In this document: one piece after another, positions 1 through 64,000 of the stretch
How the letters are laid out: the number at the start of each line of letters is the position of its first letter
How positions within the stretch are numbered: the stretch's first letter is position 1
IMG/VR virus record: IMGVR_UViG_3300024239_000013
Span: 255,335 to 319,334 of that record
Strand: one strand, 5' to 3'
Length of the DNA stretch: 64,000 nt
Origin: a virus
Notes under the pieces: model-generated
The model's input: only the letters and a program-made list of their open reading frames with translations
Databases searched by the model: none
Told to the model about the DNA's origin: nothing
Program-made: the position numbers and the translations under genes

Positions 1-825
1 AGAATTACCGGATTTAAAATTTTTATCTTGATCTCCAATTATGGTATTAACCACACCTAAATTACTACCTGGATTGTTACCAGACCCAAGTAAAGTAGAA
101 AGATTATCAATTGCTGTAAGTGCTGCAGAAGAACCTAACAATCTAGAGGTCTTAAAAAAATTACGTATCTCTGAAACAAAAATGTACATAGTAAATTTTC
201 TAAGATTTCTTGGAAGCAATTCTCTCATATTATCGTAATCAAAAGTAGCTTGATTATAAAGATCTGCTAATGCAGTCATTCTTAGATTTAAAGATTCAAG
301 TGTAGTAAATTCGAGTACCTTTCCTGCGGTTCTTTGCGGATTAAAAGCATTCTCTGAAGGATTTGATTGATATCCGGGTCTAGAAACTTTAGCCAATTCG
401 TCTAATCCATTTATCGATTGTATAAACCAGGGGGAATTTGATAAAAGATCGCTGAGTATTACCTTAAATTGTCTAAGCATATCTGATCTTTTCCCACCAT
501 AAAGGAAATCGGATTCTCTCTGTTCTAAATAACTTGCTGCAGAATAATAAGCAACCTTACCATTAGGTGATGGATTTATATAGTCATATTGTCTTTGTCC
601 AAATGGATTTTCGCTAAAAAAGCTATTTCCTGATCCGTGATAATAGCTATCATCTTTAAAAAGTGGACTTGGGGGAAGCCCGTCGTCAGCATTTATTGGA
701 AGGGTTCCGAAATCAAAAACAAGTTTAAATCCAAGATATGTTGGATCCTCATAATTTCCTTGTTTTGATAGTTTAAATCCTTTTAAAAATAAACTTCTAT
801 GTTTGTCTGTTGCTCCTAATGACAT
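1..825 (-). CDS. Partial structural protein next to baseplate genes
   Basis: The reading frame runs open for 275 codons from the ATG at 823-825 to the window edge, so the C-terminus is missing. The N-terminus starts MSLGATDKHRSLF and continues with VFDFGTLPIN and a later RELLPRNLRKFTMYIF segment. I do not recognise the family with confidence. The phrase 'LP.NLRKF.M.I.V' resembles phage tail/baseplate proteins that contact the tube, but that is inference. It is the most downstream gene of the hub/LysM/tube block at 863-4892, 37 bases after the hub gene start, so a baseplate or tail-tip role fits. A GGATAAATATA element lies about 20 bases upstream. Confidence 0.6.
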   Translation of the reverse strand, partial: MSLGATDKHRSLFLKGFKLSKQGNYEDPTYLGFKLVFDFGTLPINADDGLPPSPLFKDDSYYHGSGNSFFSENPFGQRQYDYINPSPNGKVAYYSAASYLEQRESDFLYGGKRSDMLRQFKVILSDLLSNSPWFIQSINGLDELAKVSRPGYQSNPSENAFNPQRTAGKVLEFTTLESLNLRMTALADLYNQATFDYDNMRELLPRNLRKFTMYIFVSEIRNFFKTSRLLGSSAALTAIDNLSTLLGSGNNPGSNLGVVNTIIGDQDKNFKSGNS

Positions 826-845
826 CTGAGTTCTATAATATTTAC

Positions 846-858
846 TATATTTATCCTA
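846..858 (-). promoter_or_regulatory. Possible phage promoter (degenerate GGATATATA element)
   Basis: On the minus strand this reads TAGGATAAATATA and ends about 20 bases upstream of the ATG at 825. It resembles, imperfectly, the TTGGATATATA element found upstream of other genes here and the T4 late promoter TATAAATA. Confidence 0.3.
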
Positions 859-862
859 CATT

Positions 863-2416
863 TTAAAATTGTCTATTTTGGATCGATATCGGGAAAGCTT
901 TAGGTATAGCCCCAGATTCATTAGCGACCCAAGTTCTTTTAGATAAAATAAGTATGTGTTTCATACCACCTGCTGTTTCTGACCAGGTAACATGCATACC
1001 CATAACCACATACAACCCAGAAAGGAATTCATCCCTTGTTGGAATTAGATCAGTGTTTGTTTTTCTGTTTGGTATTTTTCCAACATTCTGTTGTCTAACT
1101 CCACCATCAAAAACATAAATTTCTACAGGTACTACTTGACCTCTATAGATACCGGGAAAATAGCCATTCAATTCAACCTCCAATGTCATCTTAGTGACGT
1201 CATTAATATTTATTATATTTTGATATTTTGAATGATAATAGTTCTTATGAACTCCCTCTCCATTTTGAGGATCAGTATTTAGAATTCCTATCCATTCCCT
1301 TCTAGTTTCTAACTTATAATCATTACTTCTTGCCCTACCTTTTTGTAAAATACCACTAGATGGAACGTTATCAGTTGTAAGTGATTCTATCTCGTAGCTT
1401 ATGTATTTTTTTGAAGGGTCATCGGTTTCTAAATTTTCATCATAGAACCCTATGTTTGTAATATACCCCATTTCGTTGCTGTTTATACCAGCTCTAGAAG
1501 TTAATGTATATCCGTTTATCATAAAAGGGTTTACTGCAGCTCCTATTACATTAGTCAAAAGTAAAGGGAGGCTAACTGGATCTCTAGTAGGGGTTCCAGG
1601 AAACATAGTATCAGCCTTTCCTCCTAAGTTGGTGTACCCTGGTACTATTACTATTTCTTCCTTGGTATCTCCAGAAAAAGAAAATTGATTTCCTAAATTT
1701 GCAAAATTTAGATTATAATAACTGTCTATCCAGCAATCATAAAAACTGGATTCGTCATCCTTGTATGATCTAATTGAAACTTCTTGTATAAAATCATAAT
1801 AAGAGTAATTTGGACATATCCATGTCATCGAATCTTCAGTGTTTTTCTCGTTTGTAGAAAATCCTAAGTTTAATTCCTGAGAAACCTCTAATAATACATC
1901 AACAGAACTCATCGATTTGAAGGACTTTATCTTCGGTGTATATAAACCAGGAATATAACATTCAGCGACAACAAAAAATTTAAAATAAGATCCATTTGGG
2001 TCTGTTCCATCATTTGAATATCTACTAGAAACATCACCATCAACGGAAAGGATCTTGAAATCCATTCTGAATGGTTTATAGAAATCTCCAGGAGCTCTCA
2101 TGTAAACCGAAACTATATCTCCGTCTTTTGGATAATTTACTGAAATAAAAGCTGTTTCTGCAGCACTAAAAGTAAAATTAATAACAGGTAAAAATCCACT
2201 AAGATTTAAGCTAAAGTTTATTAAATATGTTGTAACATTATAACCATTAATTGAGATATAAGGGGAAACCACACCAGTTGCTTTCTCGTCAATTGATCCC
2301 ATATTTCTCTTAGTTTCGATGCTTTCTGATCCGTTTGCAGCATCGATCTTAATAAGTTCATCAAGTTTTATATTATTTAGAGCTAGTGTTCCAAATTTTA
2401 TATCATCTACAGTCAT
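863..2416 (-). CDS. Baseplate hub protein, gp27/gpD-like
   Basis: 517 aa. The ATG at 2416 follows an A-rich leader. The N-terminal half has a beta-rich hub-like pattern (ISINGYNVTTYLINFSLNL, then PKDGDIVSVYMRAPGD). The middle carries a segment typical of gpD/VgrG/gp27-type hubs: S-x-DVLLEVSQELNLGFSTN, then TEDSMTWICPNYSYYDFI and YDCWIDSYYNLNF. These proteins form the trimeric hub that caps the tail tube and holds the spike. The preceding LysM-like gene (2430-3020) and the large baseplate/tube protein (3033-4892) form one operon with it, with 13 and 12 base gaps. The assignment rests on pattern and context; residue-level identity to T4 gp27 is not evident. Confidence 0.6.
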   Translation of the reverse strand: MTVDDIKFGTLALNNIKLDELIKIDAANGSESIETKRNMGSIDEKATGVVSPYISINGYNVTTYLINFSLNLSGFLPVINFTFSAAETAFISVNYPKDGDIVSVYMRAPGDFYKPFRMDFKILSVDGDVSSRYSNDGTDPNGSYFKFFVVAECYIPGLYTPKIKSFKSMSSVDVLLEVSQELNLGFSTNEKNTEDSMTWICPNYSYYDFIQEVSIRSYKDDESSFYDCWIDSYYNLNFANLGNQFSFSGDTKEEIVIVPGYTNLGGKADTMFPGTPTRDPVSLPLLLTNVIGAAVNPFMINGYTLTSRAGINSNEMGYITNIGFYDENLETDDPSKKYISYEIESLTTDNVPSSGILQKGRARSNDYKLETRREWIGILNTDPQNGEGVHKNYYHSKYQNIININDVTKMTLEVELNGYFPGIYRGQVVPVEIYVFDGGVRQQNVGKIPNRKTNTDLIPTRDEFLSGLYVVMGMHVTWSETAGGMKHILILSKRTWVANESGAIPKAFPISIQNRQF

Positions 2417-2429
2417 AATAAATTATAAA

Positions 2430-3020
2430 TTATACGGGTTTATTGAATCCCCCTCCACCTGCGCTAGGAGCAAATATTAAGAATCCATCTTTCTTTTCTA
2501 TCGATTTATCGTTAGGTTGAGCTACATTAGGTGCCAATATCATAGAAGGCTGGTTCTTAATTTTGGATTCTAAGAATTTTTTTCTACCTTCACTAACTTT
2601 GAATTTTTTCTGCTCCTGATTTTCTCTGAAAACCTGGTTCGGATTAGTATTAGTGTTTGATGATGATGTTCTTTGGTTCTCATTTTTTTTAGACATAAAG
2701 CTTTCTTCCACAGTAGAAGAAGTTGGAATTAATAATACATTTCCCTCCATTAAAGAGAAAGGATTGCTGATATTATTCATTTTAAGAAGTGATCCTACTG
2801 AAGAATGGTCACCTAACTTTATAGCAGCTATTAAATCAGGCCTCATTTGATAGTATTCAGTAACAAGAAATACACTATCTACAGAAACTTTTACTGCATT
2901 ATAAGTAATAGATGATTTAGTCAAGTCCCAAATACCATAGTTTCCACTAGATTCTAATGTTTTGTCAGGATTGAATATGTTCTTATTCCTATATAAGGTA
3001 TCTATTTTAAAATATCCCAT
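2430..3020 (-). CDS. LysM-like baseplate connector protein
   Basis: 196 aa. Residues about 50-105 look like a LysM-type fold (DLIAAIKLGDHSSVGSLLKM, a conserved N, then NPFSLMEGNVLLIP). The C-terminal half is charged, low complexity and glycine-rich near the end (APSAGGGGFNKP). Small LysM-domain proteins sit between tube and hub genes in many contractile phages, and T4 gp53 carries such a domain. Its place between the hub (863-2416) and the 619-aa protein supports a baseplate inner-ring or wedge connector role. No catalytic motif is visible, so cell-wall hydrolysis is unlikely. Confidence 0.5.
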   Translation of the reverse strand: MGYFKIDTLYRNKNIFNPDKTLESSGNYGIWDLTKSSITYNAVKVSVDSVFLVTEYYQMRPDLIAAIKLGDHSSVGSLLKMNNISNPFSLMEGNVLLIPTSSTVEESFMSKKNENQRTSSSNTNTNPNQVFRENQEQKKFKVSEGRKKFLESKIKNQPSMILAPNVAQPNDKSIEKKDGFLIFAPSAGGGGFNKPV

Positions 3021-3032
3021 TGTCTATTAATA

Positions 3033-4892
3033 TTATTGTTGTCCAGGAGCTTTTTGATCAGGTAAATCTGCTCCGTAAGGATTAAGTGTCAATGTATCCT
3101 TAATAACTTCTTCACTCAATATATTACCAGCAGTATCAGCATAAGCATCATAACTTTGTAAAGAAGATGAAGTTTCTAATGAGCTTTGATATAATCTACC
3201 ATCACCTCTATTAAATATACTTTCTATTTCACCTCTTTCTCTGGATCTGGCATGTTTTAATGTAAAAGTAGCCTTTATCGTCGTAGGAAAATCGTCAGGA
3301 CCTAAAGCATCTCCGAATTCTATTTTTAAATCATCACAGATCAAATTACCTATCATTGCTATAGGATTACATGGATTTCCTATTGTTAAATGCCATTCTC
3401 CTATAGGAGTCCCTGTTAATAAACTTGAAGATGCCTGGATCTTTTCGATATAATCTGCTGTTACTACGTTCTGTAAAATTCTACGAAGTGCACCAGGAAA
3501 CTTTTTACTAAGATCTCTTATTTTATTAATATCTACTGTGGCTCCGTCTTTATTTGTTAATTGTAATATCTGTGCTCTCAATTCAGCTAGATCTGAATTT
3601 TCCGTTGATGTTGAAGCCCCTGGGGATATTTCTCCAGTTATTTGTGCTCCTTGAGCGGATTTTGTCGCTTGTCCCTGTGCATTTAATATTTTTTCGCCAT
3701 AAGTTAAAATAAAATTAAGCGGATCCTTATAGAATTGTAAAAGCCCTTCCTCTCCTCCAGGAAATCCCACTGCAGGGAATTCGCTATTGTATTTAATATC
3801 AGGACTTAAAAAATTACCATAGTTTGTTCCGATTGATAGTAAATTTCCCATTATATCCAGCATAGCAGCCTTAGTATTAACTTCACCGACTGATGTTAAA
3901 TCATATTCAAATACAACATTCAGATTTTCCCACGTAAACTTAAGTCCAGATTTTCTTACATAGGTATCTTTAATAACATCCATAGGAACCCATTGATATT
4001 TACTCAAAAGACCAAAATTTCCTTCAGTAGCTCTGTCCCTCAATCCACTGTACCTTCTACTTTCTACTGTTGTGTTATTGGGGTCTGCATAAATAGCTGC
4101 ATTTTCCCCTATAGACTGCAAAGCTAAAGAAAGGTCATCCGTACCTGTAACAACCCTAGCTGCTTCTGAGAACCATTTATAAGGTAAATCCCCATAGAAA
4201 CCCTTTGATGTTGCTTCCTGCGTAATGACATCTGCTTGGGTATCTTGATCCCATTCTAGTCCGGTTGTAAATTGGATTAAACTACTAAGTACATTACCGG
4301 TATTTCCACCAAACCAGGTAACAGCTTGTGCTACTGGTCTTCCTGCACCTTTAGTAAGGTAAGCTTCTGATGTCTTAACCGATTCGGGTACTGATAAATT
4401 ATCGAGAACTGGAGTTGGAAACCTTCTTAAGGTTATCATGTAATTATTAGGTATCGTTCCATAATACTTACAATATAAAAAATCTTTCCAGTAATAAGGA
4501 GCAGAAAGTCCCCCGATAATACTTTTTTCGAATTTAGAAACAAATCCGGATAACCTTCCTTCATTGTTACCGATTATAGATTCCAGATCAGAGGTCTCTC
4601 TTACTAGATATCCTGCTGAAGGATTTTTTGATTTTAGTGAGGATACTCTTCTATTATATTCGGCATTTTCCGATTTATAATAGGAATCCACAAAGTCATT
4701 TTCATTATTTCCTAATGAATAAAATAAGAACTGTCCATACGCATTTGGAGTTCTTTTTGCAGCTTCGTAGAAAAGACTTCTGGCTGTAGGTCCCTTAAAT
4801 GGATTATTTGATCCTAGATTGCTATATCGTTTTACAATCGTAGAAACATTTTTTCTTAAAAGAGTTTCTTGTAAACTTGGTCCTGGAATCAT
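3033..4892 (-). CDS. Baseplate/tail-tube junction protein candidate
   Basis: 619 aa, start ATG at 4892. The most informative part is the C-terminal third, with GEWHLTIGNPCNPIAMIGNL followed by LKIEFGDALGPDDFPTTIKA and KHARSRERGEIESIFNRGDG. This pattern (LTIGNP, 'LGPDDFP', 'R..IESMFN.G') occurs in phage tube-capping or tube-initiator proteins. A role like T4 gp48/gp54 is possible. The first 400 residues are not recognised. It is the first gene of the hub operon. The family call is inference; a structural tail role is fairly safe from context. Confidence 0.5.
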   Translation of the reverse strand: MIPGPSLQETLLRKNVSTIVKRYSNLGSNNPFKGPTARSLFYEAAKRTPNAYGQFLFYSLGNNENDFVDSYYKSENAEYNRRVSSLKSKNPSAGYLVRETSDLESIIGNNEGRLSGFVSKFEKSIIGGLSAPYYWKDFLYCKYYGTIPNNYMITLRRFPTPVLDNLSVPESVKTSEAYLTKGAGRPVAQAVTWFGGNTGNVLSSLIQFTTGLEWDQDTQADVITQEATSKGFYGDLPYKWFSEAARVVTGTDDLSLALQSIGENAAIYADPNNTTVESRRYSGLRDRATEGNFGLLSKYQWVPMDVIKDTYVRKSGLKFTWENLNVVFEYDLTSVGEVNTKAAMLDIMGNLLSIGTNYGNFLSPDIKYNSEFPAVGFPGGEEGLLQFYKDPLNFILTYGEKILNAQGQATKSAQGAQITGEISPGASTSTENSDLAELRAQILQLTNKDGATVDINKIRDLSKKFPGALRRILQNVVTADYIEKIQASSSLLTGTPIGEWHLTIGNPCNPIAMIGNLICDDLKIEFGDALGPDDFPTTIKATFTLKHARSRERGEIESIFNRGDGRLYQSSLETSSSLQSYDAYADTAGNILSEEVIKDTLTLNPYGADLPDQKAPGQQ

Positions 4893-4910
4893 TTAGTACA
4901 CATTCTTTTT

Positions 4911-5240
4911 TTAAAGAGTGTGTATGGTATATCCAAATTCTTCGGAATGCTCGTCTAAGAAGGTCTCAAAATTTTCTAAAAAATCCGGAGAAATGTTCTT
5001 ATAGCAAACTAGTATACCATCACACTTCGTACTATATATTCCTTGTAGTATTTTCTTGCGAATAGTGTAGTTTATTATAAATTCAGATTCATTAGATAAA
5101 TTGTCGATATCATATCCAAGTTCTCTTATTATTTTAGAAATATCTACTACATAAAAATCTGAGCCATGAGTTGATCTTTTCTTGGCTTCTTTTGGTGAAT
5201 ATCGGGATATGTAGAATTTTACAATAATTTTATTATGCAT
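4911..5240 (-). CDS. Hypothetical protein
   Basis: About 109 aa from the ATG at 5240; an in-frame ATG at 5249 is equally possible, while the longer form would need a TTG at 5258. The start overlaps the last codons of the upstream gene (ATGCATAA), implying translational coupling. The sequence (MHNKIIVKFYISRYSPKEAK, later SKIIRELGYDIDNLSNESEF) looks globular alpha/beta. No family is recognised. It lies just upstream of the baseplate operon but need not belong to it. Confidence 0.6.
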   Translation of the reverse strand: MHNKIIVKFYISRYSPKEAKKRSTHGSDFYVVDISKIIRELGYDIDNLSNESEFIINYTIRKKILQGIYSTKCDGILVCYKNISPDFLENFETFLDEHSEEFGYTIHTL

Positions 5241-5529
5241 CGGATTCATTAGATTCAAGACTATCCCAATTTTTATTTAGTAAAAAGGATTTAAGTGATG
5301 AATATTCAGTGGATTCGTTTCTATAAAAAAAGACATCATTAGAATCTGGTTCTTTACCAAATTTTTCTTTTTCTTGCTTTATAAGGTCGTTTTTAACAGC
5401 CTGAAGATGTTTTCTGTGTCTATTCTTTCCATATTCTACAGTTTCTTCAAGTTTAAGATTTTTTGATTTTATGTCACCCAAAAGGCCCATTTTCCTTAAA
5501 ATTTTTCTTCTTTCTTTTCTATTACTCAT
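5233..5529 (-). CDS. Small basic hypothetical protein
   Basis: 98 aa. The N-terminus MSNRKERRKILRKMGLLGD is very basic, and the first 55 residues carry many Lys/Arg. The rest is charged, with a Ser/Glu-rich end. Small 'RKERRK..KK.G' proteins are common in T4-like genomes and often of unknown role; nucleic-acid binding is possible but unproven. The stop overlaps the next gene's start, and it is separated by 10 bases from the upstream Nudix gene. Confidence 0.6.
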   Translation of the reverse strand: MSNRKERRKILRKMGLLGDIKSKNLKLEETVEYGKNRHRKHLQAVKNDLIKQEKEKFGKEPDSNDVFFYRNESTEYSSLKSFLLNKNWDSLESNESDA

Positions 5530-5539
5530 AATAAATATA

Positions 5540-6121
5540 TTAGATATCTATACTAAATCCTTTATTTTTACCGAAAACTGAATCATCCCTGTTATAGAGA
5601 TCCATTCCTACAACAAATTTAAAAAGCTTAAGGAATAGAGAAGGTATAAAAACATCCTTAACTTTAACCACATCATTAGCAGGGATAAATTGGAAAGTTG
5701 ACGATAACTCTTTATCTGAACCGTCCGTAATTGGCTCATTTCTTTTCATATCACTAACATCTATAGCAAAACAAGGATATTCCTTATCAATAAATTTAGA
5801 AGCGGTAACGGTACCTAAGAAATACCATTTATTATTATCCTGAATATCATACCCGGATTCCTCTTTTAGTTCTCTTTTTGCTGTTTGTAGATAGTCAGGA
5901 TCTTCATCTTCTGAAGTTCCAGTAATTAAAGTTATCGAATATCCACCTTCTCTAAATGGGTTTTTTTCTTTTAGTACACCTAACATCAGAGGTAACCCGT
6001 TATCATCCTTTATGAAAGGTAACAAGATAACAGTTTCAGTATTCGAGCATATTCCGATACTATTTTCTCTTTCAACGACATTAAAATTAGGAGAACTGTA
6101 TAAAATTTTTTCGTTATTCAT
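5540..6121 (-). CDS. Nudix hydrolase
   Basis: 193 aa. The Nudix box is visible at about residues 68-92: G68, then a run of acidic residues, then REL (83-85), EE (87-88) and G90. The catalytic REL-x-EE-x-G core is intact. The spacing between the leading Gly and REL is one residue longer than the canonical G-x5-E-x7-REU, and the first conserved Glu falls in an acidic stretch. Nudix enzymes cleave nucleoside diphosphates linked to another moiety (for example dNTPs, ADP-ribose, NAD, capped RNA); T4 has NudE. The substrate cannot be read from the sequence. It overlaps the upstream gene's stop by 8 bases. Confidence 0.8.
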   Translation of the reverse strand: MNNEKILYSSPNFNVVERENSIGICSNTETVILLPFIKDDNGLPLMLGVLKEKNPFREGGYSITLITGTSEDEDPDYLQTAKRELKEESGYDIQDNNKWYFLGTVTASKFIDKEYPCFAIDVSDMKRNEPITDGSDKELSSTFQFIPANDVVKVKDVFIPSLFLKLFKFVVGMDLYNRDDSVFGKNKGFSIDI

Positions 6122-6788
6122 TATTCTTAGAATTTTTTCCTATAGTTGATTTTTCTAAAACAAGATTCTTTTCTGATTCTACTTTTTTATTTACAGAATA
6201 ATAAGTTTTTTTTATAGAATCTGCCAGAGAAGATTTGATATCTTCAATATCAATACCATCTAAAACAAAATTTATAATCTCACTATCTGCATCATCAAAA
6301 GAACTAGATAAAACTCCATATAGCTCTTTTGGAGGTAGATTTAACTTTAATTTTATAGAAACCTCTACAATGTTTTCTTTTTGTTTTTTTAACAGCTTAT
6401 ATATCGGAGAATCCGTATCAACAAATAACTGAGGATCCTTATAAACTACCTCAGTAACAGATGATGTTTTTGACTGCGGGATCGCTTTTATAATATCAGA
6501 TTCTCTGTGATCTATTTGTTTTAATTTTGGTTGGGCTGGAAAATAAGTCATATACTCTTCCAAAAGTTCTAAATTAATTCTCTTTCCACTTTCAAATTCA
6601 ACAAAAACGCTCTCGCCGACTTTATTGACTCTTTTGAATGATTCTATCGATAAACTATCGTCTCCTTTTATCCATTGGAACTCCATATTAGAATACATAC
6701 TACTAAGTTCTTCGAGATTAACTTTTTTATTTTCCATTTTTTTATTTTTTTTATTTTTACCGAATAAAAGACCAATGAAATTAGGCAT
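6114..6788 (-). CDS. Hypothetical charged protein
   Basis: 224 aa. After an initial hydrophobic NFIGLLFG the sequence turns very basic (KNKKNKKMENKK), then mixed alpha/beta with 'VFVEFESGKRINLELLEEYM'. The C-terminal part is helical and ends in Lys/Asn. An in-frame ATG at residue 18 could be the true start. No family is recognised. Its end overlaps the Nudix gene start, so the two are probably co-translated. Confidence 0.55.
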   Translation of the reverse strand: MPNFIGLLFGKNKKNKKMENKKVNLEELSSMYSNMEFQWIKGDDSLSIESFKRVNKVGESVFVEFESGKRINLELLEEYMTYFPAQPKLKQIDHRESDIIKAIPQSKTSSVTEVVYKDPQLFVDTDSPIYKLLKKQKENIVEVSIKLKLNLPPKELYGVLSSSFDDADSEIINFVLDGIDIEDIKSSLADSIKKTYYSVNKKVESEKNLVLEKSTIGKNSKNNE

Positions 6789-6852
6789 CTTTATACAATT
6801 TTACGTTTAGTATATGATTTTTTCCTACTATTAATAAATATATTTTAATAAA

Positions 6853-6890
6853 AAAATAAAACCATCCAAGATTGTAGAATCCGGGATGGT
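6853..6890 (-). terminator. Intrinsic terminator
   Basis: The inverted repeat ACCATCC ... GGATGGT (6861-6867 with 6884-6890) is followed on the minus strand by a U-rich tract. It lies just after the stop of the 6917-7873 gene. Confidence 0.75.
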
Positions 6891-6916
6891 CTTTTGTTTC
6901 GTATATGTTAAAATAT

Positions 6917-7873
6917 TTAATCCTTATTTTTAGAAACTTCCCTTATTTTTTTATCTGATATGAAGAAGCGTAAAAGTTTTTTTAATTTTTTTACATATTT
7001 TTCATCTTTCTTGCTTCTTTCTTGCTTTTCTTTTTCGTCCAAATCATTATATTTCCAATCTTCTCTATTTTCAACTTCTAGGAAGTGGTTATATAATCTT
7101 TCTTCATCTTCACTATTTTCTATACCTAAAGATTTTTTAAGAAGATAGTTTAAATAATCGTTTTTATTTATATCCTGGATATCTGATTCTATTTCCTCCT
7201 CTTCAAAACCATCTATATTAAAATTCAAGATTGTTTTACCTCTTTCGCTATTTATTGAAACTGAAGGATAAACGTCAGATTTTTTTCTAAATATTTCAAA
7301 ATTACCTATGAATTGATCTGGAGATTTTTTTCTTATGTCCACCTGCATATCATTCATAAGAGATATTTCATATTTCCCATCTTCGCATTTTTTCAAATCT
7401 TTAACTTCGCACGGAACTCCGAGTATTTCCATTATAAAATAAACATCATCCTTAACTGTGTCCAATTGTCTAGTTTTATATGTCTCGTTATCTATTTTAG
7501 AATTAATGTAATCTTCTATAAAATCTTCTAGTATTTCTCTATTGGATCTTTTATTTAGCCATCTTTGATTAGGATCAATTTTTATAGAATATTGATTTTC
7601 CTGGATTTTATTAATCTTGATAGAATCTTTGGGCAGATTTATTTTTTTGTCCATTTTACCAAATCTATTACAGAAAGAAATTGTAACGTTATTATCATCT
7701 TGTGAAGTAATCAATAACTTACCAACAGGGGGTATAGATTCATTCCCACTAAAATTTTCGGCGAATATTTCATATCCGTCTTCTATTATATTTTTAATTT
7801 CGTCAATTTCATAATTAAAAGACTCAGACTCCTTTATCATGAATTCTCTAAAATTTAGTATTCTGTTATTCAT
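6917..7873 (-). CDS. Possible internal capsid protein with targeting tag
   Basis: 318 aa, highly charged and rich in Lys, Glu and Asp. The N-terminus MNNRILNFREFMIKESESF matches the short amphipathic tag seen on several proteins in this window (hydrophobic-x-F-x-E-F, then an x-x-E/S site). T4 internal head proteins begin similarly (MKTYQEFIAEA) and are cut by gp21 after the Glu. The body has several DIQDINKN- and KKEKY-like charged helices but no recognised domain. It ends before a clear terminator and follows 7894-8343 by 20 bases. Packaging into the capsid is inferred from the tag alone. Confidence 0.5.
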   Translation of the reverse strand: MNNRILNFREFMIKESESFNYEIDEIKNIIEDGYEIFAENFSGNESIPPVGKLLITSQDDNNVTISFCNRFGKMDKKINLPKDSIKINKIQENQYSIKIDPNQRWLNKRSNREILEDFIEDYINSKIDNETYKTRQLDTVKDDVYFIMEILGVPCEVKDLKKCEDGKYEISLMNDMQVDIRKKSPDQFIGNFEIFRKKSDVYPSVSINSERGKTILNFNIDGFEEEEIESDIQDINKNDYLNYLLKKSLGIENSEDEERLYNHFLEVENREDWKYNDLDEKEKQERSKKDEKYVKKLKKLLRFFISDKKIREVSKNKD

Positions 7874-7893
7874 ATTATCTACAGTCTAGCATA

Positions 7894-8343
7894 TTATTTT
7901 TCACCAAAATAAACAGTAATATCAAAGTTTCTTGGGTCTGTTGACTTATTCATATTTATTTCTAATTTTTCAGGATAAGTTGGGATTGGTGAATCACTTA
8001 CTTCATTTTTCAACTGGCTGTAGTCTATGGTTTTACCTGGAATTAAGTCTATATCAAATTCTTTAATTCCATTTGGATAATCATCAACCTCAAATTCAAG
8101 CTCTATTGAATTTAAAGAGAATATGATTCCGTCGATTCCTCCCTTCTTTACAATTAGATCTACTGAATACTCAATAAAAGCTTTACAGTCGTTTATTTCT
8201 TCATATTCTTCTGGTCTATCATATAAATCTATATCAACGTACTTTAACTCCCACCCAAAAGAATAGTCATTGATTCCGCCTCCTATTTTCTTTCCATTTG
8301 AATTGTTTTCTGAAAAAGCAGTATAATCGTATATTTTCGACAT
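7894..8343 (-). CDS. Hypothetical protein
   Basis: 149 aa, acidic, probably beta-rich (SKIYDYTAFSENNSNGKKIG, later GGIDGIIFSLNSIELEFEVD). No recognised family. The start ATG at 8343 lies 16 bases from a clean TTGGATATATA element at 8360-8370, so it heads a transcription unit with 6917-7873. It is divergent from the plus-strand gene at 8426. Confidence 0.6.
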   Translation of the reverse strand: MSKIYDYTAFSENNSNGKKIGGGINDYSFGWELKYVDIDLYDRPEEYEEINDCKAFIEYSVDLIVKKGGIDGIIFSLNSIELEFEVDDYPNGIKEFDIDLIPGKTIDYSQLKNEVSDSPIPTYPEKLEINMNKSTDPRNFDITVYFGEK

Positions 8344-8359
8344 TTTATTTTTTTTATTC

Positions 8360-8370
8360 TATATATCCAA
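8360..8370 (-). promoter_or_regulatory. TTGGATATATA promoter-like element
   Basis: Minus strand TTGGATATATA, 16 bases upstream of the ATG at 8343, in the short divergent region 8344-8425. Confidence 0.5.
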
Positions 8371-8425
8371 AGTAATATTTTTAGATTTAAAATATATAGA
8401 TAGAGCATTTTAAAAAAATTGTATC

Positions 8426-9148
8426 ATGAAGCAAATAAGTCCAGTATGGTTTATAAAGAAACCACTAGATCAAGAACACAAGGAATACGTACTTTTAGAT
8501 TATCTTAAAAAATTAAGTAGAAAATTAGATAAAGAAAATTGTTATTCCATACTAAGAGAAATCTCCAACAAAATAAAAATAATAAACGAATTTAAAGAAT
8601 CTAAGATTATAAGTGAATTTCTAATAAATAATCTTAAGAAGGAAGATAAAAAAATAGCTAAAGAGTTTATATATGATAATTTAGACGAATCTGATAAATT
8701 ATTATTGGAAAAAATATTAGAAAGTTCTCTAGAAATACTATACGAATATTTAGGTATTTGTTTAGATATGATAAAAGAAGAAGAATCTAAAATAAGGATA
8801 TTTAAAATAGACCCACCATCAGGAGTAGAAGATAGACAAAAATCTGGTATAGTAATAGTTAGAAATATGATAACAGATAGAATTATACCATATTATTGGC
8901 AGGATTCGGTTACTCTAAAAACAAAGGAAGGAGATAAAGAAATTTTTATATTAAAAAAAATTCATATAAAAAACCAAACATTCTCCTTAAATTATGAGTA
9001 CATTTATCACGAGATATTGGAAAAATTCAGTAAAAGTTCCAAGAGATTGTCCCCTGATTTACACATAATTGAAATATATGAGAATTTTGAAGAAGACTCT
9101 GGTATTTATAAATTAGCAAAAGAAAAATTTATAGAAATGTTATCATAA
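8426..9148 (+). CDS. Lone plus-strand hypothetical protein
   Basis: 240 aa. This is the only convincing plus-strand gene in the window. The first half is strongly helical and charged (YLKKLSRKLDKENC, LINNLKKEDKKIAKEFIYD). The second half is more beta-like (RIIPYYWQDSVTLKTKEGD). No family is recognised. Its leader contains an AT-rich AAAATATATAGATAG stretch at about 8390-8404 that may hold a promoter. It ends in a bidirectional terminator shared with the convergent 9182-9517 gene. A role in early or host-takeover functions is possible because of its separate orientation, but the sequence does not show it. Confidence 0.65.
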   Translation: MKQISPVWFIKKPLDQEHKEYVLLDYLKKLSRKLDKENCYSILREISNKIKIINEFKESKIISEFLINNLKKEDKKIAKEFIYDNLDESDKLLLEKILESSLEILYEYLGICLDMIKEEESKIRIFKIDPPSGVEDRQKSGIVIVRNMITDRIIPYYWQDSVTLKTKEGDKEIFILKKIHIKNQTFSLNYEYIYHEILEKFSKSSKRLSPDLHIIEIYENFEEDSGIYKLAKEKFIEMLS

Positions 9149-9180
9149 AAAAAGAGAGCTAATTTTTAGCTCTCTTTTTT
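9147..9180. terminator. Bidirectional intrinsic terminator
   Basis: A perfect inverted repeat (AAAAAAGAGAGCTA ... TAGCTCTCTTTTTT) with U-runs on both strands lies between convergent genes ending at 9148 and 9182. Confidence 0.85.
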
Positions 9181-9181
9181 A

Positions 9182-9517
9182 TTAAAAATCATTTAGTTTT
9201 TTAATACTGAATTGTTCGGATTCACTAGTATCCATATTGAATATTCCACCTGATGCCGAAGCGTCAGCCATACCAGTAGTATCTCCTACATTCATTCTAT
9301 ATCCAGGTACTTCTATTTTAGACTGCTTACCAAAAACTGAATCAGCATAACCTACATAGTCGTAAGCATGTTGTCTAGTAATTTCAGATAGTCCAGTTTT
9401 TTCTGGTTGATGAGTTTGGTTTTCTTTTGAAAATGGTTTATATTCATTATCGTGGACTTTACCTAAAAATTGTTCATAGTCCAATATTTCTCTTTTTGCA
9501 ACGTTTTGTTGGTTCAT
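9182..9517 (-). CDS. Small possible internal capsid protein
   Basis: 111 aa. The N-terminal region has REILDYEQFLGKVHDNE, a variant of the 'hydrophobic-x-x-E-F-L' tag shared with other genes here. The middle contains RQHAYDYVGYADSVFGKQS and the end is Gly/Ser-rich with a short acidic tail. No enzyme motif. It is 21 bases downstream of 9539-10159, which bears a clearer tag, so it may be a small packaged protein. Function unknown. Confidence 0.5.
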   Translation of the reverse strand: MNQQNVAKREILDYEQFLGKVHDNEYKPFSKENQTHQPEKTGLSEITRQHAYDYVGYADSVFGKQSKIEVPGYRMNVGDTTGMADASASGGIFNMDTSESEQFSIKKLNDF

Positions 9518-9538
9518 GATCGATTTATTAATATTTTA

Positions 9539-10159
9539 TTATTTATCACTCTTACCAAAGAGTCCTTCCCAAAAAGATCCAAAAGAATTGGATTTTGTTT
9601 TTTCAGGATATTCTTTTACTAGCTGTTGCGATAGAGCATCCTTCATTTTTTCTTTACTTTCATCGTCAAGCTTATTGATAACATCTTTACCTACTGGTTC
9701 TTCTCCTAAAACTTTCAGAAAAAACTTAGTTAAATTTTCCTTACCCATTCTTTCCTGTAAACTTTCTCTTATTATGGAAGCTAACCATCCGTTAGGCATT
9801 ATACCAAATGGAGTATAAAGGGAATCGAAACCTTTTCTTTGGATATATTCTTGTACGGCTTGAGCTAAACGAGGAGCTAAAAATTGAGCATTAGCATTTT
9901 TACCGGTTAATAATCCTGGGATTTCTTTAATCTCTATGGCGTCTACAACTTCTTGAATTATAGTAGAGGCTTCACTATTTTCAGAGATCCCTAATTTCTC
10001 CAGAAGCGAAGCTGCAAGTTTTTGTTTAACGGTTTTAACAAAACCTGCTCCTAATAAAGGAAGCATCCTACCAAATATTGAGTTCATATCGGATATAAGA
10101 TCTTCATTAACCTCATTTGAATCGTATGAAAAATCTTCAAAACTTTTTATCTTTGACAT
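9539..10159 (-). CDS. Internal capsid protein candidate with targeting tag
   Basis: 206 aa. The N-terminus MSKIKSFEDFSYDSNEVNED has the tag pattern F-E-D-F followed by V-N-E (17-19), a plausible gp21-type cleavage site. The mature part is helical (SIFGRMLPLLGAGFVKTVKQ, FDSLYTPFGIMPNGWLASII). It also has a Gly-containing hydrophobic stretch that could be membrane-active. No homologue is recognised. A TTGGATATATA element lies 20 bases upstream. Confidence 0.55.
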   Translation of the reverse strand: MSKIKSFEDFSYDSNEVNEDLISDMNSIFGRMLPLLGAGFVKTVKQKLAASLLEKLGISENSEASTIIQEVVDAIEIKEIPGLLTGKNANAQFLAPRLAQAVQEYIQRKGFDSLYTPFGIMPNGWLASIIRESLQERMGKENLTKFFLKVLGEEPVGKDVINKLDDESKEKMKDALSQQLVKEYPEKTKSNSFGSFWEGLFGKSDK

Positions 10160-10179
10160 TTTTGGATTTTATTTTAGTG

Positions 10180-10190
10180 TATATATCCAA
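10180..10190 (-). promoter_or_regulatory. TTGGATATATA promoter-like element
   Basis: Minus strand TTGGATATATA, 20 bases upstream of the ATG at 10159. Confidence 0.5.
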
Positions 10191-10212
10191 TAAAAATAAA
10201 AATATTCGAAGA

Positions 10213-11619
10213 TTAGGCTATAGCTAAAAATAATTCAACAGCCTTTTGTCTATAAGTTAATTTATCCTTTTTTATTTCTGGATTTTTGAGAGCCTCTTTT
10301 TTTCTATTTATTATTGATTCTGGTAACATAGGACCAAAAGTATCTTTTAATATCTTTTTGTCCTTTCTCCATTCTAGAGGAAGATGCATTGCAAATCTAA
10401 CAATTTCTAAATTTAAAAACGGATTTCTTAATTCCAATGTATGAGCCATTGACATCTTATCAAGTCTTGGTAAATGATAGAAAGTAAGTTCTTCAAAAAT
10501 ATCAGATTTTTGTGAATCGTATTCATGAATTCTTGAATACCCTCCAAATAACTCATCTGCTCCATCTCCACTTAATACTATTCTATAATCAGTATTATTA
10601 CGAATTGATTCGAATAAATGATATTGGGGTATAACAGATCCCAAATCTATCGGGCTTTCGTTCCATTGTGCATATATAAGACCATTTTTTGCAGGATCCA
10701 TATCATAGCTAAGGAAATTTACAGGAGTGTCTAAATGAGCTCTTAAATCGTTTATAAAGGGAGTTTCCCCATTTTCTATACTAAACCAAGTAACCTTTGC
10801 ATCTAACTCTTTTAAAATAGCAGCAATTATAGAAGAATCCAATCCTCCGGAAACTAAAAGGGATATCGGATAATTTCTAGATACCAATCTATTCTTAACA
10901 CTTTCAAACATCTTATCCCAAAGCCAATCGACGTATGAGTCATAATCAGCACCTTCCAATTCAGGAATTGGAAGATCCCATAATCTATAATAGTCCTTGT
11001 AGGTTTGTTCAAATCCGGGTGATTGCATATTATGATAATAAATTGTATTAGGAAGAACTCTTTTTATATTTTTATATGCTGTTCTCGTATCCGTATTATA
11101 TCCCCATTTTCTAACTGAGCTTATAAAAATTTCATCTATATCAGAAAAATTAGTATAAAGTCCTTTTATCTCAGAGCAGATTTCTCCCAATTCATTTTTA
11201 TATAAAGATTTCTTTCCAAGAGGATCTGTAAAATATATAACGTCTCCGTTTTTTGAATTGTAGACCACAATAGACCAAAAACCATCCCATTTTACAATGT
11301 GAGGAACATACATAGCAACAAAAAATTCTAAATTACCTCCTTTATAATTTTTAAAAAGATCACATAGGTATTCAGTATCAGATTCAAATATATTCGAATC
11401 ATAATTAAAAATTTCACCATTAAACATCAGATAAATACCGTCGTTTATTTCTATTGGTTGGTTCCAATTATCACCGTCTAAAGTTTGTATAGGTAATCTA
11501 TGATGACATAGCGTTATGTCACCAAATGACTCTGTTGATCTTTCTATTCCCCTGTGTTTAATAGAGTCTAATATTCTATCATCAGAATTTCCTCTTGTAG
11601 TAAGTAATATTCCACACAT
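10213..11619 (-). CDS. asnB: Asparagine synthetase (glutamine-hydrolysing), AsnB-type
   Basis: 468 aa. It starts MCGIL, so Cys2 is the N-terminal nucleophile of the class II glutamine amidotransferase domain; NGEIFN lies at 67-72. The synthetase half carries the PP-loop SGGLDSS (257-263) and GDGADELFGGY (351-361). AsnB makes asparagine from aspartate, glutamine and ATP; E. coli AsnB is about 554 aa, so this is a compact version with both catalytic halves intact. Related enzymes amidate cell-wall or secondary-metabolite substrates, so free aspartate is not certain. It lies between tagged capsid genes and a nucleotide-kinase-like gene (3-base gap), as an auxiliary metabolic cargo gene. Confidence 0.88.
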   Translation of the reverse strand: MCGILLTTRGNSDDRILDSIKHRGIERSTESFGDITLCHHRLPIQTLDGDNWNQPIEINDGIYLMFNGEIFNYDSNIFESDTEYLCDLFKNYKGGNLEFFVAMYVPHIVKWDGFWSIVVYNSKNGDVIYFTDPLGKKSLYKNELGEICSEIKGLYTNFSDIDEIFISSVRKWGYNTDTRTAYKNIKRVLPNTIYYHNMQSPGFEQTYKDYYRLWDLPIPELEGADYDSYVDWLWDKMFESVKNRLVSRNYPISLLVSGGLDSSIIAAILKELDAKVTWFSIENGETPFINDLRAHLDTPVNFLSYDMDPAKNGLIYAQWNESPIDLGSVIPQYHLFESIRNNTDYRIVLSGDGADELFGGYSRIHEYDSQKSDIFEELTFYHLPRLDKMSMAHTLELRNPFLNLEIVRFAMHLPLEWRKDKKILKDTFGPMLPESIINRKKEALKNPEIKKDKLTYRQKAVELFLAIA

Positions 11620-11621
11620 AA

Positions 11622-12203
11622 TTATTTAGATAAAATTTTTTTAAAGTTTTTTGTTATGTTTTGTATCGAGGTCTCATCAAAATTATTTAGAAATCTATGT
11701 ATTTTAGCTATTTCATATTTTTCAAAAACAGAAATGACCTTTAAATATGATTCAATTTCTCTAGAATCTCCATCGATTCTATCCCATTGATCTTTATTCC
11801 TGTTATTTTTATTTGGATTGTCTCCATATAGGAATATAATCTCGATATTTTCCATTAGATTGAAATCCTTAATTAGCTTAATTTGATCCTCCATTTCAGA
11901 TTCAGATATTCTTCCTTCCATTATTCCCCAAGCAAGTACAGTAAGAATACCTCTATCGTGAATAAAAGAAAAAACATTTCCATTAGACTCAATAGGAACT
12001 AAATCCTTAAAAAGCTGCATTAACATAAGTTCTTTCCCCATAGAAAAAGCATGAGCTTCTTTACTATTTTGACTTTCTAGACCAAGTCTAGAAAAATAGC
12101 CAGCAAAGGAAAATTGATACCTTTGGATGTTGAATTTCTCCGATATTAATTTGGAGATGAATGTTTTTCCAGAATTTCTAGGACCTTCAAATACGTATAC
12201 CAT
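11622..12203 (-). CDS. Thymidylate-kinase-like P-loop protein
   Basis: About 193 aa from the ATG at 12203; a TTG 15 bases upstream is rejected because it lies inside a TTGGATATAA element. It begins MVYVFEGPRNSGKTFISKLI, a Walker A motif (GPRNSGKT). Later features are HDRGILTVLAWGIMEG, with the DR(G) pair typical of thymidylate/deoxynucleoside kinases, and IEIIFLYGDNP. Such enzymes phosphorylate dNMPs or nucleosides using ATP. The exact substrate is not clear. It precedes asnB with a 3-base gap. The leader after the promoter-like element would be very short. Confidence 0.65.
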   Translation of the reverse strand: MVYVFEGPRNSGKTFISKLISEKFNIQRYQFSFAGYFSRLGLESQNSKEAHAFSMGKELMLMQLFKDLVPIESNGNVFSFIHDRGILTVLAWGIMEGRISESEMEDQIKLIKDFNLMENIEIIFLYGDNPNKNNRNKDQWDRIDGDSREIESYLKVISVFEKYEIAKIHRFLNNFDETSIQNITKNFKKILSK

Positions 12204-12264
12204 GTATTTTATATCCAAAAAATACTAAATGTTTTCAAAATAGTTATAAAAATTGACTTAAAAT

Positions 12265-12299
12265 AAAAAAAAAAGAGGGATTTAATTCCCTCTTTTTTT
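12265..12299 (-). terminator. Intrinsic terminator
   Basis: Stem AGAGGGA ... TCCCTCT with flanking A and T runs. It lies directly after the stop of the 12303-14786 gene. Confidence 0.8.
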
Positions 12300-12302
12300 A
12301 TT

Positions 12303-14786
12303 TTAATTTTTGAATTCCTTACATTTGAAAGGTGATGTTTGTGGTACCTGTTCGAATGTGTTTGCATTCATTCTCTTTAGATGAGTTTTTATACTTGGAT
12401 ATATGTCTGCACCTATATAGTAACAGTTTTTGGCAAGAGATTTTCTTATAGGTGAATCTGGATTTACGTCAGAAAGTATTCTAAGACCAGCTAAGTCTTC
12501 GCTAACTTCACCATTTTTATTAACTTTCCTCTCTGCTATCTTTTTGGAAGGTGCTGTTATTATGGTAGATTTTTCAAACCCTAATAAATTACCGGTATCT
12601 TCATCTTCATTAGTAGCTGAAAACATTTGGTCTCTATTTATTCTTTTAGCGGTAGCTTCACCCAATAAATTATCATGAATCCATTTAACACAGCTGATGA
12701 ATTTATTACCATCGAAAGATATTGCGTTTGCTATCATCACTAAGAAGTTATTTATAGCAACAAAATCTTCTTTACCTAAATCTGGATTTTTTTCAGCAGT
12801 CTGTAATGCAATTTTAAATGCTTTTGCTATATCGCCTTTAAGGTCGTCATATTCTATGAAAGGTATACTCTTATTCTTAATAGAAGCACTCATCATTTCA
12901 TAAGAAGAGCTTAGATCTAATTCATCATTCTGTGAATTTTCTCTGAGTAATGATTTTATACCTTCGTATCTATATTCAGGTCTAATCATACCAAAAGTTT
13001 TCCACCCTTTTAAATAATTCTCTATAAAATCAACCGAATCATCATTACCTAAATTTTTTATCCCTCTGGCATCTGCCCATTTATTCCAGTTACATGGATT
13101 TTTTAGAGAACTTGAAGATAGATTTAGATTATAAACACCTCCAGAAAAAAAGAAATATGAGTATTCTTCAATATCTTTTTCTTTCACTATCTTTTCTATA
13201 CTGTCGTTCCAAGCTTTAATAAACTGTGGGCTATATGAAGATTTTAAAGATCCATCAGATTTAAGGAAATCCTCTTCCTCAACTTTTAGGTTATAAACAG
13301 ACCTTAAATTTTTTGATAGGGTCTTAATTCCTGAAGAAGATCCTCCTCTACTTGGGGATTCGTAAGTTTCACCCTTATCTGAGACATTTCCTCCTAAATT
13401 TTTATATTGAGTATTAAGCTCTTTTTCGAAATCTGAATTATTTATGACTATTTTACTTTCATATAACTTACTAAAATCATCTAGACTAACTACTGGACTA
13501 TATCCCTCATTCATCTTGTTTCTTATAATATCCAAAGATCTTTGTATCGATTTCTTATCCTTATCAGAAACCCAATCAGAAGAAAGAATATCATCTAAAA
13601 GAACCTTATCTATTTCACCATTGTTGTTTTTATTTCCTATTATTTTCTGAAGAGTAGAAACTACAGCAGTTGTTGCTGGACCATATTTACCATTAGGACC
13701 GCCTTTAGATTTTATCAATTTAGAAGCAGAAGGAATCCCATTTACAAGTGCATTTTGAACGGCATAAATAAGTCCGCTTCCTTTTATTTTTTTATCCGAA
13801 TCTGAGTCACCTCTTTTAAGTGGAAATACTGATTTAACTATCTGATTTTCTTCAGCTATTTTATCTTCTTTTATCTCCTTTGTTGTTATAGTATATTGTG
13901 CTTTAGCTCTAGTCAAAAGATCCAGTGCAGCATTAGTAAGATCTGTCACATCAGAATATGATGTATAGACTTCTTCATCATCTTCTAAATTCTGTAAAGA
14001 TCTATTAGCAGTTTGAATTAATGTTTTATTGAAATCCTCCTGGTATTTCTCAACTTGTTTCTCCAACTCCTCTAGTGCTTTTCTGTCTCTTTCTCCAAAT
14101 CCACCTCTGGTGGTATCCAAAACTTTTCTTTTCTCGTCAAGATCGATGAATGTTCTTTTCCAATCTCTACCATAACCATTTCTTTGGTCCTTTCCCTCTG
14201 CAGAAGTTATGAGATTATATAGAAGTTTTTTGAGATTCTCTATTCTTCCTTTATAACCGGTAAACATGGATTCTAATATAGGATTACCCAGGAATAATTC
14301 AGATTCGTCTACTTTCTTACTTTTTAATTCCTTCTCTGCTTCTTTTGCTATATTATCTAAAGTGTTTTGTAATTTTACTGGAGACTTTCTAAAACTTTTT
14401 AAAATAACCTCGTCCTTATCTTTACCGATCTCAGAAGCTCTCTTTAGCGCTTCTGCAAGCTTTTTAAGAGCTTCCAAATAAAGTCTCTTAGTTTCAGCGT
14501 ATTTAGAATTTAGCAAATCATTATCGTCTGCATAATCCAAAAGTTTAGCAGTTAACTCTTTAACATTCTTAGAATTACTAATATCTGAAAGTTTTACTCT
14601 CATAACATCAGGATTTCTATCTCTGGCAGGAGCCAAATCAAAAGTCAATATTTTGAAAGCATCTAGAGCATTATCAGATATCTTATTTAAAAGTGCATCT
14701 ACTTTTTCGTTCTCCAAAATTACTTCATAGTGCTCATTAAATAAAGATTTTGCTACTGGATTATTTAAGTATGGATTTTTTCTCAT
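12303..14786 (-). CDS. Large internal/structural protein with peptidoglycan-binding-like segment
   Basis: 827 aa. The first about 310 residues are coiled-coil rich (LKKLAEALKRASEIGKDKDE, EELEKQVEKYQEDFN). At about 340-420 a segment (GPNGKYGPATTAVVSTLQKI then GEIDKVLLDDIL) resembles a PG_binding_1 repeat. At 425-444 there is M-N-E/G followed by VVSLDDFSKLYES, like an internal copy of the N-terminal capsid-targeting tag. The C-terminal half contains PCNWNKWADARGIKNLGNDD. The likely role is an injected inner-capsid or virion protein that touches cell wall. No catalytic lysozyme or transglycosylase motif is seen. It follows three tagged coiled-coil genes. Confidence 0.5.
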   Translation of the reverse strand: MRKNPYLNNPVAKSLFNEHYEVILENEKVDALLNKISDNALDAFKILTFDLAPARDRNPDVMRVKLSDISNSKNVKELTAKLLDYADDNDLLNSKYAETKRLYLEALKKLAEALKRASEIGKDKDEVILKSFRKSPVKLQNTLDNIAKEAEKELKSKKVDESELFLGNPILESMFTGYKGRIENLKKLLYNLITSAEGKDQRNGYGRDWKRTFIDLDEKRKVLDTTRGGFGERDRKALEELEKQVEKYQEDFNKTLIQTANRSLQNLEDDEEVYTSYSDVTDLTNAALDLLTRAKAQYTITTKEIKEDKIAEENQIVKSVFPLKRGDSDSDKKIKGSGLIYAVQNALVNGIPSASKLIKSKGGPNGKYGPATTAVVSTLQKIIGNKNNNGEIDKVLLDDILSSDWVSDKDKKSIQRSLDIIRNKMNEGYSPVVSLDDFSKLYESKIVINNSDFEKELNTQYKNLGGNVSDKGETYESPSRGGSSSGIKTLSKNLRSVYNLKVEEEDFLKSDGSLKSSYSPQFIKAWNDSIEKIVKEKDIEEYSYFFFSGGVYNLNLSSSSLKNPCNWNKWADARGIKNLGNDDSVDFIENYLKGWKTFGMIRPEYRYEGIKSLLRENSQNDELDLSSSYEMMSASIKNKSIPFIEYDDLKGDIAKAFKIALQTAEKNPDLGKEDFVAINNFLVMIANAISFDGNKFISCVKWIHDNLLGEATAKRINRDQMFSATNEDEDTGNLLGFEKSTIITAPSKKIAERKVNKNGEVSEDLAGLRILSDVNPDSPIRKSLAKNCYYIGADIYPSIKTHLKRMNANTFEQVPQTSPFKCKEFKN

Positions 14787-14801
14787 TTTTGATTAATCTT
14801 T

Positions 14802-15071
14802 TTAGTATATATTAGTATTTCCTGCATCTGGATTTGCTCTAATTTCCGCAGCTAAAGTTTTAAGAAGATTTGATATCTGTAAGTAAACAACTGATTGTTT
14901 ATTCAGAGATTCAATTTCAGAATTAACATTTCCTGGTTTTTTAGCTTTTTTAATTGCAGATATCTCAGAGAATTTTTTCGAAAGATCCAATTTCGTTTGT
15001 TCCATCTTAGATATTTCTGCTTCATTCATTTCAGAATATCCACCCATTTTAAATTCATTAAAACTAATCAT
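14802..15071 (-). CDS. Small internal capsid protein candidate
   Basis: 89 aa. It begins MISFNEFKMGGYSEMNEAE: the tag F-N-E-F followed by M-N-E/A (15-17), which matches the T4 gp21 cleavage rule (L/I/M-x-E, then small residue). The remaining about 70 residues form a helical, coiled-coil-prone peptide (ISKMEQTKLDLSKKFSEISA). The start overlaps the upstream stop by 8 bases. Comparable in size and design to T4 internal proteins IPI-IPIII. Confidence 0.55.
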   Translation of the reverse strand: MISFNEFKMGGYSEMNEAEISKMEQTKLDLSKKFSEISAIKKAKKPGNVNSEIESLNKQSVVYLQISNLLKTLAAEIRANPDAGNTNIY

Positions 15072-15954
15072 GATTTCTTGCTACTGTTATTTTAGATCTG
15101 AGGTCTCTTATTTGACCCATATATTTTTCTCTAATTTCCTTTATTCTCTTAGCTGCTGATTCTCTAGTTTCTCCGTTCCCGGTTTTATTTGAAATTTCAT
15201 TATTAAGAGCATCCCTTTCCAAATCCATCTGAACGTATAAAGAATCTCTTTCCTTTATAAGAGAGGAAGTTAGTTTTTTGATTTGTTCCTTGGTAAGAGA
15301 TGAAATTTCTTTCGTAAACTCTGATATTGACATTGATGTATATCGATCGATAGAGCTATCATTTAAACCAGAAGATTTCTTTTCGTCCTCCTTTGATTTA
15401 ACTTCTCTACTAACCAAATCACCATAGTTTTTTTTGAATTCCAGATCTCTTTCCTTTGCTTTAAGAACTGCCTTTTTGTATTTGTCATAAAGATCCTTAG
15501 ATGTGGAAGAATCTGCTAATTCTTTAGACTTCTTATACATTTCCTCTGCAACTTCAGCATCGACTTTAGCTTTATTCACCTCCCAGAAATTTTGCAATTT
15601 AATGCTATCACTAATTACATCTTTAACAACCTTCATTAAATGATCTACTTTTTTAGCGTGAACCTTTTTAGAATTAGCTAAAACAGCATTATTTCTTTGG
15701 ATATATCTTTCGGCTTTTTTTGCTTCTGCTGGGTCATTTTTAGATTGGGCTCTTTCCAATTCTAGTTTATCTATTTCAATTAAAACTTCCTCCCATTCAT
15801 CAACAAATTCCAATTCTAGATTTTTATAGTCATTTAGGAGTCCTTGAAGTTTACTCATAGCTCCACCAAAATTAGCACTAAACCAATCTTTAACTTTATC
15901 AAAAAAGTTTGCTTCATTTAGGGTTTCCCATTCTTTAAATTTAAGAGTCTTCAT
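15064..15954 (-). CDS. Coiled-coil internal capsid protein candidate
   Basis: 296 aa. It begins MKTLKFKEWETLNEANFF, tag plus L-N-E/A (12-14), the closest match in this window to the T4 targeting sequence MKTYQEFIAEA. The rest is long charged helix (VDEWEEVLIEIDKLELERAQ, KAERYIQRNNAVLANSKKVH, DLVSREVKSKEDEKKSSG). No enzymatic motif. One base separates it from the next tagged gene, so 15956-17104, this gene, 14802-15071 and 12303-14786 form an operon. Confidence 0.55.
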   Translation of the reverse strand: MKTLKFKEWETLNEANFFDKVKDWFSANFGGAMSKLQGLLNDYKNLELEFVDEWEEVLIEIDKLELERAQSKNDPAEAKKAERYIQRNNAVLANSKKVHAKKVDHLMKVVKDVISDSIKLQNFWEVNKAKVDAEVAEEMYKKSKELADSSTSKDLYDKYKKAVLKAKERDLEFKKNYGDLVSREVKSKEDEKKSSGLNDSSIDRYTSMSISEFTKEISSLTKEQIKKLTSSLIKERDSLYVQMDLERDALNNEISNKTGNGETRESAAKRIKEIREKYMGQIRDLRSKITVARNHD

Positions 15955-15955
15955 T

Positions 15956-17104
15956 TTAATCTATTAATTTTGATTTAGCTTTTTTAATTCTTCCTACGTT
16001 AGCTGGAGAATTCTTATCTTTTTCTATACTAGCAAAAAGATCAGATACCACCTTTTTAGTTCCTGAATTAGCATCATCTCCGTTAATAATCTCCTGATTT
16101 ATTTTATTTGTTAACTTAGTAAAATCAGATTCTTTGGATAAAACCTTAGTTATCTCTGATTCAGTTTTACCTAGACCTCTAAATAGATGTAAGAGATTTT
16201 CCTTTGCATCTAAAGTAGAGCTCAGTTCAAGAAGATCCATTTTAAAAGTCTCTATGTACTTTAGTGATATTGTTTTAGGGCTCTTAGCCATTTTAGATTC
16301 TAAAACATTCAATTTTCTCTCAATATCAGATCTTAAATCTGCTATTTCTTTTTCTAATTCATTTTTTCTTTGTATTAGGTCCTTACCCTTTCTACTCGAG
16401 ATTTTTTTCTTCTCCTTTTCTAAATCTACAGATAGATCATTTTTAGGGGCTCTGTCCTCTAAATCTCTCTCAGTTTTAGCTTTTATATCATTAGCCTTTT
16501 CCTCTGCATCTCTCTTTGCATCTTCTATTTTTTCTTTATACTTTCTAATTTCAGTTTGGTCTTTAGATCTTTCTGAAGCTAATTTATATTCTAGTTCTGC
16601 TATAGCAATTTCATCCTCTGCATATCCTGCAGCTAAATATTGTTTTCTTCTAGAATTATCATCAGTAAGTCTATAAGCAACATCTTTTGATTTTTTAATC
16701 TTTAATTTTTGAGCTTTCACATAAGCTTCAAATTCTTTAATTTTAGAATCTCTTTCTTTCTCTAAAGAATCTATTTTTTCTTTATTTCCGGATCTAGATA
16801 AGCTATCTATTTGAATATCTATTTTTTCTATATTCTTTTCAAACTCGTCTTTTTTTTCTATTAAATCTAATTCTAAATCAAGAATAATTTTTCTAGCCTG
16901 ATCAATCATACTTATTCTTGACATAGATCCAAGGAAAAATTTAGATAAGCTATTCTTTAAATTATTCATAAGATTCCCTTCATTAACCGAATGTATAGGT
17001 TCAACTCTTTCTAGGGAATTAAGCTCATTCAACAATTCAGGACTTACACTTTCCATCAAATCCCCATATTTTTTGAATTCACTAAAAGATGGTATATTTT
17101 TCAT
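15956..17104 (-). CDS. Coiled-coil internal capsid protein candidate
   Basis: 382 aa. It begins MKNIPSFSEFKKYGDLMES (tag with L-M-E/S at 16-18) and has a second potential site V-N-E/G at 40-42. The middle is a very long coiled coil (LELDLIEKKDEFEKNIEKID, KEKIEDAKRDAEEKANDIKA). No recognised enzyme domain. It is first in the inner-capsid operon and preceded by a TTGGATATATA element 26 bases upstream. Coiled-coil, Lys/Glu-rich, tag-bearing proteins suit a core or internal head protein. Confidence 0.55.
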   Translation of the reverse strand: MKNIPSFSEFKKYGDLMESVSPELLNELNSLERVEPIHSVNEGNLMNNLKNSLSKFFLGSMSRISMIDQARKIILDLELDLIEKKDEFEKNIEKIDIQIDSLSRSGNKEKIDSLEKERDSKIKEFEAYVKAQKLKIKKSKDVAYRLTDDNSRRKQYLAAGYAEDEIAIAELEYKLASERSKDQTEIRKYKEKIEDAKRDAEEKANDIKAKTERDLEDRAPKNDLSVDLEKEKKKISSRKGKDLIQRKNELEKEIADLRSDIERKLNVLESKMAKSPKTISLKYIETFKMDLLELSSTLDAKENLLHLFRGLGKTESEITKVLSKESDFTKLTNKINQEIINGDDANSGTKKVVSDLFASIEKDKNSPANVGRIKKAKSKLID

Positions 17105-17130
17105 ATATAGACAATTATATTTTTCTATTC

Positions 17131-17141
17131 TATATATCCAA
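17131..17141 (-). promoter_or_regulatory. TTGGATATATA promoter-like element
   Basis: Minus strand TTGGATATATA, 26 bases upstream of the ATG at 17104. Confidence 0.5.
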
Positions 17142-17168
17142 TAAGATTTTTTATATGTTACCTAAACT

Positions 17169-18905
17169 CTAATGAATTCCATATTTATAATTACCACAGT
17201 CCCATATTTTATAATATCCCATAGAATGCATAATATCATCAGCTTTTAAGTTTGGATCAAATCCAAGAGAAATCAATTTAGATTTTGTCCAGTTTAGTCG
17301 ATTAGATTTTCTATCGTCAACAACCCAATAATATCCAGGAGTTGTTTTTCCGATATAAATAAATCCACTTTTATAATAAGAAGTTTCTTTGTGATTGGGG
17401 GAGAAAGAAACATCGCAATAAGTAACTATAGATTTGGTAATATTATCTTTTATATACTTAATAATCCTAGAAACTCCACCAACTACAGTTGTATTAATAA
17501 GACTACAACTTCTGATTACCTCATATTCATATTTAGATTTTTTACTATCTATTAATTTTCTAGTTTTCGCTAAACTCATCAGAGAAACTAATACATTCTC
17601 GTAATATAATCCTATTATTATACTTGCTGGACAATATCCCTTGAGATGATTCTTCTGTGTAAAATGCTTATATTCACTTTTAGTGACCTGTTTTATTTCA
17701 CACTTTCTGGCAAAAATTTTTCTTGAAATAGCACCAACTGCAGAAGATATCATAGACTTAACTATTTCTTTTTTATACCTCCAATCATCCTCCCATATAT
17801 GATATAAACTAATACCTTTACTTGATAAAAATTCAGTTTTTTCTTGGTGATATTTAGAATTCTTATATATCTCAGAGTGCCAATAAAGTCCATTAAACTC
17901 AAAAGCAACGTTTATTTTTGGCAAATAGACGTCAACTTCAGAAAATTGTTTATTGTTTTTAAATAAACTTCTATTATTAGATAATACCTCTCCAGGATAT
18001 ATTTCTTCTATATATTTTAGTAATTCCCTTTCCAAAACAGAAGATTTCATGTCTATTGGGTTACAATATGGACATGGATCTATTCCATTTCTAAGTTTAG
18101 CATTTATAGTTGTTGAATGGAAACTAAAATCATGATTGCATCTTTCACAATTTAGATCAACCTTAGTTGTCGAATAACTAATCAATCCAATAGAATAAGA
18201 ATCCAATTTACTAGAAAGTGTTTTTTGCTTAGTTATCGATGAAGACTCCGAAACTTTCTTAGCTATTTCAGGATTTTTCATAGTATTCTCGTGTCCATAC
18301 TTAAGAATATTGGTATTTCTTGACGACTCCGAATTAATAAAATCCAAGGTTCCATATTTTTCAATACAGGTTTTAAGTCTTTTTTCAGAAATCTCCTTAT
18401 TTTTTAAGGGAGAGTCTACACCATATTTTTCATTAAGGGTTTCCCTTATTTTTTCTTTTACTTCATTGGATTTGAAATTATGATCAACCCCATATTTTGT
18501 TAACATAGTAGCTTCATATTTTTTTCTTTCTTCCGAACCTTTTTTGAAATACGAGTCTCCGTATTTTGACTTTATTGTATTTTTAAAACTATCGACTTTA
18601 ATTTTTCTTTTACATTCAGAATTACCACATGTATTAAAGTAACCATCACTGAATCTATAGAATTTTTTAGGGTTTCCGCATATGCACTTTTCTACTAATT
18701 CCAAATTATTTATTATATGATATAATCTTTGTCCTATAGTAATGTCAAAATATACTTGATTTAGAAAATGTGTTACGTTCTCGATATCTGAAATTAATTC
18801 CTTATCGTTCCTTATTCTAGTGAATATGCCATTTAATGACATATTATTCGAAAGCTTATCGTTGATGTCATTCGTTATTAATATCAGATTATTGCTAAGT
18901 TTCAT
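17169..18905 (-). CDS. Free-standing homing-endonuclease-like protein
   Basis: 578 aa. After an N-terminal Cys-containing region (CICGNPKKF, NTCGNSECKRK) come about five KYG-centred repeats (LTKYGVDHNFKSNEVKEKI, NEKYGVDSPLKNKEISEKR, IEKYGTLDF), the NUMOD-like DNA-binding pattern of phage homing nucleases. A CxxC pair (CPYCNP) is followed by EVDVYLPKINVAFEFNGLYW then HSE, and LYHIWEDDWRYKKEIV, like Vsr/PD-(D/E)XK-type nucleases. It would cut an allele lacking it and copy itself. It sits alone between gp23's terminator and the inner-capsid operon, a common homing site near the capsid gene. Confidence 0.7.
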   Translation of the reverse strand: MKLSNNLILITNDINDKLSNNMSLNGIFTRIRNDKELISDIENVTHFLNQVYFDITIGQRLYHIINNLELVEKCICGNPKKFYRFSDGYFNTCGNSECKRKIKVDSFKNTIKSKYGDSYFKKGSEERKKYEATMLTKYGVDHNFKSNEVKEKIRETLNEKYGVDSPLKNKEISEKRLKTCIEKYGTLDFINSESSRNTNILKYGHENTMKNPEIAKKVSESSSITKQKTLSSKLDSYSIGLISYSTTKVDLNCERCNHDFSFHSTTINAKLRNGIDPCPYCNPIDMKSSVLERELLKYIEEIYPGEVLSNNRSLFKNNKQFSEVDVYLPKINVAFEFNGLYWHSEIYKNSKYHQEKTEFLSSKGISLYHIWEDDWRYKKEIVKSMISSAVGAISRKIFARKCEIKQVTKSEYKHFTQKNHLKGYCPASIIIGLYYENVLVSLMSLAKTRKLIDSKKSKYEYEVIRSCSLINTTVVGGVSRIIKYIKDNITKSIVTYCDVSFSPNHKETSYYKSGFIYIGKTTPGYYWVVDDRKSNRLNWTKSKLISLGFDPNLKADDIMHSMGYYKIWDCGNYKYGIH

Positions 18906-18942
18906 GTTTCGTAAAATTGCTTATATTGTTTAATATTATAGC

Positions 18943-18977
18943 AAAAAAAAGCTTTAGTTTTCACTAAAGCTTTTTTT
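18943..18977 (-). terminator. Intrinsic terminator after gp23
   Basis: Stem AAAGCTTTAG ... CTAAAGCTTT with a following T-run, starting about 19 bases after the gp23 stop. It would isolate gp23 transcription from the endonuclease gene. Confidence 0.85.
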
Positions 18978-18995
18978 ATTTATTTAATGTTTAGA

Positions 18996-20708
18996 TTATG
19001 CTAGACCTCCTGCAGGTACATTAACAAAGAATGTTAAGTACATAGTTTCAGGTAACATACCAGCTTCAACTAGAGCGTATCTAGATTTAACTGCTATTTT
19101 AGGTGACATAGTACCTTCAGAGATTGTCTGAATTGACTCTGCCATCATATAAGGCATGAATTTAAGACCTGGTTCGTCGTCTCCACCTTTTCTACCAACT
19201 AATACTCTAGTATCTCCGTAGCTCATGTTTTGATCTACATAAACAGTCATACCAGCAAGAGATCCTACCGGATATAATGTACCGTTATTTTGAGTTAGAG
19301 TGTTAGAGAAAGGAGCAAAAGTGAATTGAGAGATGTCTTGAAGTGCACTTGCAACTGCAGCGTTTGTTACGATGAAGTTAGCTGGACCTCTTCTACCTCT
19401 GTTAGCTACTACGTTAGCAGCTGCAAGAATTCTAGAGAATAATCTTCTTTGTAAAGTTGATAAGTTCTCGTAAGAAGTTGATGCAGGACCTGCTGGAATA
19501 GCCATAGCTACACCTTGATCTGATTTATTAACGTAAGCTGCTGTTGTACCAGTAGATCCGTTAAGTACTAAGTTTAAGTTCAAGTTTTGGTTTTCAACGT
19601 TGTTGAATTGAACGTGGTTAGACCAACCTAGAGCAAATGCTCTTGAAAGGATGTGCTTGTTAATTGCTTGAGAAACCTCGTTAACTAATGCATTCTCGAT
19701 CATTGAAATAACGTCGATACCGAATTGTTTGTTAAGGTCTTGGATTTGCTCAGTTGTAACTGAAGCAGCAACTTGGAAAGTCTCAGCTTCTACGAACTTA
19801 GTGAAAGTAGAAAGACCCATTGAGTTATAGTAAGTAGATTCAGCTACTCCTCTTAACATTGGGTTATAAGTTTTAGTACCATCAACATAAGGTCCTTGCC
19901 AATCAGCATCGTTATTGAAACCAGCACCAGAGAATCCTTGGATGTGATCTTCTAAAGCTTTAACTAATTGAGCAACGTATCCGTTAACTGAAGTAGAAGT
20001 ACCAGTGTACATACCGCTAGTACCAACTTGTACTGAAGTACCGTTGACGATAGAAGCTATTGTATAGTTTTGAGTAACTCCAGCAACCTCGAAAATTGGG
20101 AAACCGTCAATTCTTGAAAGTCCAACGAAAGTTAAAGTTAAAGTACCACCGTTAACTACAGTGTAAGAAGTTCCTACTGTAAAAGTACCAGCTGTAGCAC
20201 CAGTAGCACCAGCAGCAGATCCTTGATAAACAGGGAATTTAATCATTGATGGAGCTTTTGCTAAAGCATCTGCAGCAGAAGCATCTGAGCCAGTAGCACC
20301 AGCTAATTTACCACCTGCATATACATAATCTAGATAAGATAAGATACCAGTTGGTCCTGACATAGGAATAACAGGAACGATATCAAACCCGATTGTTTTA
20401 GCAGCTACTTGAATAGCTAAAGGTAACAATGATGGGAATTTATCTCCTGAACCTTGCCAAGATGCGTTATAGAAACCAGCATTAGCACCAGTTGATAATC
20501 CACCTGCTCCTGGGAATGATGGAGGGGTTACGTTACCCATACCATTTACAACACCTAAAGAGTTATATGCACCCGCAGATTCGTTTAATGAGTGATAGTG
20601 ACAATATTTAGTTAACCACTCTTTTTTGCTTGAGTCAGTGATTCCTGCTTTACTCTCGATGATAGGAGACCAGGTTTCATAGATTTCTTGTTCGTTAATC
20701 AATTTCAT
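18996..20708 (-). CDS. 23: Major capsid protein gp23
   Basis: 570 aa (T4 gp23 is 521). The N-terminal propeptide MKLINEQEIYETWSPIIES resembles the T4 gp23 delta piece (ELLNKWKPLLEG). A plausible gp21 cleavage site S-L-N-E/S lies at 40-44. The HK97-fold core shows DIVPVIPMSGPTGILSYLDY, then GLSTFTKFVEAETFQVAASV, RRGPANFIVTNAAVASALQD and the C-terminal SPKIAVKSRYALVEAGMLPE. A Gly/Ala/Thr-rich insertion (about 165-250) corresponds to the variable insertion domain. Codon use is visibly more regular than in neighbours, as expected for a highly expressed gene. It is preceded by the protease-scaffold gene and followed by a terminator. Confidence 0.95.
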   Translation of the reverse strand: MKLINEQEIYETWSPIIESKAGITDSSKKEWLTKYCHYHSLNESAGAYNSLGVVNGMGNVTPPSFPGAGGLSTGANAGFYNASWQGSGDKFPSLLPLAIQVAAKTIGFDIVPVIPMSGPTGILSYLDYVYAGGKLAGATGSDASAADALAKAPSMIKFPVYQGSAAGATGATAGTFTVGTSYTVVNGGTLTLTFVGLSRIDGFPIFEVAGVTQNYTIASIVNGTSVQVGTSGMYTGTSTSVNGYVAQLVKALEDHIQGFSGAGFNNDADWQGPYVDGTKTYNPMLRGVAESTYYNSMGLSTFTKFVEAETFQVAASVTTEQIQDLNKQFGIDVISMIENALVNEVSQAINKHILSRAFALGWSNHVQFNNVENQNLNLNLVLNGSTGTTAAYVNKSDQGVAMAIPAGPASTSYENLSTLQRRLFSRILAAANVVANRGRRGPANFIVTNAAVASALQDISQFTFAPFSNTLTQNNGTLYPVGSLAGMTVYVDQNMSYGDTRVLVGRKGGDDEPGLKFMPYMMAESIQTISEGTMSPKIAVKSRYALVEAGMLPETMYLTFFVNVPAGGLA

Positions 20709-20737
20709 GATTTTATTTACTTTTTTTTAATTTTAAT

Positions 20738-22726
20738 TTACCTTTTTGAGAATTTTTGCTCTAGTGCTGAAGCTATATAATTCATATAATCATTTGAATA
20801 AGCTTTTGGAGCATCGTCTTGAGCTAGATTTTCATTCTCGTTTAGTTTTTGAACACCAACTGGTTTAGTCCCTAGCTGTCTAGTAGACCAGAAGTTTTTG
20901 ATCTGGTAAGGTGTATCTAATCTATAGAAGTTACTTTGAGCAATGATAGATTGCTGGTGGCCTTCGTTAAGAGATTCCCAAACCTGAACATATTCTTCAG
21001 GCATCTCGTCGATAAACTTAAGTCCTGTTTTGTTAGTGTTCTCGTTAAGAGTTTCTTCTGCCTTCTGTGTGTCGGCTGGTGCTTCTACAAATCTAGAAGC
21101 TTCGTTTATATTTGATTCAGTTTTTTGTGTTTTAACTGATTCTATCAAATTGTCAATTTTTGTTGAAAGATTATCATAATCTCCAGCAAATCCAGATTCA
21201 TTTAAACCTGCTTTAGCTGAAAGATCTACGCTTTCTCTTAGTGATTCTTCTTTTTGCATAATTCCGTTATTAACGCTTTCTGCTATATATTCAGTATAAG
21301 ATATTGATCTTTTAACTTTTTCTGCTAAATATTCAGAATAATCCAATCCTCTATTAAGATTTTCAGCTAAATAATCAGAATATTCGATTGATTTGTTTAA
21401 GTTTTCTGCTAAGTACTCAGTATATTCAATTCCATCATTTAGTTTTTCTGCTACGTATTCAGTGTAGGCAATACCTTTATCTAAGTTTTCTGCAATATAT
21501 TCAGTGTAAGCAATACCTTTATCTACATTTTCTGCAAGATATTCAGCGTAGGCAATACCTTTATCTACATTTTCTGCAAGATATTCAGAATATTGGATAT
21601 TCTGATCAACTTTCTCTGCAAGATACTTAGAATATTCAATGGATTTATCTACATTTTCAGCAACATACTCAGAATAAGAAATGGATTTATCTACATTTTC
21701 AGCTAAATACTTAGAATAAGAAATATTCTTATCAAGATTTTCAGCTAAATATTTGCTGTAGCTGATACTAGAATCTAAATTCTCTGCAAGATATTCTCCG
21801 TACTTGATAGCATTATCTAAGTTTTCAGCAAGATATTCAGAATATTTTTCTAATTTTTTTACTCTTTCTTCTAGTGCTGAAGTATTAGAAGATTCATCAG
21901 ATTCTGTCAATTTTTCTCTTTGGTCTTTAATTTCTGCTATTGAACTTTTCATAGCATCCATCTCTTTTTTTAAGAAAATCGAATATCGATTAAGTTCTTC
22001 TGCAGTAACAAGTTCTTTATTCTCCATGAGGATTGTTTTATTTTTGTCTATTTTTGATACGAGTTTGTTAAATTCTTCGTTATTTTCAACTTTATATATC
22101 TTTACTGAGGATTCATTTTCTAGGCCTAATGATTCATTCACACAAATTAAATCAGATAATACACTAGAATTTCTCATTTCGAAAAATTCTTCAAATGTAT
22201 AACCTGCACTTTCATAAACTCTTTCAAGCTGTGCGTCTTGAAATCCAGGATCTGCAACTAGGTCGTAAGTAAATATCTTTTTAATTTGAACTTTCTTATC
22301 GTTACCTACCGCTCCTGCTGCTCTAGATGATATAGATAAAGGAACTCCAGCATCTACTAATTTCTTAGCAATCTGACCCGCTGGTGTATCTAGAAGTCTT
22401 ACTTTAATTCTAATTTCTCTAGTATTCTTATCGTAAGTAAGATCCGTAATTATGTGGGATATGTTTTTTAAAGAAACGTCAAACTTTTCTGGGTGGTCTA
22501 ATTCTCCAACCAGTCTTTTTTGAGCTATCTTATCTTTAAGATAATTTAAATGTGGAAGATATTCAGCTTCTTCATATATCCTATTGTTGTTGTTCTCTTT
22601 TCCGAAAACAGCAGCAATACCCTCAAGTACATATTCTTCAGAATCTGTTTTTTTAGATTCCAAAACCGTTTCCTGTCTTTCTAGAATAAAAACTAAATCT
22701 TCGTTCAATTTTTGAGTTGTCGGCAT
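20738..22726 (-). CDS. 21: Prohead protease gp21 fused to repeat-built scaffold
   Basis: 662 aa; T4 gp21 is only 212. Residues 1-190 are the protease: GIAAVFGKENNNNRIY (36-51), GELDHPE (74-80) with catalytic His78, and SISSRAAG (131-138) with the nucleophile Ser in the 131-134 region, then YDLVADPGF. Residues 294-489 are fourteen exact-length 14-residue repeats (consensus YSEYLAENLDKSI). The C-terminal about 170 residues contain many (L/I)-N-E sites: GLNE/S, NINE/A, TLNE/N, SLNE/G, KLNE/N. In T4 the scaffold gp22 is a separate gene between 21 and 23. Here the repeats occupy that position inside one polypeptide, so the protein probably supplies both core and protease and digests itself after assembly. 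Confidence 0.9.
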   Translation of the reverse strand: MPTTQKLNEDLVFILERQETVLESKKTDSEEYVLEGIAAVFGKENNNNRIYEEAEYLPHLNYLKDKIAQKRLVGELDHPEKFDVSLKNISHIITDLTYDKNTREIRIKVRLLDTPAGQIAKKLVDAGVPLSISSRAAGAVGNDKKVQIKKIFTYDLVADPGFQDAQLERVYESAGYTFEEFFEMRNSSVLSDLICVNESLGLENESSVKIYKVENNEEFNKLVSKIDKNKTILMENKELVTAEELNRYSIFLKKEMDAMKSSIAEIKDQREKLTESDESSNTSALEERVKKLEKYSEYLAENLDNAIKYGEYLAENLDSSISYSKYLAENLDKNISYSKYLAENVDKSISYSEYVAENVDKSIEYSKYLAEKVDQNIQYSEYLAENVDKGIAYAEYLAENVDKGIAYTEYIAENLDKGIAYTEYVAEKLNDGIEYTEYLAENLNKSIEYSDYLAENLNRGLDYSEYLAEKVKRSISYTEYIAESVNNGIMQKEESLRESVDLSAKAGLNESGFAGDYDNLSTKIDNLIESVKTQKTESNINEASRFVEAPADTQKAEETLNENTNKTGLKFIDEMPEEYVQVWESLNEGHQQSIIAQSNFYRLDTPYQIKNFWSTRQLGTKPVGVQKLNENENLAQDDAPKAYSNDYMNYIASALEQKFSKR
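21260..21847 (-). repeat. Fourteen tandem 42-bp coding repeats
   Basis: 588 bp equals 14 units of 42 bp with no indels, encoding 14-residue units (first KYSEYLAENLDNAI, last SYTEYIAESVNNGI). Units have diverged at synonymous and some amino-acid positions but keep Y-x-x-Y-(L/I/V)-A-E-x-(L/V). Two heptads per unit suggest a long helical rod. They lie inside the gp21-scaffold fusion gene. Confidence 0.95.
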
Positions 22727-22751
22727 TTTTCTATATTCTTTTTATCTTTCT

Positions 22752-22762
22752 TATATATCAAT
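22752..22762 (-). promoter_or_regulatory. GATATATA promoter-like element
   Basis: Minus strand ATTGATATATA, 25 bases upstream of the ATG at 22726; a variant of the TTGGATATATA element. Confidence 0.45.
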
Positions 22763-22794
22763 AAAGATTTTAATATTTTTAATCTTTTTTTATA

Positions 22795-25377
22795 TTATTC
22801 ATATTTTATTCTATCTTCAACTTCAGTCGTAAACTTTTTAGCTATTTGGAAAGCTTCACCGTCGGTCACTCTATATTTTCTAACTCTATCCCCAGGGGAT
22901 GCAAATTTATTTTTAAGTTTAACTTCTACTATATCTCCTCTGTTATCCTGTAGTGCTTTTGCGAAAGATATTGCCTTCCATCCTTCTACGCCTAGAACTT
23001 CTTTTTCCTTATCTGATAAGAACTTATCTATTAAGTTTATTCCACCAGTTACTGAATTGTCTCTTATTATCGTAGAACTTCTTCTATCCTTAATTTTAAC
23101 ATCATTTGGATCAACCTTGATATAATAATCATCAGAAACCTTACCTTCTACTTTATCACCAGAAACTTCTGGTTTTTTTTCATCGGTTTTTGGATTTACT
23201 ACTGTTACGATATCAGATTCTCTTCCGTCTTTTTTATTATCAAGTTTGGCTTTTTTAAATTGATATACACCTCTCTTAGGATTGTTTATATCCTCATTTA
23301 TGGTATTTGTCTGAACCGAAATCGATTCACCTCTTTTGGCTCCATAGTCACTTGGATCTATAGTAAAGTTAGTGAATTTTCCAGTTTTATATTTTCTTAA
23401 TTCTGGATCTGCGTATTCTCTATCAGTAACCCAATATATTGCGACTTTTGCTGGTGTTGATAAATCGGCTGAAGATAGACTAACAATATCTCCTGATTTT
23501 TTATCCTCATTTATACCATAAATTCTATCGCTAAACGAAGAGAAGCTTGTAATGACATCATTTTCATTAACAAGGTCCATGTATACTAAGCCACCGTCTT
23601 CTGATTCATTCTTTTTAGAACCATTTCCTGAATCTTCTTTAACTTCCTTAGGTATAAATATTTTATCGATGTCATCTTTAGAAGTTGATCTTAATTCGTC
23701 ATTATTCATAAGTCTACCAACAACATTTATTATATCACCTTCATCGTTCTGATAATAAAATTCATAATTTTCTGGTGCACTATCATCTGAAATTATAAGT
23801 TGATCTGAAGAACTGTCCAAAGCTGTTTTAAAAACATCCCAATCACACATACCCTTAAATTTAAAGATAGTTGCTAATTTAGATATTCCGTCAACATAAG
23901 ATATTTTAAAATCAAGGTCTTCGTTATCGAAAACTCTAGCTATAGTATTTAGAGCACCTTCTTGGTCATTAACAATGTCGTTATTGTCCAATGCAATTAA
24001 AACAAGATCATGTTCTGCAAGTTGTTTCTGTGCTTCTTTAGAATTTATCTGAGTTAATATAAGTATGGAGTAATTGTTCTTATCCGCTATTTTAATAAAT
24101 TCTGCTGTTGTTCTCGTTTCATTGTTAAAAAGGAAACTAGTAACAGTGCCCCATCCTCCTCCTGCTGGCTGAGACCAACAAACTGTAATAGGTACTCCGA
24201 TTGGGATTTTTTTAGAATCCATTTCCCTCTGTGCAAATGATTTAACCTCATTATATTTTGGAGCTTGCTTATCACTAAACCAATTCCAAGCTGATCCTAT
24301 TACGTCAGTTAAAATAAGTATTTCACCAACAAAAGGAATAAGTTTAGCTCCTCCTTGAGCTGCTCCTCTTGTAAATCCTTTAGAAAATGCTTTTAAAGCA
24401 CCCTTTGCTCCAACCTTACCTAATGTATAAGCTGATTTTGCTCCCTTTGCTCCTCTAACTATCGAAGATCCAATAGTTCTGGTGTTTTTAAGTAAAGCAA
24501 CATCTTTAGCTCCTCCCCATAGACTTTTTATAGCAGAACCACCATAATTTTTTATCTTATCCATTACACCAGGGGGAACCTGAGTTGCATTTTTTGGATT
24601 TATTCTAAATCCCGATATACTCTTAAGTAAAAGTGCTCCAGATAATGCTCCACCCGCAGCTTTTAATGCTCCAAAAAGAGTGATACTAACCCCACCCATT
24701 ACTGCTAATATTGATGCATCTTGTATAATTTTTTGAGTAAGACCTTCAGCAGTTTCATTTTCTGGAATTTGACCACCGGGATACATCTCATTAACATCAA
24801 GAAGCATTATCTTTGATGCAGATTGAGATTTAGTGAAAGATTTCATTTTTACCGCCTTTAAGGTTTCCTGTATATCTTCTCCAGTATCTGGATCATTTCC
24901 ACAGATAAAAATTGCCTTTTCCTTTCCATCTAATATTTCACCAGGACTTAAAGTTTCGTCTATTTTACCTTCACTCTTTAATTTATTGTAAGCAAAATGG
25001 AATTTTATGGCTTCCCTAAATTTAGGATCATCATCAGCAGTATTAGTATCTTCATTCAATTTAGAAAAATTAGAAAAAGAAATTACTCCGTTATCTAAAT
25101 CGTTCTCATCTAACGAAACGTTTATATCGTCTAAATTAAAATTATATTTTTCCTTGATGTATTCTGCAACATTAGAATATTTACTCATATCTTCAGAATC
25201 AGCGACCCAAGATCTAGGATTTTTATCAAGCCATTTTTGAAAATCCTCAGATTTTGCCCACCATTGAAAATCTTCAAAAGATGCACTTTCTGCTCCTTTC
25301 ATATCAAGGGGAACTGTTAAGAATGGGAAATCGTCTCCGTTTTTATATTCTGTTTTTTTAGGTAGTAGTATAATCAT
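22795..25377 (-). CDS. Large inner-capsid polyprotein candidate
   Basis: 860 aa. It contains two internal copies of the capsid-targeting pattern: ISFSNFSKLNE/D at 99-109 and VITSFSSFSDRIYGINE/D at 608-624. A Gly/Ala-rich hydrophobic region at about 215-365 (GGVSITLFGALKAAGGALSG, KVGAKGALKAFSKGFTRGAA, IPFVGEILILTDVIGSAWNW) looks membrane-inserting. The rest contains small beta-like segments (KSGDIVSLSSADLSTPAKVA, VKEDSGNGSKKNE). No enzyme domain is recognised. Its place between the protease-scaffold and a tagged nucleotidyltransferase, and a 2-base gap to the latter, argue for a virion-internal protein, perhaps processed by gp21 into parts and injected. Confidence 0.5.
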   Translation of the reverse strand: MIILLPKKTEYKNGDDFPFLTVPLDMKGAESASFEDFQWWAKSEDFQKWLDKNPRSWVADSEDMSKYSNVAEYIKEKYNFNLDDINVSLDENDLDNGVISFSNFSKLNEDTNTADDDPKFREAIKFHFAYNKLKSEGKIDETLSPGEILDGKEKAIFICGNDPDTGEDIQETLKAVKMKSFTKSQSASKIMLLDVNEMYPGGQIPENETAEGLTQKIIQDASILAVMGGVSITLFGALKAAGGALSGALLLKSISGFRINPKNATQVPPGVMDKIKNYGGSAIKSLWGGAKDVALLKNTRTIGSSIVRGAKGAKSAYTLGKVGAKGALKAFSKGFTRGAAQGGAKLIPFVGEILILTDVIGSAWNWFSDKQAPKYNEVKSFAQREMDSKKIPIGVPITVCWSQPAGGGWGTVTSFLFNNETRTTAEFIKIADKNNYSILILTQINSKEAQKQLAEHDLVLIALDNNDIVNDQEGALNTIARVFDNEDLDFKISYVDGISKLATIFKFKGMCDWDVFKTALDSSSDQLIISDDSAPENYEFYYQNDEGDIINVVGRLMNNDELRSTSKDDIDKIFIPKEVKEDSGNGSKKNESEDGGLVYMDLVNENDVITSFSSFSDRIYGINEDKKSGDIVSLSSADLSTPAKVAIYWVTDREYADPELRKYKTGKFTNFTIDPSDYGAKRGESISVQTNTINEDINNPKRGVYQFKKAKLDNKKDGRESDIVTVVNPKTDEKKPEVSGDKVEGKVSDDYYIKVDPNDVKIKDRRSSTIIRDNSVTGGINLIDKFLSDKEKEVLGVEGWKAISFAKALQDNRGDIVEVKLKNKFASPGDRVRKYRVTDGEAFQIAKKFTTEVEDRIKYE

Positions 25378-25379
25378 TT

Positions 25380-26180
25380 CTATTTTTCTGTGTAAATTTT
25401 ATCGTATGATTTTGAAATAATATTTATCAATTTTTCTATATATCCTTCATTTCTAAGCTTTTTAAATGCTAGGTTTCCTATAGACATTTCTCCTCCTTTT
25501 TCTAACCCCTCTCTTCTCATTTTAAATATTTTTTTCTTCATCGTAAGACATCTCTTATAAAGTTGTCTAGCATTTGAAGGTATCATCGAGTCAACAAGAA
25601 GTCTTGAATGTAATTGTTCTATGTCAGAAACTATGGAATTATATTTCTTTTCAACATCTCTCTCGTCTATTGAAGGTGGATTATATGATGGAGATTTTAT
25701 CCATTCATTTTTTAAAAGAGAAAAGAGAGCAGATGCTGTATGTGGTTCTGATTCGTCCTGTACGTAAAGTTCAACGTCATAACCTCTAATAACGATATCA
25801 TGTCTAAGATTCCACATGAATCTAATCCCACCTATGGCTTTTTTTAGTATTTGAGGATTGTCATCATCAATACCTTTAAGGTTAACTATAATATGAACGT
25901 CAAGATCAGAAAAATCTGTGTAGTTGTAATTTGATAAAGATCCAGTTAATTGTATATCAACAATATCCTTTTGTTTTAATACATCTTCATAATTAGAAAA
26001 AAATTCATTGGCTATCCTAAGTAGCTTTCTTCTAACTCTCTGGTCAAATACCCATTTATCCTTCTTCTTAGTCCAAAAAACTGGAGCCAACTCATCATGG
26101 TAGAAAGAATTTACCTTTCCTTCATTTAATGAATTGCTTCTTTTATTTAAAAATCTATTAAACTCTAATAATCTATCCAC
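25380..26180 (-). CDS. Nucleotidyltransferase with capsid-targeting tag
   Basis: 266 aa, start GTG at 26180. The N-terminus MDRLLEFNRFLNKRSNSLNEG matches the tag, with L-N-E/G at 18-20. This is followed by FYHDELAPVFWTKKKDKWVF, typical of the N-terminus of phage nucleotidyltransferases. The polymerase-beta-type active site is GS (80-81) ... SDLDVHI (91-97), with D92 and D94 as likely metal ligands; a third acidic residue may be in GYDVELYVQDE. Such enzymes transfer NMPs to RNA, protein or small molecules. Targeted packaging suggests injection with DNA, as with T4 Alt. The target is unknown. Confidence 0.75.
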   Translation of the reverse strand: MDRLLEFNRFLNKRSNSLNEGKVNSFYHDELAPVFWTKKKDKWVFDQRVRRKLLRIANEFFSNYEDVLKQKDIVDIQLTGSLSNYNYTDFSDLDVHIIVNLKGIDDDNPQILKKAIGGIRFMWNLRHDIVIRGYDVELYVQDESEPHTASALFSLLKNEWIKSPSYNPPSIDERDVEKKYNSIVSDIEQLHSRLLVDSMIPSNARQLYKRCLTMKKKIFKMRREGLEKGGEMSIGNLAFKKLRNEGYIEKLINIISKSYDKIYTEK

Positions 26181-26219
26181 AAAAAAAAAGCTTTTCTCTA
26201 TATATCGAGAAAAGCTTTT
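26181..26219 (-). terminator. Intrinsic terminator with promoter-like loop
   Basis: A perfect 13-bp stem (AAAAGCTTTTCTC with GAGAAAAGCTTTT) followed on the minus strand by a U-run. It ends the 26239-26940 gene. The 8-base loop reads GATATATA on the minus strand. Confidence 0.85.
26199..26207 (-). promoter_or_regulatory. GATATATA element inside terminator loop
   Basis: Minus strand CGATATATA, about 19 bases upstream of the GTG at 26180, the same spacing as the TTGGATATATA elements elsewhere. It coincides with the loop of the terminator hairpin. Confidence 0.4.
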
Positions 26220-26238
26220 AATGTATTTGATTTTTTTA

Positions 26239-26940
26239 CTAGAAGCAGATTTTTTTCATGATAAGCATTAATGTTCTAACGTCGGACTCACAATATCTTG
26301 ATATCTTCAAGTGATCTTTGTCCAACCAATACGTTTCATTTACTTTGGATCCATCAAGATCTCCTTTAGGAGATTCTATATTTAGGGAGCAGGCTAATAA
26401 ATCTAAGCTAAGATATTTTTGTTGAACCCAGCTACCAAATGAAAATATCTCAGAGGTATCAACATAAGGGATTTCCCATGGTTTTTTGTCCCATACTTGT
26501 AAATTTCCTGATGGATTTATTCCATTGAATATCATTCTTTTACCAAGACATGGAACATCAAATCCCTTAATATTATGACCACACAATTTCCAATTTTTGG
26601 CCATTGCATTATTGAATATCTTGTTGGTTTTGTTTAGTATATCAACCTCATCGTCACCATAAAAAGATTTAAACGACATTTCACCATCCGCACTAAAAGA
26701 TCCAAAACTAACACATACAACTTTTGAAAATTCGGGTTCTAGAGATCCTTTTTGTAAAAATATTTCACTGTCAGATGCTTTTTCTAGCTCTATATTAGAT
26801 CCTCTATAATAATTTGCTCTCTTAGTCCAAAGAAGAGCAAGTCTAGGATTTAAATATTCCATGGATGAGTAGGATTCGTATGCGCATGCTGTCTCTACAT
26901 CAAAATAAAGTAGATTTTGTATTACTTCTTTTTTAAACAT
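26239..26940 (-). CDS. 3'-5' exonuclease, DEDDy type (PolB-associated exo-like)
   Basis: 233 aa. Exo motif I is LLYFDVETA (Asp and Glu), motif II is LCGHNIKGFDVPCL (N and D), and motif III is HLKISRYCESDVRTLM (Y...D). The order and spacing match the stand-alone PolB-type exonuclease family (Pfam PF10108) rather than T4 DexA. It would degrade single-stranded DNA 3' to 5', for proofreading, recombination or host DNA turnover. Start ATG at 26940. It begins the replication/repair block to the right of the terminator. Substrate preference cannot be read. Confidence 0.75.
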   Translation of the reverse strand: MFKKEVIQNLLYFDVETACAYESYSSMEYLNPRLALLWTKRANYYRGSNIELEKASDSEIFLQKGSLEPEFSKVVCVSFGSFSADGEMSFKSFYGDDEVDILNKTNKIFNNAMAKNWKLCGHNIKGFDVPCLGKRMIFNGINPSGNLQVWDKKPWEIPYVDTSEIFSFGSWVQQKYLSLDLLACSLNIESPKGDLDGSKVNETYWLDKDHLKISRYCESDVRTLMLIMKKICF

Positions 26941-26988
26941 AAAAAATTATTTTTAAGCAAATTTAATAAAAATTCCCGAGAATAAAAA

Positions 26989-27891
26989 TTATTTTTTTAA
27001 AATTTTATTTATTATAGTAGGAGGAAGAGCTTTATAGGTTTTCATATATTTAATATATGATAGTTCTCTTTTAGGTGAATCTATTATAACATCACAATCT
27101 AAACCAAAAGTAGGTATTCTTCTGCTTAAAAATTGTACTGGATTTGGTGAAATAGAAATTCCGTTTTCATTTATTTCCTCAGATTCGGAATGTATATAAA
27201 AAGGTTTTTGACCGGGTCTCCATGTGGAAGCAGCTAAGAATAGTGCTTCTCTTATCGAGAGTCCACCGTCATTAAATTGATGAGGAAGAGATCTGAAACA
27301 AAGAGGAATTCCAGATTCATAATATATTCCAGAAAGAAGATCAGTGATTGAAAATAAACTTGGCTTATCGTCATTTGTTACACATAACTTCTGTCTAGTT
27401 CTATCAGATAACAATGAAAGTCTCTCGCAAAACAATTTCATCGTTTGTTTTCTGTTGCCATAAGCAGATCCAATTCTAACTATTATAGATGGATAATTAA
27501 TGCCGAGAAGGTCTAGTATAGAACTCAATCGGTTTAAAAATAATACACTATTTTCTTTTACCGATTCTATTTGACTTCCTAAGAAATGTTCCTTCCCTAC
27601 AAAAAAACAAATCTTTAGAGAATTCTTGTTAATTAATGAATTTATAGAATTTATTCTTGACGATATCTCAGGATCCTCTTCCTCTATAACATCCAGGAAA
27701 AAAGATTCATGAAAATCAATTTCACCAACATCTAAACAAACAATATTTGCATGGATCCGTGAATTTATTACACAAACATCCAATATTAACGAAAGTATAT
27801 CCTTATAAGAGGTTATTGTAAAGTCCCCCTTTATATGTTCTCTTGGAATTCCAAGATATGAAATATTCGGTTGATTATTTCCAGATAACAT
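26989..27891 (-). CDS. UV-damage endonuclease (UvdE/UvsE) family protein
   Basis: 300 aa. It shows the UvdE TIM-barrel pattern: N-terminal ISYLGIPREH, a helix with MKLFCERLSLLSDRTRQKLC, then VTNDDKPSLFSITDLLSGIY (the family's 'NDDK' motif), GIPLCFRSLPHQFNDGG, and RPGQKPFYIHSES. UvdE nicks 5' of UV photoproducts and starts alternative excision repair. Several metal-binding His/Asp/Glu positions are seen, but one usual His site reads FRSLPHQF, so metal binding should be checked. T4 uses DenV for the same job. It lies between an exonuclease and replication genes. Confidence 0.7.
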   Translation of the reverse strand: MLSGNNQPNISYLGIPREHIKGDFTITSYKDILSLILDVCVINSRIHANIVCLDVGEIDFHESFFLDVIEEEDPEISSRINSINSLINKNSLKICFFVGKEHFLGSQIESVKENSVLFLNRLSSILDLLGINYPSIIVRIGSAYGNRKQTMKLFCERLSLLSDRTRQKLCVTNDDKPSLFSITDLLSGIYYESGIPLCFRSLPHQFNDGGLSIREALFLAASTWRPGQKPFYIHSESEEINENGISISPNPVQFLSRRIPTFGLDCDVIIDSPKRELSYIKYMKTYKALPPTIINKILKK

Positions 27892-27937
27892 TTATTTTTT
27901 ACTATTGTATCTGAATAACAGTAAATAGTTTCGCTAG

Positions 27938-28417
27938 TTATCCACCAGTAGTTTCCAAGCCAAGTTCGTTTGAGCTATATACAGTATCTGAATTGTAAGC
28001 AGATCCTGGTATTTCGTTATTTTTATATTTTGAAAGGGTTTCCATGTTACCGTGATCCCCACCTTCTGCAAATTTAACGGTGTCACTTTTAACCTCAATA
28101 ACGCTTTCTGTTTTTTTACCGTCAGTATAAACTTGTATAAAATATCTATATTGCTGATTATCAGGATTTCTAAAAGCTCTAACTATTACACCAATAACCT
28201 TCTTCTTTGAATTCAATGGCTGAGCAGTGATAACATCACCCAATTGAAATTGTGAACCCTTAACAGTTCTATCCACATTAGGATCTGGGCCAACGGAAAC
28301 CGAAAGATCACTGAATGGCTTATAATTTATTTTAAATACACCATTGGCTCCGCCATATCCATAGCTGTCTCCAAATGCATTGCTATCAAATTCATTTATT
28401 GAGATTATGTGTTTCAT
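27938..28417 (-). CDS. Hypothetical protein with tag-like N-terminus
   Basis: 159 aa. It begins MKHIISINEFDSNAFGDSYG, resembling the targeting tag (I-x-x-E-F) but without a clear LNE cleavage site. The body is beta-rich (FQLGDVITAQPLNSKKKVIG, QQYRYFIQVYTDGKKTESVI), like a small barrel. No family recognised. It sits one base from the 28419-28967 gene. The role could be virion-associated; evidence is thin. Confidence 0.45.
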   Translation of the reverse strand: MKHIISINEFDSNAFGDSYGYGGANGVFKINYKPFSDLSVSVGPDPNVDRTVKGSQFQLGDVITAQPLNSKKKVIGVIVRAFRNPDNQQYRYFIQVYTDGKKTESVIEVKSDTVKFAEGGDHGNMETLSKYKNNEIPGSAYNSDTVYSSNELGLETTGG

Positions 28418-28418
28418 A

Positions 28419-28967
28419 TTAATTAATGTCGGGATTTTCCGAGTTATTTTGAAGCTTTATAACTTCTTTTATCTTAGAAGCTAATTCATATTGTTCATTG
28501 TCAATAGCCTTTTTGAACATAATCTCGAGTTTATTCTCATCGGAATCCTCAAATTTATTATTCTTATATTGAGAATTTTCTATAGTTAGGACCCTTTGTG
28601 GAGAGTAGATGACTTCTAGTGTAGAATCTAGTACAATCTCTTCGAATTCCGCTTCTTCATCATCATATTGTTCCATCAGCTGGTTTAATGATTCTTCGGT
28701 CCATTCTGCATTGTTCCAGAAAATCATCCAATACCCATAAATTAATTCGGAAAGATCATTTTCTATGACGTATTTTAATAGGCATTTTAGCTCATTTTTT
28801 ATATCTGATTTGGTTATACCGGTATCAAAAGATTTTCTCTTAATTCCAGGTATAGCAGAGGTTCCGTCTCCGACACCTTTTTTAAAGCAAGTATTTACCG
28901 CATAAATAGAATCCCAGTCTAGACTAGAAATTACTTTTTCGATTAATTTATTGTTGGGCTTTTTCAT
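28419..28967 (-). CDS. Hypothetical protein with UVR-like C-terminus
   Basis: 182 aa. The C-terminal FKKAIDNEQYELASKIKEVI resembles the UVR motif (short helical hairpin that mediates UvrB-UvrC contacts). The N-terminal part is helical and acidic (LKYVIENDLSELIYGYWMIF, LNQLMEQYDDEEAEFEEIV). No nuclease or helicase domain is present. A protein-protein adaptor is possible. A GGATATATA element sits only about 5 bases upstream of the ATG at 28967. Confidence 0.5.
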   Translation of the reverse strand: MKKPNNKLIEKVISSLDWDSIYAVNTCFKKGVGDGTSAIPGIKRKSFDTGITKSDIKNELKCLLKYVIENDLSELIYGYWMIFWNNAEWTEESLNQLMEQYDDEEAEFEEIVLDSTLEVIYSPQRVLTIENSQYKNNKFEDSDENKLEIMFKKAIDNEQYELASKIKEVIKLQNNSENPDIN

Positions 28968-28972
28968 TTTTT

Positions 28973-28983
28973 TATATATCCTT
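28973..28983 (-). promoter_or_regulatory. GGATATATA promoter-like element
   Basis: Minus strand AAGGATATATA, ending about 5 bases before the ATG at 28967. The spacing is shorter than for the other copies, so transcription from here would give an almost leaderless mRNA. Confidence 0.3.
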
Positions 28984-29397
28984 TTATCTTCCTATTTGCT
29001 CTGCTATATCGGATATCCATTTCTGGTATCTTTCTGGATAGAAACTTTTTAACTGTAAAAGATCTTTTTTTGTAATTTTGTATTTTTCCCTTATTAAATC
29101 TTCAATATCAGGTAATTCTTTTACTGAATCTATCTTCTCCTTTTCTAATTTTTTAGTTTTTGTATATATCCAAGTTGGAGGTTTGCTGTATCTGTGAGAT
29201 AGATTGTCTCTCCACCAATCTACTACCGGAGGGGAGACAACCTTTAATTTATTGAATTGATTAGCCTGTATGGGAAATTGTATCGACATGATTCGATTGA
29301 CCATAAAAAAATTCTTAGACTTATCAAATTTACCTACAGTTTTCCAAACTTTATCGTCACTTGAAAATATATTTTTTATTAAAGTAAATAATTCCAT
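28984..29397 (-). CDS. 62: Putative clamp-loader small subunit, gp62-like
   Basis: 137 aa (T4 gp62 is 187; cyanophage versions are near 140). The pattern FFMVNRIMSIQFPIQANQFN, then DWWRDNLSHRYSKPPTW, matches the 'F.VNR.LS..P......N' opening of short gp62 proteins. The C-terminus (IREKYKITKKDLLQLKSFYP) resembles the helical tail. gp62 joins four gp44 subunits to load the sliding clamp gp45. gp44 lies nearby at 31078-32022, separated by RNase H and guanylate kinase. The call rests on weak motifs plus context. Confidence 0.5.
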   Translation of the reverse strand: MELFTLIKNIFSSDDKVWKTVGKFDKSKNFFMVNRIMSIQFPIQANQFNKLKVVSPPVVDWWRDNLSHRYSKPPTWIYTKTKKLEKEKIDSVKELPDIEDLIREKYKITKKDLLQLKSFYPERYQKWISDIAEQIGR

Positions 29398-29402
29398 TGT
29401 TA

Positions 29403-30551
29403 TTAATTTAGAAAATTTTCAAAAGGATCAAATCCTTTAGGTTGGTATCCACTAGTTACCCATTCGGTTCCTTCTAATATTTTTATTCTATCTAGAGTTA
29501 CTGATCTTTTTTCAATATTAGATCCTCTCTCAATCTCACTTAAACAACCTTTAGCTACAAAATCTGGTATCATACTTCGATCCAACCACATCAATTTAAA
29601 GTTCCTAATTATATTAGATTTAACTTTTACCCTGTTTTCTGTACTATCTACGCCTTTAGAAGTTCGAATTACAATACCACTAAGCCAATCCAGGAAATTC
29701 TCGCTATCTTCGGAATTTAACAAATAGCTAAAACTCTTATCAGACCATTCTGATTCTAGGAATGCACCGTAAACAGCTTCTGCTTTTTTTTGTGTGAAAT
29801 TGACAATCTTATTGTTATTGGTATAAGACCATACACTAGGTACAGAATCTCCTTTATCCCCGATTAAAATTTTATTAAATATGAAAGGTCTACTTTCAAT
29901 TTCCTCTATCTGAACTTTCTTAAGAAAATCTTTAAACCTTTCCTTTTCTGGGGAAATTGCAGAAGCCATATTAAAAATATCAATAGACTCGTTTTTATCC
30001 AGCCAATCCTCTTTCCATCCTTTAGGAACCGAAATCACATTTTTCTTAGAGTTATTGTTCCATATCGTAGTCCACGATTTATTAGAAATTTTTGCTAATT
30101 GGTGCAAATCCTTATCACCAGTTATGATTATGCAATTTTCTCCTGCTTCGTTAAAGTGATCTGACCAGTACATAAGTAAATCGTCACCCTCTGCACCTTC
30201 GGTTTTAGAAAAAATGAATCCCATTTTTTCTAATTGGGCACCAAAAGATTGCATGAGATCAAAAAATATAGTCCAGTCTACTGCTTCATCTTTTACTCTT
30301 CCTGATTTATACCCCCCGTCCTCTATTTCAATATCCTTCCTCCAGCTTCTACTATCAGAAGTAAAAATTAATCTTCCCCCTTGTGGGATCATTTTCAGGG
30401 AGGAGCAAAGATCGGTAGAAACTTTTCGGATAAATGCAGCTTGTTCAGATTTATCTTTTAAGATTTTACCAGGATCTACATTTCCATACCCACCAAATAT
30501 TCCAAAGGTTTTATGAAATATATAATTCCCGTCTATTAATATATTAACCAT
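29403..30551 (-). CDS. rnh: T4-type RNase H / 5'-3' exonuclease (FEN family)
   Basis: 382 aa (T4 RNase H is 305). Acidic metal-site motifs of the FEN family appear in order: MVNILIDGNYIFHKTF, LIFTSDSRSWRKDI, SKTEGAEGDDLLMYWS, CIIITGDKDLHQL and FNKILIGDKGDSVPSV (helix-hairpin-helix start). It removes RNA primers and short 5' flaps at Okazaki fragments. Its position with gp44, DNA ligase and a gp62-like gene fits lagging-strand processing. The C-terminal about 70 residues extend beyond the catalytic core. Confidence 0.85.
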   Translation of the reverse strand: MVNILIDGNYIFHKTFGIFGGYGNVDPGKILKDKSEQAAFIRKVSTDLCSSLKMIPQGGRLIFTSDSRSWRKDIEIEDGGYKSGRVKDEAVDWTIFFDLMQSFGAQLEKMGFIFSKTEGAEGDDLLMYWSDHFNEAGENCIIITGDKDLHQLAKISNKSWTTIWNNNSKKNVISVPKGWKEDWLDKNESIDIFNMASAISPEKERFKDFLKKVQIEEIESRPFIFNKILIGDKGDSVPSVWSYTNNNKIVNFTQKKAEAVYGAFLESEWSDKSFSYLLNSEDSENFLDWLSGIVIRTSKGVDSTENRVKVKSNIIRNFKLMWLDRSMIPDFVAKGCLSEIERGSNIEKRSVTLDRIKILEGTEWVTSGYQPKGFDPFENFLN

Positions 30552-30559
30552 TTCTTTTA

Positions 30560-31078
30560 TTATATTTTATATTTATTAACATCTGCCCATTCAACATCTA
30601 ATTTAAAATTAGGGTCGGTTATTTTATAATCGAAATCAGTAAAGTTTTCAAAATCCTTTTTATCTGATTCCAATCTTCTATTTACAGTATCAGCATCTTT
30701 CCTATCGGATAATCTTTTTTTTCTTATCTCCTCGTCTATATCAAAATAAACTATAAAAGACTCCTTTCTATCTTCAGGTTTTAATCTCATGATCCCGGAT
30801 GGTGTCATTATAAATAAATTGGATTTAGAAAATTCTTCAATAGTTGTTCCGTATAACCATCCATTAAAAATTACATATTCATAAAATAAATCTTTAGCTA
30901 TAAAATGATGGTTAGCAGAGTCCATAGATATAAAATGATAATCCTTCCCATCAACCTCACCAATTCTAGGAGGTCTTGTGGTATGGGATATACAATAGAC
31001 AAATCCAGATTCCTCCAGAATTTCTCTAGCATAATCTTTTCCTGAAGCTCCTTTACCCACTAATATAATTCTTTTCAT
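30560..31078 (-). CDS. Guanylate-kinase-like nucleotide kinase
   Basis: 172 aa from the ATG at 31078; the longer form would need a TTG. The start overlaps the gp44 stop (TGATG). The P-loop region is IILVGKGASGKDYAREIL, where GKD replaces the usual GK(S/T), as in some phage NMP kinases. The guanylate-kinase GMP-binding signature is clear: YCISHTTRPPRIGEVDGKDY, then FIAKDLFYEYVIFNGWLYG. Arg-rich lid RKKRLSDRKDADTVNRRLES. It would make GDP/dGDP from (d)GMP and ATP. Confidence 0.8.
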   Translation of the reverse strand: MKRIILVGKGASGKDYAREILEESGFVYCISHTTRPPRIGEVDGKDYHFISMDSANHHFIAKDLFYEYVIFNGWLYGTTIEEFSKSNLFIMTPSGIMRLKPEDRKESFIVYFDIDEEIRKKRLSDRKDADTVNRRLESDKKDFENFTDFDYKITDPNFKLDVEWADVNKYKI

Positions 31079-32022
31079 CAATCTATCATTTTTTGTATCT
31101 GATAAACTAAGGATAAAAGGGAAACCATCGGATCTATTACCTGTGTTCTTTGAGCTTGATGTTCGGCCACTAGTATTATAACACCAGGTATTATTTTTTT
31201 ATGCTCAGGCTTATTGTCGATTATCCATTTTATGAATTCATCTCCTAATGCAGACATTACATCATCTACCTTACCTTGATATTCACCAACTATAGATTGA
31301 TAATTCTTGATAGGATCCTTCGAATTTAATATGAGATCGTAAAGAGTCTCGTAAGACCAGCCTAGTTCCTTCATTTTATTCTGATCTACGGTTTTAACTC
31401 CTTCGATAGTCCAACTTTGAATTTTATTTAAAGCTGATCTAAAATCAGGATAATAATTTCTCTGGAATTCTAAAAGTGATTCGCTATCGATAGAAATATT
31501 CAATTTGCTAAGAATTAAACTAATTCTTTTATTCCATTCTTCTTTTAGTTGGTTTTCTTCTTCAGTTGTTGCTGGAGTAAAATCTATAACTTCGAATCTA
31601 CTTTTTATAGCATCTGGGATTTTGTTGATATAGTTACATGTGGATATGAATCTGGTATTTCCAGCAAATTTCTCGATAGTTCCTCTTAAAGCTTTATGAA
31701 ACTGATCTGAAACCCCATCAAACTCATCCAATATTACCACTTTTTTTGAAGACTTACCATCCAATACAGATATTGTTGAGCAGAAATCATTTATCTTAAC
31801 TCTAAGGGTTTCTACTGAACTCTCATCTGATCCATTTATGAATATATGGGGATAAGGCGCAGCTAAAATTTTAGCCAGAGTTGTCTTCCCACACCCCGGA
31901 GGTCCACTAAGAAGTACATTTTGATTTAATCCATTTTCAAACACTCTTGAAATTCTTTGAGGCAATATCATATGTCTCAATTCTTTCGGTCTAAGCTTTT
32001 CTGTTAATAATTCTTGTATCAT
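31078..32022 (-). CDS. 44: Sliding-clamp loader large subunit gp44
   Basis: 314 aa (T4 gp44 is 319). AAA+ motifs: Walker A GPPGCGKTTL (40-49), Walker B VVILDEFDGV (95-104), sensor 1 FISTCNYINKI (125-135), and Arg-finger motif AIKSRFEVIDF (138-148). C-terminal collar helices follow. It opens and loads the gp45 clamp for DNA polymerase and late transcription. It lies 33 bases from DNA ligase and overlaps guanylate kinase by one base. Confidence 0.93.
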   Translation of the reverse strand: MIQELLTEKLRPKELRHMILPQRISRVFENGLNQNVLLSGPPGCGKTTLAKILAAPYPHIFINGSDESSVETLRVKINDFCSTISVLDGKSSKKVVILDEFDGVSDQFHKALRGTIEKFAGNTRFISTCNYINKIPDAIKSRFEVIDFTPATTEEENQLKEEWNKRISLILSKLNISIDSESLLEFQRNYYPDFRSALNKIQSWTIEGVKTVDQNKMKELGWSYETLYDLILNSKDPIKNYQSIVGEYQGKVDDVMSALGDEFIKWIIDNKPEHKKIIPGVIILVAEHQAQRTQVIDPMVSLLSLVYQIQKMID

Positions 32023-32055
32023 ACTAATTCTAGTGAATAAATTAATTCTTGTTTC

Positions 32056-33387
32056 TTAAAATTTATTAGAAAAGTCATCTGAAGTTGTCTTGTCGGATCT
32101 TATCTCTATAAATCTTGGTAAAAATAAAGATCTGTTTCCGTGTTTATCCTCTATAGTTACGTTATATTGGACAGCAGCAATTTTTCCAATATGAGAATCT
32201 GGATCTTCACTTAGTGTTTTTAAATCATTGTCAGTAAATCCGGCTCCGACTTTAACATTAAGAGTCCCACTTGAATCTGTTAAGATAAATCCACCAATAA
32301 ATCCTTCTCTCTTTCCCTCTCCTGGATACCATCCAGTTATAAGAAGATCGCAATCATTAACCTCTTTAAATTTTATCCAAGACTTAGATCTTTTACATTC
32401 ATAAACAACATCAGCTTTACAAATAACTCCCTCCCCACCTTCATCGACAATCTTTTTATAAATAGACGAAACTTCACTGGCATCTTTAAGCTCCCACATT
32501 TTAGCTAATTTAACCGGGGATTCTTCTGAAATCGAGGATAAAACTTTTTCTAACGTATCTCTTCTTATTTTGTAATTAATAACTCCAGAGCCAGTATCTA
32601 GAGTAGATGCTTCCTCCAGATCAAAAATATTAAAAAGAAGTCCCTTTTCTATAGATGAATCAACTTTACCCTTAAGTATCTGAGTAACCTTGCCACTGAC
32701 TGATTTTCTATTCAAATCCGTTAATTCGCCATCGAAAAACCAATCACCCTTCAATCCGCTATTTATCATACACGTTTTAAGATCGAAAGTTATTTTAGGA
32801 AAACAAGAGGAATCAAGTTCATTAAATGCTCTAGTAAAGTAGGAAAATTCACCATTCTTATAAAGTGCTATTACTCTCACTCCATCATATTTCTCCTCAC
32901 AATATACTTTTCCCCATTTTTCTATGTTATCGTGATCATCTGTTGCCAGCATAAGAGAAGGATCGGGGATTAATTCTCTCTTAAGTGCTTTATTGATAAG
33001 TTTTGCACCTATACCTATGTTCATTCTTTTGGTTAATATTTTCATAAGTACAGTTCTGAGTTCCAAATCCTCAGCATCATCTTCAGATATTCTCTGTGAG
33101 ATGATATTTTGAGCTCTACCTCTAAGTATATCGTTTGCTGCAGGGGCTTTTTTAAGCTCTTCTACAAGGGCTTTAAATTCATCCCAATGATTAGGATTAC
33201 TTTCACTTAAAGATTCGTTAAAAGATATCTTATGAAGTTTTGTGGTAATAAATGGGTTATAACAGACGTCTAGAATATAAGAGAATTTGTCTGTTAAGTT
33301 TTCTTCGATTAATTTTTGTTTTGCCTTTTGAGATCCCTCTCCTGTAAGATTTTCTAGATTTTTAAAAATTCTTAATTCTTGTATCAT
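32056..33387 (-). CDS. 30: ATP-dependent DNA ligase
   Basis: 443 aa (T4 gp30 is 487). Motif I is EEKYDGVR with the adenylated Lys at 166. Motif III region WFFDGELTD, motif IV EGGEGVICK and motif V SWIKFKEV are all present, and an OB-fold follows. The N-terminal about 140 residues are helical. It seals nicks between Okazaki fragments using ATP. It starts with the same MIQEL opening as gp44, probably by chance or by leader duplication. Confidence 0.92.
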   Translation of the reverse strand: MIQELRIFKNLENLTGEGSQKAKQKLIEENLTDKFSYILDVCYNPFITTKLHKISFNESLSESNPNHWDEFKALVEELKKAPAANDILRGRAQNIISQRISEDDAEDLELRTVLMKILTKRMNIGIGAKLINKALKRELIPDPSLMLATDDHDNIEKWGKVYCEEKYDGVRVIALYKNGEFSYFTRAFNELDSSCFPKITFDLKTCMINSGLKGDWFFDGELTDLNRKSVSGKVTQILKGKVDSSIEKGLLFNIFDLEEASTLDTGSGVINYKIRRDTLEKVLSSISEESPVKLAKMWELKDASEVSSIYKKIVDEGGEGVICKADVVYECKRSKSWIKFKEVNDCDLLITGWYPGEGKREGFIGGFILTDSSGTLNVKVGAGFTDNDLKTLSEDPDSHIGKIAAVQYNVTIEDKHGNRSLFLPRFIEIRSDKTTSDDFSNKF

Positions 33388-33436
33388 ATTGATTTATTTT
33401 TTCACAAATATAATACAAAAATTCGAACTGAAAAAA

Positions 33437-34408
33437 TTATAAATTGAAATATTTACTATTATAGACATCTTCTATCCCGACCGAAACCGCACCTACACTA
33501 GAGCATGCGATAGATCCAGCTATATTACATAATTTTAAAGATTCTTTTATATCCAACCCAGAAGAAAAACATAAAGATATCATAGCGGTAACGGTATCAC
33601 CAGCACCCGAAACGTCGGAAATTTTCACAGGATATGAAGGAGAGTGATATGATTCATTAGCAGTGATGAAAATTACCCCATTTTCTGATAAGGTGACTAG
33701 TATAGATTCTATACCTAATTTAGATATAATATTCCTTCCCTCATAAACTATGGAATCGAAATCATTGGGACTCAATTTTTTATTGATTAAACTACAAAAC
33801 TCTAAGAAATTGGGTTTAATCAAAGTACAACCGCTATATGAATCAAAATTTTTTAATTTAGGGTCTACTAATACTGGCTTATTTTTTTCCTTGCAAATTT
33901 TTATAATTCCCTTTATAAGTACAGAGGTTAATAATCCTTTATTATAGTCCTCCATAATAACACAATCATAAAAATCTATAACGGATTCTATTTTTGATAA
34001 TATAATAGATTCTAAATTACTATCAATATCAATTATATCCTCATTATCAACTCTTAATAATTGATGAGAATTTGAAATGTATCTTGATTTAGTAGTTGTC
34101 TTTATTCCCGACCTTTTTATAAGAAGGCTGAGATCAGATTTTTCTGAAACCAAACTTTCTACCTTATCTCCATTAAGATCATTTCCTATAACAGAAATAA
34201 TATCGCTATATCCACCTAAAGAATGAATGTTTAGAAAAACATTACCTGCCCCTCCTAAATAGTAATTTTCAGATTTATTTAATAATACCGGTACTGGAGC
34301 TTCTGGGGATATTCTAGATACGATTCCATTTACATAATGGTCTAGCATGATATCTCCAATGACCAATATTTTAAGTCTGGAAAAAATATCCCTGATGTCT
34401 AGATTCAT
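33437..34408 (-). CDS. PfkB kinase, HldE N-domain-like (heptose 7-phosphate kinase)
   Basis: 323 aa. VIGDIMLDHYVNGIVSRISP then EAPVPVL (17-42) is the signature of the HldE/RfaE kinase domain, followed by GGAGNVFLNI. The PfkB C-terminal signature ISDVSGAGDTVTAM (263-276) contains the catalytic Asp271. HldE phosphorylates D-glycero-D-manno-heptose 7-phosphate at C1 on the way to ADP-heptose. Only the kinase domain is present; the adenylyltransferase domain of bifunctional HldE is absent, as in RfaE1. Other PfkB sugar kinases share the fold, so the substrate is inferred. It is the last gene before the portal block. Confidence 0.75.
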   Translation of the reverse strand: MNLDIRDIFSRLKILVIGDIMLDHYVNGIVSRISPEAPVPVLLNKSENYYLGGAGNVFLNIHSLGGYSDIISVIGNDLNGDKVESLVSEKSDLSLLIKRSGIKTTTKSRYISNSHQLLRVDNEDIIDIDSNLESIILSKIESVIDFYDCVIMEDYNKGLLTSVLIKGIIKICKEKNKPVLVDPKLKNFDSYSGCTLIKPNFLEFCSLINKKLSPNDFDSIVYEGRNIISKLGIESILVTLSENGVIFITANESYHSPSYPVKISDVSGAGDTVTAMISLCFSSGLDIKESLKLCNIAGSIACSSVGAVSVGIEDVYNSKYFNL

Positions 34409-34440
34409 TTGAGATTGAGTTTTTTAGAGATTATTTATTA

Positions 34441-36108
34441 TTATAGTGTCACTTCCGGAGTTTCTTCATCTGTTCCCCCTTCTGCTGGTGTTGTTCCCTC
34501 GGTCGGTGAAACTTCTTCACCAGTAGCGGATTCTGCTCCAGCTTCTCCTGATTCTGCTTCATTTTTTTTAGCAGCTTTAGCTTCCTTTTCTTTATAGATT
34601 TTATTCATTTTTATTTCGTCTGGATTCATTCCAAGAAATCTCTGGATTAAGAAATCATTATCGAAATAAGATTTTTCCTCTTCTCCGACTTTAACTTTAA
34701 GTTCAGCTAATCCCTTAATAAATTCACTTCTTTTTGTAAATGACGTCATCTGTACAGATTCCTCAAATTCATTATCTCTATAAAAATTTAAACCAAGATT
34801 TGATTTAAAGCTTTTATCTTTAGATAATTCAGGATGATCTAAGCACATCTGAATATAAAGAGGTTTTACTAGGATCTCCTGGAATATCGATCTAAGTCTT
34901 CTAAGGAATTTTTCAAATCTTATTTCGTCTCTTTCTAGCTGATCTATAGCTATTTGATAATTGGCAGGTGTTCCATTTTTAGAGGCAAATCTAGCATAAG
35001 GTATTTTAGAATCCATTTTAAGTTTATTGAAGAAAAATAAAACACTCTCCATCACATTAAAATCTGGTCCAGATGGGTTTAACGATTCTATCTGTGGGGA
35101 CTGCCCATCTTTCTCGGGAAACAGATAATTCTTATAGAACTGAACTTTAGGTCTACCGTTAATCGTCAATTCTCCAGAAGCATCATTGATAGAAATATCC
35201 TCTTTATAGTTAGACATCAGTTGTCCCAATGTTTGCATAGCTTTTTGTGAAGATTGACTTCCTATAGGTATAATAAATTTAAGTCTATATGAAGCATTCA
35301 TAACATTCCATATAACTCTGGAGTTTTCCATTATTCTTAGAATATTATAAGATCTCACCAATCTTTCTACGTAACTTACTCTTGAAATACTATTTCCCTT
35401 TGCATAAGAAATATAGATAACCTGTTCGTTAGTGAGTTTTCGGGTCATCTGTGGATTTTTTGGATATTGTAGCCAAAATTGAACATATTCGCTTTCTCCA
35501 ACCTTTTCAACTACAGGTTGCAAAGAAGCAGGATCTAATTCTTTAAATCCTATAATCTCTTTCCCCTTGTTATCATAAATTATTTCAAAAGCTAAAAACC
35601 CATCTATGAGAAACTGTCTAAAATACTGCCACCCCAAAACACTATTCTGAAATCCAAAAACATTATATATTCTATTATAATGTTTGAACATTTTTTCCTT
35701 CATTTTTTCCTTCAGATCCATGTTGATAAATGAGGGTTGTGCAAAATAATTTCTATCGTCGTAATTTATTGCCTCGTCACTAATAGTATCCAATATAAAT
35801 TCTATCTCACCATTCAAAGAAAACTTTCTGAGATAATTTCTCTTATCGTTATAGTCTCTATCGAAATATGCAATATATTTTCTTACCTTTGTATCCTGGT
35901 AAGAAGCTGTCCAATAAAAAGCATCATTTTGGGTAAATCCTGTTCCCTCTTGACTGGAGAAGAATCCCTCAGTTTTCCCAATGGCCTGTGAATTTCTCAC
36001 AACCATATCGTCATACTGCATACCAAATTTTGATATATTCCCTAGATTTTTTAATATATTACCTAGTGCGGATTGGTTTGGTTTTAAATAATCTAAAAAT
36101 CCTGCCAT
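34441..36108 (-). CDS. 20: Portal vertex protein gp20, copy B
   Basis: 555 aa (T4 gp20 is 524). Core portal motifs include KIRKYIAYFDRDYNDKR-like (VRKYIAYFDRDYNDKRNYLR), GWQYFRQFLIDGFLAFEIIY, QVIYISYAKGNSISRVSYVE, and NILRIMENSRVIWNVMNASY. It is clearly paralogous to the 36113-37702 gene along its length. The C-terminal about 60 residues are an acidic Ala/Glu/Gly linker ending EETPEVTL, the same last eight residues as copy A. Portals are dodecamers at the packaging vertex. Two full-length portals are unusual; mixed or alternative rings are possible. Confidence 0.92.
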   Translation of the reverse strand: MAGFLDYLKPNQSALGNILKNLGNISKFGMQYDDMVVRNSQAIGKTEGFFSSQEGTGFTQNDAFYWTASYQDTKVRKYIAYFDRDYNDKRNYLRKFSLNGEIEFILDTISDEAINYDDRNYFAQPSFINMDLKEKMKEKMFKHYNRIYNVFGFQNSVLGWQYFRQFLIDGFLAFEIIYDNKGKEIIGFKELDPASLQPVVEKVGESEYVQFWLQYPKNPQMTRKLTNEQVIYISYAKGNSISRVSYVERLVRSYNILRIMENSRVIWNVMNASYRLKFIIPIGSQSSQKAMQTLGQLMSNYKEDISINDASGELTINGRPKVQFYKNYLFPEKDGQSPQIESLNPSGPDFNVMESVLFFFNKLKMDSKIPYARFASKNGTPANYQIAIDQLERDEIRFEKFLRRLRSIFQEILVKPLYIQMCLDHPELSKDKSFKSNLGLNFYRDNEFEESVQMTSFTKRSEFIKGLAELKVKVGEEEKSYFDNDFLIQRFLGMNPDEIKMNKIYKEKEAKAAKKNEAESGEAGAESATGEEVSPTEGTTPAEGGTDEETPEVTL

Positions 36109-36112
36109 TTTA

Positions 36113-37702
36113 TTATAATGTTACTTCCGGGGTTTCTTCACCTTCACCCTTATTTTCGGCTTTCTTTTTTTCCCTTTCCTTTCTTTCTAAAGCTTCTTTA
36201 TTTGCAACTATATCTTGTTTAGAAATACCTAAGTAGTTTTCTATAAGAAAAGCATTAGAAAAATACGGTTCTTCATTATCTCCTAAAATTCCACTCATGG
36301 ATAGAATTGCTTCTTTCTTCTTTTCTATTGTTGCTATTTCCTGATTTATTTTAAATGGATTATCAGAGAAATAATCTAAACCTAATTGGCTTTTAAATAA
36401 GAAATCATCTTCAAGATTAGGATATTTCTTAACCATTTGTATCCAAAGTGGTTTTATTAGAATCTCCTGGAAAGTAGATCTTAGTCTAGATATGAATTTT
36501 GAAAATCTTATTTCTTCCTTATCCAGTCCCTCTGCACCATTTGAATAAGGAGACGTACTTCCTCCATCTGGATTATGAAACCTAGAAGGAGGTACTTTAG
36601 ATTCTAATATAAACTTATCGAAAAAATAACTCAAAGGTTGAGGATCGTTTAAATTAGGACCCTCCGTATTTATAGGTTCTATAGTAGGTGTACCATTTAC
36701 ACCAGAAGGCATCAGATAGTTTTTGTAGAATTGTATCTTTGGTCTACCGTCTATTGTCAATTCACCACTTTCATCATTAAGTTCTATATCCTCCTTATAA
36801 ATGCTCATTAGTTCGCCTAGAGTTTGCATTCCTTTTTGCTGGGATTTAGATCCTATCGGAACTGTCATTTTCAGCTTAAATGAAGCGTTCATAACGGACC
36901 AAATAACTCTAGTATATTCCATGATTCGTAGAATATTATAGGGTCTTATAAGTCTCTCTATATAGCTTATTCTTGATATAGCATTACCCTTCGCATAAGA
37001 AATATAAATTATCTGTGGATCATATAAAACTCTTTTTCTTTTAGGATCTTGTGGATATTGTGTCCATGTATTTATAAAAGTCCCATCTATTTGTTTTTCT
37101 ACACTAGGAACTAGGGTTACCGCATCTAATTCTTTAAATCCTATTATATTTTCTCCTCTATCATCATAGATTATCTCAAATGCTAAGAAACCATCTATTA
37201 TAAATTGTCTGAAATATTGCCAGGCTGTTATATCGTCCGAAAATCCCCAGATGTCATATAATTTTTTATATGATTCATAAAGTTCATCCTTTAATTTTTC
37301 ATTTATATCAGTAATATCAATAAAGTCGGGATAAGCAAAGAAATTTGAAGGATCATAGGATATCGACTCGTCACATATAGTATCTAGGACCCATTCAATC
37401 TCAGGATTAAGTGAGAATTTTCTTAAGAAATCTCTTTTCCCTTTATAGTCCTTATCGAAATATCCGATAAACTGTTTAGTAGTTATATCCTGCTTTGCTA
37501 AAGTCCATAACATACTTTCGTCCTCCACGTTGGACTTATTCTTGTTTAAGAAGTTTGCTTCGGTTACACCTACAGCCTGTGAATTTCTGATGACCATGTC
37601 ATCATACTTCATACCAAAGGTACTTATCTTCCTAACAGAGTCTCGGATTCTCTGTATAACAGGAGTCTGTGATGGATTATTATTATCTACAAAGCCAGCC
37701 AT
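36113..37702 (-). CDS. 20: Portal vertex protein gp20, copy A
   Basis: 529 aa. Motifs: TKQFIGYFDKDYKGKRDFLR, AWQYFRQFIIDGFLAFEIIY, QIIYISYAKGNAISRISYIE, NILRIMEYTRVIWSVMNASF, and the loop EIRFSKFISRLRSTFQEILI. It begins MAGF like copy B and shares KYDDMVIRNSQAVG near residue 38. It lies four bases upstream of copy B, so the pair looks like a tandem duplication followed by divergence. Both keep the whole portal fold, so neither looks like a pseudogene. Confidence 0.93.
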   Translation of the reverse strand: MAGFVDNNNPSQTPVIQRIRDSVRKISTFGMKYDDMVIRNSQAVGVTEANFLNKNKSNVEDESMLWTLAKQDITTKQFIGYFDKDYKGKRDFLRKFSLNPEIEWVLDTICDESISYDPSNFFAYPDFIDITDINEKLKDELYESYKKLYDIWGFSDDITAWQYFRQFIIDGFLAFEIIYDDRGENIIGFKELDAVTLVPSVEKQIDGTFINTWTQYPQDPKRKRVLYDPQIIYISYAKGNAISRISYIERLIRPYNILRIMEYTRVIWSVMNASFKLKMTVPIGSKSQQKGMQTLGELMSIYKEDIELNDESGELTIDGRPKIQFYKNYLMPSGVNGTPTIEPINTEGPNLNDPQPLSYFFDKFILESKVPPSRFHNPDGGSTSPYSNGAEGLDKEEIRFSKFISRLRSTFQEILIKPLWIQMVKKYPNLEDDFLFKSQLGLDYFSDNPFKINQEIATIEKKKEAILSMSGILGDNEEPYFSNAFLIENYLGISKQDIVANKEALERKEREKKKAENKGEGEETPEVTL

Positions 37703-37735
37703 TTAAATAATACTTTATTAATTTTATCGAATTTC

Positions 37736-38338
37736 TTAAATTAATTTCGATCTATATTCATTATATATCCCCTGTATGGATAACCCCTCTATCATATTAA
37801 AACTAAGATAAGGAATTTTTGGCCAATCCTCCATGGAAATAACCTTAACATTTTTTATGAATTTATATTTAAATCCAAAATAGGAATTTAAATATCCAGT
37901 ACCTTTAAGAATATTCTTTAGCACAGGGTCCTTTAAATTCACTGGAACTTTGGTCGATCCTCTTTCGTATGAATTCTTATTAGCTAATAATTGTTCATAG
38001 AAATTATCATATATTCTTTCTATTATATCAACTCTTATTATATTCGGTACAGTTATTAAATCTATACCTTTTATTACAGTTCCAGATTCTAATGTGTTGA
38101 AAACATCGGTACAAATAACAAGAGGCATTCGATCTACGAAAGGCCTTTTTTTGCTAATTTCAGAATCCGTTAAATACCTAAAAGAGTAAATCTCTCCTGG
38201 GATGAATGGAGGAATGAAAGATATATCTGGTGAATCGTTCTTAAAATATTTACTTAAGAACAGATCATTAGTTGAAGTGAATATGTTTCCCGAACTAGTT
38301 TCATCTTCTTTGTATTTAAGAACTAAATCTTTATACAT
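37736..38338 (-). CDS. Structural protein near gp4, function unclear
   Basis: 200 aa. It contains PFIPGEIYSFRYLTDSEISK, KRPFVDRMPLVICTDVF and KGIDLITVPNIIRVDIIERI. This arrangement ('Y.F.Y......PF.D..PLV......G..L..LP...R..L') recurs in a T4-type family next to head genes. I know of no assigned function. It overlaps the gp4 gene by one base and precedes the portal pair, so a head or neck role is likely. Confidence 0.55.
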   Translation of the reverse strand: MYKDLVLKYKEDETSSGNIFTSTNDLFLSKYFKNDSPDISFIPPFIPGEIYSFRYLTDSEISKKRPFVDRMPLVICTDVFNTLESGTVIKGIDLITVPNIIRVDIIERIYDNFYEQLLANKNSYERGSTKVPVNLKDPVLKNILKGTGYLNSYFGFKYKFIKNVKVISMEDWPKIPYLSFNMIEGLSIQGIYNEYRSKLI

Positions 38339-38823
38339 TATTTACTTTTAAATAGGAAATTTTCATCAATAACACCAAATTTATAGCCCCTTTTTTCAGC
38401 CCATATTTTTGCAGCTTTGAATTTTGCTTGGTTTGTTATCCAGATCTGCATATTTCTATTATATGATTTTAACTTTGCAACCGTCATCTTACCCTCATAA
38501 ATTGGTTTTTTCGTTTGATTCTCTGGTTTTATTTCAATTATCCATTCTTGAGCATCTCCAGATTCCTTTACAACCTTGATATAAAAATCTACATTATATT
38601 TATGCTCTTTTTTATCTAATGGATTATAATACTCGATAGCAATTGGTTCGGAACTCCACTTTACTATAGAATCATTTGTATCACAATACGTACAAAAACG
38701 ATACTCCCAAGAGGATCTATATATGATGTTATGAATATCTCCTATATACTTTTCAGGATTTCTGGGTTCGTATTTACCGGATTTATATTCACCGTTTGGT
38801 TTTATCTTCTTTATATCAGGCAT
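38338..38823 (-). CDS. 4: Head completion protein gp4
   Basis: 161 aa (T4 gp4 is about 150). Matching blocks: KYIGDIHNIIYRSSWEYRFC (T4 KYRGDPKKITYRSNWEKFF), WSSEPIAIEYYNPLDKKEHK, VDFYIKV, WIIEIKPENQTKKP (T4 FFIEIKPKKETQPP), and KAAKIWAEKRGYKFGVI. The E-I-K core looks like a TnsA/PD-(D/E)XK nuclease fold. gp4 acts with gp50/gp65 to finish filled heads and allow tail joining. It lies next to gp55, consistent with a late head-completion module. Confidence 0.9.
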   Translation of the reverse strand: MPDIKKIKPNGEYKSGKYEPRNPEKYIGDIHNIIYRSSWEYRFCTYCDTNDSIVKWSSEPIAIEYYNPLDKKEHKYNVDFYIKVVKESGDAQEWIIEIKPENQTKKPIYEGKMTVAKLKSYNRNMQIWITNQAKFKAAKIWAEKRGYKFGVIDENFLFKSK

Positions 38824-38829
38824 ATGGTA

Positions 38830-39189
38830 TTAAATATTATATGAATTATCATCACCAGTGATATAGCTAAATGGTATAGTTTTAGGATTTTTAGGGGGAT
38901 GTAATTTTTTCCATCCCTTAGCAAATCCATTTTTAGCAATCTGTGTAAAATAAGCAAATGGATTATTAGACTTTTCAGGATTGAATCGATTCCAATATTT
39001 ACAGAGATCTTCCATAGCAAAGGCCATACAATCTTCTTTATCTTCTGGATCTTTATATGACATTTTCTTAGCTATACCGTTTATCATTAAGGTAAACATT
39101 TCTATAGTTTCCGGTGTCAGCTTACCGGCTTTCTTTGATTCTATTACAGCAAGCATAAGCTCACTATTTTTAACATATTCTTTTGCCAT
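38830..39189 (-). CDS. 55: Late transcription sigma factor gp55
   Basis: 119 aa from ATG 39189. A longer frame to 39318 is rejected because it would read through a terminator hairpin. It starts MAKEYVKNSELMLAVIES, matching T4 gp55 (YNYVNNKELLQAIIDW), then GIAKKMSYKDPEDKEDCMAF and NNPFAYFTQIAKNGFAKGWK (T4 [20 protein letters not shown]). This is the region-2-like part that recognises the late -10 element; region 4 is absent, as in T4. It works with the gp45 clamp. T4 gp55 has about 185 aa, so the C-terminus is short here. Confidence 0.88.
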   Translation of the reverse strand: MAKEYVKNSELMLAVIESKKAGKLTPETIEMFTLMINGIAKKMSYKDPEDKEDCMAFAMEDLCKYWNRFNPEKSNNPFAYFTQIAKNGFAKGWKKLHPPKNPKTIPFSYITGDDNSYNI

Positions 39190-39246
39190 TAATTGTTTAA
39201 TTAGTTTGGATTTATATTCTAGTATAAAAAATGGTAAATATTTCAT

Positions 39247-39283
39247 AAAAAAAGAATGTAGCTTTTTGGTTACATTCTTTTTT
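39247..39283 (-). terminator. Intrinsic terminator
   Basis: Stem AAAGAATGTA ... TACATTCTTT with flanking A and T runs, upstream of the gp55 start. It should stop transcription from the 39442-41829 gene. Confidence 0.8.
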
Positions 39284-39441
39284 ATTTTTATTCCTTTCTT
39301 CTCCGGTTTCGTCTGCATCCGAATCGTCTTTTATTTCTTTTCCATCTGGTGCCTTACTTAATTTTCCTTCCGAAGATTGAACGAAGGGTTCACCCGGTTT
39401 ATTTTGATCTTCCGATTTTGGAGCAAAATAAAAGTTACGAC

Positions 39442-41829
39442 TTAGTTTTTTTTTAAAGTTTCAGATTCGGTTAAATTCCCATCATTTTCAACTTTACCCT
39501 CTCTAAGATTATATCCAATTTCATATTTTTCCCCATCTGCATCTTCTGCATCAAAATTAGTTTTATCTTTGGTTTTAGGTGAATCAGCTAAAAGTTTTTC
39601 TCCTTCCACTTTACCCTTTTCTTTTTTATTGTTTCCTGGGGCTTTTGCAAGATCGTCATTACCATCTTTCTTCTTAGCTTCGTTCATAGTAATATTATAC
39701 CCATGAAGAGAATCTAATTCCATTTCTATGGAATCTTGTTCTCCCTTAGGAGCTTTAGAAAAACTGTGGCTATCTGCAAAATTCTTTAAAAGAGTTTTTT
39801 GCTCTTCTATGCTTAGGTCTGATTTATTAAGATTATTTGACTCTTTAACTTCTTCTGCTTCCTCCTCCTCTTTAGCATCTTTTTCATTTTTATCTGCAGC
39901 TTGACTTAAAGCTTCTTCCAAATCAGAAATTTCATTAACTAGGAAATCTTCGGTTTTTCCGTTGTCTAAAAGTATAGTATATCTTCCAGATGTCCCATCT
40001 ACTGAAATTATCTTACCGGTTTCTCCTGATTCTTTAACTTTTATAAAATCTCCAATATTGAATTTTTCATCTTCTGATATATTAATTTTGTCAGCAAATG
40101 AAATTTCTTCTTCTATTTTAGATATTTCAGTGTTTATTTGGTTCCATTTTTCTCTTAGAACATTTAGTTCGTTTTCTAATGCAGATTTAGCAGTTAGAAT
40201 TTCATTAGAGCTTTTATATAAAGGTGAAGATTCTAATAAAGAATTTATTTTATTAATCTCATTCTCAACTTTAGAAATATTTTCTAAAACTTTATTTCTA
40301 TCATTTACCATGATAGATTTTAGTTTATTTTCGCCTTCCAAGAACTCAGTTAACCCTTCCGAAATATCATATTTTAAATAAGACTTAACCATAGAAACTG
40401 CTTGAGTTCCACTAACTTTGAAAATTGAATTTTCATTCATAGTTTGGTTAATCTTTTGTAAATAGATCTGATTATTCCACTTGAACATATTTACACCAAC
40501 TCCTTCATAGATATTAGAATTTATACTTTTTGCAAAATCTAACTCAACTATATCTGAATAGTTATTGTATAAGAACATTGTATCATTAACAACTTCTGAT
40601 TCATTTACTCCAAAATAAGAGCTAGACTCTAATCCTAATATTTTAGCAAGTCCAATATTATCTGAAAATCTTAATTTATCTTTTCCTAAATAAACTGCTA
40701 CATTTTCTCCCTCTTCTACTAGTTTAACTATTTTTTTACCAAATCTAATGGAAATACCATTCTCATTAATAGTAACATGTGGTTTTTTAGTAATCTCCAC
40801 TAATTTAAGATAATCTGAAGGTAATTCAGAAACCTGTTTTTCTGTTAATTTAACTAATTCTTTTTCTGATGCTTCGAATACAGAATTTCCTATATGGAAG
40901 AAAGTTCTTCCATTTTCAAATAAAATAGGCGAGTAAACTCTAGAAACGCTAGATTCACCCTGAGCTTTTATTGGAATTTCCAAGAATCTATTATCCTCTT
41001 TCTCGTTTATATTTAGAAAATTTATTAAATTTCTAACAACTGGATTGAAACTATATTTAGAAATATCTCTAACTAATAAACCATTTGACTTTTCTTCTGA
41101 AACCAACCAAGAATTTAAAGTTTCAGAAAGTTCAGAATAGAATGCATAGCTTCCACTATTTTTGATAGATTCTAAAACTTTAGAAACCTCAATTTCTCTA
41201 GAATATTTTTTAGCTTTATTCTTTAACTCTTCTGCTATACCTCTAACTGAATTTTCCCAATTAAAAGATTCTAATTCAGCAATAAAATTATTCACTACAA
41301 CAAACTCAGGAAGATTCTTATTTAAAATAAGATTCTGATATTGTTCAAAAAGTACTTTTGCTTTAGGATACTCACAGATAGAAGATTCTTTCAACTTGGA
41401 AATTGCCTCCATAACTCCCAAGTTTTTAATTCCTTGAGATTCAATAAATGAAATAGCAGATCCGTCTTTATCTTCTAAACTAGATATACTCTCTAATAGT
41501 TTTTCAGATTTGGCATCGTCCATTTCATTACCAGGAAGATATGATCCTGAATTTGATGATGTGTTTTTACCTAATCCTGACCAAGATTCCATAAGTGCTT
41601 CTGCTGCTCTTTTAGATACCTCAGCTTCTTCCTTTCTTATTGCTTCAATGTGATTGACAATACTAGGAGATTCGTTTTGTGTCATTTCTGAATTATTATG
41701 TTCGTTGATAGAAGCTATTAATTGATCTTTAGAAACGGATTCGCCTCTAAGAAAACTCTCACATAGTGATTTTACCTCTGGAGATTTTGTTACCTCTTTT
41801 AATTTTTTTACTTGGTTTATAAAGTCCAT
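39442..41829 (-). CDS. Large virion-associated protein, unknown
   Basis: 795 aa. Long helical N-terminal half (INQVKKLKEVTKSPEVKSLC, SISSLEDKDGSAISFIESQ), then a small KOW/SH3-like beta segment at about 600-640 (FNIGDFIKVKESGETGKIIS), and an acidic low-complexity end. Sites resembling gp21 cleavage motifs (for example ITMNE/A) occur near the C-terminus. No family recognised. The stop follows A9 in TTTAAAAAAAAACTAA. The -1 frame after it stays coding-like for about 70 codons, so the real C-terminus may differ. TTGGATATATA lies 22 bases upstream. Confidence 0.55.
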   Translation of the reverse strand: MDFINQVKKLKEVTKSPEVKSLCESFLRGESVSKDQLIASINEHNNSEMTQNESPSIVNHIEAIRKEEAEVSKRAAEALMESWSGLGKNTSSNSGSYLPGNEMDDAKSEKLLESISSLEDKDGSAISFIESQGIKNLGVMEAISKLKESSICEYPKAKVLFEQYQNLILNKNLPEFVVVNNFIAELESFNWENSVRGIAEELKNKAKKYSREIEVSKVLESIKNSGSYAFYSELSETLNSWLVSEEKSNGLLVRDISKYSFNPVVRNLINFLNINEKEDNRFLEIPIKAQGESSVSRVYSPILFENGRTFFHIGNSVFEASEKELVKLTEKQVSELPSDYLKLVEITKKPHVTINENGISIRFGKKIVKLVEEGENVAVYLGKDKLRFSDNIGLAKILGLESSSYFGVNESEVVNDTMFLYNNYSDIVELDFAKSINSNIYEGVGVNMFKWNNQIYLQKINQTMNENSIFKVSGTQAVSMVKSYLKYDISEGLTEFLEGENKLKSIMVNDRNKVLENISKVENEINKINSLLESSPLYKSSNEILTAKSALENELNVLREKWNQINTEISKIEEEISFADKINISEDEKFNIGDFIKVKESGETGKIISVDGTSGRYTILLDNGKTEDFLVNEISDLEEALSQAADKNEKDAKEEEEAEEVKESNNLNKSDLSIEEQKTLLKNFADSHSFSKAPKGEQDSIEMELDSLHGYNITMNEAKKKDGNDDLAKAPGNNKKEKGKVEGEKLLADSPKTKDKTNFDAEDADGEKYEIGYNLREGKVENDGNLTESETLKKN

Positions 41830-41851
41830 TTTTTACTTTTTTTTTACTGTT

Positions 41852-41862
41852 TATATATCCAA
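41852..41862 (-). promoter_or_regulatory. TTGGATATATA promoter-like element
   Basis: Minus strand TTGGATATATA, 22 bases upstream of the ATG at 41829. Confidence 0.5.
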
Positions 41863-41913
41863 CTAAGGACAAGAAACTTTTACTATATATTTTACGATAT
41901 AATCTTTTTTTTC

Positions 41914-42408
41914 TTAATGACATACTAATATTTCCAATTTAACTGTTATATCAGTACTTGGATTATAAAATGATATTCCACCATCACCAATATTACCGGA
42001 AACTGTTCCAGGTTTAGATAGATTCCATCCAAGATATTCTGAATTTATAGTAGAAACTTTAGGTCCGGAAAGCACCATCAATTCACCCATATTATTAATA
42101 TTTCCCTGATATGTCCAATTTATGTATTTTCTAGATTCTACGACCGTGCTCGGGTATACTGCTTTTACTGCTATGAATGAAACATATCCATTTTCATCTG
42201 CAATATCACTTTGACTCAATAGAGATCTACTACCAGGTCTTAAAGTTACTCTAGATCTAGAAAATTTATTCACGGGTATACTCAAATCACTCAAAGAAAG
42301 GTATTTTATGGGATTCATAGAATTGCCATCATCTAATACTAAGTCTTCTTTATAAAATCTAAGTCCTTCTGTTACGTCATAAGGACAATTGATAGGTTGT
42401 GTTGCCAT
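41914..42408 (-). CDS. Structural protein, paralogue of 42410-43084
   Basis: 164 aa. The second half has RKYINWTYQGNINNMGELMV then LSGPKVSTINSEYLGWNLSK and an ISFYNPSTDITVKLEILV end. It aligns with the same region of the upstream neighbour. The pattern suggests a beta-sandwich decoration or tail-associated protein. No known family. It is one base from its paralogue. Confidence 0.5.
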   Translation of the reverse strand: MATQPINCPYDVTEGLRFYKEDLVLDDGNSMNPIKYLSLSDLSIPVNKFSRSRVTLRPGSRSLLSQSDIADENGYVSFIAVKAVYPSTVVESRKYINWTYQGNINNMGELMVLSGPKVSTINSEYLGWNLSKPGTVSGNIGDGGISFYNPSTDITVKLEILVCH

Positions 42409-42409
42409 T

Positions 42410-43084
42410 TTAATTTGCTGTTATTACTATTAATTTTACCTCTGAAGATGTTGGGTTAGTAAAAATAAAACCACCCATCGAAGAATCCGAATTTTCGCTG
42501 TGGTCATACGTAGAAAATGGATCTACGTCCCATCCCATCCAAGATGAATTATTTTTAATTGCACCAGAAAGAATCATAATTTCACCCATTACATTTCTCT
42601 GATTTGCCTTATAGTCCCAAAATAATATCTTATCCTCTTCGGGGGTTCCTGGTAGATATTCGGCTTTAGCTATTATAAGGGAAACTTCTCCGTTTGTGCT
42701 GGTAAATGAAGAAGGGTCCAAATTAGCTGATGTTTTTGGCGATATAACAAAGGTTTGCTTTTGGTAATTAGAAAATTCTTGAAGTGGATGAAAAAAATCA
42801 ATCACACTAAGCTTATCCAATATTTTATCCTGGAAAACAACATCAAAAGCTCTGTTTATGAACTTTATTTGATTAGGATCGTTGAATCTTTTAAATGTAG
42901 CTTCTATTACTTCCATCTGTGGTATAGATCTAGCTATATTTTGATATTCTATATCAAAAGAAGCAGTATCACCAGAAGGTGATATCGAGAACTGTGAATT
43001 CCCACCTAATATTGAATTAGAACTACTTTGTATCGAATTCCCTCCATCGAAATTTTCATTGTTTAATATTTCTGTATCTGACAC
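42410..43084 (-). CDS. Structural protein, paralogue of 41914-42408
   Basis: 224 aa, GTG start at 43084; no ATG is available until about residue 57. The C-terminal part (ILFWDYKANQRNVMGEIMIL then SGAIKNNSSWMGWDVDP and GGFIFTNPTSSEVKLIVITA) is paralogous to the downstream gene. The N-terminal about 60 residues are Ser/Asn/Gly-rich, like a flexible linker. Probable virion surface or head-associated protein; function unknown. Confidence 0.5.
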   Translation of the reverse strand: MSDTEILNNENFDGGNSIQSSSNSILGGNSQFSISPSGDTASFDIEYQNIARSIPQMEVIEATFKRFNDPNQIKFINRAFDVVFQDKILDKLSVIDFFHPLQEFSNYQKQTFVISPKTSANLDPSSFTSTNGEVSLIIAKAEYLPGTPEEDKILFWDYKANQRNVMGEIMILSGAIKNNSSWMGWDVDPFSTYDHSENSDSSMGGFIFTNPTSSEVKLIVITAN

Positions 43085-43101
43085 TTTTACTTGTGATATT
43101 T

Positions 43102-43806
43102 TTATAGTTTGGTTGGATCTATATCCTGATGTATTCTATTTCTATTTACGTGTTTTAATTTCTCATCATATTCTGAATTAGAGTTACTAGAATCTGATAA
43201 ATCTAATATCTGGATCTCATCAGTATTATTAGTTTCAGATCCCAATCCATCAACAAAAAATTCAGATTCTTCCTCTTTTTTTTCAAAATCCATCAATTCC
43301 TCATTTATTTTAGAATTAGTATCAGAATCGTTATTATCTGATTGTGTTCTACTATTTCCAATTTCAACTTCTTCTTCCGGTTTTATGTAGTCAACTAGGG
43401 ATTTAATAAAACCCAAAGCAATGACAGGAAGAACTGCTCCACTTATAATAGACAATACTCTTTTCTGATAGATTTTCTCTTCCTCGTCAAGACCAAATAA
43501 TTCAGACCAACCCTGAAAATCTTGTAGATGAGTATATGCATAGAAAGTATTACCCATTGCTTGCATAAGGGTTAATATAATAAATAAGCTCCAAACCATT
43601 CCCTTGTTCATTTTATCTAAGGAAATTAAAGATGCTAATGATGCAGCCGCACCAATCTCAAAGGCAATAGCCAAACTAACTGCTAGCCAAGTGGGATTGG
43701 AGAGTTTAAAGAAATCTATAACGTGAATGGTCGATATAACCGAAACCATCAGATATAAACTAACAAATGTACCTATTATAAAATAACTTACTGTTTTTTT
43801 GCTCAT
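43102..43806 (-). CDS. Four-helix membrane protein
   Basis: 234 aa. Hydrophobic segments at about 7-27, 40-60, 71-90 and 117-137 (VSYFIIGTFVSLYLMVSVIS, WLAVSLAIAFEIGAAASLAS, VWSLFIILTLMQAMGNTFYA, VLSIISGAVLPVIALGFIKS). The C-terminal about 90 residues are acidic and Ser/Asn-rich, likely soluble. No enzyme motif. It could be a holin-like or superinfection-exclusion protein, but size and topology do not decide. The next gene downstream is unrelated structural; upstream is a small single-span protein. Confidence 0.6.
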   Translation of the reverse strand: MSKKTVSYFIIGTFVSLYLMVSVISTIHVIDFFKLSNPTWLAVSLAIAFEIGAAASLASLISLDKMNKGMVWSLFIILTLMQAMGNTFYAYTHLQDFQGWSELFGLDEEEKIYQKRVLSIISGAVLPVIALGFIKSLVDYIKPEEEVEIGNSRTQSDNNDSDTNSKINEELMDFEKKEEESEFFVDGLGSETNNTDEIQILDLSDSSNSNSEYDEKLKHVNRNRIHQDIDPTKL

Positions 43807-43820
43807 TATTATCGATTCTG

Positions 43821-44123
43821 TTATTTTTTAAGACTTTCAAGTTTTTTTATTTCTAAATCAATTTCACTCTGTCTGTTCACGTCTAATATTTTTCTATCCG
43901 TAGATTGAATCATTCTTTTTTCAACTTTAAGACCTTCTATTTCGATCATATTTTTTAATTCCTGTTTATTCGCTACAGAATCAAGAATAGCTGATTGTAT
44001 TTTAGATTGTTTAGCTAATTTTTCAATATCACTATTAGCTCCACACTGTTTAACGAAAAGAACAGCTAAAAACACAAGTACAATAACTTCAAAATTAGAT
44101 TTGATTTTCTCGATTATTTTCAT
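43821..44123 (-). CDS. Small single-span membrane protein
   Basis: 100 aa from ATG 44123; an upstream in-frame ATG at 44204 is rejected because it would include a terminator and the promoter-like element. N-terminal MKIIEKIKSNFEVIVLVFLA with a hydrophobic span to about residue 23, then Cys and a helical, charged C-terminus (LKVEKRMIQSTDRKILDVNR). The design (short cytoplasmic end, one span, coiled coil) resembles an inner-membrane spanin, but that is only a possibility. Confidence 0.5.
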   Translation of the reverse strand: MKIIEKIKSNFEVIVLVFLAVLFVKQCGANSDIEKLAKQSKIQSAILDSVANKQELKNMIEIEGLKVEKRMIQSTDRKILDVNRQSEIDLEIKKLESLKK

Positions 44124-44143
44124 AATATTAATTTTTATTTTTT

Positions 44144-44154
44144 TATATATCCAA
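44144..44154 (-). promoter_or_regulatory. TTGGATATATA promoter-like element
   Basis: Minus strand TTGGATATATA, 20 bases upstream of the ATG at 44123 and downstream of the terminator at 44168-44201. Confidence 0.55.
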
Positions 44155-44167
44155 AAACAAACTCCAC

Positions 44168-44201
44168 AAAAAAACCAGTAATAAAAATCACTGGTTTTTT
44201 T
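44168..44201 (-). terminator. Intrinsic terminator
   Basis: Stem AAAACCAGT ... ACTGGTTTT with flanking A and T runs, about 20 bases after the 44221-44778 stop. Confidence 0.85.
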
Positions 44202-44220
44202 CATTTTTTTTATGTTTATA

Positions 44221-44778
44221 TTAACCTAGAGTAACTCCTTGCATAGCTGCAGCTAGTTGTTTTTCTAAATCTTTTACTAAAGCTGCATCTTCTTTTGCAT
44301 CGGATAATGCTTGATCGAATGCTTTAAACAGTCTAAGAAAATCTTCAGCGCTCTTTAAACCAACACCTTTGGATTTAGAAAGGAAATAGTGACTTGCTTC
44401 CAGAGGTAAAGCACTCATATAAATAGTATTGTCTTTAATTCCTTCTTTTCTGATCTTTTTAATCTGTTTATTAACTTCAACAACACCTAAAGCTTCAGTT
44501 GAATTCCATTCAGCCTTTTCCTGCATGAATTTTTCATATTCAGAGAAAAGATCTTGATTACAAGAAATAGCATAAAGCTTTGTCTTAATCTCTTCTTTTT
44601 TAGCAGAAATTTCTTTATGTAATTGATCCACTTTTTCTTGATCAATTCCTATAGGTGAATCCAAAATTGAATCTTGAGGAACAGTTGGACCATTAGTATT
44701 AAATTTGATTACATTCGATGCTAGAGGTTCGGTATTTCCAATCTCTATTTTTTGTGAATTCTTCTTAGTTGATGACAT
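44221..44778 (-). CDS. Coiled-coil hypothetical protein
   Basis: 185 aa. The N-terminal 40 residues are Ser/Asn/Pro-rich and probably disordered. The rest is helical (KVDQLHKEISAKKEEIKTKL, LVKDLEKQLAAAMQG). SHYFLSKSKGVGLKSAEDFL lies near residue 130. No family recognised. It lies in a late block between nuclease and membrane genes, before a strong terminator. Confidence 0.5.
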   Translation of the reverse strand: MSSTKKNSQKIEIGNTEPLASNVIKFNTNGPTVPQDSILDSPIGIDQEKVDQLHKEISAKKEEIKTKLYAISCNQDLFSEYEKFMQEKAEWNSTEALGVVEVNKQIKKIRKEGIKDNTIYMSALPLEASHYFLSKSKGVGLKSAEDFLRLFKAFDQALSDAKEDAALVKDLEKQLAAAMQGVTLG

Positions 44779-44824
44779 ATTTTTTTAATTTTATAGTTCT
44801 AGTTATTTTTATTTGTTTTGTTTC

Positions 44825-45643
44825 TTATCTTATATCAAAAATATCAAAATTAGTTCTATTTTGTTCGAGATATGCTCTCAGAGGCTCTCTTAGATCTTTT
44901 GCCGGATATATTTTGGGATTTGAATTTGGTCCTATGTGACAAAGAAATCCACTTTCGGTTTCTATTCCAATTTCCTCCTCCAATATTAATCTATATAGAC
45001 TTATTTGTATAGAATATAAGTTGTGCTCATTCTCCCATAAATGAGTAAAAGGTCTTAATAATCTTTTATACCTTCCTTCAGGATGATCATCATGCTTAAA
45101 TACACCATTTGTTTTCCAGTCTCCTATAAGTAGAAATAATTTTTCTCTTTTCTGGTCCCAAAATAAAAATGGTTGGTCGACAGTTCCAGCAAGTCTCCAC
45201 CTTCTAGAGAATATTTTGAGCTCAGAAGGAAGTGGTACCAATACATGAAATTTTCTATTGTAGAGTTCAATAAATTTATTTACTCTCAATGAATATTCAT
45301 CATCAGGATCTATAGAAGGAATCTCTGGATTTTCACCACTCCAAAAATCCTCTATAAATTTATGAACCTTCGTACCAAGTTCATTTGCTACATTTGCTTT
45401 ATTTTTCCATTCATCTAATATAACCGAAACGTCGACTCCTCTTTCTGCTGCTTTTCTCTTAGACCAATATTCTCTATTAAAAGGGGCCTTAAAATTTTTA
45501 ATGTATGTTGTTACGGAATCGAATAATATACCATCATATCTATATGTATGCGTGGCTTCATCAAAAACAAATTTAGGATCCTTCGAAAAAATAGCCAATT
45601 TGCTTTCTATATCTTTTTTTGTGCTTTCTATGTATTCCTTCAT
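44825..45643 (-). CDS. PD-(D/E)XK nuclease, RecB/Cas4-like
   Basis: 272 aa. RecB-family motifs are in order: ATHTYRYDGILFDSVTTYI near the N-terminus, GTKVHKFIE with H94, LAGTVDQ with D156, GDWKT with D175 and K177, and the QxxxY motif QISLY (213-217). These residues bind metal and cleave DNA ends. Such proteins in T4-like phages may process DNA during recombination or packaging. It overlaps the next gene by one base. Confidence 0.8.
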   Translation of the reverse strand: MKEYIESTKKDIESKLAIFSKDPKFVFDEATHTYRYDGILFDSVTTYIKNFKAPFNREYWSKRKAAERGVDVSVILDEWKNKANVANELGTKVHKFIEDFWSGENPEIPSIDPDDEYSLRVNKFIELYNRKFHVLVPLPSELKIFSRRWRLAGTVDQPFLFWDQKREKLFLLIGDWKTNGVFKHDDHPEGRYKRLLRPFTHLWENEHNLYSIQISLYRLILEEEIGIETESGFLCHIGPNSNPKIYPAKDLREPLRAYLEQNRTNFDIFDIR

Positions 45644-46086
45644 TAAACTAAATTAATAATTTTTAAGAGCCATTCCCACTTAATAGCAACAAAAACTATA
45701 AGTGAAACCTCAACAATAAATCTAAGAATCCACAATAGACTAATATATCTAAATAAGAATTGATATACTACTAAATATGATTCTTCATCGGTTCCTTTTA
45801 CTGGCTCTATCCACATCGTAAGTAACTCCTCTAAATTAAGAGATTTGAAATACTCGTTAGTAGGCTTAATTTCACTTATAACAAAAGAAGGTCTAGCATC
45901 TTTAGGAAGATCTACAGAAAGAGTAACCTGTGGGGGAAGATTAACGACAGTGTATATTCTATTTAAATAATCTCTTCTTAAATTTCTTCTTGCCCATATA
46001 GGAGAATCTGTCTCCTCTTTTTTTATGATTTTCACATATTCAAGATAGAGTAAAAATTCTTTTATAACCTTAAAAATTCTAAACAT
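45643..46086 (-). CDS. Membrane-anchored hypothetical protein
   Basis: 147 aa. A soluble N-terminal part with VVNLPPQVTLSVDLPKDARP is followed by a hydrophobic C-terminal region (about 108-147: FRYISLLWILRFIVEVSLIV then FVAIKWEW) that could cross the membrane once or twice. No family recognised. Overlap with the nuclease gene start implies coupled translation, not necessarily shared function. Confidence 0.5.
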   Translation of the reverse strand: MFRIFKVIKEFLLYLEYVKIIKKEETDSPIWARRNLRRDYLNRIYTVVNLPPQVTLSVDLPKDARPSFVISEIKPTNEYFKSLNLEELLTMWIEPVKGTDEESYLVVYQFLFRYISLLWILRFIVEVSLIVFVAIKWEWLLKIINLV

Positions 46087-46117
46087 GATGGTTTATTTTT
46101 TATATCATCGTAAATCT

Positions 46118-46726
46118 TTATTGTTTCTCGTCTATTTTTTTTCTGATTTTACTGCGAGCTCTTCTGATCCTTGTAGCGATGGATCTTTTCTTTATCCCAT
46201 ATTTTTCTGCAATGTCCTTATATTTCATATTGTTTATCTCTCGGTCGATCATAATGTCTCTGTATAACTCTGGGAGATCTCTAATCTCATCCAGAACGGA
46301 TTCATAAAACTCATCAAAAGTAGATTCCTCCTTATAGAATGCATACAAAGGATCCTCTTCTAAAACATACTGTCCTCCTATCTCATTGGATTCGTTTTTT
46401 GAAGAAAGATATTCGAGTTCAGCATCAGTGTGATTGTGATATCTTTTTCTGGACTTCATTAAGAGGAGAGATTCATTTCTTGCTATATTATAACACCAAG
46501 TTGAAAAATTTCCTCTTTCATTGTTATACTGGTCTATTTTTATCCAAATTTTAGACATGGTATTAATGAAAGCATCTTCAGCAAGTTCCTGTTCTTTTAC
46601 AATCAAAAAACAATGGTTTAGTATACCAGGTCGGAGTCTCTCGAATAAAATTTTAAAATTCTTATCATTTTTCACAGTTATGAAATCCTCAGCTATCTTT
46701 TGGATATTCTTTTCTTTTTGTTGCAT
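46118..46726 (-). CDS. ECF-type sigma factor
   Basis: 202 aa. Sigma region 2 is clear at about 20-95 (LAEDAFINTMSKIWIKIDQY, RGNFSTWCYNIARNESLLLM). Region 4 is at about 145-195 (LPELYRDIMIDREINNMKYK then DIAEKYGIKKRSIATRIRRA), with a helix-turn-helix. Unlike gp55 it keeps both promoter-contacting domains, so it could direct host RNA polymerase to phage middle or late promoters without a clamp. No anti-sigma gene is seen next to it. Its target may be the TTGGATATATA element or another set; this cannot be told from sequence. Confidence 0.85.
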   Translation of the reverse strand: MQQKEKNIQKIAEDFITVKNDKNFKILFERLRPGILNHCFLIVKEQELAEDAFINTMSKIWIKIDQYNNERGNFSTWCYNIARNESLLLMKSRKRYHNHTDAELEYLSSKNESNEIGGQYVLEEDPLYAFYKEESTFDEFYESVLDEIRDLPELYRDIMIDREINNMKYKDIAEKYGIKKRSIATRIRRARSKIRKKIDEKQ

Positions 46727-46729
46727 ATA

Positions 46730-47335
46730 TTAAAATTGGTTTTTTATTTTACTGTTTGAAAATTTTACTATTTCTATATTGGCTTCTACCAAGAACGATA
46801 AAGATTCAGGTTTTCTATAAACCTCTGAAAAAATAACTCTCTTTATACCAGATTGGATTATTAGTTTAGAACACTCATAACAGGGAGAAAGAGTTACATA
46901 TAAACTAGAACCCTCAGAACTCTGAGTTCCCTTCGCTAGCTTAGTTATCGCATTAGCTTCTGCGTGTAATACATAAGGAAGAGTTATATTATCCACATTT
47001 TCACAAATGTTCGGGAACCCTGTAGGAGATCCGTTATATCCGTCCGATATTATCGATTTGTCTTTAACTATTAAACATCCAACTTTCATTCGATTGCAAT
47101 GAGAATTTTTAGACCAAACCGAAGCCATTTCCAGGTAAATTGAATCTTTTTTATCCGTTACTTCCGAAAATTCACGATCGGACAATTCAGATTCAGAATA
47201 GAATACTTCTAATTTTTTATCTTCGTTAGTTTTAACCGACCAAAAGGGTAAAGACAGAAAATCATCCGTCATAAAAGACATGTCATCACAGACTCGTCTA
47301 TTAACATTTTCTGTAATTTTTATAGATTTTAACAT
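46730..47335 (-). CDS. dCMP deaminase
   Basis: 201 aa (T4 Cd is 193). Zinc site HAEANAI (124-130) with catalytic Glu126 and PCYEC (151-155). GCLIVKDKSIISDGYNGSPT (87-106) is the typical substrate loop. The N-terminal about 65 residues are longer than in most family members; a later start at MSFMTDD is possible. It converts dCMP to dUMP for dTTP synthesis. It is 3 bases upstream of the sigma factor. Confidence 0.9.
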   Translation of the reverse strand: MLKSIKITENVNRRVCDDMSFMTDDFLSLPFWSVKTNEDKKLEVFYSESELSDREFSEVTDKKDSIYLEMASVWSKNSHCNRMKVGCLIVKDKSIISDGYNGSPTGFPNICENVDNITLPYVLHAEANAITKLAKGTQSSEGSSLYVTLSPCYECSKLIIQSGIKRVIFSEVYRKPESLSFLVEANIEIVKFSNSKIKNQF

Positions 47336-47403
47336 ACAACTACATTTGATTGGTGCAAATGTAGATCAAAATCTCGCTATAAAAAAATATTTTGTATTAT
47401 TTT

Positions 47404-48921
47404 TTAGATTCTTCTCGAATCCGGTCTTAATACTCTGTCACCTGAGGTAACGTTTAAAGGTCCTTCTAGTAATAAAGCTATTCTAACTAAGGTAGCTTTC
47501 ATTTCTTGTATATCTTTAGAACTTAAGCTTTCAGATTGATTATTACTTTTAGATGGATCCTTATCATCAGATTTAGAAACTGTTTTTATATCATTAACTG
47601 GTTTCTGTAAATTATTATCAGGTAAACCTGTATCTGTAGTAGAATTTTCAATAACTGATGGGGATAACTTGGACTGAGGTTTAGGGGAAAGACTAGTTAT
47701 AGACTTCTTTATCTCGGGAGCTTTTATAGCTGGAATTTTAGTAGATAGTGAAGGTATTTTATTCTCTTTAAAAGTTGGAGTTATATTTTTAGATTGTAGA
47801 GGTTCTATCTTATTTAAAAATGAATCCTGTTTATTTTTACTGAACATACTTCCTACACTCTTAGCTAAACCAACTCCAGTACCCATTAAATTATTTTTAT
47901 CTAAGCCCTTTAATAAAGATCCACCCTTTTGTATTAATTCCGAAGGATTATCTAGACCAAAATCTAAATTTTTTACTTTATTTAAAGTGTCAAAAGCACC
48001 AGATAATAGAGGGGATTCTTTTAGATTTAATTTTCCACTAAAATTTTTACCTATATTACTAACAAAACCAGAAAGAGAATCGGGACTTAATATATTTTCT
48101 ATCTTAGATGATATTGATTTATTTAAATTTCCCAATCCTTCCTTAAATATTGGATTTTTATCATCAAAATTCAAAAGTGATGACATTTCTTTTAGAGGGG
48201 ATTCTATATTCTTCAAAAGATCTGTTGGAATTAGACCCTTTATATTATCCATCACGCTATTACCAGAATTCTTGGTAAAGGTTTCAAGTATGTCATTTAT
48301 AGGATTTTCTGTGGTTTTTTTAGAGAACTCTGTTTTTATTAATTCTGGTAGTTTATCCCCCATTAACGAGTTAAATGCTTCTTCAAGATTCTTAGATTCA
48401 TTAGGTATACCCAACAAATCATTACCTTTTTTTAATAAGGTTTCCATAGAACCAGAAACGATTTCCGAAATTTTATCAGAATTTAACGGTTCGTCTGGTT
48501 TTTTAGCTATAATTTCTTTAGCTAAATTTGGAATATTTTTTATATCTGTTTTTATAACATTACTGATATCCTTTAGACCAAGATTTTCTATCCCTTTGTA
48601 AACCCCCTTGAAATCTAGAGATTTTATATCATTAGAAAGTTCTTTAAAATCTAGAGTTTTCAGGTCAGTAGAAAGACCTTTAAAATCCAGCTCACCAATA
48701 CTTTTAGTGAGCTGGTTAAATTCATTCTTTAGACTATTTAGATCTAGTCCGTTTATTTTTTCAACTACCTTTACTATTTTATCCCCACTCTCTGAACTTT
48801 TTTCGTGGGATTCTATTAAATCATCTGTAGATGCTATATTTTTTCTAATGTCGCTAGAAAGTTTATCAACGTTTCTAGACAAATCCAATAGAGAGGATAT
48901 AAGTTTTTGATCTGTGGCCAT
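47404..48921 (-). CDS. Tape-measure candidate
   Basis: 505 aa, mostly helical. It has near-repeats early on (LKTLDFKELSNDIKSLDFKG), a Gly/Ser/Asn-containing middle and a disordered Pro/Ser/Lys region at about 390-460. The C-terminus ends LVRIALLLEGPLNVTS then RPDSRRI. The position directly after tubes and a frameshifted chaperone-like gene is where the tape measure sits in most tailed phages, and length is close to T4 gp29 (590 aa). No conserved tape-measure domain is recognised, so the assignment is positional. Confidence 0.4.
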   Translation of the reverse strand: MATDQKLISSLLDLSRNVDKLSSDIRKNIASTDDLIESHEKSSESGDKIVKVVEKINGLDLNSLKNEFNQLTKSIGELDFKGLSTDLKTLDFKELSNDIKSLDFKGVYKGIENLGLKDISNVIKTDIKNIPNLAKEIIAKKPDEPLNSDKISEIVSGSMETLLKKGNDLLGIPNESKNLEEAFNSLMGDKLPELIKTEFSKKTTENPINDILETFTKNSGNSVMDNIKGLIPTDLLKNIESPLKEMSSLLNFDDKNPIFKEGLGNLNKSISSKIENILSPDSLSGFVSNIGKNFSGKLNLKESPLLSGAFDTLNKVKNLDFGLDNPSELIQKGGSLLKGLDKNNLMGTGVGLAKSVGSMFSKNKQDSFLNKIEPLQSKNITPTFKENKIPSLSTKIPAIKAPEIKKSITSLSPKPQSKLSPSVIENSTTDTGLPDNNLQKPVNDIKTVSKSDDKDPSKSNNQSESLSSKDIQEMKATLVRIALLLEGPLNVTSGDRVLRPDSRRI

Positions 48922-48937
48922 ATTGTATATATTTATT

Positions 48938-49174
48938 CTACTTTTTTAGATTAAATACTTGTTTCACACCTCCTTCATTCTGTGCTTCTGCATTTTCAGC
49001 TTCTATGGTAGCATTTAATTTATTTAGCCATATCTGATATTCGTAGAAAGGTATGGATTCTAACCATTCTGGGTCTATTCCATGTTCTCTCCACATTCTA
49101 AACTTAATATCAAAGAAGTTCTCTAAAGATATCTGAAATAACGAAAAGAGATCTAATCCCTCTGGGAAATGCAA
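48938..49174 (-). CDS. Frameshift-encoded C-terminal extension of the gp26-like gene
   Basis: The frame opens 65 bases inside the end of 49110-50195 and only offers a TTG start without ribosome-binding site. From the likely shift point (codon GAG at 49160-49162) it encodes about 74 aa (EGLDLFSLFQISLENFFDIK, RMWREHGIDPEWLESIPFYE, YQIWLNKLNATIE). This reads as a natural continuation of the upstream protein. It is probably expressed as a fusion by a +1 shift at TTT CCC A. A sequencing indel is the main alternative. Confidence 0.7.
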   Translation of the reverse strand: MHFPEGLDLFSLFQISLENFFDIKFRMWREHGIDPEWLESIPFYEYQIWLNKLNATIEAENAEAQNEGGVKQVFNLKK

Positions 49175-50195
49175 GGTAAGCGGATACCTCTTCTTGTCCG
49201 CACAATTCGCACTTTTGTTTAACGGTTAATTCAGTTCCCAATTTTATTCTTTCGGAAAGCTCAAAATATAAACTATATTCTTCTTTTGTCCAATAATCAG
49301 ATTCCCTCATTTTGAACATTATTTTTTCAGTTGTTAAATCTCTCCACTCTTCAAATAGGAAAGGTGATATTTTAAGGAATCCCTCATCTATTTCTATTCC
49401 TTTTTTAACTGAATCTGCCACAAACTTAGATATTGCTTTAGTAACTCCTATGCTAGGTATAAACATTTCTATTTTTTTACCAATTCTCTTAACATCAAAA
49501 ACAAAAGATCTAGTTTCCGGATTATAATATTCCATTATTTTTTCATCAAGTTCATATGAACTTAAAACGCCGGTTCTTAATTCTATTCCATCCTTATATG
49601 GACACTGTGGATTATTACCACATTCCTTATTTAAAGGAAGAATTATCGAATTCTCTCCTTTTACAAAAGTAAGATCCCTGATTGCCATTATAACAAAAAA
49701 TCTATCCTCCTGCTTAAGATCCATATATGAAACTACTCCTTCCCCTGGAAAATCGATTCTTAGACATCTGTCCAAGATATAGCTAAGCTTATCTTCTACG
49801 TCAAGTCTATCTTCGTCATCAATAGTCGAGAAATGTCTTATCTCTCTTACCTCAGCAGATCTTATAGCTAATTTAGATCCATCGGGATAAAAAAGACCCA
49901 TTGAAGGAAGTATTTCAACTGGAAGATTTTTCCAACCAGTATCAAAAGCTGGAGAAGCTGATTGTGCCTTACCAAAACTATTAACTAGTGGTTCCTCCGA
50001 ATTTAAACTAGATTCTAGTTTTATCGGTTCCTTTCTGATTAGATTATCAGGGATGTTAATTTGTTTTGACTGATCTATTTCTACTCCAACTACTGAACTT
50101 TGCATATTTTCGTTAGAAGTTACCGGATCATCATAAACTATTCCTCCTGACAATTCCTTATTCTTTAGAATTTCTTCTGGTGATATGTTATCCAT
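49110..50195 (-). CDS. 26: gp26-like baseplate hub/tail chaperone, zero-frame form
   Basis: 361 aa. LPVEILPSMGLFYPDGSKLA (91-110), then DKLSYILDRCLRIDFPGEGV and LKQEDRFFVIMAIRDLTFVK match the T4 gp26-type family (Pfam PF12322). Four Cys, CGNNPQC (192-198) and CELCG (329-333), could hold zinc. The last 17 residues after Pro344 look unlike the family; the +1 frame gives the better continuation. It lies between tail tube genes and the tape-measure candidate, where lambda-like phages have the frameshifting G/GT chaperone. Start ATG 50195. Confidence 0.75.
   Translation of the reverse strand: MDNISPEEILKNKELSGGIVYDDPVTSNENMQSSVVGVEIDQSKQINIPDNLIRKEPIKLESSLNSEEPLVNSFGKAQSASPAFDTGWKNLPVEILPSMGLFYPDGSKLAIRSAEVREIRHFSTIDDEDRLDVEDKLSYILDRCLRIDFPGEGVVSYMDLKQEDRFFVIMAIRDLTFVKGENSIILPLNKECGNNPQCPYKDGIELRTGVLSSYELDEKIMEYYNPETRSFVFDVKRIGKKIEMFIPSIGVTKAISKFVADSVKKGIEIDEGFLKISPFLFEEWRDLTTEKIMFKMRESDYWTKEEYSLYFELSERIKLGTELTVKQKCELCGQEEVSAYLAFPRGIRSLFVISDIFRELL
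49163..49169 (-). other. Candidate +1 programmed frameshift site
   Basis: Minus strand TTT CCC A(GA). Pro-tRNA on CCC could slip to CCA (both Pro), moving into the frame of 48938-49174. AGA in the A site follows. The fusion would be 418 aa (344 + 74). Confidence 0.6.
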
Positions 50196-50212
50196 AATTT
50201 TTTATTTATTCA

Positions 50213-50224
50213 TTATATAACCAA
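50213..50224 (-). promoter_or_regulatory. TTGGTTATATA promoter-like element
   Basis: Minus strand TTGGTTATATA, about 18 bases upstream of the ATG at 50195, directly after the terminator at 50229-50260. One mismatch to the common element. Confidence 0.4.
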
Positions 50225-50228
50225 AAAC

Positions 50229-50260
50229 AAAAAAAGAGACCAAAATTGATCTCTTTTTTT
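50229..50260 (-). terminator. Intrinsic terminator after tail tube genes
   Basis: Inverted repeat AAAAAAGAGA ... TCTCTTTTTT about 25 bases after the second tube gene stop, with a U-run on the minus strand. Confidence 0.75.
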
Positions 50261-50285
50261 TATATAATTTAAAAAAATTATCAAA

Positions 50286-50861
50286 TTACAAGAAAAGGTC
50301 TTCCCAATAATCACAAACCCAACTAGTTGTTATTGTATAGATAGTTGCTTGTTCATAGTCTAGTTCCATGGGATTTATAGCTTCACTCAAGAAACATGAG
50401 GGTATTCTTATTCTCCTAAAAACATCCCCTCTTTTATTAAAGATTGATATTGAGATAGATCCTACATAGTCTGCTTTTATCCCCATTGCACCTGTAAGAG
50501 GATTATAAATTAAATCTGACCATTGTCTAAGTATTTTATAAACGCTCATCGAATTAGCATCATTTAAGTTAACCTCAAATTCCATGGTCAATGTCATATC
50601 ACTTTGAGAAGGTTCTCCCCCTGCATATCTTCTTGTTGCAAACTTATAGTTTTGGTTAATAGTCTGTGCAGGAGCAATATCAACAGCTAACCCTGTTATA
50701 GATTTAACTTGTTGTGCTAATATTCCCTCCCCATTAAATGCCGTTGTTGCATCTAAAATACCAGCAGGAGGATTTATAATAACTTCAAACTGGTTCAAAA
50801 ATACCGGTTCATAGTTATTTATTGCTGCTTTAGAATTCGTAAAATGTGGTAATCCTGCCAT
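50286..50861 (-). CDS. 19: Tail tube protein gp19, copy 2
   Basis: 191 aa (T4 gp19 is 163). It begins MAGLPHFTNSKAAINNYEPV and has FLNQFEVIINPPAG, RRYAGGEPSQSDMTLTMEFE, DANSMSVYKILRQWSDLIYN, PLTGAMGIKADYVGSISISI and ends CDYWEDLFL. It is clearly paralogous to 50879-51433. Tube proteins stack as hexamers inside the sheath. It lies 17 bases downstream of copy 1 and before a terminator. Confidence 0.9.
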   Translation of the reverse strand: MAGLPHFTNSKAAINNYEPVFLNQFEVIINPPAGILDATTAFNGEGILAQQVKSITGLAVDIAPAQTINQNYKFATRRYAGGEPSQSDMTLTMEFEVNLNDANSMSVYKILRQWSDLIYNPLTGAMGIKADYVGSISISIFNKRGDVFRRIRIPSCFLSEAINPMELDYEQATIYTITTSWVCDYWEDLFL

Positions 50862-50878
50862 TTATTATTTTTAATTTT

Positions 50879-51433
50879 TTATAGGAATAAATCTTCCCAA
50901 TAATCAACCGCCCAAGTCATATCGTCAATTTTATATAAATCGGTAGAGGTATAATTTAAATTCATAGGAGATATTGGTTTAGTAGGAAAGCAATCCTTAC
51001 ATGTTATTCTTCTAAAAACGTCTCCTTGTTTATTAAAAATCGATATAACTATAGTTCCCGTATAGTCGCTTTTAATGCCCATTGCACCAGTCAATGGATT
51101 ATAAATCAAATCTGACCATTGTCTTAATGTTTTGAAAACATACATAGAGTTAGCATCATTAAGGTTTACAGTAAAACTTAAACTAACGTCCATAAATGTA
51201 TTTTCGGGTTTAGCTCCAGCATAATTTCTTTTAGCAAATTTATACTTTTGGCTAGTTACTCCGGGATTCTTATCTAAAGAAAGTCCGCTAACCTTAGTAA
51301 CATGTTGGAGTAATATTTCACCACCAGCTACAGCAGCAGGAGGTATTATTGTTACCTCGAACTGGTTCAGATAAACAGGTTCAAATTTGTTTATAGCTGA
51401 AAGTGAATTTTGAAAATGTGATAGTCCTGCCAT
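50879..51433 (-). CDS. 19: Tail tube protein gp19, copy 1
   Basis: 184 aa. Motifs match the next gene: MAGLSHFQNSLSAINKFEPV, YLNQFEVTIIPPAA, KRNYAGAKPENTFMDVSLSF, DANSMYVFKTLRQWSDLIYN, PLTGAMGIKSDYTGTIVISI, end VDYWEDLFL. It follows the sheath gene as in T4 (18-19). Which copy forms the main tube is not visible; the other could cap or initiate the tube. Confidence 0.9.
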   Translation of the reverse strand: MAGLSHFQNSLSAINKFEPVYLNQFEVTIIPPAAVAGGEILLQHVTKVSGLSLDKNPGVTSQKYKFAKRNYAGAKPENTFMDVSLSFTVNLNDANSMYVFKTLRQWSDLIYNPLTGAMGIKSDYTGTIVISIFNKQGDVFRRITCKDCFPTKPISPMNLNYTSTDLYKIDDMTWAVDYWEDLFL

Positions 51434-51477
51434 AGTTAGTTATATTTATCTTTACTTATGAAAATCATCAAATTACA

Positions 51478-54400
51478 TTATACAAATTGTATAAATCCTC
51501 CTGATGATATTCCTCCTGTTTTACTAACAGTAAGTCTGTTGATGAATTTTTGAATTCCTTTTGCAGGTTCAACAATAACATCAATTATACCCATATTCAT
51601 ATCTATGATTGAAGGGGTGTTATTAGAAGCATCCATAATAGTCTGATATGCATAAATACCTCCTCCTGCTCTAACTCCATCAAGATAATTATCAACTAAA
51701 GTTTTTATCTCAAGTCTGATTGTGTCTTCATTGAAATCAAAAAGATAATTAGCTAGAATTTCTTGTACGTCAGTTTCGATACTAATTAAAAGATCTCTAA
51801 CATGTATAAGATTAAAAGCAGAGTTAACTTGTTGATAAGCAGTTTGGTTACCATAGATGGCTACACCAACCCCTCTTCTTTTTATAATTGGATTGATACC
51901 AAAAGGCTCTAAATTACCTCTATCTTCTTCATCGAAATCATATTCAACCCCTACTATATTAGATCCGCTTATTAAACCTCTTTTTTGACCAGCAATGATA
52001 GCATAAGGTTCTCCGTTAGAAAATTTTCTAAGGAAATTGTTAGAAACAAATGCTGCAGGAGGAACGTTTATATTTCTATTTCCCTCTCTTACTGTTATGT
52101 ATGGAGCATAGAAACCACAGAATTTAGCTCCATCTTCTTCGCTAGGTAAGCTGAAAGTGTAGGTTGGATTTAATGATAAATTACCTCCTTCCGTAATATA
52201 AGCTGTATTTAGCTTAGGATATGGGTTTACAGAAGTAGGAGCATCGGTAAATCTAGGGTCTGTACTAGCTCTAAATTGTTCCATAGAAGGAGCATTTATA
52301 ATAGCAAGTGCTTGTTGTCTTAGTTTAGCAAGTCTACTTAATTGATATTTAGAATTAGGTAGAATTTGACCAGAGAATGTGTCTACAATATATCTAAATG
52401 ATATAACGTCTTTAGAGGATAAAGTTTTAGCTATGTTTGTGTTGTACATAACATCTAAAATCTCTGATATTCTCGCGTCTGTTCCGTTAGGTCTATGCCA
52501 ATCATTCATACTAAATCCTGAAAGATATGAGAAATCAAAAGATCTAGTAAATTGAGCAATAGATGCAAATTTTTGAACTCTGACCCCATTAGCAGTAGAA
52601 TAGTATAATACAGGTCTTGAAGAAACTACTTTATAAATACCTGCTGTACTAGTTCTTGAAACTGATGTAATTTTAGCTAATCTATTTTGTCTGTTTCCAT
52701 TAACATTTTCACAAACATCCAAGTCTGTAGATACTACCAAGTCACCTACAGAAAATGGAACATTACCGTTCAAATCTAATCCAATAGTGAACGTATTAAC
52801 ATCTATTCTTGTACAATCAATAAATTGATTAATGGAACCATTTTTAGAAACGATATCAAATTTCTGAGTGTCTACTGGATATCCAATATTATCTGAAGCA
52901 TATGTCGTGCCAAAAGAAGGAACGTCTGTTATCGTAGCATCATCTAGATCTACATTGCTATAAGCCCTAGTATAAACTAGATTAAATTGGTCTCTATCTA
53001 CTGTAGATTCAAACCCCAAATATCTAACTTGCGTTCCTGCAGAGTTAATCCAAGCAAGATCCCCTGTAGTAATTTCCGAATATTTATGATCCTGATAAAG
53101 TTGGGATGCATTATAAGCTAAGATTGCATTAGAAATACCCAAAGGTGCTCCAGGCCCAGTTATTCCATTAGGTGTAAATATACTTTCTATATTAACATAA
53201 TCCGAATTACCAAATTGATAAGCTTTAGCGTAGAACGGTTGGCTACTTCCCGATGCTCCTGTATTATAAGAATTTAAATTATAAGTAGGGGTAACGGTTA
53301 TACCCTGAGATCTATAGAAAGGAGTATCTAAAGGATGTGTGAAATAAATTCTAAGTGCTCCAGAAACCTCCTTAGTTCCAGTAACTTTAAGTTTAACTAT
53401 ACTTGCTTCAGAGAATTGATTTATTAATGCACCTGTTAATCCCCCAGTGTATCCTGAAACTACTCCTAGTATAAATTTCTGATCGTTTGAAGAGGTAACA
53501 CTTAAGAAACTTTTAAGTTCAGCAACATCTGTATTATTTTGGATGTAACCTGCGGTAACACCATAAGTAGTTTTAGTTTGCAAATAATGTAAACCACTAT
53601 CATAAGCAGAAGGATCATAGATTTCAAAAGAATCAGAAACGATCCCTGCAGTAGCTCCTTCGGAACCGGTTAAAGTAAATAAAGTACCAACTTTAGTTCC
53701 TGTAGTAAATACAGTTGCTCCAGTTGGACTAGTAAATCCAGTAGCACCAGTTACACCAACTACTTTTTGAGAGTATAAGTAATCTGCAACTAAAACCTGG
53801 TCATAACTTAAGAAATTGATCTTTGGTGTTTTAAGGTCTCTGTCTCCTGTTAATTCATCAATTAAGTGGTTACCAACTAAATCTATTCTAGATGTATTTT
53901 GACAAATGCTATCAAATGCTTGTTCATCAATAGCACAGAATAACCCAGTTGACGGAGTATTATTATTAACTAGTGTTTGTATATACTGATTAACTCCATT
54001 TAAATCAACGAAATCTGGAATTATACATCCAGTAACATTCGTAACAATAGAAACATCAGGATCGTTTAGAAATTGATCAATTCTATCTTTTATAAATCCA
54101 TTATTGGTAAAATATTTACTCCATTTCGGATCTATTGAAAGTGCTTGATAATTTGTCCAGTTACCATAAACTGCTATAACATCAATAAAATAATCAGATA
54201 TGTAATCATAAGGGTGCATGAAACTAGGAACATTATCAGCACCATACCAATCTATTGCGAAAATATCATAACCTTTAAGCGGCTTATTAGAATCTGTAGA
54301 TTTTCTAACTATTACGCTCATAGGTGATTTACCGAGATTCGTTAAATTAAACAATTTACCTTGGTCTTCTACGCTTAGTGTTGCAAGGAAATAATTTGGA

Positions 54401-54831
54401 TCTGCAAACCAGAATCTCTCCTTATTATAATAAGAAGAATAAAGTCTGCTTGTTACAACACCATTATTTTCTTCAGTGTCAATTGAATATGATTGATATG
54501 TTGCTTTATCTGGGTTAGATGATTCTTCGTCGTCATTTAATCTTAATAGATTTAACGCAAAGACTGGTCCAGTATTTAGACATGTTAATATTGACCTTTG
54601 AAAGAAAGATCCTTTATTTTCTAGTGATCTATCGACGTCACCGAAAATAGATATAAGAGTTGTTACGTCTGGAATATAGACTGGTGTATTGAACGGTCCC
54701 TTATTAGAGAATCCTACAACTAATCTGATAGTCTGAGATGTTAATATTACATTTTGAGTTGTCTCAAATTCCAATGTATAAACTCCAGATGCTCTAAATT
54801 GAGAGTAGTCTATTTTTACCTTATTTGCCAT
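51478..54831 (-). CDS. 18: Tail sheath protein gp18
   Basis: 1117 aa, much longer than T4 gp18 (659). N-terminal sheath block SGVYTLEFETTQNVILTSQT then RLVVGFSNKGPFNTPVYIPD. The C-terminal contractile core is GVAIYGNQTAYQQVNSAFNL, IHVRDLLISIETDVQEILAN, RLEIKTLVDNYLDGVRAGGG, NMGIIDVIVEPAKGIQKFIN. The middle carries large insertions, one with Gly-Ala-Thr-rich GATGATGFTSPTGATVF, probably surface domains. The sheath contracts to drive the tube. GATATATA lies 29 bases upstream. Confidence 0.93.
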   Translation of the reverse strand: MANKVKIDYSQFRASGVYTLEFETTQNVILTSQTIRLVVGFSNKGPFNTPVYIPDVTTLISIFGDVDRSLENKGSFFQRSILTCLNTGPVFALNLLRLNDDEESSNPDKATYQSYSIDTEENNGVVTSRLYSSYYNKERFWFADPNYFLATLSVEDQGKLFNLTNLGKSPMSVIVRKSTDSNKPLKGYDIFAIDWYGADNVPSFMHPYDYISDYFIDVIAVYGNWTNYQALSIDPKWSKYFTNNGFIKDRIDQFLNDPDVSIVTNVTGCIIPDFVDLNGVNQYIQTLVNNNTPSTGLFCAIDEQAFDSICQNTSRIDLVGNHLIDELTGDRDLKTPKINFLSYDQVLVADYLYSQKVVGVTGATGFTSPTGATVFTTGTKVGTLFTLTGSEGATAGIVSDSFEIYDPSAYDSGLHYLQTKTTYGVTAGYIQNNTDVAELKSFLSVTSSNDQKFILGVVSGYTGGLTGALINQFSEASIVKLKVTGTKEVSGALRIYFTHPLDTPFYRSQGITVTPTYNLNSYNTGASGSSQPFYAKAYQFGNSDYVNIESIFTPNGITGPGAPLGISNAILAYNASQLYQDHKYSEITTGDLAWINSAGTQVRYLGFESTVDRDQFNLVYTRAYSNVDLDDATITDVPSFGTTYASDNIGYPVDTQKFDIVSKNGSINQFIDCTRIDVNTFTIGLDLNGNVPFSVGDLVVSTDLDVCENVNGNRQNRLAKITSVSRTSTAGIYKVVSSRPVLYYSTANGVRVQKFASIAQFTRSFDFSYLSGFSMNDWHRPNGTDARISEILDVMYNTNIAKTLSSKDVISFRYIVDTFSGQILPNSKYQLSRLAKLRQQALAIINAPSMEQFRASTDPRFTDAPTSVNPYPKLNTAYITEGGNLSLNPTYTFSLPSEEDGAKFCGFYAPYITVREGNRNINVPPAAFVSNNFLRKFSNGEPYAIIAGQKRGLISGSNIVGVEYDFDEEDRGNLEPFGINPIIKRRGVGVAIYGNQTAYQQVNSAFNLIHVRDLLISIETDVQEILANYLFDFNEDTIRLEIKTLVDNYLDGVRAGGGIYAYQTIMDASNNTPSIIDMNMGIIDVIVEPAKGIQKFINRLTVSKTGGISSGGFIQFV

Positions 54832-54860
54832 TATTTTTCAAGATATTTTTGCTTCATGTC

Positions 54861-54870
54861 TATATATCAA
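54861..54870 (-). promoter_or_regulatory. GATATATA promoter-like element
   Basis: Minus strand TTGATATATA, 29 bases upstream of the sheath ATG at 54831. Confidence 0.45.
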
Positions 54871-54913
54871 AAAAGAAAACGGAATTATTGGTAAGAGAGA
54901 TTAAATGGATATA

Positions 54914-56737
54914 TTACATGAGTTTACTAAAGTCTCCATAGCTCCTTCCTTCCTTAGTAGAAGGTCCCCTTTGTTCCTCATCAAACGACATTCCATCTTC
55001 GAGTTTACCGATAATAATATCCTTGTATGGATTATCTTCCATCTCATCAAAAACTTCTCCAATCAATTGATTGAAATCATATCCTTCGAAAAGACCAGAA
55101 AGATTTACTAAAGTCATTACAACATCGTCATGTCCACTTTGACTTGAGTATGTTCCTCTTGAATTTAATCCGAATGTAAAAAGCTCTGGTATGGTCCATT
55201 TCTTTTCATTGATTAGTATCTTGTCTGATTTAACTAAACTTCTGAGAACCTCACAGTATTTCATTTTGTTCTTTTCGTTGTATTTTATACCAGGTTTTAG
55301 AATCCTTGCACTTTCTGTGTGTTTGGTGAAGAGGAACATTTCATCGAAAAAGTCATCTCTTGATATCAGTTTATCATATAAAAGTTCACCCTTGAAGTTC
55401 ATTTCAAGTGCTATTTTAACTCTATCTACAGTGAAAACATCAGTACAAAGGAGTTGTAAGAGTTTAGTTAATTCTTCCAATTTTATTTCATTATCTCTAA
55501 ATACACCAACCTGTACAAGACCGAAGAAATCAGATTCATCATCAAACTCTTCAATTCTTTCTATAACAACTCTGGGTAAAGGAACAATCTTAAGTATATT
55601 AATTACGGTAAAGTCCCCACTCCCACCTGCGCTAAGATCTACAGATAAAACAAATTTTTTACCTGGTCGGTCGCATTTATCGAGATTAAATTTTGGATGC
55701 CATATCAGATTCTCGTAGTTTATTCCGCTATCATGTAAACACTCAATCTCTCTCCAGATGTACTCAACCTCATTTTTTCTAATCTTTCTAAGCTCGCTAG
55801 AGCCTAATAATAAACTAGACGAACTTAAAAATTGATTCCCATATTCCTGATTAAAAAGTTCCTCGCTACCAAGGTTACCAATTTCTTTCTGTTTCCACTC
55901 TTCGTCTCTACCTGGAACCTGCCACCAATCAACACGGATTGGATTAAAGCTATTCTCCCCTGTTAGTGCTCCCTGGTATATCTCATAGAACTTATTCATT
56001 CCATTAGGAGTTGAAGTAATAATAATTCTGGAGACTTTAGACGAAGAAACAGTTGGGTATGTAGATCTAAAGAAAGCTTCTATAAAGTTGGGATTAATGT
56101 GAGCAAATTCATCCATGTATAGAAAGTGTATCGTAAAACCAATACCCGACGTTTTTGTAGTTGTCTTAGCTAATACTCTGCATCCATTATCGAAACGCAT
56201 TGACATCACGTTATTCACCATTATACCTGGTTTAAGGAAGAATGGCAGACCTTTTATTATGGATTTAATCTTATCCATTAATTCTTCTGCTGTATCCCCT
56301 ACGTTCGCCAATATCATAGCGTTTTTATCATGATTGAAAAGAAGATACCAAACAAGTATTATAGAAGAAGTGATAGATTTACCAACTTGTCTGGGTGCTA
56401 GAAAAACATTAAATCTATTGCTCTGGTATTCTCTAAGAACCGATTCCTGATAGTCTCTAAGTCTAATATATTCTAATCCAGTATCAGTCATTACTTTACA
56501 ATATTTAGCAAAGTAGGTAACGTCCTCTGCACATTTTTTCATTTCAAGAATTTCCTCTTTGGTATACTCCCAAAGAATATTTGCTCTTTTTAGTTCTGGA
56601 TTATTATCATGAAATGGATTCTCGACACTTTTATAGTCAAGTCCTTCTTCATCAACTCTTCTTAAAAGTTCGTCAATTCTTGCAGTAGTCCAATATGTAG
56701 TTTCTTGTTGGACCCCATTTTCTAATAATTCTGCCAT
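54914..56737 (-). CDS. 17: Terminase large subunit gp17
   Basis: 607 aa (T4 gp17 is 610). Walker A APRQVGKS (114-121), Walker B FLYMDEFAHI, coupling motif IITSTPNGMNKFYEIY. Nuclease acidic residues: VLSVDLSAGGSGDFTVIN, KIALEMNFKGELLYDKL, and SGHDDVVMTLVNL. It packages DNA through the portal and cuts at headful. It follows the small terminase by one base. Confidence 0.96.
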   Translation of the reverse strand: MAELLENGVQQETTYWTTARIDELLRRVDEEGLDYKSVENPFHDNNPELKRANILWEYTKEEILEMKKCAEDVTYFAKYCKVMTDTGLEYIRLRDYQESVLREYQSNRFNVFLAPRQVGKSITSSIILVWYLLFNHDKNAMILANVGDTAEELMDKIKSIIKGLPFFLKPGIMVNNVMSMRFDNGCRVLAKTTTKTSGIGFTIHFLYMDEFAHINPNFIEAFFRSTYPTVSSSKVSRIIITSTPNGMNKFYEIYQGALTGENSFNPIRVDWWQVPGRDEEWKQKEIGNLGSEELFNQEYGNQFLSSSSLLLGSSELRKIRKNEVEYIWREIECLHDSGINYENLIWHPKFNLDKCDRPGKKFVLSVDLSAGGSGDFTVINILKIVPLPRVVIERIEEFDDESDFFGLVQVGVFRDNEIKLEELTKLLQLLCTDVFTVDRVKIALEMNFKGELLYDKLISRDDFFDEMFLFTKHTESARILKPGIKYNEKNKMKYCEVLRSLVKSDKILINEKKWTIPELFTFGLNSRGTYSSQSGHDDVVMTLVNLSGLFEGYDFNQLIGEVFDEMEDNPYKDIIIGKLEDGMSFDEEQRGPSTKEGRSYGDFSKLM

Positions 56738-56738
56738 T

Positions 56739-57521
56739 TTATTCTAATATATCGTCCTCTATTTCAAACTCTTCAGGATCTTCGTAATTATCATCATCCT
56801 TTCTATTCGGATTCTGTGCATCTATTAATTTTTTTTCTCTTGCATTAACAACTGAGTTGGGATCTACTATTTCCGGTTTAATGTCAACTATTTCAGACCC
56901 TATTATATCTCTAAGACCCTCCATAATTCCTCTAGTTCCTCTGGATCTCAATCCTTCACTTGAACTTGAAGCTATATATGTCGTACCATCAGAATCTGAA
57001 GTTTGATCTAATACCATCCCTCCAGAGTGTCTTTTTTCGTCTATTTCTATCTTCGTCTTTTTATAATTCTGTTCCATTTTTTCCAGATAGTTCTGGTAAT
57101 CCTTCGGCATCTGCATTATCTGAGATTGTAATTGGGCCAATACTTCAAATAATCTTGGATGCATATTACCAAGATCAATCTCTTCCAATATTTTTGTTAT
57201 TGCATGCTGTGCAGACTTTAGCTGAAACATCATAGCAGATAGATTTAAAGTGTCCGCTTTTTTCTTAAACTCCACATGAGATCCAGATGCTTGATCCAAA
57301 TCCACATAAAATTTCGTAATCGAATCCATTAAAGCCTTCGCCTCGGTTAAAGCTGTAGATTTTTCTCCAGCAATATCCATCATTTCGGTGGTCTTTAGTC
57401 TAGGAAGCTCATCAGTATCAGGAAGTATATTTTCCAAAGCTTCCTCCATTATAATGGAATCTAAACTTTCCTTAATCTTTTCCTGTACTACTTTTTCTGG
57501 TTTTGGTTTTCTTCTTGGCAT
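56739..57521 (-). CDS. 16: Terminase small subunit candidate gp16
   Basis: 260 aa (T4 gp16 is 164). The central region is helical with coiled-coil character (ALMDSITKFYVDLDQASGSH, LAQLQSQIMQMPKDYQNYLE, KMEQNYKKTKIEIDEKRHSG). N-terminal about 50 residues are basic then acidic; the C-terminal about 90 are Gly/Ser/Asp-rich. The position immediately upstream of gp17 matches T4 order 16-17. The helical central domain fits the ring-forming region. No sequence-level match is certain. Confidence 0.65.
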   Translation of the reverse strand: MPRRKPKPEKVVQEKIKESLDSIIMEEALENILPDTDELPRLKTTEMMDIAGEKSTALTEAKALMDSITKFYVDLDQASGSHVEFKKKADTLNLSAMMFQLKSAQHAITKILEEIDLGNMHPRLFEVLAQLQSQIMQMPKDYQNYLEKMEQNYKKTKIEIDEKRHSGGMVLDQTSDSDGTTYIASSSSEGLRSRGTRGIMEGLRDIIGSEIVDIKPEIVDPNSVVNAREKKLIDAQNPNRKDDDNYEDPEEFEIEDDILE

Positions 57522-57524
57522 ATA

Positions 57525-60014
57525 TTATCTATTTCTTGCAAATTTAGGAATATTTAATAAAGGCTTAGCATTATCTATAATGTGAGCCAAATGTGCATCT
57601 CTAATTATATTTTGATTTAATACTGTTGATTGATTATCTATATCTATCATATTTTTAAATAATCTAACATTTCCTACGTATATAGGACCAGTAAATATCT
57701 TATAAGAGTTATTGTCTGTTCCGTAATAAGGACTTGAGTTATCGTTATCTATATCAGGATTAGCTTTAAAAATCATTGGAGAATTCATCATTCTTACATC
57801 TTCATGAAGCTTTTCTAATTTACTAGATTGATCTGACGAATTTACAGGATCATAAGTCATTCCCCATATATTAGCAGCAATCTGTTTATAAACATTGGAT
57901 ACATTTACAACAACTCCGTACCAGCTACCATATTCGGGTACAAATTGTAACGGCGAATTTACTATCTTATTATTAATTCTTACTACTAAACTTCCCTGTT
58001 CTAAAAAGTTGTTAGCAGTATCATCAATTACACCAGAGTGTATTAAATCCACTCTAATTCCCTTTATTGAGCTATTTTCGTCTAAGTGTAATCCACTTAT
58101 TAAATTTCTACTTTGTGCTTTTTGCATTTTCCAAACAATAGTTCCTTGGGAAAATGTTTCTGAATTATTCTTAATTTTAAATCTATATTCGTCTGAAACT
58201 TCAAGAACCTCATATCCTCCCGAATGTAGTTTATCACCTTTTATAGCAACATATCCCTCAGGATTACTATCATACGATTCCCATTTTTTTAAATTGTGTT
58301 TTTTAGGATAAGTGTTAAAATATAAATAATCAGGATCATATGATTCTAGTGTTAGATTTAGTATAGGATAAGGTCTTCTTAACATTTGTTGATTATCATA
58401 GAAATTTCTGAGGTTAAACCAACATGTATAAGAAATTTCGCCAGTAGGACCGAGTTCTGGAAGAATCTTATATCTTACTGCATTTCTATATCTATAAGGA
58501 TCGTATTTAAATTCTGAATCGTCTGCAAAAGCACCGGAAAGATCATAATAATTATTAAGTACTATTGTCCAGTTATTATTAAGATCGTATTCAATTATAG
58601 GGAGATCTTTATAAACATAAGATCTAGTTGGATCCTGTGACATTTGATTTATGGTAGTAGCATACTGCTGTGGTTTTGCTATTTTTGTCCCTTCTTCTCT
58701 GATTTCGTCACCAAATAGTTTCTCAGTAGTTAGAGTTATACCATCCAATTCCTCCTTATATGCAGGATCTTGAAAATATGTATTGCTTTTAGGACTGTAT
58801 TTTTTAAGTTCAATCTTAAAATATACGGGAGCATTCATAAAATCTCTAAACAAGTAAGTTGAATTTATCTCATAAATTCTATTAGTTAGTGGAAAATATA
58901 TGATGTCTCTTTTTCTAGGTTGTGAACCCCTTCCGAATATACTTTCGAAATATTTTTTATCTATTTGTATTTCAAAAGGCTCGTCGAACTGTAATCCGAA
59001 AGGATCAAAATTTATCTTATTATCAGGAAATTGATTTTGTGGAACTAGAACTTTCACACATTTCTCATCAACTACATTAAAGATGGTATATTCTTTTAAT
59101 ATTACATCCTTTCCTCTTGCCTGTGGTTGAACTGAATAATAATTTGCCTCTAATCCAAATAAATTATTAACCATTAAGCTAAGGTCCTGGTACATATTTA
59201 GCGCTTTGTTTACAGCATAAGGATTGAATGTAAATTTACAATCTGAAAATATTACAGGTCTATTTGAAATTTCATTAGAACATATAGCAGCAGGTTTAAA
59301 AATGACAGTTTCAACATCAGCAGCATATTCTAAATCAAGATCAAAATTAACTATTACGATGCTAGGATCTATTGGTTCTTCTGTATTATAAACTATTGTC
59401 CCATCAGGATTCACTAAAACTGAGGTAAATCTAAATTCCGGATAGAATTTATTAGCTGGGTCTAAATTTATATCAAAAAGGTCAGAAAACTCGTTGGTTA
59501 TTCCACCTAGAGCGGTTCCCACATTCGTCCAAAGAGACCACGTTTTCCCGTCTATACTATATCTAAAATCTATAGAAATATCATTAGAATCTAGTCTAGA
59601 ACCGGAATTATTACTATTCGACGCATCTATTATCCATCCATTAAACTTACTAACATTTACGAAAGGCTTATCCCAACTTAATATTCTATAATTACCTATG
59701 TACGTGAAATTAAGAGCACTATCGAGTTGCTCCATCCTGGTTTCATAATAATCAGGGGAAGAACAAGGCTTATAATAAGTCTTTCCATCAATTAAAACCT
59801 CATGATATCCACCACAACCTATTTGTTTTGCCCTCGCTTCTGCTGAATCTGGTGTAGAATATAAGTTGTCAACAGATGATTCTTTTATTTTAGTAGTGTT
59901 TTCTAATCCGTCATGATAATTATATCTATTATCTGACAATTCGTACTGTTCCCCGTTACCGTTTTTAATAGGGAATCCTTTTTTTGGAAATTTATCTTCT
60001 GGGTAAAAATTCAT
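57525..60014 (-). CDS. Large virion structural protein
   Basis: 829 aa, mostly beta-rich. Early motif EARAKQIGCGGYHEVLIDGK then YYKPCSS resembles a short Cys module seen in diverse phage structural proteins. Further domains look like jelly-roll or concanavalin-type modules (FRYSIDGKTWSLWTNVG; VVNVSNVYKQIAANIWGMTY; FTGPIYVGNVRLFKNM). It lies upstream of gp16, where T4 has neck and tail-completion genes 13-15, but it is too long to be one of these. A neck, whisker or head-fibre role is possible. A GGATATATA element is 19 bases upstream. Confidence 0.55.
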   Translation of the reverse strand: MNFYPEDKFPKKGFPIKNGNGEQYELSDNRYNYHDGLENTTKIKESSVDNLYSTPDSAEARAKQIGCGGYHEVLIDGKTYYKPCSSPDYYETRMEQLDSALNFTYIGNYRILSWDKPFVNVSKFNGWIIDASNSNNSGSRLDSNDISIDFRYSIDGKTWSLWTNVGTALGGITNEFSDLFDINLDPANKFYPEFRFTSVLVNPDGTIVYNTEEPIDPSIVIVNFDLDLEYAADVETVIFKPAAICSNEISNRPVIFSDCKFTFNPYAVNKALNMYQDLSLMVNNLFGLEANYYSVQPQARGKDVILKEYTIFNVVDEKCVKVLVPQNQFPDNKINFDPFGLQFDEPFEIQIDKKYFESIFGRGSQPRKRDIIYFPLTNRIYEINSTYLFRDFMNAPVYFKIELKKYSPKSNTYFQDPAYKEELDGITLTTEKLFGDEIREEGTKIAKPQQYATTINQMSQDPTRSYVYKDLPIIEYDLNNNWTIVLNNYYDLSGAFADDSEFKYDPYRYRNAVRYKILPELGPTGEISYTCWFNLRNFYDNQQMLRRPYPILNLTLESYDPDYLYFNTYPKKHNLKKWESYDSNPEGYVAIKGDKLHSGGYEVLEVSDEYRFKIKNNSETFSQGTIVWKMQKAQSRNLISGLHLDENSSIKGIRVDLIHSGVIDDTANNFLEQGSLVVRINNKIVNSPLQFVPEYGSWYGVVVNVSNVYKQIAANIWGMTYDPVNSSDQSSKLEKLHEDVRMMNSPMIFKANPDIDNDNSSPYYGTDNNSYKIFTGPIYVGNVRLFKNMIDIDNQSTVLNQNIIRDAHLAHIIDNAKPLLNIPKFARNR

Positions 60015-60033
60015 TATAGCTAGATACTTTGGT

Positions 60034-60042
60034 TATATATCC
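60034..60042 (-). promoter_or_regulatory. GGATATATA promoter-like element
   Basis: Minus strand CGGATATATA, 19 bases upstream of the ATG at 60014. Confidence 0.5.
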
Positions 60043-60053
60043 GCTTAAAAAAG

Positions 60054-61256
60054 TTAGAATGAATTTTGAGTGTAATTAGAATTTACCCAATCGATTATGG
60101 AAAGATATACATCTTCAGGTTTTATTGTTTTTGTACATTCAAAAGCTCTTTCGGTTCCTTTATGCAAAGGACACCACCACCAATCACCCCTATCAAATTT
60201 ATATTTGGGGTCAGTAAAGCAACCATGACAAACGTTTTTATTTATAATCCTTAAGCATTTGTCGGAAAATTCTAAAAAAGGATCTGTAAATCCAGATATC
60301 ATAACAGTTGGAATTCCTAGTCCCCAAGATAACCAAGAAAGACCTGAACTTAATCCTATAAAGAAATCACAATTCAAAAGGTCACTTATTCTATCCTCAA
60401 GAGGGAAATCCCCACTCTTATCGACTACTCCTTTTAATTTGGTTTCTCCTTTTTGTATAACCACAACTTCATAACCAGAAAATTTCAGAAGATCTACTAG
60501 TCTTTGCCATCCGCCAGGATAGTGCCAAAATTTTGAACCTGCGGTAGATTCGGTAGCTATACAAACATATTTTTTATCAAAAATTTTATTTTTCTCTCTC
60601 CTATTGATTTTAGGTCTAATTTCTCCAATATAATCAACCCCCAGTATATCACTACATACTTTTTGTAGAGGAATGCTTCTGGGATCGTTTATATGAACGT
60701 TTCTATCATCCTCTTCATACCATCCTATACCGATAACAACTTTCGTTCCTGGTTCTCTGTGGCCTGGAGGTTTAAATTTAATTTCGGGATACATCGAATC
60801 GAAAAGTTCATTATAGAAAGTAGTAACAGTTAGATCCATAACTCCATATTTTTTTCTAAATTCCTCAATATAAGGAACCCATGCTATAGTATCACCTAGA
60901 GATGAACTATCTATAGAGATACAAACCTTGCCGGTTTTTAGGTAATCGTAAAGATGAAATTCAGAGATTAATATTTTATCAGAATTATAGACTTCTATTA
61001 TGCAATTATAGATTCCCCTTTTAAATGCACTGGAGAACATATTATGAGATAGCTTAGCACCATATAATTCTTTGTTACCATCTCTTATAATGACGAAAAA
61101 ATAATCATCCGGATTTTCAGATCTTCCTGAAATATAAACTCTGGGATAATAATCAAACCAACAATGAACGTCAGTTTTTAGATTGTCACTTACAAAAATA
61201 TTTTCTGACTTTTCTATATCAGAATAAATTGAAATTGAATTTTTACTTATTTCCAT
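60054..61256 (-). CDS. O-heptosyltransferase-like protein (BAHT/TibC-like, GT9 fold)
   Basis: 400 aa. GT-B fold with GKVCISIDSSSLGDTIAWVP then IEEFRKKY in the N-terminal half, KFWHYPGGWQRLVDLLKFSG and DFFIGLSSGLSWLSWGLGIP plus TVMISG in the nucleotide-sugar half. The C-terminal C343-x2-C346-x15-C362-x11-C374 set (CHGC, GDWWWCPLHKG, RAFECTKTI) matches the iron-binding finger of the bacterial autotransporter heptosyltransferases such as TibC. Those transfer heptose from ADP-heptose to Ser residues of proteins. An N-terminal beta region may form the acceptor or oligomerisation domain. It overlaps the next glycosyltransferase by one base. Confidence 0.75.
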   Translation of the reverse strand: MEISKNSISIYSDIEKSENIFVSDNLKTDVHCWFDYYPRVYISGRSENPDDYFFVIIRDGNKELYGAKLSHNMFSSAFKRGIYNCIIEVYNSDKILISEFHLYDYLKTGKVCISIDSSSLGDTIAWVPYIEEFRKKYGVMDLTVTTFYNELFDSMYPEIKFKPPGHREPGTKVVIGIGWYEEDDRNVHINDPRSIPLQKVCSDILGVDYIGEIRPKINRREKNKIFDKKYVCIATESTAGSKFWHYPGGWQRLVDLLKFSGYEVVVIQKGETKLKGVVDKSGDFPLEDRISDLLNCDFFIGLSSGLSWLSWGLGIPTVMISGFTDPFLEFSDKCLRIINKNVCHGCFTDPKYKFDRGDWWWCPLHKGTERAFECTKTIKPEDVYLSIIDWVNSNYTQNSF

Positions 61257-62215
61257 TACACGTTTAATAATTTTAAAATTAAAGAAACGTTAAATGCTTT
61301 ATCCGAACTTAAATAGTGAACATTTTTCATATTGTCATACATATCCAAATAAGTCGGTAGTTTCTTTATAACAGTAGGCAAATTCCAAGAAAGAGATTCC
61401 TTTATTGAAAGAGGATTTAATTCAAAATTTGATGTAAATAAAAATAAATCTGATGCTTGATAGAACAAATCGACATCGGATCTTTCTCCCCATATATGAC
61501 AATTAGAAGGCACATCAGAGACCAAAGGTTCCCAATAATCTCTAAAATTATCTGCAAGATTACCAACAAAATGGAATATGATCTGGGTCTCTAAATTCAT
61601 ATTTAAAATTTCTCTAGCATACTCAAAAATCTCAGATTGATTTTTTCCAGGTGTAAAAAGACCAACGTTTACGATATGTTTATATTTTGGATTAAAACCT
61701 AAAAATTCCATACATTTTGATTTTTCAGCCTTTAATTCCTCTATCGGATATTCGAGAATAATTGAAGGTATTCCTAGCACTTTGAATTTTTCATCGTTCC
61801 ACTTAGAAACCATTACAAAAAGATCAGGTTTGTAAATTTTACTAGAAACCTCAGTTACCGAACTATGACAACTTTCTACTATTTTATATTTTCTATCTTT
61901 AGAAAATATTTTTAGAAGAATCTCATCAGGAACAAAGCTTTCACAAAACTCTTCAAAATGAATTACGTCTGGGTTTATTTTTTCTATAGTCTCATAAAGT
62001 AAAGCCCCGTCACTAAAAATGGGGATAAATCTATCCCCTAATAATTCTTTTATTCTGTTCCTTTGTACTACATATGCATCTCCAAGATAATCATATTCCA
62101 CACAATATACTTCTCCGACATCATTAAAGACTTCTATTTTTTTCCAAAGATATTGTGGTAATCCACCAGTAGAAAGATGTGGGGATATGTATAATATTTT
62201 TAATTTATCCTGCAT
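61256..62215 (-). CDS. GT4-like glycosyltransferase
   Basis: 319 aa. GT-B with LYISPHLSTGGLPQYLWKKI at the N-terminus, and a C-terminal GT4 domain: HIVNVGLFTPGKNQSEIFEY, CHIWGERSDVDLFYQASDLF, LFTSNFELNPLSIKESLSWN and LPTVIKK. The E-x7-E motif region is FELNPLSIKE. It would move a sugar from an NDP-sugar to protein or glycan. It overlaps the heptosyltransferase by one base, so the two may build one glycan on a virion or host surface target. Confidence 0.8.
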   Translation of the reverse strand: MQDKLKILYISPHLSTGGLPQYLWKKIEVFNDVGEVYCVEYDYLGDAYVVQRNRIKELLGDRFIPIFSDGALLYETIEKINPDVIHFEEFCESFVPDEILLKIFSKDRKYKIVESCHSSVTEVSSKIYKPDLFVMVSKWNDEKFKVLGIPSIILEYPIEELKAEKSKCMEFLGFNPKYKHIVNVGLFTPGKNQSEIFEYAREILNMNLETQIIFHFVGNLADNFRDYWEPLVSDVPSNCHIWGERSDVDLFYQASDLFLFTSNFELNPLSIKESLSWNLPTVIKKLPTYLDMYDNMKNVHYLSSDKAFNVSLILKLLNV

Positions 62216-62232
62216 ATTTAGATTTAAAGAAA

Positions 62233-62505
62233 TTATCCCTTTGTATATACGCCAGTAGCAAAATCTAATTTACCCTCACCATATTGATTTACTACCTTTA
62301 CTTGTAAATCCTCCTCCATTTTAGAAATAGCCTCTGCTTTTGAATAAAGTGATTCTAATTCAGCATTAATCATTTCCAGATCCTTTTCATAAAATCTTTT
62401 TTGTACATTTAATCTACCTATCGCAATGACATTTTCGGTTAATTCGTTTTTTACGTCTTGAATTTCGGATAACAATTCATTAGGCAATTGAATACTTTCG
62501 CTCAT
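62233..62505 (-). CDS. Small coiled-coil protein
   Basis: 90 aa. MSESIQLPNELLSEIQDVKN then ELTENVIAIGRLNVQKRFYE and NAELESLYSKAEAISKMEED: one long helical hairpin. The C-terminus is NQYGEGKLDFATGVYTKG. Proteins of this shape are common in phage tail-fibre neighbourhoods and of unknown function. An imperfect 17-bp hairpin precedes it. Confidence 0.55.
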   Translation of the reverse strand: MSESIQLPNELLSEIQDVKNELTENVIAIGRLNVQKRFYEKDLEMINAELESLYSKAEAISKMEEDLQVKVVNQYGEGKLDFATGVYTKG

Positions 62506-62520
62506 ATTTTTAATTTTTTA

Positions 62521-62563
62521 TATTCTATAACATGAAAATGAAATAGTTTCGTGTTATAGAATA
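62521..62563. repeat. 17-bp inverted repeat, intercistronic hairpin
   Basis: Arms 62521-62537 and 62547-62563 pair over 17 bp with one G-U pair and a 9-base loop. It begins four bases after the stop of 62567-62986 and has no following U-run on the minus strand, so it is not a normal terminator. Confidence 0.7.
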
Positions 62564-62566
62564 ATA

Positions 62567-62986
62567 TTATTCAATTAATATCTTTGAGAAAAATATAGGG
62601 TAATATCCTTCAATTTTCACATCTTGAAAATCTTCAATTTTCACCTCACTAAATTCTATTTCTTTTTCTTCTAATAGAATAGGATTTAATTCTTCTAGAT
62701 ATTTTAAAATATTGGGGTTTTGTTTTTTTTCTGAGGTTTCTGAATCGTCTAAATAGTTAGGAATTAAATAATTTCCATCCCTTTCTTCTCCATATTTTTT
62801 GATCAATTCATCATTAATCTTCTGATAGGTCTCAACTTCTTTCGCTAATTCATTATTTAATTTACTCAATCTAAATTTAGTCAACATTGTCATGGACAAG
62901 GATAGTATTCCCTGGAGTTTAGCATTACCATTAAGTTCTTGTGATAGTTCTAAGATCTCGGCTAATTTAAAAATTTTTTTTACCAT
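62567..62986 (-). CDS. Hypothetical protein
   Basis: 139 aa from ATG 62986; a TTG start at 63010 is rejected because it overlaps a hairpin. MVKKIFKLAEILELSQELNG, then LSMTMLTKFRLSKLNNELAK and an acidic C-terminus (YLEELNPILLEEKEIEFSEV). Mainly helical. No family recognised. It is flanked by two long hairpins. Confidence 0.55.
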   Translation of the reverse strand: MVKKIFKLAEILELSQELNGNAKLQGILSLSMTMLTKFRLSKLNNELAKEVETYQKINDELIKKYGEERDGNYLIPNYLDDSETSEKKQNPNILKYLEELNPILLEEKEIEFSEVKIEDFQDVKIEGYYPIFFSKILIE

Positions 62987-63008
62987 ATATTTTTTATTTA
63001 TTATATAC

Positions 63009-63048
63009 AAGATTATATATTTTATTTCGGGATAAAATATATAATCTT
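63009..63048. repeat. Perfect 17-bp inverted repeat, intercistronic hairpin
   Basis: Arms of 17 bp (AAGATTATATATTTTAT and its complement) around the 6-base loop TTCGGG. It starts 15 bases after the stop of 63063-63392. It lacks a U-run on the minus strand. Confidence 0.75.
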
Positions 63049-63062
63049 ATTTTTTAAGTACA

Positions 63063-63392
63063 TTAATTATTATTTATAAAAGGATTATATTCTACAATTA
63101 TTGGTGGATTTTTAATCTTTTCAATTTCAGTTGCTATTGATGTTTGAAATGAATCTACATCTAATTTCTTTTCTAACCAAGATACTACAGTTGCTTCTGT
63201 TAATTCATCATAAGGAATATATGCTGTGGTATTTGGAGCATCCATTGCTTGAGCACCAAATAGTTCATAAGATGTACCTGATGTTTCCTCAGTTCCCTTA
63301 TATCTCCAATGTACGGTTTTAACCACTTTATTTAAACCATTTTCTTCTGTAGCACATTCTAATGCTGCTATTGTCCATGTGTAATTTGTCAT
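63063..63392 (-). CDS. DUF7936-like small structural protein
   Basis: 109 aa. It begins MTNYTWTIAALECATEENGL, then KVVKTVHWRYKGTEETSG, and YIPYDELTEATVVSWLEKKL with EIEKIKNPPIIVE at the end. The layout 'M..YTW.I..L......L..VV..V.W...G.......' plus 'Y..LTE..V..W' is a widespread small phage family found next to tail-fibre genes in T4-like and cyanophage genomes. Function not established. It is 13 bases from the repeat-rich adhesin gene. Confidence 0.7.
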   Translation of the reverse strand: MTNYTWTIAALECATEENGLNKVVKTVHWRYKGTEETSGTSYELFGAQAMDAPNTTAYIPYDELTEATVVSWLEKKLDVDSFQTSIATEIEKIKNPPIIVEYNPFINNN

Positions 63393-63405
63393 ATTTTTAA
63401 TTATT

Positions 63406-64000
63406 TTAAAATTTATTATAATATTTGTTGTAATTAGATGTTGGTAAATTAGAAAGATTTGAAGGTATTAGTGTATCTGTCCCAATAACATTAGGATTGT
63501 CTACTCTTGATAATTCAAGTATTTGTGAGGAAAAATATTGAGCAAAATAAATCTTTCCATTAGGGGCTAATACTCCTCCATTCCATTTAAAACTTGAAGT
63601 ATATTCTGTACCAACTAGCTGAGTTGTGTTTGTTGTTGGATTTAATTCAAGTATTTGTGTGGCATTATATGGAGCAAAATAAATCTTTCCATTAGGAGCT
63701 AATACTCCTCCGCGCCATTTAGAACCTCCAGTATATGTTGTACCAACTAACTGTGTTGTATTTGTTGTTGGATTTAATTCAAGTATTTGTGAGGAAAAAT
63801 ATGGAGTAAAATAAATCTTTCCATTAGGGGCTAATACTCCTCCCTCCCATTTAAAAAGTGTAATATCTTCTGTACCAACTAGCTGAGTTGTGTTTGTTGT
63901 TGGATTTAATTCAAGTATTTGTGTGGCATTATATGGAGCAAAATAAATCTTTCCATTAGGAGCTAATACTCCTCCGCGCCATTTAGAACCTCCAGTATAT
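63406..64000 (-). CDS. Partial repeat-rich tail fibre/adhesin with propeller-like repeats
   Basis: The stop TAA is at 63406-63408 and the frame is open to the window edge, so the N-terminus is missing. The visible 198 codons hold nearly four 44-residue repeats with NPTTNTTQLVGT, K-W-x-GGVLAPNGKIYF and QILEL cores, ending with DTLIPSNLSNLP and a Tyr/Asn-rich tail. Repeats with GG..APNGKIY patterns usually form beta-propellers and bind surfaces. Likely a fibre or adhesin that recognises the host. Confidence 0.7.
   Translation of the reverse strand, partial: YTGGSKWRGGVLAPNGKIYFAPYNATQILELNPTTNTTQLVGTEDITLFKWEGGVLAPNGKIYFTPYFSSQILELNPTTNTTQLVGTTYTGGSKWRGGVLAPNGKIYFAPYNATQILELNPTTNTTQLVGTEYTSSFKWNGGVLAPNGKIYFAQYFSSQILELSRVDNPNVIGTDTLIPSNLSNLPTSNYNKYYNKF
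63512..64000 (-). repeat. 132-bp tandem repeats
   Basis: Units start at 63512, 63644, 63776 and 63908, each 132 bp, and the fourth runs off the window. Units 2 and 4 are identical over the 93 bases seen, and units 1 and 3 resemble each other, giving a 264-bp super-repeat. Confidence 0.95.

Follow-up and report, generated by a model that had tools for sequence, protein, structure and literature searches.

A single gene in the window, a 64,000-nucleotide stretch of a 319,334-bp metagenomic virus contig, very probably gives rise to two T4-type tail or hub-assembly chaperones, the longer of which would be made by a +1 frameshift. There is no evidence at the protein level, and frameshifting in cells is inferred. 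That a gp26-type gene undergoes a programmed +1 shift had been proposed in a preliminary description of this locus, and comparison with relatives supports the proposal strongly, by the conserved layout, the constraint on both frames and the homology of the products. The features of the locus are the following (groups A and C are defined below).

49110..50195 (-): zero-frame ORF, gp26-type short ('G'-like) chaperone, 361 aa; phrog_36717 match, 4.9e-21
48938..49162 (-): +1-frame extension, gp51-type C-terminal domain ('T'-like), 74 aa and stop
48938..50195 (-): predicted frameshift product, 418 aa; phrog_634 match across the junction
49110..49169 (-): dual-coded overlap, containing the zero-frame tail ..GIRSLFVISDIFRELL and stop; low synonymous variation in groups A and C
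49163..49169 (-): putative shift site TTT_CCC_A; UUU_C slip in the P-site, rare CCC in the A-site

Layout of the locus and its conservation

The zero frame starts with an ATG at 50195 and its stop TGA ends at 49110, while the +1 frame is open from inside this gene to a TAG at 48938-48940. Reading CCCA as a single step yields an unbroken product of 418 aa, with 74 residues beyond Pro344. The TTTCCCA lies where it had been placed, at 49169-49163. The 17-residue zero-frame tail (GIRSLFVISDIFGELL, then stop) had been called untypical, which does not hold, as it is conserved among relatives and resembles the C-terminus of T4 gp26 (..GLKEFFELL, then stop). The extension had also been said to lack a good start, and no start is conserved for it among relatives: in 35 of 112 distinct ones, the stretch from the slip region to 15 codons beyond the zero-frame stop contains no ATG whatsoever, and an ATG within 5 codons of this stop is found in just 25.

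A tblastn search matched 29 phage records (22-35% identity), every one of them from a huge phage or one linked to Bacteroidota (Lak, several phages of 462-735 kb, MA9V-1/2, MaF61, PTm1/PTm5 and PAU), to which a query with PAU added pT24. Contig scans gave about 195 loci, and in almost all of them the zero-frame stop is retained together with an open +1 frame that overlaps it. Scans led by MA9V and by Lak found no relatives, and the one led by PAU found only PAU itself. Altogether, the two-frame layout is kept in about 112 distinct relatives (IMG/VR contigs and phages), including the isolates PAU, PTm1, pT24, MA9V-1/2 and MaF61 and complete Lak genomes, and a sequencing error is thereby excluded. 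Single-frame relatives, which would have spoken against the shift, were looked for in four loci; three were readable at the site and all three have two frames. The relatives were sorted into group A (window-like, 17 sequences that are distinct over the site), group B (40) and group C (56). As a control for chance, alternative-frame extensions were counted within the window, but this was uninformative because neighbouring genes overlap.

Some relatives depart from the common layout as follows.

L051, 1465-2502 and 2507-2818: split genes, the zero-frame ORF and then a separate ATG ORF of the +1 domain
L005, 3810-4000; L007 and L003, around 3760-4200: +1-frame insertions, T-like domain displaced past the zero-frame stop

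In L051 and L052 a separate gene with its own ATG, beginning four bases past the zero-frame stop, encodes the +1 domain, which is thereby identified as a real part of a protein. Insertions in the +1 frame put the domain beyond the overlap in a 735-kb phage (L005) and in Lak, and the displaced domain retains its core (VFSVFTVS, LFKIP); selection is thus on the peptide as protein, and the overlap does not account for it. The +1 frame of Lak-B5 contains one TAG where Lak-C1 has Glu and needs this TAG to be read as an amino acid; presumably TAG is read as Gln in Lak, which would account for it. Lak phages are alternatively coded (PMC8346664).

Constraint on both frames and the position of the inferred shift

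To describe the constraint, synonymous differences were scored relative to the codon-usage expectation. This ratio is 0.81-0.86 upstream of the site; in groups A and C it falls to 0.12-0.15 with the TTT codon and to 0.07-0.09 further on, in group B to 0.54 and then to 0.13. The onset is the TTT codon itself in groups A and C and lies a few codons later in group B. Comparison among relatives thus shows that both frames are under selection from the TTT codon onwards. In at least seven relatives (L002, L047, L058, L066, L068, L076, L090, L103) a +1 stop stands directly 5' of TTT, which sets a lower bound on the position of the shift.

Among 141 unique sequences, 133 have TTT_C at the site itself (a count added up from the tally). 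The hexamer changed at least 20 times on the tree, and only 5 of the changes are between TTT_C and another sequence. The codon after TTT varies (CCC, CGT, CGC, CGA, CAA, CCA, CCT) and switches among Pro, Arg and Gln, its first base being nearly always C and the codon usually rare. CCC, generally 4-10% of Pro codons, was found here in 17 of 17 and 56 of 56 cases, and all 16 Arg codons at the site in group B are CGN, against 21% in the background. Because the +1 amino acid at this codon varies (P, V, A, K, L, Q), it leaves the second and third bases unexplained, and the codon as such seems to be what is selected. Exceptions to TTT_C are TTC_CCA in four sequences, TTC_ACG in L222, TAC_CCC in L011, CTG_GAA in MA9V and ACC_CAA in PTm1. 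These aside, the site fits the UUU_C class of +1 sites (UUU, then C, with a rare A-site codon). TTT CCC by itself is not special, since three genes of the window have it in frame, and its weight comes from its conservation. The two-frame relatives without TTT_C are L078, L083, the L086 group, L222, L008/L009, L012 and L011; several of those lacking it have AAA followed by A or G, and MA9V has GGG_A.

How the second frame is reached can be explained in several ways. An indel from sequencing or assembly, or a decayed gene, comes to mind for a metagenomic contig, and an indel had been named beforehand as refuting the shift; the same layout recurs in isolate genomes and in over 100 contigs, and both frames are under purifying selection, which already refutes this reading, to which we give next to no credence. 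It is also very improbable that the +1 part is made without any frameshift, by internal initiation or re-initiation. The separate ATG ORF in L051/L052 would allow it, as would the small CDSs annotated there in MA9V-1/2, PAU, PTm1, pT24 and MaF61; however, no start is conserved outside L051/L052, the conserved +1 peptide starts within the zero-frame gene, before the stop is reached, and the alignment with the gp51 family extends across the junction.

If a frameshift is assumed, the question is which codon slips. A later shift in the overlap, at NTT_TTC and possibly of -2 (Phe UUC to UUU), would reach the same frame. Such a site, CTT or ATT followed by TTC, is nearly as conserved, a -2 slip there would also give ..LFSLFQIS.., and codons 1-3 after TTT in group B carry no synonymous constraint and look zero-frame only. 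We nevertheless hold it to be improbable, as constraint begins at TTT already in groups A and C, codon 4 of group B (ATC) is fixed in a way that only the +1 frame explains, and TTA TTC or CTG TTC in some relatives breaks the -2 re-pairing. The predicted junction peptides differ, namely FPEGLDLF for the early +1 site and FPRGIRSLFSLF for the late -2 site. No such distinction exists between a slip by Phe-tRNA and one by Pro-tRNA at the early site, which lead to an identical peptide. A slip by Pro-tRNA from CCC to CCN, proposed earlier as CCC to CCA, is in keeping with the invariance of CCC in groups A and C, PAU and pT24 and with the use of CCC for +1 shifts by Listeria phages (PMC5009743). It is nonetheless unlikely, while less easily set aside than the late site: in group B, L002, Lak and MaF61, CCC is often replaced by codons that re-pair poorly in +1 and cannot serve a Pro-tRNA slip (CGT, CGC, CGA, CAA, CCA, CCT), and TTT and the following C are kept. 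Where CCC is present, a slip by Pro-tRNA is still possible. Since this replacement affects a large clade, a slip by Phe-tRNA from UUU to UUC, with CCC as a slow A-site codon, appears more likely.

One other candidate, a shift at the zero-frame stop CTT_TGA, was rejected: the sequence is present in most close relatives and not elsewhere, and a shift there would lose the conserved LFSLFQIS. These are the same codons as in the RF2 site.

Regarding possible stimulators, one element upstream of the site was found.

49187..49190 (-): GAGG at the place of a conserved SD-like GGAGG, 17 nt 5' of TTT; candidate stimulator

In 84 of 113 distinct sequences the distance from the end of GGAGG to TTT is exactly 17 nt, and in a further 7 it is 14 nt; by chance about 0.024 would be expected per 30 nt. 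In the window only GAGG is present. The nucleotides GAG GTC, 6-7 codons upstream, are nearly fixed in groups A and C, and group B often has them too. The spacing of 17 nt exceeds that in known SD-stimulated shifts. Bacteroidota rarely use SD for initiation; the named hosts of the relatives are mostly Bacteroidota, yet this SD-like GGAGG stands at a fixed distance inside the gene. Internal initiation from GGAGG was rejected, as several relatives have +1 stops after the element and a conserved start is lacking. No signal of a stimulatory RNA structure was seen downstream of the site, and there was no Rfam match.

Identity of the two predicted products

By comparison, the short product is of the gp26 type and the long product of the gp51 type, as shown by homology of the short form and of the extension, respectively. 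The short forms of L002 (29.2 bits) and PAU gp93 (33.9) pass the cut-off of PF12322 T4_baseplate (24.5 bits). The short form of the window alone has no match to PF12322, so its link to gp26 runs through relatives: it is 33% identical to L002, and phrog_36717 is common to the window, L002 and PAU. The C-termini also correspond, GLKEFFELL in T4 gp26 and GIKSLF..GELL in the zero-frame product. The AlphaFold model of the fused protein has a core with pLDDT of about 95 and extension helices at about 75-88; by fold it comes closest to T4-like baseplate hub proteins, proteins annotated as tail chaperones being reached only at E of about 1, and a PDB fold search gave no match.

In the case of the extension, the +1 peptide of the window matches phrog_634 ('baseplate hub assembly catalyst', the gp51 family) at 2.9e-5, as one of 20 among 27 +1 peptides that do so. 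Residues 328-407 of the fusion align with profile positions 37-115, thus across the junction, and no large gaps occur there in four fused sequences (window, L014, L053, L071). The PHROG profile is required for this, as hhalign of the +1 domain against six gp51 sequences alone was not significant. T4 gp26 and gp51 are themselves paralogs (hhalign 99.2%, 8.8e-20), and both are listed as hub-assembly chaperones; gp51 was described as essential in T4 hub assembly, with its function unknown (PMC3004832). The gene therefore seems to be a one-gene equivalent of the T4 pair: what T4 makes from two genes as a short and a long protein, one gene here probably yields by a +1 shift, with the logic of G/GT. 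The gene had been described as gp26-like and of G/GT type. The gp26 family holds, and the link is narrower than 'G/GT-like', the long form being of the gp51 type; no sequence relation to known G proteins was found.

Assuming the slip by Phe-tRNA, most ribosomes would stay in the zero frame and make the short gp26-type protein of 361 aa. A minority would slip +1 at UUU_CCC, the peptidyl-tRNA-Phe re-pairing from UUU to UUC with the rare CCC waiting in the A-site (the alternative step being the Pro slip, CCC to CCA). Reading would then go on with CCA GAG GGA... to the 418-aa gp51-type protein with its extra helical C-terminal domain, and a peptide spanning the shift is predicted as ..AYLAFPEGLDLF... 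If the pair works like lambda G/GT (PMC5009743), coating of the tape measure or hub would fall to the short form, and the long form, via its extra helices, would bring in the tube or hub. The shift in cells, the slipping tRNA, the ratio of short to long form and a G/GT-like action on tube and tape-measure proteins are inferred only.

Relation to known systems and neighbouring genes

As in T4 gp26 (PF12322, PHROG_150), the short form has C-x-x-C-G, then G-[IL]-K-x-x-F and an ELL end, and the extension of the long form resembles the C-terminus of T4 gp51 (PHROG_634). In contrast to T4, where gp26 and gp51 are two genes, there is one gene and a probable +1 shift, and the short form is longer (about 300-410 aa) than T4 gp26 (208 aa). 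The short and long products predicted from one gene, the putative shift near its end, an adjoining tail tube gene and a second, overlapping ORF that has no start of its own and persists in relatives are shared with lambda gpG/gpGT and other frameshifted chaperones; however, these usually shift -1 (-2 in Mu), whereas here a T4-type protein would be shifted +1. The tsh gene of Listeria phages PSA, A118 and A500 (CCC_UGA) is likewise a +1-shifted phage tail gene with a rare CCC (PMC5009743), but it shifts at a stop codon, which the present gene would not, and proteins and sites differ. The tail chaperone of archaeal HSTV-2 (likely +1) shares the direction, with a different protein and site. In its site the gene resembles influenza A PA-X, which shifts +1 at UUU_CGU, a UUU_C with a slow A-site codon (PMC3498833); group B even has UUU_CGU. 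Here, however, virus and ribosome are bacterial, the protein is different and the E-site codon is not conserved.

Firth et al. (2012) predicted a wider UUU_C class (PMC3498833), a class poorly documented so far, for which the present relatives are a large natural data set. No earlier description of a frameshift in gp26-type or T4-like hub genes was found, in agreement with what had been said before of a +1 shift in a gp26-type gene; this is weak evidence, as most subscription journals were not covered. Nor is a frameshifted chaperone pair for T4-type phages described in the searchable literature. On balance, we lean towards viewing T4 gp26/gp51 as the duplicated-gene equivalent of a UUU_C-shifted chaperone pair of large Bacteroidota phages and their relatives, possibly aided by GGAGG 17 nt upstream. 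If the short and long pair corresponds to gp26 and gp51, the G/GT principle reaches T4-type contractile tails and the role of gp51 becomes testable.

In the annotation of many genomes, what would be one gene making two proteins is entered as two fragments. The extension is likely misannotated as a separate small protein in MA9V1_007, MA9V2_060, PAU gp94, PTm1 gp023, pT24 gp131 and MaF61 ORF156, which also touches phrog_36717 and phrog_8286, the former covering the short form only.

The gene had been placed between a tail tube and a tape-measure gene, and its neighbours are these.

50286..50861 (-): tail tube protein, upstream; phrog_32623 1.3e-31, phrog_45 tail tube 2.8e-8
47404..48921 (-): 505-aa protein in tape-measure position, downstream; identity not established

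The tube is supported by phrog_45; the tape measure could not be confirmed, the 505-aa protein having no PHROGs match and only sub-threshold Pfam matches. Close relatives have an ORF of 480-570 aa at its place. The adjacent tail-tube-like genes 50286-50861 and 50879-51433 have similar sequences, probably from a tandem duplication. A terminator-like hairpin (50229-50253, minus strand; stem GAGATC/GGTCTC, then a T run) lies in the interval between the tube and chaperone genes, and a phage-encoded sigma-70-like factor (46118-46726, minus strand; PF08281, PF04542) lies near the tail genes.
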